Shown: one piece after another, positions 1 through 20,089 of the stretch
Position numbering within the stretch: position 1 is the stretch's first letter
How the letters are laid out: every line of letters starts with the position of its first letter
IMG/VR virus record: IMGVR_UViG_3300035698_003310
Coordinates: 1 to 20,089 of that record
DNA from: a virus
Direction: 5' to 3' (one strand)
DNA length: 20,089 bases
Translations under genes and position numbers: made by a program
The notes under the pieces: generated by a model
The model's database searches: none
Seen by the model: only the letters and a program-made list of their open reading frames with translations
What the model was told of the DNA's origin: nothing

Positions 1-110
1 AGTCTGTAGCACAATTAAAGGCCCAAAGAGAAATAGAAAAAGCTGGTGGGTTTTATTATATAGTTACTTCTGTAGAGGAAGTAGAGAAGATTATTAATCA
101 AGCGAGATGA
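1..110 (+). CDS. VRR-NUC domain nuclease, C-terminal fragment
   Basis: This is the 3' end of a gene that begins before the window. Read from base 3 it gives 35 residues and ends with TGA at 108-110. The peptide runs through QLKAQREIEKAGG, then FYYIVTSVEEVEKII. The pattern of a Q, an AGG turn, a short strand and a final 'V-x-S-x-E-E' helix is typical of the C-terminus of VRR-NUC (PD-(D/E)XK-type) nucleases, which phages often encode and which are linked to DNA replication or repair. The catalytic residues lie upstream and cannot be checked. The stop overlaps the next start (ATGA), so the two genes are translationally coupled. The family call rests on a short tail and is moderately sure. Confidence 0.6.
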   Translation, partial: SVAQLKAQREIEKAGGFYYIVTSVEEVEKIINQAR

Positions 111-1780
111 TAAATAAAGTAACAGCATTAATAGTTAGTTTTTATAGGCCAGAGTATTTGGAGAAGTGTTTGAATACTCTACGTAAGACTTATCCCGATA
201 TTAAAATAATTGTCGGTGATAACGATTGTGAGAATGATACTAAAGAAAAGCTTTGTGATAAATACGATGCTCAGTATGTAAAGTTGCCGTTCGATTGCGG
301 GATATGTGTCGGTAGGAATAAACTTATTGATTTAATTGATACTGAATATGTGTTAATTGGTGATGATGATTTTGCTTACGATAAGCGTTCTAAGATTGTT
401 GAAATGGTTGAATTTTTAGAAAGTGATAAGGCTGATAATAGTGAGTATGCACTTGTTGGTGGTCGTATTATAGAAAAAGGTAAACTTAGAAACTATCAGG
501 GCTTTATAGATTTTCAAGGTCAATCTGCTACATGGACTGCTTTACATTTGAGATCTATATGGCCAAACGGTTCTGATCCTATTAATGATATGAATAGTAT
601 AAGGGTTGCACAGTGTGATATTACATTTAATTTCTTTGTTGGCCGTGTAGATATTCTTAAAAGAATAAAGTGGGATATAAATATTAAGGTAGCGTATGAA
701 CATTCAGCTTTCTTTATTGATCTAAAACGTGCTGGTTATAAAGTTGCGTTTAGTCCTGATCCGATTGTTATACATAAGCCGGAGATTAAAATTAAAGATG
801 CTAAGCAACATATAAAGTATAGTTATTTTAGAATGAGGCAGTCTGATAAGGATTATTTTTATCAGAAGTATGATCTGCTTTATATAATAGATATGGGTGG
901 GCGTAAAGCATATAGAGATGAACAGAAGAAACAGCCGAAAGTAAATAAAGATAATAAAACTATACATGAGGTTGATTATTTAATTACAACGTTTAACCGG
1001 CCAGAGAAGTTAAGGAGATTATGTTTATCTATTGCTGAACATCAACCGAATGCAAATATTATAATCGCAGATCAAGCAAAGAACTTTGATATTGAGTATT
1101 ATAAGAGTTTATGGCGTGAAATGTTTAGAGCTGGGATACAGTTTAAGCCTAGAGCATATAGCATGAGATATGATTGTGGACTTTCGGCTTCAAGAAATTA
1201 TCTAGTTCAAAGGGCAACGGCTGAATTTGTATTAATATTAGAGGATGACTTTGTGTTTACTGAAAAAACTAAGATTGATATACTAAAGAAAGTGTTTAAT
1301 CGTAGTGAAATTGGCATTGTAGGTGGTCAGGTTAGAGAGAATGATATACCGATTAGCTTTGAGTTTCATCTTGTTAAAGGTGGTAGAACATTAAGGCAAA
1401 TATCTGATCGTAATTTGTGGGTTAGACAGGAGAAAGGTTTGAGATATAAGTTTACTGGCAGTGTTATGAATTTCTTTTTAGCTAGACGACAGTGTTTATT
1501 AGAAAATCAGTGGGATGATGAAATTAAAATAAACGGAGAGCATACTGATTTCTTTTATAGATTGAAAAAAACTGAGTGGGAGGTTAAGTTTACAGATAGC
1601 GTATCACTTATTCAAAGTAAATCAGGTAAAGATAAAGATACTGCCGAATATAAACTACTCAGAAATAGAGAGGAGTTTTACCAAATACTATTTAATAAGA
1701 TTGGGATAAATGAATATGTTTATCTCAATGGACATACTGTTTCAATACGAAACGGTAAGGTATATAGATCTAAAAATTAA
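107..1780 (+). CDS. Tandem-domain GT-A glycosyltransferase (GT2/GT12-like)
   Basis: The 557-aa protein appears to hold two related GT-A glycosyltransferase domains, about residues 5-225 and 288-505. Each has an N-terminal strand with a Y/N-R-P-E motif (SFYRPE at 11, TTFNRPE at 294). Each has a 'DCG-(I/L)-x-x-x-RN' motif (63-71, 356-363), then an acidic metal/nucleotide-sugar site (GDDDF at 85-89, LEDDFVF at 378-384). Each ends near an EH(S/T)-x-FF motif (about 198-203 and 478-483). This layout resembles GT12 beta-1,4-N-acetylgalactosaminyltransferases and GT2 relatives. No membrane segment or signal peptide is seen, so it should act in the cytoplasm. Sugar and acceptor cannot be told; phage DNA, a virion protein or a host surface glycan are possible. 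The start overlaps the upstream stop by 4 bases. Confidence 0.75.
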   Translation: MINKVTALIVSFYRPEYLEKCLNTLRKTYPDIKIIVGDNDCENDTKEKLCDKYDAQYVKLPFDCGICVGRNKLIDLIDTEYVLIGDDDFAYDKRSKIVEMVEFLESDKADNSEYALVGGRIIEKGKLRNYQGFIDFQGQSATWTALHLRSIWPNGSDPINDMNSIRVAQCDITFNFFVGRVDILKRIKWDINIKVAYEHSAFFIDLKRAGYKVAFSPDPIVIHKPEIKIKDAKQHIKYSYFRMRQSDKDYFYQKYDLLYIIDMGGRKAYRDEQKKQPKVNKDNKTIHEVDYLITTFNRPEKLRRLCLSIAEHQPNANIIIADQAKNFDIEYYKSLWREMFRAGIQFKPRAYSMRYDCGLSASRNYLVQRATAEFVLILEDDFVFTEKTKIDILKKVFNRSEIGIVGGQVRENDIPISFEFHLVKGGRTLRQISDRNLWVRQEKGLRYKFTGSVMNFFLARRQCLLENQWDDEIKINGEHTDFFYRLKKTEWEVKFTDSVSLIQSKSGKDKDTAEYKLLRNREEFYQILFNKIGINEYVYLNGHTVSIRNGKVYRSKN

Positions 1781-1791
1781 TATATAAAAAC

Positions 1792-2301
1792 ATGTTAAAA
1801 ATCGGAGACTTCACAAATGAAAATCTTACTAGCTTAACTGATCTAGCAGTTCAGATTGAGGCTGAGAAAGAAGTAATTAGCACAATGATACAAAGTGCTA
1901 AGGATGCTAATGGTCATAAACCTGTAAGCATAGAGGGTGATAAAACTCATCAAATGTTTAAGGAGAGTGATTTATGGATGAGATTAACTGGTTCACAAGG
2001 TATGGCAACAGCATCACAGGGTGCAATCGATACCTTAGAAAAGTTATATCCTGAGATATTTGAGAGATCAAGAGAAAAGGATAAATTATTTAATGAATAC
2101 AATAAGCTGGTTCATGTTGTATTTGGGCTAAGCACTCAACCTACTAATTGGGGTGAGATAGCTTTATTCTCAAAGATGGTAGTTAGACGGGAGTTATTAA
2201 ATTTAGGAGTAGTAGAGCTAAACGATATTGCAAGAGTAGATAATCAGTTAAATAATAGATTAGAAACAAAAAAAGAAGATGGAGGAGAAGAAGAAAAATA
2301 G
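1792..2301 (+). CDS. Hypothetical phage protein, 169 aa
   Basis: I do not recognise this protein. It is soluble-looking, mostly helical in composition, with no membrane segment and a strongly charged tail ending KKEDGGEEEK. It follows the glycosyltransferase after 11 bases. No Shine-Dalgarno sequence precedes the ATG, only an A-rich leader. Its 3' end overlaps the start of the small membrane-protein ORF by 23 bases, so the two are probably cotranslated. No catalytic motif is visible. Confidence 0.7.
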   Translation: MLKIGDFTNENLTSLTDLAVQIEAEKEVISTMIQSAKDANGHKPVSIEGDKTHQMFKESDLWMRLTGSQGMATASQGAIDTLEKLYPEIFERSREKDKLFNEYNKLVHVVFGLSTQPTNWGEIALFSKMVVRRELLNLGVVELNDIARVDNQLNNRLETKKEDGGEEEK

Positions 2302-2434
2302 AATACCAGATGAGGATATAGGATTTGGACCGTTGTATTTAGCATTGATGACTATCTTTGTTATGTTCGTTGCCATTATAGTAATGGGCGGAAGTATGGC
2401 GGTCGTTTTATTTTTAGTATTTAATATTTACTAG
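2279..2434 (+). CDS. Small membrane protein, 51 aa
   Basis: The ATG at 2279 lies inside the end of the previous gene in another frame, and the ORF runs to TAG at 2432-2434. The first 17 residues are charged (MEEKKKNRIPDEDIG), and the remaining ~34 are almost purely hydrophobic with a GGS break near residues 37-39. That fits one long transmembrane helix or a short two-helix hairpin with the N-terminus in the cytoplasm. Small phage membrane proteins of this shape include holin-like and superinfection-exclusion proteins, but nothing here decides between them. It fills a gap that would otherwise be empty, which supports it as a real gene. Confidence 0.6.
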   Translation: MEEKKKNRIPDEDIGFGPLYLALMTIFVMFVAIIVMGGSMAVVLFLVFNIY

Positions 2435-2437
2435 TAT

Positions 2438-2743
2438 GTGCGACAAATGTACAACAACAATAAAACCATGTCAGGCACTTACTTTAGCTGTATGAATTAT
2501 CCTGATAAATATGAAGTTATGCAATATACAGGACTCACTGACAAAAATGGAGTAGAGATTTATGAAGGAGATATAATCAAATGCCCAGTTACAGAGGATA
2601 GCGAAGGATATTTAATAATTGAAGCTGGGAGCAATAGTTATGTCATTAGACTTATTTCAATACCAGATGTTTTTCAAGAGGGATTACCCGACGATTGCCT
2701 AATAATAGGTAATATATATGAAGATAAAGATTTATTAAATTAA
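2438..2743 (+). CDS. YopX-like protein
   Basis: Residues from about 27 carry the YopX family signature: QYTGLTDKNG, VEIYEGDIIKC, then a small beta domain closed by IIGNIYEDKDLL. YopX proteins are common in phages and prophages and have no settled function. The start is uncertain. The longest form uses GTG at 2438, while every other gene here starts with ATG. In-frame ATGs exist at 2447 (MYNNNK) and 2492 (MNYPDK). A 19-codon ORF in another frame (ATG 2436, reading MCDKCTTTIKPCQ) ends with TGA overlapping the ATG at 2492, so that ATG could be the coupled start. The protein is short at the N-terminus compared with usual YopX members of about 120-140 aa. Confidence 0.75.
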   Translation: MRQMYNNNKTMSGTYFSCMNYPDKYEVMQYTGLTDKNGVEIYEGDIIKCPVTEDSEGYLIIEAGSNSYVIRLISIPDVFQEGLPDDCLIIGNIYEDKDLLN

Positions 2744-2747
2744 GTAT

Positions 2748-2894
2748 ATGATAGTTATATTTGGATTAGAGAATTATTTAGAATTTATAAATCTGTACGG
2801 TAATAATTACGATAAGTATAAACCGTATAAAGTATTTTTATTACCAATTTATATTATTAACAAACAAATACATGTATACAAGTCAAAAATTTAG
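2748..2894 (+). CDS. Hypothetical small protein, 48 aa
   Basis: An ATG five bases after the YopX-like stop, in the TATATG context seen at other starts here, opens a 48-codon ORF ending with TAG at 2892-2894. It reads MIVIFGLENYLEFINLYG and is rich in aromatic and aliphatic residues with a YKPYK centre. It overlaps the next gene by 23 bases. Without it there would be a ~130-base empty gap in otherwise packed DNA. No family is recognised and the AT-rich composition could produce it by chance, so support is moderate to low. Confidence 0.4.
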   Translation: MIVIFGLENYLEFINLYGNNYDKYKPYKVFLLPIYIINKQIHVYKSKI

Positions 2895-3213
2895 TAAATT
2901 ATTAGCAGAGAATGGCTGTAAGTTGGAGAATGGAATGGAGTTAGTAAATCATTATAAAGACAGCAAGTTTATTTGGGAACTCATGTCTACCGATAAAGAT
3001 GATGTTATAAATAAAAAATACCCAGCCTACGACATACTAAACGATATTTGCGTTAAATATGCGAAAGAGATGTTTGGGGGAGATTGTATGTTATGGAGAG
3101 CTGACAAAGTAGAGATGTTCCATACAATTTTATTACTACTCCAACAAAATAAAATACAAGAAGCAGAAGATTATATATGGGATAATTGTAAATTTAATCC
3201 TAAGAATAAATAA
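2872..3213 (+). CDS. Hypothetical phage protein, 113 aa
   Basis: This is a compact soluble protein with four scattered cysteines (residues 16, 60, 72, 106) and a helical middle (AYDILNDICVKYAKEMFG), followed by LLLLQQNKIQEAEDYIW and ending CKFNPKNK. It looks like a conserved small phage protein, but I can name no function. The ATG follows an A-rich, SD-less leader (caaacaaatac). It overlaps the preceding small ORF and is followed after four bases by the ParB-like gene. Confidence 0.7.
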   Translation: MYTSQKFSKLLAENGCKLENGMELVNHYKDSKFIWELMSTDKDDVINKKYPAYDILNDICVKYAKEMFGGDCMLWRADKVEMFHTILLLLQQNKIQEAEDYIWDNCKFNPKNK

Positions 3214-3217
3214 CTAT

Positions 3218-3799
3218 ATGGAACAACTAAATTGGACAACTGAAAAGCGTAAGGTAAATGACTTGATACCTTATGAACAAAATCCTCGTCAGATGACAGA
3301 GGTACAAGTTAAACATCTAACTGCCAGTCTAAAGAAGTTCGGACTTGTTGAAATACCGGCAATAGATATTGATAATAAGATCATAGCAGGACACCAAAGG
3401 CTAAAGATAATGCAAGTGTTAGATCGGGGTGAGGAATTAATCGATGTTAGAGTACCAAATAGAAAGCTAACAAAGGAAGAATTTGATGAGTATAATATCC
3501 GTAGTAATAAGAATACCGGTGAGTGGGATTGGGATATATTATCTGTATTTGATATTGATATGTTAAAGGATGTCGGTTTTGACGAAGATGAATTAATGGT
3601 TAATCTTGGTTTAAGTAGTGCTGATGATGTTGAGGTTGATGATGATAGGATGGTTGTGCTAGAGGTTTTACCGCCTGAGGCTCCGAATTTAAGAGAGAAA
3701 GCTGCAATACATTTTAAGGATATTGATAGTTATAGGAAAGTAAAAATTGCCATTGAAAGCGGGAAGATAACACAAGATAGTTTAATTGCAATGTTATGA
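3218..3799 (+). CDS. ParB/Srx-like N-terminal domain protein
   Basis: Residues 12-105 form a ParB/Sulfiredoxin-like domain: NDLIPYEQNPRQ near the start, IPAIDIDNKIIAGHQR with the conserved G-H-x-R-type nucleotide/phosphate loop, then a helical segment with NIRSNKNTGEWDWD. At 193 aa it lacks the HTH and dimer domains of plasmid partition ParB. Such stand-alone domains are common in phages beside DNA methyltransferases. Its C-terminal part (about 140-193) has a small alpha/beta segment, HFKDIDSYRKVKIAIESG. The gene overlaps the C5-methyltransferase by four bases (ATGA), so the two are very likely made together. Its role, DNA targeting or nuclease, is inferred only from this pairing. Confidence 0.8.
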   Translation: MEQLNWTTEKRKVNDLIPYEQNPRQMTEVQVKHLTASLKKFGLVEIPAIDIDNKIIAGHQRLKIMQVLDRGEELIDVRVPNRKLTKEEFDEYNIRSNKNTGEWDWDILSVFDIDMLKDVGFDEDELMVNLGLSSADDVEVDDDRMVVLEVLPPEAPNLREKAAIHFKDIDSYRKVKIAIESGKITQDSLIAML

Positions 3800-4692
3800 A
3801 ACTAAAATACTTTACATTGTTTACAGGTATTGGCGGTTTAGACATGGGTTTGGAAAAGCGGGGATATGATTGTGTTGGCTTTTCGGAGATTAAAGAAAGT
3901 TCAGTGAGGATCTATAACAGGCATTACCCAAAGCATAAGAATTTCGGTGATATAACTAAAATAGATATTAAGAAGATGCCAGACTTTGATATTTTAACTG
4001 GTGGGTTTCCTTGTCAATCATTTAACTTAGCTGGATTAAGAAAGGGTTTTGCGGATACAAAAGGTAAGAAAGGTCAGATGATATTTTATATATACAATAT
4101 ACTGATGGAGAAAAAACCGAAGTACGTAGTGTTAGAGAATGTAAAGGGGTTATTATTACATAATAATGGCAAGACATATCAGAGTGTTTTTAAGTTATTG
4201 ATGCATGCGGGGTATAATGTACGTGTAGTATTACTTAATTCGGCAAACTATGGATCTGCGCAAGGTAGAGAGAGAATTATATTTTTAGGTAGTAGGAAAG
4301 AATTTGATAAGTTTCAGCCGGAGAAAACGGATGATACTAAAAGGTTTAGAGATTTCAGAGATACTATAACCGAAAAGAAGATATTACCGGATGATCTAAG
4401 AGAGAAGTTTTTATCGGGAGATAGGAAAGGAGTGTTTATAGGAGGTTATGATAGGGTGAATACTTTAACAACTGGTATATCATCGAGTGGTAGGGCATCG
4501 GTAGTAATACAAGAGAGTGAAGATAAATTTAGATATTTAACTATATTAGAGGCAGAGAGATTGCAAGGGTTTCCTGATGATTGGACAAAGGGTGAGAGTA
4601 TGACGGACAGGTGGTTTGCAATAGGAAATGCAGTGAATTGTAAAGTGAGTGATTATATATTCAATAAGTATCTTGTTGATTTATGGTGGTAG
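3796..4692 (+). CDS. C5-cytosine DNA methyltransferase
   Basis: At 298 aa this is a complete Dcm-type enzyme that transfers a methyl group from S-adenosylmethionine to carbon 5 of cytosine. Visible motifs in order: motif I FTGIGGLDMG (9-18); motif IV GGFPCQSFN with catalytic Cys73; motif VI ENV (114-116); motif VIII QGRER (156-160); a short target-recognition region (about 175-245); motif IX TILEAERLQGFP (249-260); motif X AIGNAV (275-280). All key residues are present. The recognition site cannot be read from sequence. No cognate restriction enzyme is nearby, so it is an orphan phage methyltransferase, probably for evading host restriction or marking DNA. It is coupled to the ParB-like gene. 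Confidence 0.95.
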   Translation: MKLKYFTLFTGIGGLDMGLEKRGYDCVGFSEIKESSVRIYNRHYPKHKNFGDITKIDIKKMPDFDILTGGFPCQSFNLAGLRKGFADTKGKKGQMIFYIYNILMEKKPKYVVLENVKGLLLHNNGKTYQSVFKLLMHAGYNVRVVLLNSANYGSAQGRERIIFLGSRKEFDKFQPEKTDDTKRFRDFRDTITEKKILPDDLREKFLSGDRKGVFIGGYDRVNTLTTGISSSGRASVVIQESEDKFRYLTILEAERLQGFPDDWTKGESMTDRWFAIGNAVNCKVSDYIFNKYLVDLWW

Positions 4693-4695
4693 TTA

Positions 4696-4720
4696 TGACA
4701 CAGAACTAAAAATGGTGTCA
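4696..4720 (+). promoter_or_regulatory. Inverted repeat TGACAC...GTGTCA between methyltransferase and terminase
   Basis: TGACAC (4696-4701) and GTGTCA (4715-4720) are perfect 6-base complements separated by 13 bases. The repeat sits in the 57-base gap before the small terminase gene. It could be a protein-binding operator or a weak RNA hairpin. There is no T-run, so it is not a good terminator. A chance origin cannot be excluded. Confidence 0.3.
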
Positions 4721-4749
4721 ATATAAATGAACTAATTAAACATATTTTT

Positions 4750-5232
4750 ATGGCTGGCACATCCGAGGAGATAAAATATTTACCGTTGAGTATAACGAAA
4801 GAGTCAAAAAATAAGGTGGCTTATGTTCAAGCACGAATACAAGCTCAGAAACAAACATATATTGAGGGATGTGAAAAGTTAGGCACTATGACGGGAGCAA
4901 TGTTATTTGCTGGGATTAAAAGTAGGTCAACTATTAGTCTATGGCGAAATTCAGATAATGATTTTCTAGCTAGAGAGTTTAAGGCATTGAGAAATAAAAC
5001 AGAAACAGTAATCGATGTAGCTGAGAGTAAATTATTTGTGGCCATTGGATATGGCGCACCGTGGGCTGTTAAGTATGCACTTGACAGGTTATCTAAGAAA
5101 TATAAGCCAAAGGCGGAGATTGATACTAATGAAAAGCCACCGCCAAAGGCAATAGAGGTAATTGTAATAAATGATAGAGAACAACTTAAAGATATTAGTG
5201 ACTCCGGTATACCTAAAGAACCATCAGCTTAA
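4750..5232 (+). CDS. terS: Terminase small subunit
   Basis: This 160-aa protein sits directly before the large terminase and overlaps it by 62 bases, the usual place for TerS. TerS binds the packaging start site and hands DNA to TerL. Residues about 30-75 (QTYIEGCEKLGTMTGAMLF, then SRSTISLWRN) look like a helix-turn-helix DNA-binding region. The segment AESKLFVAIGYGAPWAVKYA followed by LDRLSKKYKPK is typical of TerS oligomerisation regions. The tail is acidic and proline-rich. The start follows an AT-rich SD-less leader. The call rests on position plus these patterns. Confidence 0.8.
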   Translation: MAGTSEEIKYLPLSITKESKNKVAYVQARIQAQKQTYIEGCEKLGTMTGAMLFAGIKSRSTISLWRNSDNDFLAREFKALRNKTETVIDVAESKLFVAIGYGAPWAVKYALDRLSKKYKPKAEIDTNEKPPPKAIEVIVINDREQLKDISDSGIPKEPSA

Positions 5233-6328
5233 ACAGAGGATTATTGTTAATCAAGGTGGTTCTAGGAGTTCTAAAACATATAGTATAGCGCAGTTATTTA
5301 TAATGAAATCATTTGAGGTAACTGGCAAAACCTTTACAATTTGTCGTAAGACTCTACCAGCATTGAAAGCGACTGCGATGAGGGATTTCTTTGAGATACT
5401 TAATGACATGAGTCTGCATGTTGAAAAGGACCATAATAAGACTGAAAGTTTATATAAGTTAAACGGTAATCTATTCGAGTTCCTTGCAGTAGATGAACAG
5501 CAAAAGGTACGTGGTCGTAAGCGTGATTACTTATGGATGAATGAGGCAAATGAGTTTAAGCATGAAGATTTTAAGCAGTTGTCAATGAGAACAACTACTC
5601 AGATATTCTTAGACTATAATCCATCAGATGAGTTTCATTGGATCTATGACAAGGTATTAACTAGAAAAGATTGCGTATTTATTAAATCAACATACTTAGA
5701 TAATCCATTTCTTGAATTAGAGTTAGTTAAGGAAATTGAGTCGTATAAGTTATTAGATCCAAACTACTGGAAGATATACGGACTAGGTGAACGTGGAATG
5801 AATGAGGCTGGCATATACAGTCATTTTACTTTAATTGATGATATGCCTGAGAATTTGGATGAGGAGATATACGGATTAGATTTTGGCTTTAATAATGCTA
5901 GTTCACTTGAAAGGATAGGGTTACGTGATCAGAATGTATTTACTGAGAATATTATATATAAAAAACATCTTACGAATAGTGATCTAATCGATGAGATGGA
6001 TAAGATGGGGGTATCAAAGGAAAAATTGATCTATGCTGATGCGGCTGAACCTCAGAGAATACAAGAGATTAAAGAGGCTGGTTATTGGATTGTACCGGCA
6101 GACAAATCACAGGGCAGTGTTAAGAAAGGTATCGATACAATGAAGTCTAGGGCATGGAGTATTGTAAAGACATCATTGAAAACTATTAAAGAAGCACAGT
6201 CCTATAAGTGGAAAGTTAAGGATGAGAAAATATTGGATGAACCTGTTAAGGTTAATGATCATAGTATGGATGCTATTAGATATGCAGTTCATACGCATTC
6301 TATCAAATCGTTTATCGGTGTACTATAA
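5171..6328 (+). CDS. terL: Terminase large subunit (PBSX/Terminase_3 type)
   Basis: The 385-aa protein is the ATP-driven packaging motor and nuclease. ATPase part: Walker A GGSRSSKT (29-36), Walker B ending LWMNEAN (121-127, glutamate 125), and coupling motif LDYNPSDEFHW (147-157). Nuclease part (about 233-375): acidic residues in GLDFGFNN (Asp237), IYADAAEP (Asp290) and DHSMDAIRYA (Asp367), the RNase H-like triad of viral terminases. The start at 5171 is the only in-frame ATG ahead of Walker A, which confirms a 62-base overlap with TerS. A GAGGT upstream lies 11 bases away within TerS codons and is probably incidental. Length matches the family. Confidence 0.95.
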   Translation: MIENNLKILVTPVYLKNHQLKQRIIVNQGGSRSSKTYSIAQLFIMKSFEVTGKTFTICRKTLPALKATAMRDFFEILNDMSLHVEKDHNKTESLYKLNGNLFEFLAVDEQQKVRGRKRDYLWMNEANEFKHEDFKQLSMRTTTQIFLDYNPSDEFHWIYDKVLTRKDCVFIKSTYLDNPFLELELVKEIESYKLLDPNYWKIYGLGERGMNEAGIYSHFTLIDDMPENLDEEIYGLDFGFNNASSLERIGLRDQNVFTENIIYKKHLTNSDLIDEMDKMGVSKEKLIYADAAEPQRIQEIKEAGYWIVPADKSQGSVKKGIDTMKSRAWSIVKTSLKTIKEAQSYKWKVKDEKILDEPVKVNDHSMDAIRYAVHTHSIKSFIGVL

Positions 6329-6333
6329 AACAA

Positions 6334-6537
6334 ATGACAAAAAGAAAAGGAAGTAAAACCAAAGATAATAACATGAGGTGGCTTAGTAAATATTGTCTAA
6401 AGTTTTCTGGCTATGGCCATAGAAAGCATAGGACTAGAAAGAGACCGTTGGTTGATCGTAATACTCGTAAAGATATATTAATTAAAATCGAAGATAAAGA
6501 AATTAAAAAACAAATCCATGCTGAGAAAAATAAATGA
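6334..6537 (+). CDS. Small very basic protein, 67 aa
   Basis: I do not recognise this protein. It is rich in Lys and Arg throughout (MTKRKGSKTKDNNMRWL, then GYGHRKHRTRKRP), suggesting nucleic-acid binding or a virion-associated role. It starts five bases after TerL and overlaps the next gene by 20 bases, so it belongs to the packaging operon. Confidence 0.6.
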   Translation: MTKRKGSKTKDNNMRWLSKYCLKFSGYGHRKHRTRKRPLVDRNTRKDILIKIEDKEIKKQIHAEKNK

Positions 6538-6709
6538 TATTAAACAGGTGATGCCTGAAACAAAAGAAGAAATCAAATGGTTTAGTTTGATTAGGACACT
6601 CGTCGAAGATACGGGTTATGGCAAGGTTGAATTAGAACTAACTGTTAAAGGTGGCAAGTTAGTTAGTATTAATAATATTAAACAACATAGTAGATTTAAT
6701 TTGAATTAG
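6518..6709 (+). CDS. Hypothetical small protein, 63 aa
   Basis: The N-terminal half is helical with a MPETKEEIKWF segment. The C-terminal half (YGKVELELTVKGGKLVSIN) looks like a beta-hairpin, with loose resemblance to the short DUF2292-type phage proteins. That likeness is by eye only. It overlaps the basic protein gene by 20 bases and ends one base before the HNH gene, so it is part of the same transcript. Confidence 0.6.
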   Translation: MLRKINDIKQVMPETKEEIKWFSLIRTLVEDTGYGKVELELTVKGGKLVSINNIKQHSRFNLN

Positions 6710-6710
6710 C

Positions 6711-7235
6711 ATGCATCCAATACCAACCGAAGTAAAAGAGCGAGTTAAGTTAGATCCATTTATGGGCGCTTGTATTTATGTAGTTATTGGTCGTGGCCAT
6801 GAATGTACTAAAAAGAATATACCACCAAGTCAGAAAGTGGTTGAATGGGAGCATGTGTTTAAGTATGCAGGTAAACAAATACAAGAACATTGGAATTTAA
6901 TACCAGTTTGCACTTATCATCATAGAGAGGAGGGCCTTGATAAAAGATTTAATGAATACATAGCTTTGAGGCGAGCGAATGTTAGTGATCTATTATTACG
7001 ATACCCTAGAACTAATTGGGTACAGGAATTCAAATATCTATCGGGCAAATATAAACATCTTAATATAAATATTAAACCACTAACCTATAAACTAATGTCA
7101 GAATTTAATAAGTTAAAACAACTAGGCAGGGATAAGGTTCGCAAGTTACGCAGTAAAGCTAATCAGAAAACAAGTGAGGCTAAAAGATTGAATGATGAGG
7201 CCGACCAACTAGAGACAGAGTTGGAAGAAAAATAG
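6711..7235 (+). CDS. HNH endonuclease with coiled-coil tail
   Basis: The first ~95 residues carry an HNH core: WEHVF (Glu47-His48), then NLIPVCTYHH with Asn62 and His70/His71. Cys21, Cys32, Cys67 and a histidine of the CTYHH stretch could bind a structural zinc. The end (about 130-174) is a charged heptad-like helix, KLRSKANQKTSEAKRLNDEA, probably a coiled coil. HNH proteins beside the terminase are known in HK97-like phages to work with TerL for site-specific genome cutting at cos. Its place between TerL and portal fits that role better than a homing enzyme, though homing is possible. Missing: direct evidence of a cos site. Confidence 0.75.
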   Translation: MHPIPTEVKERVKLDPFMGACIYVVIGRGHECTKKNIPPSQKVVEWEHVFKYAGKQIQEHWNLIPVCTYHHREEGLDKRFNEYIALRRANVSDLLLRYPRTNWVQEFKYLSGKYKHLNINIKPLTYKLMSEFNKLKQLGRDKVRKLRSKANQKTSEAKRLNDEADQLETELEEK

Positions 7236-7238
7236 AGT

Positions 7239-7406
7239 ATGCCAAAGCCAACTAAAGAACAAGTAGAAATAATTGATAGGGTAATAAAACTTGCCGATGA
7301 TTGTATTAGTAAGGAAAGTGTTTATGGTTGGGGAGAGTGTGATGTTATATTTCCTGAAAGTTTATTTGAAGAATTAGAGGAATTGAAAAATCGTGAGGAT
7401 TATTAG
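7239..7406 (+). CDS. Hypothetical small acidic protein, 55 aa
   Basis: An ATG four bases after the HNH stop opens a 55-codon ORF ending with TAG at 7404-7406. It reads MPKPTKEQVEIIDRVIKLA, has two cysteines in an aspartate/glycine-rich middle (CISKESVYGWGEC), and ends in an acidic helix FEELEELKNREDY. No family is recognised. Tight spacing, an ATG start and amphipathic-helix composition support it as a true gene, the last one before the long noncoding region. Confidence 0.6.
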   Translation: MPKPTKEQVEIIDRVIKLADDCISKESVYGWGECDVIFPESLFEELEELKNREDY

Positions 7407-7412
7407 TAGTCC

Positions 7413-7440
7413 TTGACGTGTTGATAAACTATTGTATACT
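7413..7440 (+). promoter_or_regulatory. Sigma70-like promoter P1
   Basis: TTGACG (7413-7418), a 16-base spacer and TATACT (7435-7440) match the -35 and -10 consensus at 5 of 6 bases each. Transcription would start near 7446-7448, just before the long hairpin at 7452. The promoter begins seven bases after the last ORF, so it opens the noncoding region. It shares the element TTGAC-K-TGTTGATA with P2. Confidence 0.7.
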
Positions 7441-7451
7441 AAAATTGCAAT

Positions 7452-7514
7452 TAATTAGGTGATAAAAAGTAGAGTGGTTATCGTATTAGTTACCATGGCC
7501 ACTCCGCCTAATTA
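7452..7514 (+). other. Long bulged hairpin in the noncoding region
   Basis: The arms are TAATTAGGTG (7452-7461) with CGCCTAATTA (7505-7514), and GAGTGGTTAT (7472-7481) with ATGGCCACTC (7495-7504). Then come a C-C mismatch, GTA/TAC (7483-7485 with 7491-7493) and a 5-base loop. One G-T pair lies in the outer stem and two in the inner. The 3' arms are continuous, whereas the 5' side has a 10-base A-rich bulge (7462-7471). No T-run follows, so it is not a standard terminator. It could be an RNA structure read from P1, or a DNA site such as a cos or pac element. Confidence 0.6.
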
Positions 7515-7526
7515 TATATATTATTC

Positions 7527-7555
7527 TTGACTTGTTGATACTTGTGGACTATAAT
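7527..7555 (+). promoter_or_regulatory. Sigma70-like promoter P2
   Basis: TTGACT (7527-7532), a 17-base spacer and a perfect TATAAT (7550-7555) make this the best promoter in the window. Transcription should begin near 7562. An intrinsic terminator follows about 90 bases later and the portal ATG lies at 7669, so P2 would make a short RNA and, by read-through, the head-gene transcript. Bases 7527-7540 repeat the P1 element with one change. Confidence 0.8.
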
Positions 7556-7561
7556 TTAGAT

Positions 7562-7654
7562 ATTAGTGAACCTTGCTTAACAGCATAGAATTAACGACAT
7601 TCGTTGTTTGAGGAACAAACGGCACAACTTTAACTAGTTTTTCGCCGTTTTTTT
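7562..7654 (+). ncRNA. Candidate small noncoding RNA between P2 and a terminator
   Basis: The unit of about 93 bases is bounded by P2 and the T-run of a terminator, and holds no ORF of meaningful length. Predicted small hairpins in order: TGCT/AGCA (7574-7585), AACGA-CAT-TCGTT (7593-7605), GTTTG-AGGAA-CAAAC (7606-7620), then the terminator stem. The third hairpin and the terminator share bases 7617-7620, so they cannot form together. I match it to no known RNA family. It may be an independent small RNA or an attenuating leader of the portal operon. Ends are estimated from the promoter and the T-run. Confidence 0.55.
7617..7654 (+). terminator. Intrinsic terminator upstream of portal gene
   Basis: AAACGGC (7617-7623) pairs with GCCGTTT (7644-7650) across a 20-base loop that can form an extra AACT/AGTT stem. 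The hairpin runs into seven consecutive T at 7648-7654. It is the only hairpin with a clear T-run in the window. It ends 14 bases before the portal start, so it ends the P2 RNA or attenuates head-gene expression. Confidence 0.7.
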
Positions 7655-7668
7655 ATTTATATAACACA

Positions 7669-9663
7669 ATGAAAAATACAATTTTAAGTACTATATCATT
7701 AGGATTTGATAAAGCAATAAGTTTTATGCAAAGAAAGAGTGCAACAGTTCTATTCGATTTGCAACAGTCAATAGGTATGAAAAATGGGCTTGTAGGTTCT
7801 TTTTTAACAGCATACGGAAGAAGTTTGTATACCAATAAAGCAGTAGGCCTTAGGGCTGAAAAGGTTGGAGAGGTTAAATTTAGATTATTTGACAAGAAAA
7901 AAGAGGAATTTATTGATAGTGAGATAGTAGATGTTTTGAATAATCCAAGTAAAACACTATCAGCGTTTGAATTTTGGTCATTGTTCCAAAAATATAAAGA
8001 TATTTACGGTGAGGCATATTTTAAGATAGAGAGTTTGAGTGGCATTTTTACTGGCCGTGAGATAGTTACTGAATTGGTATTGCTTAATCCATCACAAATG
8101 ACAACAGTTCTGAATAAAGATGGAGATGAGATTATTGGATATAAATATAGATTACCCAGTGGTGGCGAGATACCGTTAAAAGTAGAAGAAGTATTTAGGA
8201 ATTGGTATCAAAATCCTAAAAATCAGTTATTACCGGAAAGTCTATTAGATTCTGGCTTGAAGAATATATCTACAAGTGTTCAGTTAGATGAATACCAATC
8301 TAGTGTAATTGCTAATGGTGGTAGAGTGGGAGACGTTATTTCTTTCAAGACTGAACGCATGACATTGAAACAGTTACAAGAAATGCAGGACCATTATGAT
8401 GATAGAGTTTCAACTGCAAAGAAAGCCGGTAAGCCGATATTTTTAGGTGGCGATGTTTCATATCATAAGACAGCTTTAACACCGGAAGAATTATCATTTA
8501 TCAATAGTAAGAAAATGACACTTACTGATATTTGTATAATGACTAGAGTACCAAAACCATTACTAGCAAATATTGATGATGTTAAGTATGATAATGCAGA
8601 GGCATCACAAACTATATTTCTAAGTCAGACCATTAGACCTTTACTTGTTCAGCTTAATAGTAAGTTGGATATGCGATTGTTTCCTGAGAAGAATTTAGAG
8701 TTGAGGTTTATTGATCCAACACCAAAGAATAAAGAAGAAATTAGAGCTAATATTAAAGCAGCGGCAGAAGTCGGAGCTATATCAATAAACGAAAAGAGAG
8801 ACCTACTTGAACTAGATGCACTACCTGATGATGTAGGCAATATTATATTAATACCTTTCAATATGATTGATCTAAACAGATTGACTGATAAGCCGGAAGA
8901 AGTAAAGAAATCTATTGTTAAAAAGTCATATACACATCCACTGCAAGATCCTTTCAATCGTAAGATATATGGTGAGTACAAAGTATTGCGAGAGGATACT
9001 ATGATAGCTAAGTTTCAAAAAGAATTAAATATATATTTTGGTAATCAAGAAAAAAGATTACTTGATAGTATCGTAATAGATAAGTCAGTTATCACAAAAG
9101 ATATTATAGATGAAGCATTTAATGTTACATCTGAAATAAAATTAGCTGTTACTAGATTTTTACCACTTATCACAGAGTTCTATAAAGAGTCTGGTCAAGA
9201 GAGCTTAAACTTCTTAGGTATTGATCATGTATTTTCTACAACACCGGATGCAAATAGTTGGTTAGATAAAAAGGTTAATGTATTTGCAGATGAAATAAAT
9301 GAAACTACATTTAAGGAATTAAAGTCAACATTACAAGAGTCACTAGATGCTGGTGAGGGTAGACAGGAATTAGTTAAGAGGATTGAGGGAACATACGGCA
9401 ATATATCAAAGGCAAGAGCAAATACGATAGCTAGGACTGAGGTACAGGGTGTAACTCAAAATGGAACGTTCAATGCCTATAAGCAGGCAAATCTGCCAAT
9501 TAAGATATGGGTAACAGTAGGTGATGGCCATGTTAGACAAAGTCATGCTATACAAGATGGTGAAGAAATACCAATAGATCATTTCTTTGCTAATGGCTTG
9601 TTATATCCTGGTGATCCTAATGGAGTGGCCGAAGAAGTAATAAATTGTAGGTGCAAAATATAA
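7669..9663 (+). CDS. Portal protein fused to MuF-like head morphogenesis domain
   Basis: At 664 aa this is longer than a plain HK97-type portal (~400-450 aa). Residues 1 to ~405 look like the portal: NKAVGLRAEKVGEVKFRLF near the start, YKDIYGEAYFKIE, a RVGDVISFK stretch, and the mid-protein LPESLLDSGLKNIS and VPKPLLANIDDVKYDNAEAS. The last ~225 residues carry a phage Mu F / SPP1 gp7-like domain ending SKARANTIARTEVQG, WVTVGDGHVRQSHA, NGLLYPGDPNG and INCRCKI. The portal ring passes DNA into the head; MuF proteins are minor head proteins. In most phages these are two adjacent genes. No stop or frameshift separates them here, so the fusion looks real. Confidence 0.9.
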   Translation: MKNTILSTISLGFDKAISFMQRKSATVLFDLQQSIGMKNGLVGSFLTAYGRSLYTNKAVGLRAEKVGEVKFRLFDKKKEEFIDSEIVDVLNNPSKTLSAFEFWSLFQKYKDIYGEAYFKIESLSGIFTGREIVTELVLLNPSQMTTVLNKDGDEIIGYKYRLPSGGEIPLKVEEVFRNWYQNPKNQLLPESLLDSGLKNISTSVQLDEYQSSVIANGGRVGDVISFKTERMTLKQLQEMQDHYDDRVSTAKKAGKPIFLGGDVSYHKTALTPEELSFINSKKMTLTDICIMTRVPKPLLANIDDVKYDNAEASQTIFLSQTIRPLLVQLNSKLDMRLFPEKNLELRFIDPTPKNKEEIRANIKAAAEVGAISINEKRDLLELDALPDDVGNIILIPFNMIDLNRLTDKPEEVKKSIVKKSYTHPLQDPFNRKIYGEYKVLREDTMIAKFQKELNIYFGNQEKRLLDSIVIDKSVITKDIIDEAFNVTSEIKLAVTRFLPLITEFYKESGQESLNFLGIDHVFSTTPDANSWLDKKVNVFADEINETTFKELKSTLQESLDAGEGRQELVKRIEGTYGNISKARANTIARTEVQGVTQNGTFNAYKQANLPIKIWVTVGDGHVRQSHAIQDGEEIPIDHFFANGLLYPGDPNGVAEEVINCRCKI

Positions 9664-9688
9664 ATAATACTTAAATATTAGTATCAAT

Positions 9689-10930
9689 ATGAAAAATAAG
9701 AAGAAGAACAGTTTAATAGGAAAGAAATTAGTTGAACAAATTAATTTCAAAGCAATAAGCATCAAAGAAAAAGATGCAACAGTAGAGGGAGTATTTTCAA
9801 CAGCCAATGTAGATAGGCATGGGGATATTGTTAAACAGAAGTTTGATCTAAAGGCATTTAAGGATAATCCTGTTGTCTTAAATAGTCATCAGCATGGTGA
9901 TGTTACTAAGATAATTGGTAAGGTTATTAAAATATCTGTTAAGGACGGTGTATTGCAAGGTAAAATTAAATTTGCTGTTGATGAGAACCCGGAGGCAAAG
10001 ATTGCATTCGATCTAATTATTGGTGGATTTCTCAATGCATTTTCAATAGGATTTATGGTTCTTGAATTTGATGAAAAAACTGGCAATATAGTAAAGAGTG
10101 AATTACTTGAACTTAGTCTTGTCTCTGTACCAGCTAACAAAGAAACACTAATTAAGACTCTTGAAGATGCTGGTGAAAAAGATATTGATGTTGATAAATT
10201 AAATAACATATATGACAAAGATACAAAAAAAGACACAAACAATAGATCTGAAGATGAGGATGATACTGGTGATAAAGAAGTGCCAGAGAAAACTGAAACC
10301 GGAGGCGACGATAGTGAAGATGAAGAAGAAGAAAGTGAAGAAGAAAGTGAAGATGAAAAATCTAAAAGAATACAAGACGCTATCAATAAAAAAGAGTTCG
10401 AGCGTTGGGATGAAACCAACGAGTTTATAAGATATAAGATGAGAGACATGGCAGAATTTGAACAAGATAGTCTTTCAAGAGTAACGATTAAAAACACTAT
10501 GCCTAAGATCGAGGCAACTGTTGGTGTAGCTCTAGGTGATGAGGATGCTAAGAAACATATTCAAATGTTATTCTTTGCTAAAGAAGATGGTTGGAATATT
10601 GATGATACAAAGAAATGGTTAAGTAGAGCTCAACTTGCAGCATTTAATAAACCTGTAAAAGATGATAAGCCTGCGCCTGCATTAGAGGATGATGGATCTA
10701 TACCACTAGAAGATGGTAAGAGTGCAGATGATATTTCTATTGAGGCTATACGAGGTATAAAAGCTGATAAGAGTGAGTTATTAAATAATGGATTAATTAA
10801 AATATCTAAAGCAGTCCATGCTATAAAGGAAGCTACGGTCGATGAGTTAAACGTATGCAATCCCAAATCCAAAACGCTGCTTAATAAAGCCGTGAAAGGC
10901 CTCTTAGATATTAAGAAAGATATTAAATAA
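9689..10930 (+). CDS. Prohead protease with scaffold-like C-terminal extension
   Basis: Residues 12-160 are an HK97/U35-type prohead serine protease that cleaves the capsid delta domain during maturation. The likely active site is His67 (NSHQ), Ser119 (FLNAFSIGF) and Glu141 (ELLELSLVSVPAN). The protein is 413 aa against about 200 for protease alone. A very acidic linker (about 185-225) is followed by a second region (about 228-315, with MPKIEATVGVALGDEDAKKH and FFAKEDGWNIDDTKKWL) and a helical tail to 413. The extension may serve as scaffold, since no separate scaffold gene is seen. The capsid gene follows after one base. Confidence 0.88.
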   Translation: MKNKKKNSLIGKKLVEQINFKAISIKEKDATVEGVFSTANVDRHGDIVKQKFDLKAFKDNPVVLNSHQHGDVTKIIGKVIKISVKDGVLQGKIKFAVDENPEAKIAFDLIIGGFLNAFSIGFMVLEFDEKTGNIVKSELLELSLVSVPANKETLIKTLEDAGEKDIDVDKLNNIYDKDTKKDTNNRSEDEDDTGDKEVPEKTETGGDDSEDEEEESEEESEDEKSKRIQDAINKKEFERWDETNEFIRYKMRDMAEFEQDSLSRVTIKNTMPKIEATVGVALGDEDAKKHIQMLFFAKEDGWNIDDTKKWLSRAQLAAFNKPVKDDKPAPALEDDGSIPLEDGKSADDISIEAIRGIKADKSELLNNGLIKISKAVHAIKEATVDELNVCNPKSKTLLNKAVKGLLDIKKDIK

Positions 10931-10931
10931 G

Positions 10932-12275
10932 ATGAAAACATTTTTAGAAAAATTGCAAGCTGCAATCGGTGCTGGTTTTCTAGTCAAAGCAGAGCAAGAG
11001 GCTCTAGCTAAAGAGTACACTGAACTAGAGAATGACGAAGCAAGAAAGTCTGTTGACGTAGACTATAATAAGGTTAAAGAACTACCTGAGACTATCGAAT
11101 CAAAAGAAGTCGCAGAAGTTAAAGACTACATCGCTAAAGAAATAGCTGGTGGAGTTTCAAAAGCTGTTGAAGCTATTGAAAAGGGATTCACTGAGAACTT
11201 AGAAAAATCAGTTAACGCTATCATTGAAAAAACAAAGAAAGACGGAATGCTATTGAATGATAATGGTAAAGCTAGACGTGATTATCTATCTAAGACTTTG
11301 AATGAATATATGTGTTCAATAGGTGATGATGCTAAGATGAAAGATTTATCTACTGATGCAACAGGTACACCGTTTGGTGGCTATGTCGTTGACAGTGAGT
11401 TAAATGCTGAAATCAATGCTTTGATCACTGAGTACGGTGTTGCAAGACGTGAGTTTTCAACAATACAGCTATCTAAGAATAGCTACAAGACAAATGAGCT
11501 TGTAACCGACGTTGTAGTTTACTGGCCTGATGAGGGCGCTGCAATTTCATCTAGTCAAACTGTTCTAGGACAGAATGAGCTAGAATTAAAGAAGTTAGCA
11601 ACTATTGTCTCCATGACAAATGAGCTTATCGATGACCAAGAAATTGACTTGTTCGGTTTCATCGGCCAAAGAGTAGCGCAAGCATTTGCTCGTGAAGAAG
11701 ATGAAGCTTTCTTTGATGGTGATGGTACGGCTACACATGGTAGTTTCACTGGTTTACTAAGAAGTGAAAACGTAAATACAGTCACAATGGCTGGTACAAC
11801 ATTCATAAGTATGGATGCAGATGATTTGATTGACATGCAAGACGAAACACCTCAGGGTGCGTTAGCTAATGCGAAGTACTACATGCATAGAAGTATCATG
11901 ACTATTGTCCGAAAGTTAAAGGATGATAATGGTGTTTACATCTATCAGCCAATAAGTGCTGCTGGACCTGCGACCATTTGGGGTTATCCAGTTGTATTAG
12001 TAGAGGCAATGCCTGCAATCGGAGCTACGGCTGTTGATACCACATTTGTTATCTTTGCTGATTTGAAGAAAGGTGTATTATTCGGCTTTAAGGGCGCGAT
12101 TACAGTTAATAGATTCGATGCTGGTACAGTCCTTGCGACTGGTGGCGGAGATCTTAACTTGATCACTACTGATAGACAAGCTATTAGATGGACTGAACGT
12201 GTTGGTTTCATGCAATTAATTACTACACTTGACATCCCTGTAACAGTTCTTGCAACTGCTGCAGCATCAGTATAA
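10932..12275 (+). CDS. Major capsid protein, HK97 fold
   Basis: The 447-aa protein starts with a charged helical segment (residues 1 to ~115, with EQEALAKEYTELENDEARK) that fits a delta/scaffolding domain removed by the protease. The coat domain follows: GTPFGGYVVDSELNAEI (145-161), YGVARREFSTIQL, VVYWPDEGAA, ELELKKLATIVSMTNELIDD, the glycine-rich EEDEAFFDGDGT, and late MHRSIMTIVRKLKDDNG and GYPVVLVEAMP. These are typical of HK97-type capsid proteins of siphoviruses. It forms the icosahedral shell. Compared with neighbours it seems to use more C-ending codons, as highly expressed genes often do. Two hairpins follow the stop. Confidence 0.93.
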   Translation: MKTFLEKLQAAIGAGFLVKAEQEALAKEYTELENDEARKSVDVDYNKVKELPETIESKEVAEVKDYIAKEIAGGVSKAVEAIEKGFTENLEKSVNAIIEKTKKDGMLLNDNGKARRDYLSKTLNEYMCSIGDDAKMKDLSTDATGTPFGGYVVDSELNAEINALITEYGVARREFSTIQLSKNSYKTNELVTDVVVYWPDEGAAISSSQTVLGQNELELKKLATIVSMTNELIDDQEIDLFGFIGQRVAQAFAREEDEAFFDGDGTATHGSFTGLLRSENVNTVTMAGTTFISMDADDLIDMQDETPQGALANAKYYMHRSIMTIVRKLKDDNGVYIYQPISAAGPATIWGYPVVLVEAMPAIGATAVDTTFVIFADLKKGVLFGFKGAITVNRFDAGTVLATGGGDLNLITTDRQAIRWTERVGFMQLITTLDIPVTVLATAAASV

Positions 12276-12290
12276 GTAAAAGCGTAAGAT

Positions 12291-12306
12291 AAACCTGTTA
12301 AGGTTT
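12291..12306 (+). terminator. Short hairpin after capsid gene (possible weak terminator)
   Basis: AAACCT (12291-12296) pairs with AGGTTT (12301-12306) around a GTTA loop, followed by TATA. The T-run is only four bases, counting the stem. It lies 16 bases after the capsid stop and just before a stronger hairpin. It may contribute to partial termination or to 3'-end protection of the capsid mRNA. Confidence 0.35.
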
Positions 12307-12314
12307 TATATAGT

Positions 12315-12342
12315 GAGGGGTATCTGAATTCTGATACTCCTC
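12315..12342 (+). terminator. Strong hairpin after capsid gene, no T-run
   Basis: GAGGGGTATC (12315-12324) pairs with GATACTCCTC (12333-12342), ten pairs with one G-T, around an 8-base loop. No T-run follows. It may act as an attenuator, an RNA processing site or a 3'-end stabiliser, and it separates the abundant capsid product from the connector genes. A similar hairpin follows the tail tube gene. Confidence 0.5.
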
Positions 12343-12359
12343 GCCTATAAGTTCTAAAT

Positions 12360-12524
12360 ATGGCAATCAAAAAATTTGTTTACAAAAACATAAAGACAGG
12401 TAAGATCGTAAAAAGCGTTAGGCATATTACCGATGCTCCGTTATTACGTTTGATAGGTTATAAGGATTCGGTTACTGTAAAACGAAATACGATGATGAAC
12501 TCTAATTTAATAATTACAAAATAA
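12360..12524 (+). CDS. Hypothetical small basic protein, 54 aa
   Basis: The ORF starts at ATG 12360 in an AAATATG context, like other starts here, and ends TAA at 12522-12524, overlapping the next start (TAATG). The peptide begins MAIKKFVYKNIKTGKIVKS, continues LLRLIGYKDSVTVKRNT, and is basic. A short protein between capsid and connector genes is common in siphoviruses. I recognise no family. The overlap with the next start and the position make it a likely gene. Confidence 0.65.
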   Translation: MAIKKFVYKNIKTGKIVKSVRHITDAPLLRLIGYKDSVTVKRNTMMNSNLIITK

Positions 12525-13144
12525 TGTCAGTACCAAAATATACATCAGAGGCTAAATTAGAAAACTATCTTGACAAGACTATTGTTACAGGTGCGGCTGA
12601 TGATGCAATGTTATCAGCAGAAAAGTATATTGATGAATATACAGGCCGTAACTTCTTAGCAGACAGTGTAGCTACTGAACGTACGTATTGTGGTAAAGGA
12701 AATGCTGAACTTATTATTGATGATTGTGTTGAAGTAACTGCATTAGAAATAGGTACTAACTTCTGGGGAGATGCTTTTGTAACTATTACTCCGTTTGTTC
12801 AAGGAGTTAATGCAATAGGCTATATTACAATGCCGGTTAATGCCGTAGCTGAAAAAGTACCTATTAGAAAGTTAATATCAAGAAATAGGAATTTTATACT
12901 AGGGCTTAATAATATAAAAGTAACAGCTAAATGGGGTTGGAGTGCCGTAGTGATAGCAGATATTGTATATGCTGCTACAGTTATATCAGCCGGGTTCTAT
13001 CAGTATGGCCGTAGTGGATCTGTTGGTGGTGTGAAGTCTGAAAATATTGGTGAGTATTCAGTTAGTTATAAGAATGAAGATGGTTGGAGTGATCTTGATA
13101 AGGCACAGAAAATATTAGATCGTTATAAGAAAGTATTATTTTAA
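12524..13144 (+). CDS. Head-tail connector (adaptor) protein
   Basis: The 206-aa protein follows the capsid block, the position of the adaptor (HK97 gp6 / SPP1 gp15 type) that docks under the portal. Its N-terminal part, AKLENYLDKTIVTGAADDAM then AEKYIDEYTGRNF, is the helical pattern seen in these adaptors, where a short helix pair precedes YI(D/E)xYTG. The middle is beta-rich and the end (SDLDKAQKILDRYKKVLF) is helical. It is longer than the ~100-200 aa typical of the family. The call rests on order plus the N-terminal pattern. Confidence 0.75.
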   Translation: MSVPKYTSEAKLENYLDKTIVTGAADDAMLSAEKYIDEYTGRNFLADSVATERTYCGKGNAELIIDDCVEVTALEIGTNFWGDAFVTITPFVQGVNAIGYITMPVNAVAEKVPIRKLISRNRNFILGLNNIKVTAKWGWSAVVIADIVYAATVISAGFYQYGRSGSVGGVKSENIGEYSVSYKNEDGWSDLDKAQKILDRYKKVLF

Positions 13145-13145
13145 T

Positions 13146-13469
13146 ATGGGTATTCAAGAATATTTTAATGTAGCATTCACTATCAGCCGACAGGTTTGGT
13201 CAAATGAAAGCTCATCTGAACAAGTAGAGACATCATTCAATGGACATCTACAGCAAGCAACGGCAGAACTGGTAGAAGATTTAGGATTGTCATTTACAAA
13301 ATCGTTTAGTTTGTGGTGTGATAAAGATACCAATATTGTCAAAGGTGATAAGATAACAGATAGTGATAGTAATACATATCTTGTAAGGGCAGTAATGAGT
13401 AGAAATTATAATTTAAGTAGAATGAATGAGCATTTACAGGTAATAGTTGAAAAAAATGTAGTATCATAA
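13146..13469 (+). CDS. Head closure / head-tail joining (stopper) protein
   Basis: The 107-aa protein is beta-rich, with FNGHLQQATAELVEDLG, FSLWCDKDTNIVKGDKITD and the late YLVRAVMSRNYN. The 'G-D-x-I-x-x-x-x-x-x-Y-x-V' ending resembles stopper proteins (SPP1 gp16 / HK97 gp7 types) that seal the connector after packaging. It lies between the adaptor and the gp10-like gene, the standard order, and one base follows the previous stop. Confidence 0.72.
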   Translation: MGIQEYFNVAFTISRQVWSNESSSEQVETSFNGHLQQATAELVEDLGLSFTKSFSLWCDKDTNIVKGDKITDSDSNTYLVRAVMSRNYNLSRMNEHLQVIVEKNVVS

Positions 13470-13470
13470 T

Positions 13471-13881
13471 ATGGCTATAAGAAAAATAGGAATGAAACTA
13501 TTAGGCATCGATGGTTTAAGGAAAGCTATTAAGCGTAATCCTATATTTGTAACGTTGGAGGCTAAGAAGTTTATTGTAAGAGGTATAGCTGAGTATAATA
13601 AAGGTATTATCCGAAAACCTTGGCAAGTTGGTGGAGCTGGCGGTGGAGCGCCGGTAGCAGCAATACAGGGTGGTAATTTGAGAGACACACATGGAAAACG
13701 TATCACATCAACAAAAGGTGTAATATTTCCAACAGCCAATTATGCAGAATATGTGCATCGTGGTACTAGTACAATGAAAAAGAGACCATGGCTAGATTTC
13801 GTTAAAAAAACTAAAGATCCTATTATTATAAAACTTGCAGAGAAGATGCTTCAAAATATAACAAATGAATTAGCAAAATAA
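13471..13881 (+). CDS. HK97 gp10-like tail completion protein
   Basis: The 136-aa protein has the family pattern: a helical N-terminus (GIDGLRKAIKRNPIFVTLEA), then GGNLRDTHGKRI, and the hallmark NYAEYVHRGTSTMKKRPWLD (an aromatic-x-Y-V-H-x-G-T segment followed by RPW). This family (HK97-gp10) acts in the neck or in tail completion. A glycine/alanine-rich loop (GGAGGGAPVAA) lies in the middle. Spacing is one base from both neighbours. Confidence 0.85.
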   Translation: MAIRKIGMKLLGIDGLRKAIKRNPIFVTLEAKKFIVRGIAEYNKGIIRKPWQVGGAGGGAPVAAIQGGNLRDTHGKRITSTKGVIFPTANYAEYVHRGTSTMKKRPWLDFVKKTKDPIIIKLAEKMLQNITNELAK

Positions 13882-13882
13882 T

Positions 13883-14317
13883 ATGTCAGTAACATCAATA
13901 TATCCAATATTAATAGCAGCAATTCAGGCAAGTTTAGATGCTGTAGACAATATCAAAGAAGTGTTTGCATACCCGGCTACTGATATAACTAAGTATCCGG
14001 CAGTAATATTTTTTCCAGCAGGTATAGAAAATACATTTGATAGCGTACAAGAGAATTTTAAGATATATACATTTAAGATATACGTAATAGTAAATGCAGG
14101 GCAAAAGCCTTTAAGTGAAATATTTGCGACTGTAATGCCTGATACTATGGATGCTGTACTAGCTCAATTAGATGCAGATTGGAGCACAGGGGTCATTGAC
14201 GGGCATACAGCTTGGTCAGAGATGGATATTGGGGCTTGGTCTGTAAGTGAAGAAGATGCAGGCTTAGAGGTAACAGCAGAATTAGAATTAAAAGTTAAAA
14301 TATTAACCAACAATTAA
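13883..14317 (+). CDS. Tail terminator protein
   Basis: The 144-aa protein starts with a helix, IYPILIAAIQASLDAVD, then IKEVFAYPATDITKYPAVIF. After this come a beta-rich middle (YTFKIYVIVNAG) and a closing strand LEVTAELELKVKIL. The 'YPA-x-x-x-x-x-YPAV' pattern and the position between the gp10-like gene and the tail tube match tail terminator proteins that cap the tube at the head end. Confidence 0.72.
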   Translation: MSVTSIYPILIAAIQASLDAVDNIKEVFAYPATDITKYPAVIFFPAGIENTFDSVQENFKIYTFKIYVIVNAGQKPLSEIFATVMPDTMDAVLAQLDADWSTGVIDGHTAWSEMDIGAWSVSEEDAGLEVTAELELKVKILTNN

Positions 14318-14327
14318 AGAAAACTAT

Positions 14328-15317
14328 ATGACAGAAATTATAGGAAGAAATTTAGAGGTTGGTGTATCCGTTGAGAATGTAAGGGGTACATCACCAGCTG
14401 CCGCTGAAAAGTGGGCAAAAAACATAACTGCCAATATCACGCCAAAGGCAGAACATGTTAGTGATGAAAGTAGCCATAATGATTTGGCAGCTTCAGATGG
14501 TAGGCGTGTAACTAAAAAATGGCAAGAGGGTGATATTGAAATGAATATGCATGCTGATGTGATTGGTTACTTCTTGTATAATATCTACGGAGCAATCGTT
14601 AGTTCGCTTGTGAGTGGATCTGTTTACAGTCATGTACTTACGCTAGCACAAAATATTATTCACCCGGCATTATCAATGTATCTTAAAGATGGTGATGTTG
14701 ATCAAAATGTCATAAATACTGTTATGGTGAATACACTTACACTTGATGTAAGTATGGATGGTTATATAAAAACAACTATCAATGTTGTTGGTAAAGGTTC
14801 AGCAGCTAATTCAGATACGCCTAGTTATGATACTGAGTATGATTTCATTGGTAGAGATGTGAATGTGAAGATTGCTGCTACTGAGGGTGCACTTCCTGCT
14901 GCAGAAGCTATTAAGGTTAAAGAAATGTCAATGACTTTTGATACTGGTATTATAAGAGATCATGTAGTTGGTCAATATGAACCTGATGATAATTATAATG
15001 CTATGTTAAAGATTACTGGATCTATGACATTGAACTTTGCTGATACAGTTTTGAGAGATTTATTTTTAGATGATACTGCAAAGTATATGGAGATAGCAAT
15101 TGAGGGTGCTGCAGATATAGGTGGTGCTAATAATCCATCATTAACTATCTTACTTAATAAAGTAATGATATTAGGTTGGGATAGGTCTGGTGCTAATGAT
15201 GAGCTTGTTATTGAAGATATTGAGTTCGAGGCATTTTACAATAAGACTGATGATCAACAAAGTGAATTGACTTTACAGAATTTAACTGCGGAGTACGATG
15301 ATGCTCCATCAGCTTAA
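14328..15317 (+). CDS. Major tail (tube) protein
   Basis: The 329-aa protein begins GRNLEVGVSVENVRGTSPAA, with WAKNITANITPKAE, a typical opening of phage tail tube proteins, and continues with repeated beta strands (VNTLTLDVSMDGYIKTTINV, then MLKITGSMTLNF). It builds the hollow tail shaft. Neighbours support this, with the tail terminator before it and the chaperones and tape measure after. A strong hairpin follows the gene, as after the capsid gene. I see no extra Ig-like decoration domain. Confidence 0.88.
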   Translation: MTEIIGRNLEVGVSVENVRGTSPAAAEKWAKNITANITPKAEHVSDESSHNDLAASDGRRVTKKWQEGDIEMNMHADVIGYFLYNIYGAIVSSLVSGSVYSHVLTLAQNIIHPALSMYLKDGDVDQNVINTVMVNTLTLDVSMDGYIKTTINVVGKGSAANSDTPSYDTEYDFIGRDVNVKIAATEGALPAAEAIKVKEMSMTFDTGIIRDHVVGQYEPDDNYNAMLKITGSMTLNFADTVLRDLFLDDTAKYMEIAIEGAADIGGANNPSLTILLNKVMILGWDRSGANDELVIEDIEFEAFYNKTDDQQSELTLQNLTAEYDDAPSA

Positions 15318-15325
15318 ACATATAA

Positions 15326-15349
15326 TCCCCCATCCTCTTGGGTGGGGGA
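15326..15349 (+). terminator. Strong GC-rich hairpin after tail tube gene, no T-run
   Basis: TCCCCCATCC (15326-15335) pairs with GGGTGGGGGA (15340-15349), ten pairs including one G-T, around a TCTT loop. It is by far the most GC-rich element locally. No T-run follows (attacta). It may cause partial termination, so that the abundant tube protein is made in excess over the tail genes beyond, or protect the 3' end of its mRNA. Confidence 0.55.
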
Positions 15350-15376
15350 ATTACTAAATAAAATAACCGTAAAAAA

Positions 15377-15652
15377 ATGGAACGTCCAACACAAGAGCTA
15401 CAACTAGCTCAAACAAAACAAAAGGTAATTGTAGTATCGTATTTGACCAGACGTGATATTCTGGCAATTACTGCTGCAGATGAAAAAGCAAGAGATCGTT
15501 TAACACACGATTTATTAATTATTTCAGTAGGAGCTGAAAAAGATAAAGCTAAGATCTATGAACTTGTTTTAGATTTGCCATTAGTAGATTATAAAGTAGT
15601 TGATAATTACTTAATGGGATTGTTACCAGACGACGCAGAAAAAAAAGGATAA
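15377..15652 (+). CDS. Tail assembly chaperone, G product
   Basis: The 91-aa protein lies between the tail tube and tape measure genes, the fixed position of lambda G-like chaperones. It reads MERPTQELQLAQTKQKVIVV and ends LVDYKVVDNYLMGLLPDD. The stop TAA is at 15650-15652, directly after an A8GG stretch. The chaperone binds the tape measure protein and brings tube subunits to it. Recognition is mainly by position and by the overlapping T frame described separately. Confidence 0.75.
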   Translation: MERPTQELQLAQTKQKVIVVSYLTRRDILAITAADEKARDRLTHDLLIISVGAEKDKAKIYELVLDLPLVDYKVVDNYLMGLLPDDAEKKG

Positions 15653-15840
15653 GCGATCTGTATTATAAAGCATTTCTCGGTAAGAAAATATTACTAACTG
15701 AGGAGATGCAGGTCGTTGAAATATGCAAGACAATGACGTGGACATATCAACAGTATTTAGAACAACCTCAGTGGTTTATTGATATAATCTTACTGAGAAC
15801 TGATAGCTTAGAAGCATCTAATAAGATTAAAAAAACTTAA
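15377..15840 (+). CDS. Tail assembly chaperone, GT product by -1 frameshift
   Basis: The -1 frame after the slippery run stays open from 15646 to TAA at 15838-15840 and has no suitable ATG at its start, the classical G/GT layout. A shift on A AAA AAA G joins the first 90 residues of G to 64 more, reading RISDLYYKAFLGKKILLTEE onward with MTWTYQQYLEQPQWFIDII, for a product of about 154 aa. The W-x-Y/x-P-x-W pattern resembles T domains. The T domain recruits tail tube subunits. The tape measure starts two bases after the T stop. Shift efficiency cannot be judged from sequence. Confidence 0.8.
15639..15647 (+). promoter_or_regulatory. Programmed -1 frameshift slippery site
   Basis: Eight A (15639-15646) followed by G give the heptamer A AAA AAA then G in the correct phase: zero-frame codons GAA AAA AAA GGA TAA. 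Both decoding Lys codons can re-pair one base back. The zero-frame stop lies one codon past the slip, so non-shifted ribosomes finish as G. I see no clear upstream SD-like stimulator or downstream hairpin. Confidence 0.75.
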
Positions 15841-15842
15841 AT

Positions 15843-17876
15843 ATGGCAGTCGCTAGTAGAGCACTACAATTAGTATTAACTTTTCAAGATAAAGCTAGTA
15901 AAGAATTATCTCGTTTTGGTGCTAAAGTGGTTGACAATGAAAAGAAGATAAAGAAGTTTGGTAAAGGCATGTCAGTGGTAAGCGCAGGCATGGGTTTTTT
16001 AATTAAACAGGCTGTTGATCAGGCTGATGCTTTTGAACAAAGTAATATAGCATTTACTACAATGCTTGGTAGTGCTGAACGTGCTAAAAGATTATTAGAG
16101 GATATTGCTCAGTTTGCGGCAGCTACTCCATTTCAATTAGACGAAGTTGAGAAAGGCGCTAAGGCTTTGCTAGCATTTGGTATAGCAGAGGAAAAGATAT
16201 TACCTACGTTGAAGTCGTTAGGTGATGTATCTGCTGGTCTAAATGTACCTATGGAACGATTAATATTAAACTTTGGACAGGTTGCAACACAAACTAAATT
16301 AACTGGTAGAGAGATGAGAGATTTCGCTATTGCCGGTGTGCCGTTGCTTGATGAACTTGCTAAAGGTTTAGGAGTAACCGTACAAGAGGTATCTAGTTTT
16401 GTCAGTGCGGGCAAGATAGGATTTGACTTAGTAGAACAGGCATTTATTAATATGACTAAAGAGGGTGGTAGATTTAATAACTTGATGGATAAGCAGAGTA
16501 AAACATTCTCAGGTATGGTCAGTAATTTCAAAGATCAAATAAGTATATTTTTAAGAAAGGCTGGTGCTCCGTTACTTGTTGTTGGTAAAGATATATTACA
16601 AAGTTTTATTAATATATTAGAAGTAGTTTCTAATTGGACAAAAAAAAACCATAAACTTGTAGCTACAATAGCAAAGACAGCGCTTGCTTTGAACGCTGTT
16701 ATGTTAGTATTAGGACCATTGCTAATAGCATTGCCCGGATTGGTTATAGGTATTAAGGCCGTTGCGGCCACTTTGACTTTCTTAGTCGCTAATCCTATTG
16801 GAGCTGCTATAACAGCTATCTCAGTATTAGTTATAGGTATTACGATGTTAATTCGTAAAATGAACTCAACTAAAAGTGCAAGTCAACAAATATCTTCATC
16901 TATAGATGATGTCGCTTCATCTGGTGATTTAAGTGCACTTGCTATGGATGATGCAACTGCTGCGATAGCTTCATTTGGCGATATTGGATTAGGAGTTATG
17001 GATAGTGTCGGAGATAAGGCTGGCGAAACTGCTGATAAACTTAAAGATATTGCAGAAACTATTAAGGATCTTAATAACGATATTTTAGATACAGAAGCAG
17101 AGCGTAATAGAAAGTTTATTAGTTTTAGAAAAGATGAGGCGAAAGCAGTATTTGATCAACAAAATAAGATTAAAGATCTAACAAAAAATTTAACTGAAAA
17201 AGAGAGTGAACTATTTAAGGAGCGTAATGTAAAAATAACGCAAGATAACTTAAAGACGCATAATGAAAAAATAGATCAATTCAGAACTGAAATAGATGAA
17301 TTAAAAACAACTATAGAAAAAGAAAAAAGCGCTTTAAGTGATAGAAGATTTTTAGAGGAGTCACATTTGATAGAGATAGGACAACTTAGAACTAGAGCGT
17401 CAAGGACTGATTTTGAGAATATTTTAGCTGATATTCAAGAAAAGAAATTATTATTTATTAAAGAGTCTCAGGATAAGCAATTACTTATAGAAAGAGAGTT
17501 GTTTCTTGAAAAGAAGAAACGTGATGAGCTTATTAAAAATCAGGTTGCAGTAACCGATAGTTTGGTGAAACAGCTAAATACTAGAGATGATGCTTTCAGT
17601 CTAAGTATTGATAATCAGATTGAAGATATGAATAGATTGACAGTAAAAGTTAATGAGTTGAATACAAGTTTAAGCGGTAGAAATATTAATGTGATAAGTG
17701 CCAATCAGCCGATAATGAGGACCATTGGCAATGACGTAATAAAATTACCAGCAGTCACAGTAAATGTTACTGGTAATTCAGTTAGAGATGATAGAGATAT
17801 TGATGTTGTTACTCAAAGAGTTAGTGATGGCATTATGAGTGTTTTAGGACTTAATACAAAAATAACAGTGAGGTAA
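15843..17876 (+). CDS. Tape measure protein
   Basis: This 677-aa protein sets tail length. It begins with a tape-measure N-terminal domain: DQADAFEQSNIAFTTMLGSA (59-78), TPFQLDEVEKGAKALLAFG (95-113), LTGREMRDFAIAGVPLL (153-169), and FSGMVSNFKDQI (222-233). A hydrophobic block at about 272-338 could span membranes, as expected for a protein ejected with DNA. Residues about 400-610 are charged helices, probably coiled coil, and the last ~50 are a small beta-like tail. At about 0.15 nm per residue the tail would be near 100 nm. No lysozyme or peptidase domain is seen. Confidence 0.92.
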   Translation: MAVASRALQLVLTFQDKASKELSRFGAKVVDNEKKIKKFGKGMSVVSAGMGFLIKQAVDQADAFEQSNIAFTTMLGSAERAKRLLEDIAQFAAATPFQLDEVEKGAKALLAFGIAEEKILPTLKSLGDVSAGLNVPMERLILNFGQVATQTKLTGREMRDFAIAGVPLLDELAKGLGVTVQEVSSFVSAGKIGFDLVEQAFINMTKEGGRFNNLMDKQSKTFSGMVSNFKDQISIFLRKAGAPLLVVGKDILQSFINILEVVSNWTKKNHKLVATIAKTALALNAVMLVLGPLLIALPGLVIGIKAVAATLTFLVANPIGAAITAISVLVIGITMLIRKMNSTKSASQQISSSIDDVASSGDLSALAMDDATAAIASFGDIGLGVMDSVGDKAGETADKLKDIAETIKDLNNDILDTEAERNRKFISFRKDEAKAVFDQQNKIKDLTKNLTEKESELFKERNVKITQDNLKTHNEKIDQFRTEIDELKTTIEKEKSALSDRRFLEESHLIEIGQLRTRASRTDFENILADIQEKKLLFIKESQDKQLLIERELFLEKKKRDELIKNQVAVTDSLVKQLNTRDDAFSLSIDNQIEDMNRLTVKVNELNTSLSGRNINVISANQPIMRTIGNDVIKLPAVTVNVTGNSVRDDRDIDVVTQRVSDGIMSVLGLNTKITVR

Positions 17877-17877
17877 T

Positions 17878-19374
17878 ATGGCTATATCAATAAAAATAAA
17901 TAATGTTGAGAAAAGTCAAGAGGTTGTTAGGGAGAGTTTAACGATCACGCAACAACTAACCAATCTCATTGATACGGCCAAATTTAGTATAAGATCATAC
18001 GGAAGTAAAACTACCGTACCTGCGTTTAATGATGATATAGAAATTAAAGATGTGGATGGTAATGATGTATTTGGCGGTAAGGTATTAAAAGTTATAGAAG
18101 TTGTAGAGAGTGGTGCTGGTGGTGTGAGATATAATATTGAGTGTGTAGATCATCAGTGGGAGATGGATAAAATATTAGTTGCTCGTACATATACAAATGA
18201 AACAGTAGAAGATATTATTGATGATGTGATAACTAGCTTTGCGCCCGGATTTACAACTGTTAATGTTACGTCAGGATTTACAATAGATAAGATAGTATTC
18301 AATCAAGTACCGGTTAGTGTAGTACTTAAGAGATTATCTATTATTCTAAATTATGATTGGTATGTGGACTTTGATAAAGATGTTCACTTTTTTCCTAAGA
18401 GTGCTGAGAGTTCACCTTATAATTTAACAGATGATAGTGGTAATTATATTTATAAGAGTTTGAAACTCATGTCAGATGGTAGTCAGTTGGTAAATCTTGT
18501 GAAAGTTCGAGGTGGTTTGGTTAATGGTAGTGTATTTACAGATAGTATTACAGTTAGTGGTAACGATAGTAAGACATTTAAGTTGGCGTATAAATTTAAC
18601 AATTTCACAGTTGAATTAAATGGTGCGCCTCAAACAGTTGGTATAGATAATATAGATGACTTTTCTAGCTCTGATGTTCTATATAATTATCAGGATGATA
18701 GTATAAGATTTGAGAATAATTTATCTGATGCTGATGTAATAAAGTATTCGGGTAATAAGAAAGTTCCAGTATTACAGGCCGCACAAGATGGTGATAGCGT
18801 TAATGAATTTGGTGTTATAGAAAAATTGATTAGAGATGAGACCATTGAGGATTTAGATGTTGCTAGGAAACGTGCAGCGGCAGAATTATTAATATATGCA
18901 GAGGAAGTAGTAGACGCAGAATTTCGTACACTTGATATAGGTTTAAGAGCAGGTCAGACAATAAATATTGACAGTACATTGCATAATATAAATAAAGACT
19001 TGATAATCAAAACACTTACAATGGTTATGCATGATCAAGAGAACTTTAAGTATACAGTCTCATTGGTTAGCACTAAGCGATTTGATTTAATATCTTTATT
19101 GCAAAAGATTATCGAACCTAAGGCACAGCAATCAGATGAGGCAGAGGCAGCAGAATCAATATTCTTAGATGTTCAGGAAGTTAATATTGCAGAGGTCATA
19201 ACTAATGTTGCGCCTAAGACAGATGATCAAGCCGTAACAATAACACCAGATGAACAGAACGATCCTTTAGGAGTTGGTGTAGAACCTATATGGGTGTTAG
19301 GAAATTATACGCCATCTAGTCTTTCAGATCCAAAAAGGGCAGGTATGTTAGGAAGATCAATGAAAGTTTATTAA
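17878..19374 (+). CDS. Baseplate hub-like tail protein
   Basis: The 498-aa protein directly follows the tape measure. The N-terminal region (MAISIKINNVEKSQEVVRES, then NDDIEIKDVDGNDVFGGKV and ECVDHQWEMDKILVARTYTN) resembles the hub fold of gpD/gp27 and tail-tip proteins, with the 'V-x-D-x-x-W/x' arm and 'YDWYVDFDKDVHFFP' that these share. The rest is beta-rich, ending in a linker-like acidic tail (about 405-470). A distinct Dit gene is not seen. The fold is inferred from pattern and gene order, not from a catalytic motif. GAGG overlapping the previous stop may be coincidental. Confidence 0.75.
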   Translation: MAISIKINNVEKSQEVVRESLTITQQLTNLIDTAKFSIRSYGSKTTVPAFNDDIEIKDVDGNDVFGGKVLKVIEVVESGAGGVRYNIECVDHQWEMDKILVARTYTNETVEDIIDDVITSFAPGFTTVNVTSGFTIDKIVFNQVPVSVVLKRLSIILNYDWYVDFDKDVHFFPKSAESSPYNLTDDSGNYIYKSLKLMSDGSQLVNLVKVRGGLVNGSVFTDSITVSGNDSKTFKLAYKFNNFTVELNGAPQTVGIDNIDDFSSSDVLYNYQDDSIRFENNLSDADVIKYSGNKKVPVLQAAQDGDSVNEFGVIEKLIRDETIEDLDVARKRAAAELLIYAEEVVDAEFRTLDIGLRAGQTINIDSTLHNINKDLIIKTLTMVMHDQENFKYTVSLVSTKRFDLISLLQKIIEPKAQQSDEAEAAESIFLDVQEVNIAEVITNVAPKTDDQAVTITPDEQNDPLGVGVEPIWVLGNYTPSSLSDPKRAGMLGRSMKVY

Positions 19375-19385
19375 TAATAATTTAT

Positions 19386-19955
19386 ATGATAGAAAAACAA
19401 GAGGTAAAAATAAGACAAAATATATTCGCTTTTAATTTAGCGGAAGATATTACTAAAGATAGTCCGTCACTTAAGATGGTGCGTATTTTGGCTCGTAAAT
19501 ATACTAATAAAGTTGATATGATAAAAGATGCGCTATATAAGAATTTGGTGCAAACTGGTGTCATTTTGGACGTTAGAGCGGAACATAACCTCATACCTAC
19601 AACTGGTAGGAACGTTTTAGTGCGATTATTGACAGGTGATGCTACTTATAGTGGCGAGGTGAATTATGGAGCATTAGGAGATGCGGCTGCTCCGGCATTT
19701 ACAAACTCAGATACACAACTTACAAATGAAGTGTATAGAGATTTAATTGATAGTTCTAGTTTTGTAGATAACATTGCTTACATCGATTGGTTTATAGAGT
19801 TTGGTGATGTGGCCGATGCTACATATCCTGAGTTTGGATTTTTTATAGATGGTGGTGCTGGTGCTAATACTGGACAGGCATGGTCATTACTTAAAACAGG
19901 TGGTTGGGTAAAAAGTGGTAGCCTGTTTGTGTCAGGGCAGTATACGATAACATAA
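19386..19955 (+). CDS. Distal tail / virion surface protein, 189 aa
   Basis: After a charged N-terminal half comes a segment seen in many phage tail proteins: NLIPTTGRNVLVRLLTGDAT, NYGALGDAAAPAF and DTQLTNEVYR, followed by beta strands to a glycine/aromatic-rich end (WSLLKTGGWVKSGSLFV). Proteins with this pattern are tail-tip or fibre-associated virion proteins. Placement after the hub fits. The receptor cannot be told. Confidence 0.65.
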   Translation: MIEKQEVKIRQNIFAFNLAEDITKDSPSLKMVRILARKYTNKVDMIKDALYKNLVQTGVILDVRAEHNLIPTTGRNVLVRLLTGDATYSGEVNYGALGDAAAPAFTNSDTQLTNEVYRDLIDSSSFVDNIAYIDWFIEFGDVADATYPEFGFFIDGGAGANTGQAWSLLKTGGWVKSGSLFVSGQYTIT

Positions 19956-19961
19956 CCCCTA

Positions 19962-19990
19962 TCGACAGCCTATTCTTTTAGATATACAAT
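19962..19990 (+). promoter_or_regulatory. Candidate sigma70-like promoter before last gene
   Basis: TCGACA (19962-19967), a 17-base spacer and TACAAT (19985-19990) match the -35 and -10 consensus at 5 of 6 bases each. It lies in the 61-base gap before the last ORF, and the start point would fall in the hairpin region. AT-rich DNA produces such matches by chance, so support is modest. Confidence 0.35.
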
Positions 19991-20016
19991 ATAGATATAA
20001 TTATTAAAATATCTAT
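19991..20016 (+). other. Inverted repeat ATAGATAT...ATATCTAT before last ORF
   Basis: ATAGATAT (19991-19998) and ATATCTAT (20009-20016) are perfect complements around a 10-base AT spacer, ending next to the ATG at 20017. TAGATATA also repeats directly at 19980-19987 and 19992-19999. This could be an operator or a hairpin hiding the start. An AT-rich chance origin is possible. Confidence 0.3.
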
Positions 20017-20089
20017 ATGATAAAACAATGTGAATGGTGTAAAAAAGAGTTTAGCATTAGACCAGCTATAATAAAAAGAGGTCAGGGCA
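20017..20089 (+). CDS. Zinc-ribbon protein, probable HNH endonuclease, N-terminal fragment
   Basis: The ORF starts at ATG 20017 and runs off the window. The 24 visible residues read MIKQCEWCKKEFS then IRPAIIKRGQG. A C-x2-C pair followed by 'K-E-F' and a basic G-Q-G is the opening of the treble-clef zinc module at the N-terminus of many phage HNH endonucleases. The HNH motif lies outside the window. A free-standing homing endonuclease after the tail genes is common in phages. It is called from the first residues only. Confidence 0.5.
   Translation, partial: MIKQCEWCKKEFSIRPAIIKRGQG

Follow-up and report, generated by a model that had tools for sequence, protein, structure and literature searches.

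The portal gene of the phage analysed here is preceded by what is apparently a conserved, undescribed RNA switch of late phage operons. In the window, i.e., the whole 20,089-nucleotide stretch of IMG/VR record IMGVR_UViG_3300035698_003310, positions 7527-7668 are read, with a probability of about 55%, as the conditional-terminator leader of the late head operon, in which a trans-acting factor, plausibly a DUF2292-like protein, stabilises a small hairpin (hereafter HP1) and sets the operon ON. The anatomy of this leader is well supported, and we infer the trans factor and the function in vivo. HP1, its covariation, the arm that it shares with a terminator, its position before late genes and its co-occurrence with a small ORF were all established by computation.

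To our knowledge, detailed accounts of late-gene control exist for few phages, mostly those with culturable hosts. The same switch was found before head or packaging genes in many phages that are uncultured and in part unrelated, and thus seems to be an on/off control of late genes not described before; searches of the open-access literature found no description of the motif. If this reading is correct, the leader and its partner would form a new and portable control module, composed of a compact RNA switch and a protein of ~50 aa, that recurs in unrelated, uncultured phages ahead of operons for portal, terminase, protease or scaffold, and DUF2292 would gain a first testable role. The switch motif also provides a sequence signature by which the beginnings of late operons can be located in the genomes of uncultured viruses.

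Anatomy of the leader

Besides TerL (Terminase_3), the window has structural genes for a portal-MuF fusion, a protease-like head protein and an HK97-type capsid, among others. The packaging module is preceded, at 107-1780 and 3218-4692, by a protein with glycosyltransferase-like matches and by a ParB-like gene adjoining an ORF that resembles a cytosine methyltransferase by eye. A DNA search of phage GenBank sequences with positions 6711-8669 returned zero matches. As noted in an earlier sequence-only reading, a single long gap interrupts this gene order: the 262 nt at 7407-7668, which follow the stop codon of ORF 7239-7406 and run up to the portal start codon at 7669, are the longest stretch without genes in the window. 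On its 5' side lies a cluster of small and HNH-like ORFs downstream of TerL, and on its 3' side the portal-MuF fusion gene (7669-9663), the first gene of the proposed controlled operon. Both promoters, the hairpins, the terminator, the portal gene and the DUF2292-like ORF are on the plus strand.

Two near-consensus sigma70-like promoters had been proposed in the gap, and both were recovered: promoter 1 (TTGACG-16-TATACT, 7413-7440) scores 10/12 and promoter 2 (TTGACT-17-TATAAT, 7527-7555) 11/12. Individually good, they are no proof of promoter activity, because the whole region shows only a mild excess of promoter-like matches (11 versus 6.2+/-2.4 in shuffles). Promoter 2, which has equivalent -10 elements in relatives, probably drives the switch leader, with a predicted transcription start at ~7562. 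From there to the end of a U run at 7654 the unit measures 93 nt, in agreement with the promoter-to-terminator unit of about this length, and the terminator before the portal gene, that the sequence-only reading had described.

Within this unit, folding and covariation identified the proposed antiterminator hairpin HP1, GTTGTTTG-AGGAA-CAAACGGC, at 7603-7623 (core 7606-7620), where GTTTG (7606-7610) pairs with CAAAC (7616-7620) around the loop AGGAA. The 3' arm of HP1, X' (AAACGGC, 7617-7623), is at the same time the 5' arm of an intrinsic terminator (7617-7654), in which it pairs with GCCGTTT (7644-7650). The U run of this terminator (7648-7654) stops 14 nt short of the portal ATG. The long loop hid the terminator from a pattern scan, and folding revealed it. 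The leader thus follows the scheme X-loop-X'-loop-X-UUUU, with a terminator that abuts the portal start, and in sequence and predicted folding it has the make-up of an attenuator leader: two mutually exclusive hairpins with one common arm, the second being an intrinsic terminator before the first gene. As the two folds overlap, they cannot be nested in one covariance model.

Folding predicts that the nascent RNA forms HP1 and that the full leader swaps HP1 for the terminator. In 22 of 27 loci, the probability of HP1 falls from at least 0.88 to about 0 once the 3' arm of the terminator is added. In one exception (L125), HP1 persists in the full fold, and we suspect that multiple T runs misplaced the cut point. 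The folding switch is weaker in L150, L165 and L155, the first two of which do not favour HP1 in silico.

In the proposed mechanism, transcription from promoter 2 would first yield the small hairpin HP1 with its pentaloop of ANNAA type. Once the distal arm emerges, the terminator would capture the 3' arm of HP1 and transcription would stop just before the portal gene, leaving an RNA of ~90 nt; by default, the longer terminator would win. A trans factor holding HP1 would block the terminator and allow read-through into the portal and capsid genes, so that binding would correspond to the ON state. The likeliest factor would be the small DUF2292-like protein whose gene lies upstream, next to that of the terminase.

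Conservation among related phages

Searches with TerL, portal and capsid gave at least 80 + 57 + 57 loci, and the cis leader is conserved across more than 30 related loci. Where the portal belongs to the same family, the sequence leading up to its ATG is mainly of two types. In the first, which has no element, TerL or another ORF reaches almost to the portal gene, and an extended -10 (e.g., TGTGGTATAAT) lies close before the ATG. The second consists of a -10 element, a leader usually of 14-50 nt, HP1, the terminator and the ATG. The closest relatives carry a promoter and a terminator at the portal ATG. In loci of the first type such as L086, L091, L099, L101, L126, L132 and L181, the extended -10 is located near the portal ATG, in several at a distance of ~7-15 nt, implying, from sequence, that their late mRNAs may be leaderless or near-leaderless.

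HP1 is characterised by at least three covarying base pairs and a pentaloop of the form ANNAA, the fourth position being A or U. Its core is an uninterrupted stem of 3-8 bp, with merely 3 bp in many loci. Variants include CGG-AAGAA-CCG, CGG-ACATA-CCG, CAG-AAGAA-CTG (L112), CAG-AGGAA-CTG (L144), TTTG-AGGAA-CAAA (L119 and the window), TTG-GAAAA-CAA (L155), TGG-AAAAA-CCA (L146) and TAG-AAGAA-CTA (L165), and, by eye, the X1-X'-X2 arrangement occurs with a different loop in L020, L029 and L190. X1 and X' change together (CGG/CCG, TTG/CAA, CAG/CTG, TGG/CCA, TAG/CTA), and X2 follows in most loci, such as L112 and L119.

The comparison of related phages that the sequence-only reading had called for thus revealed a covarying stem. 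Across 31 distinct sequences, aligned on anchors set by eye, 93/93 cells of the 3-bp core are paired (100% versus 87% in shuffles), one of the three pairs being invariant because the closing G-C belonged to the search rule. Core cells changed on both sides number 11, versus 1.4 in shuffles, and the covariation score of 0.414 (0.148 when shuffled) was reached in 0/500 shuffles, with all slid registers scoring far lower. The loop was part of the search rule, and its conservation is therefore partly by selection. On 2.9 Mb of strands, a mechanical descriptor of the triple matched 39 times, and in 15 cases a portal ATG follows within 60 nt; the random rate of the descriptor, ~26 per set, corresponds, by simple arithmetic, to ~0.03 expected in that 60-nt zone.

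About eight GC-richer loci (L084, L087, L088, L092, L096, L116, L123 and probably L082) have HP1 but no U run, and their sequences suggest a constant recognition hairpin combined with variable downstream platforms, which in these loci may be translational. The shared arm is short or absent in L144, L146, L150 and L165. The 14.1-kb contig of the element-bearing L155 is apparently the same as the L191 contig in a Candidatus Collierbacteria MAG, and the element-bearing L190 sits in a Cloacimonadota MAG, both hosts being assigned by binning only.

A linked small ORF and recurrence in unrelated phages

An ORF upstream of the element measures ~47-83 aa and follows the pattern helix, [YF]G-x-[IV]..., GK[IV]. 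In the window, this member of family A4 and proposed partner of the switch spans 6518-6709 (63 aa, or 52 aa from an internal ATG at 6551). Pfam DUF2292 (PF10055) is matched at E up to 1 by 7/32 family A4 members, with a best value of 7e-5, and the window member has no Pfam match; the member in L395, a phage of another lineage, reaches 36.2 bits (cut-off 22; 4.5e-9). The AlphaFold2 model of the small protein consists of a helix and a beta-hairpin (pLDDT 84), and a structure search with this model gave no significant fold match. In the window, an ORF at 6711-7235, which resembles an HNH-type endonuclease by eye and has no PHROG or Pfam match, and the small ORF 7239-7406 separate the DUF2292-like ORF from the switch; together, they look like an insertion into a DUF2292-like ORF/switch module.

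The small ORF is found upstream in all element-bearing family members with enough upstream sequence, and members without the element also lack the ORF, except L002, which has the ORF with no element and no intergenic gap, and L082, whose leader resembles a diverged element by eye. On a tree of 55 portals, each of the two traits undergoes six changes; 4-5 of the 5 independent pairs show both changing jointly, and 0 show them changing in opposite directions; the corresponding p values are 0.06-0.13, five independent pairs being too few for significance alone. A recurring hairpin with a linked small ORF points to a protein factor.

Gene-blind scans covered 2.9 million viral contigs. The strict pattern CGGANNAACCG...CGGTTTTTT...ATG was present in 15 contigs, 8 of which lead into the same portal family; elsewhere it precedes genes for other portals, either of a different HK97 kind (L352) or P22-like (L347, L353), for a large terminase (L356) or for a ChaB/head maturation protease (L358). 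Relaxing the pattern raised the count to 56 matches, about half of them coding or unrelated (the L362 group and L367/L374 were rejected on these grounds), and this added the portal-MuF of another lineage (L395), proteases (the L375 group, L394 and L377) and scaffold/capsid operons (L383, L396). With X1 scrambled and all else equal, 13 contigs were retrieved versus 56, with no recognisable portal or terminase ORF downstream (by eye) and no clear DUF2292-like ORF. Among the unrelated carriers, L347, L356, the L375 group, L394 and L395 also have the small ORF upstream (9.8-19 bits; L395 by Pfam). Weak look-alikes, with scores overlapping the best control scores, occur in L358, L360, L383 and L396, and L352 and L377 have the motif with no small ORF seen. 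Two further sets of recurring noncoding sequences, from various phages or satellites, fit CGGANNAACCG...CGGTTTTTTT, namely L371/L390/L399/L403, which resembles an Ash / P4-type immunity region by eye, and L361/L382/L384/L385; neither is the late-gene module described here.

These data raise the tentative idea, which we hold to be possible rather than probable, that DUF2292-like proteins are an unrecognised class of RNA-binding antiterminators, which would recognise the ANNAA-loop hairpin and license head genes in several unrelated phage lineages; their cellular relatives YezD and OscA, whose function is poorly known, may then act on RNA too. In the open-access literature searched, two papers only mention DUF2292. 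A tblastn search of cultured phages with three DUF2292-like ORFs found none, and hence no laboratory phage with the system. In 380 Patescibacteria genomes, the motif matched 5, not above a reversed-pattern control, so a cellular role was not seen, and the chromosomal DUF2292 genes of Patescibacteria have no hairpin. In one Patescibacteria genome (L415), the DUF2292 gene, without a hairpin, adjoins a terminase-like gene by eye; other Patescibacteria DUF2292 genes adjoin unrelated genes.

Known systems and alternative explanations

Rfam searches at gathering and permissive thresholds (up to E 5) matched no family to the element, in agreement with the sequence-only reading. Several classical leader types were considered and rejected: no common leader ORF for leader-peptide attenuation was seen by eye, a CsrA-type GGA site fails in L112, L165 and L088, and a T-box is at odds with the lack of an Rfam match and of a UGGN loop. 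The closest parallels in mechanism are protein-stabilised antiterminators. At RAT sites bound by BglG, SacY or LicT, as here, one arm is common to the terminator and to an antiterminator hairpin in the leader, and the regulator gene may adjoin its target (PMC9981650, PMC3369936). The RAT stem, however, carries two asymmetric internal loops (PMC3369936), whereas the stem of HP1 is short and uninterrupted and closes a pentaloop; moreover, no CAT/PRD protein was seen here, and the targets are late phage genes instead of sugar operons. ANTAR proteins (EutV, NasR, AmiR) likewise recognise the loop of a hairpin that overlaps a terminator arm, but their targets are built of two hairpins (P1 and P2) whose loops carry A1 and G4 (PMC3369936), as compared with a single conserved hairpin here, with an ANNAA loop and A or U at position 4. 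Since the defining RNA features of both are absent, the switch works like RAT and ANTAR systems without belonging to either.

Small hairpins in phage leaders, such as lambda nut/boxB and HK022 put, are also tied to antitermination, where they act processively on the polymerase with no competition for a terminator arm. In lambdoid phages, the default product of the pR'-tR' region is the short 6S RNA. Processive antitermination is the first alternative to be weighed here, and a possible if rather unlikely one: HP1 and the preceding leader would be a put/nut-like site, or the promoter a Q/AlpA-like loading site, at which a factor modifies RNA polymerase, the terminator being the first of several to be ignored. 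The order of late promoter, terminator and late genes is indeed that of lambdoid pR'-tR' (PMC6606751) and of the AlpA system (PMC9371919), the pentaloop hairpin is boxB-like in size, and GC-rich loci retain HP1 without overlap with a U-run terminator. Nevertheless, the arm shared by HP1 and the terminator is maintained by compensatory changes, which recruitment alone would not need, and the element occurs in one copy per phage record where matched. For the present element, neither a boxA consensus nor a second put stem could be established. Q recognises promoter DNA (the QBE, between -35 and -10) and relies on a sigma-dependent pause, in contrast to a conserved signal that is an RNA hairpin with a shared terminator arm. 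The spacer of the window promoter contains ACTTGT twice, 10 nt apart, and this was not seen in L144 or L004 by eye; nor was a conserved direct repeat in the promoter spacer seen by eye in the few loci inspected.

It is improbable that the hairpin is a passive terminator that ends upstream transcription or protects 3' ends, with the portal gene expressed by leakage. Intrinsic terminators are common between modules, and L169 and L274 carry plain ones at this place. The leader, however, has a conserved promoter upstream of the terminator and none recognised between the terminator and the ATG, and a passive role leaves aside the covariation of HP1, its gene-blind recurrence before late genes and the link with the small ORF. 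There is similarly little likelihood that the element is a translational or general riboregulator, in which bound HP1 alters access to the start codon and the terminator is one of several platforms. In L084, L087, L088, L092 and L123, HP1 is followed by a short hairpin that touches the ATG with no U run, as expected for such a device; the majority of loci, including the window, nonetheless have a U-run terminator fitting the thermodynamics of a switch.

The phi29 pRNA, likewise a structured phage RNA close to packaging genes, measures 174 nt and is part of the packaging motor. The sequence-only reading had envisaged either such a packaging RNA or a regulator of the late operon, and was right to flag the locus and half right on its nature. 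Regulation of the late operon is favoured by a conserved, structured noncoding leader that runs up to the first head gene's start codon. A free small RNA of ~93 nt acting in trans, e.g., in packaging, would account for the promoter-like and terminator-like ends and the stable hairpins, yet is very improbable given the lack of a match to the Rfam pRNA model (at gathering level or up to E 5), a position tied in cis to the first late gene, relatives that lose the element and keep a promoter at the portal ATG, and an ordinary TerL of the Terminase_3 type instead of a phi29-type ATPase. What that reading had missed is the arm shared by HP1 and the terminator, which proved decisive once relatives were compared.

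The 63-nt bulged hairpin described in the same reading is real and strong (7452-7514; -25.2 kcal/mol, z -5.5). Along with promoter 1, it is lineage-specific and without counterpart in the closest relative (L144), which speaks against a packaging RNA. At the equivalent place, L113, L114 and L139 have unrelated hairpins. The hairpins before the late promoter in the window and L113 are very stable and have a common shape without obvious sequence similarity: an outer stem, a bulge of 10-14 nt on the 5' side and an inner stem. The DnaA-box 9-mer TTATCCACA is over-represented in the last 300 nt upstream of the portal gene (6 in 20.9 kb versus 12 in 570 kb elsewhere); it occurs there in L108, L119, L121, L139, L155 and L274, often adjoining the late promoter, and a variant, TTATCAACA, is found in the window at ~7419-7427, inside promoter 1. 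A link of DnaA or replication to late transcription is possible.
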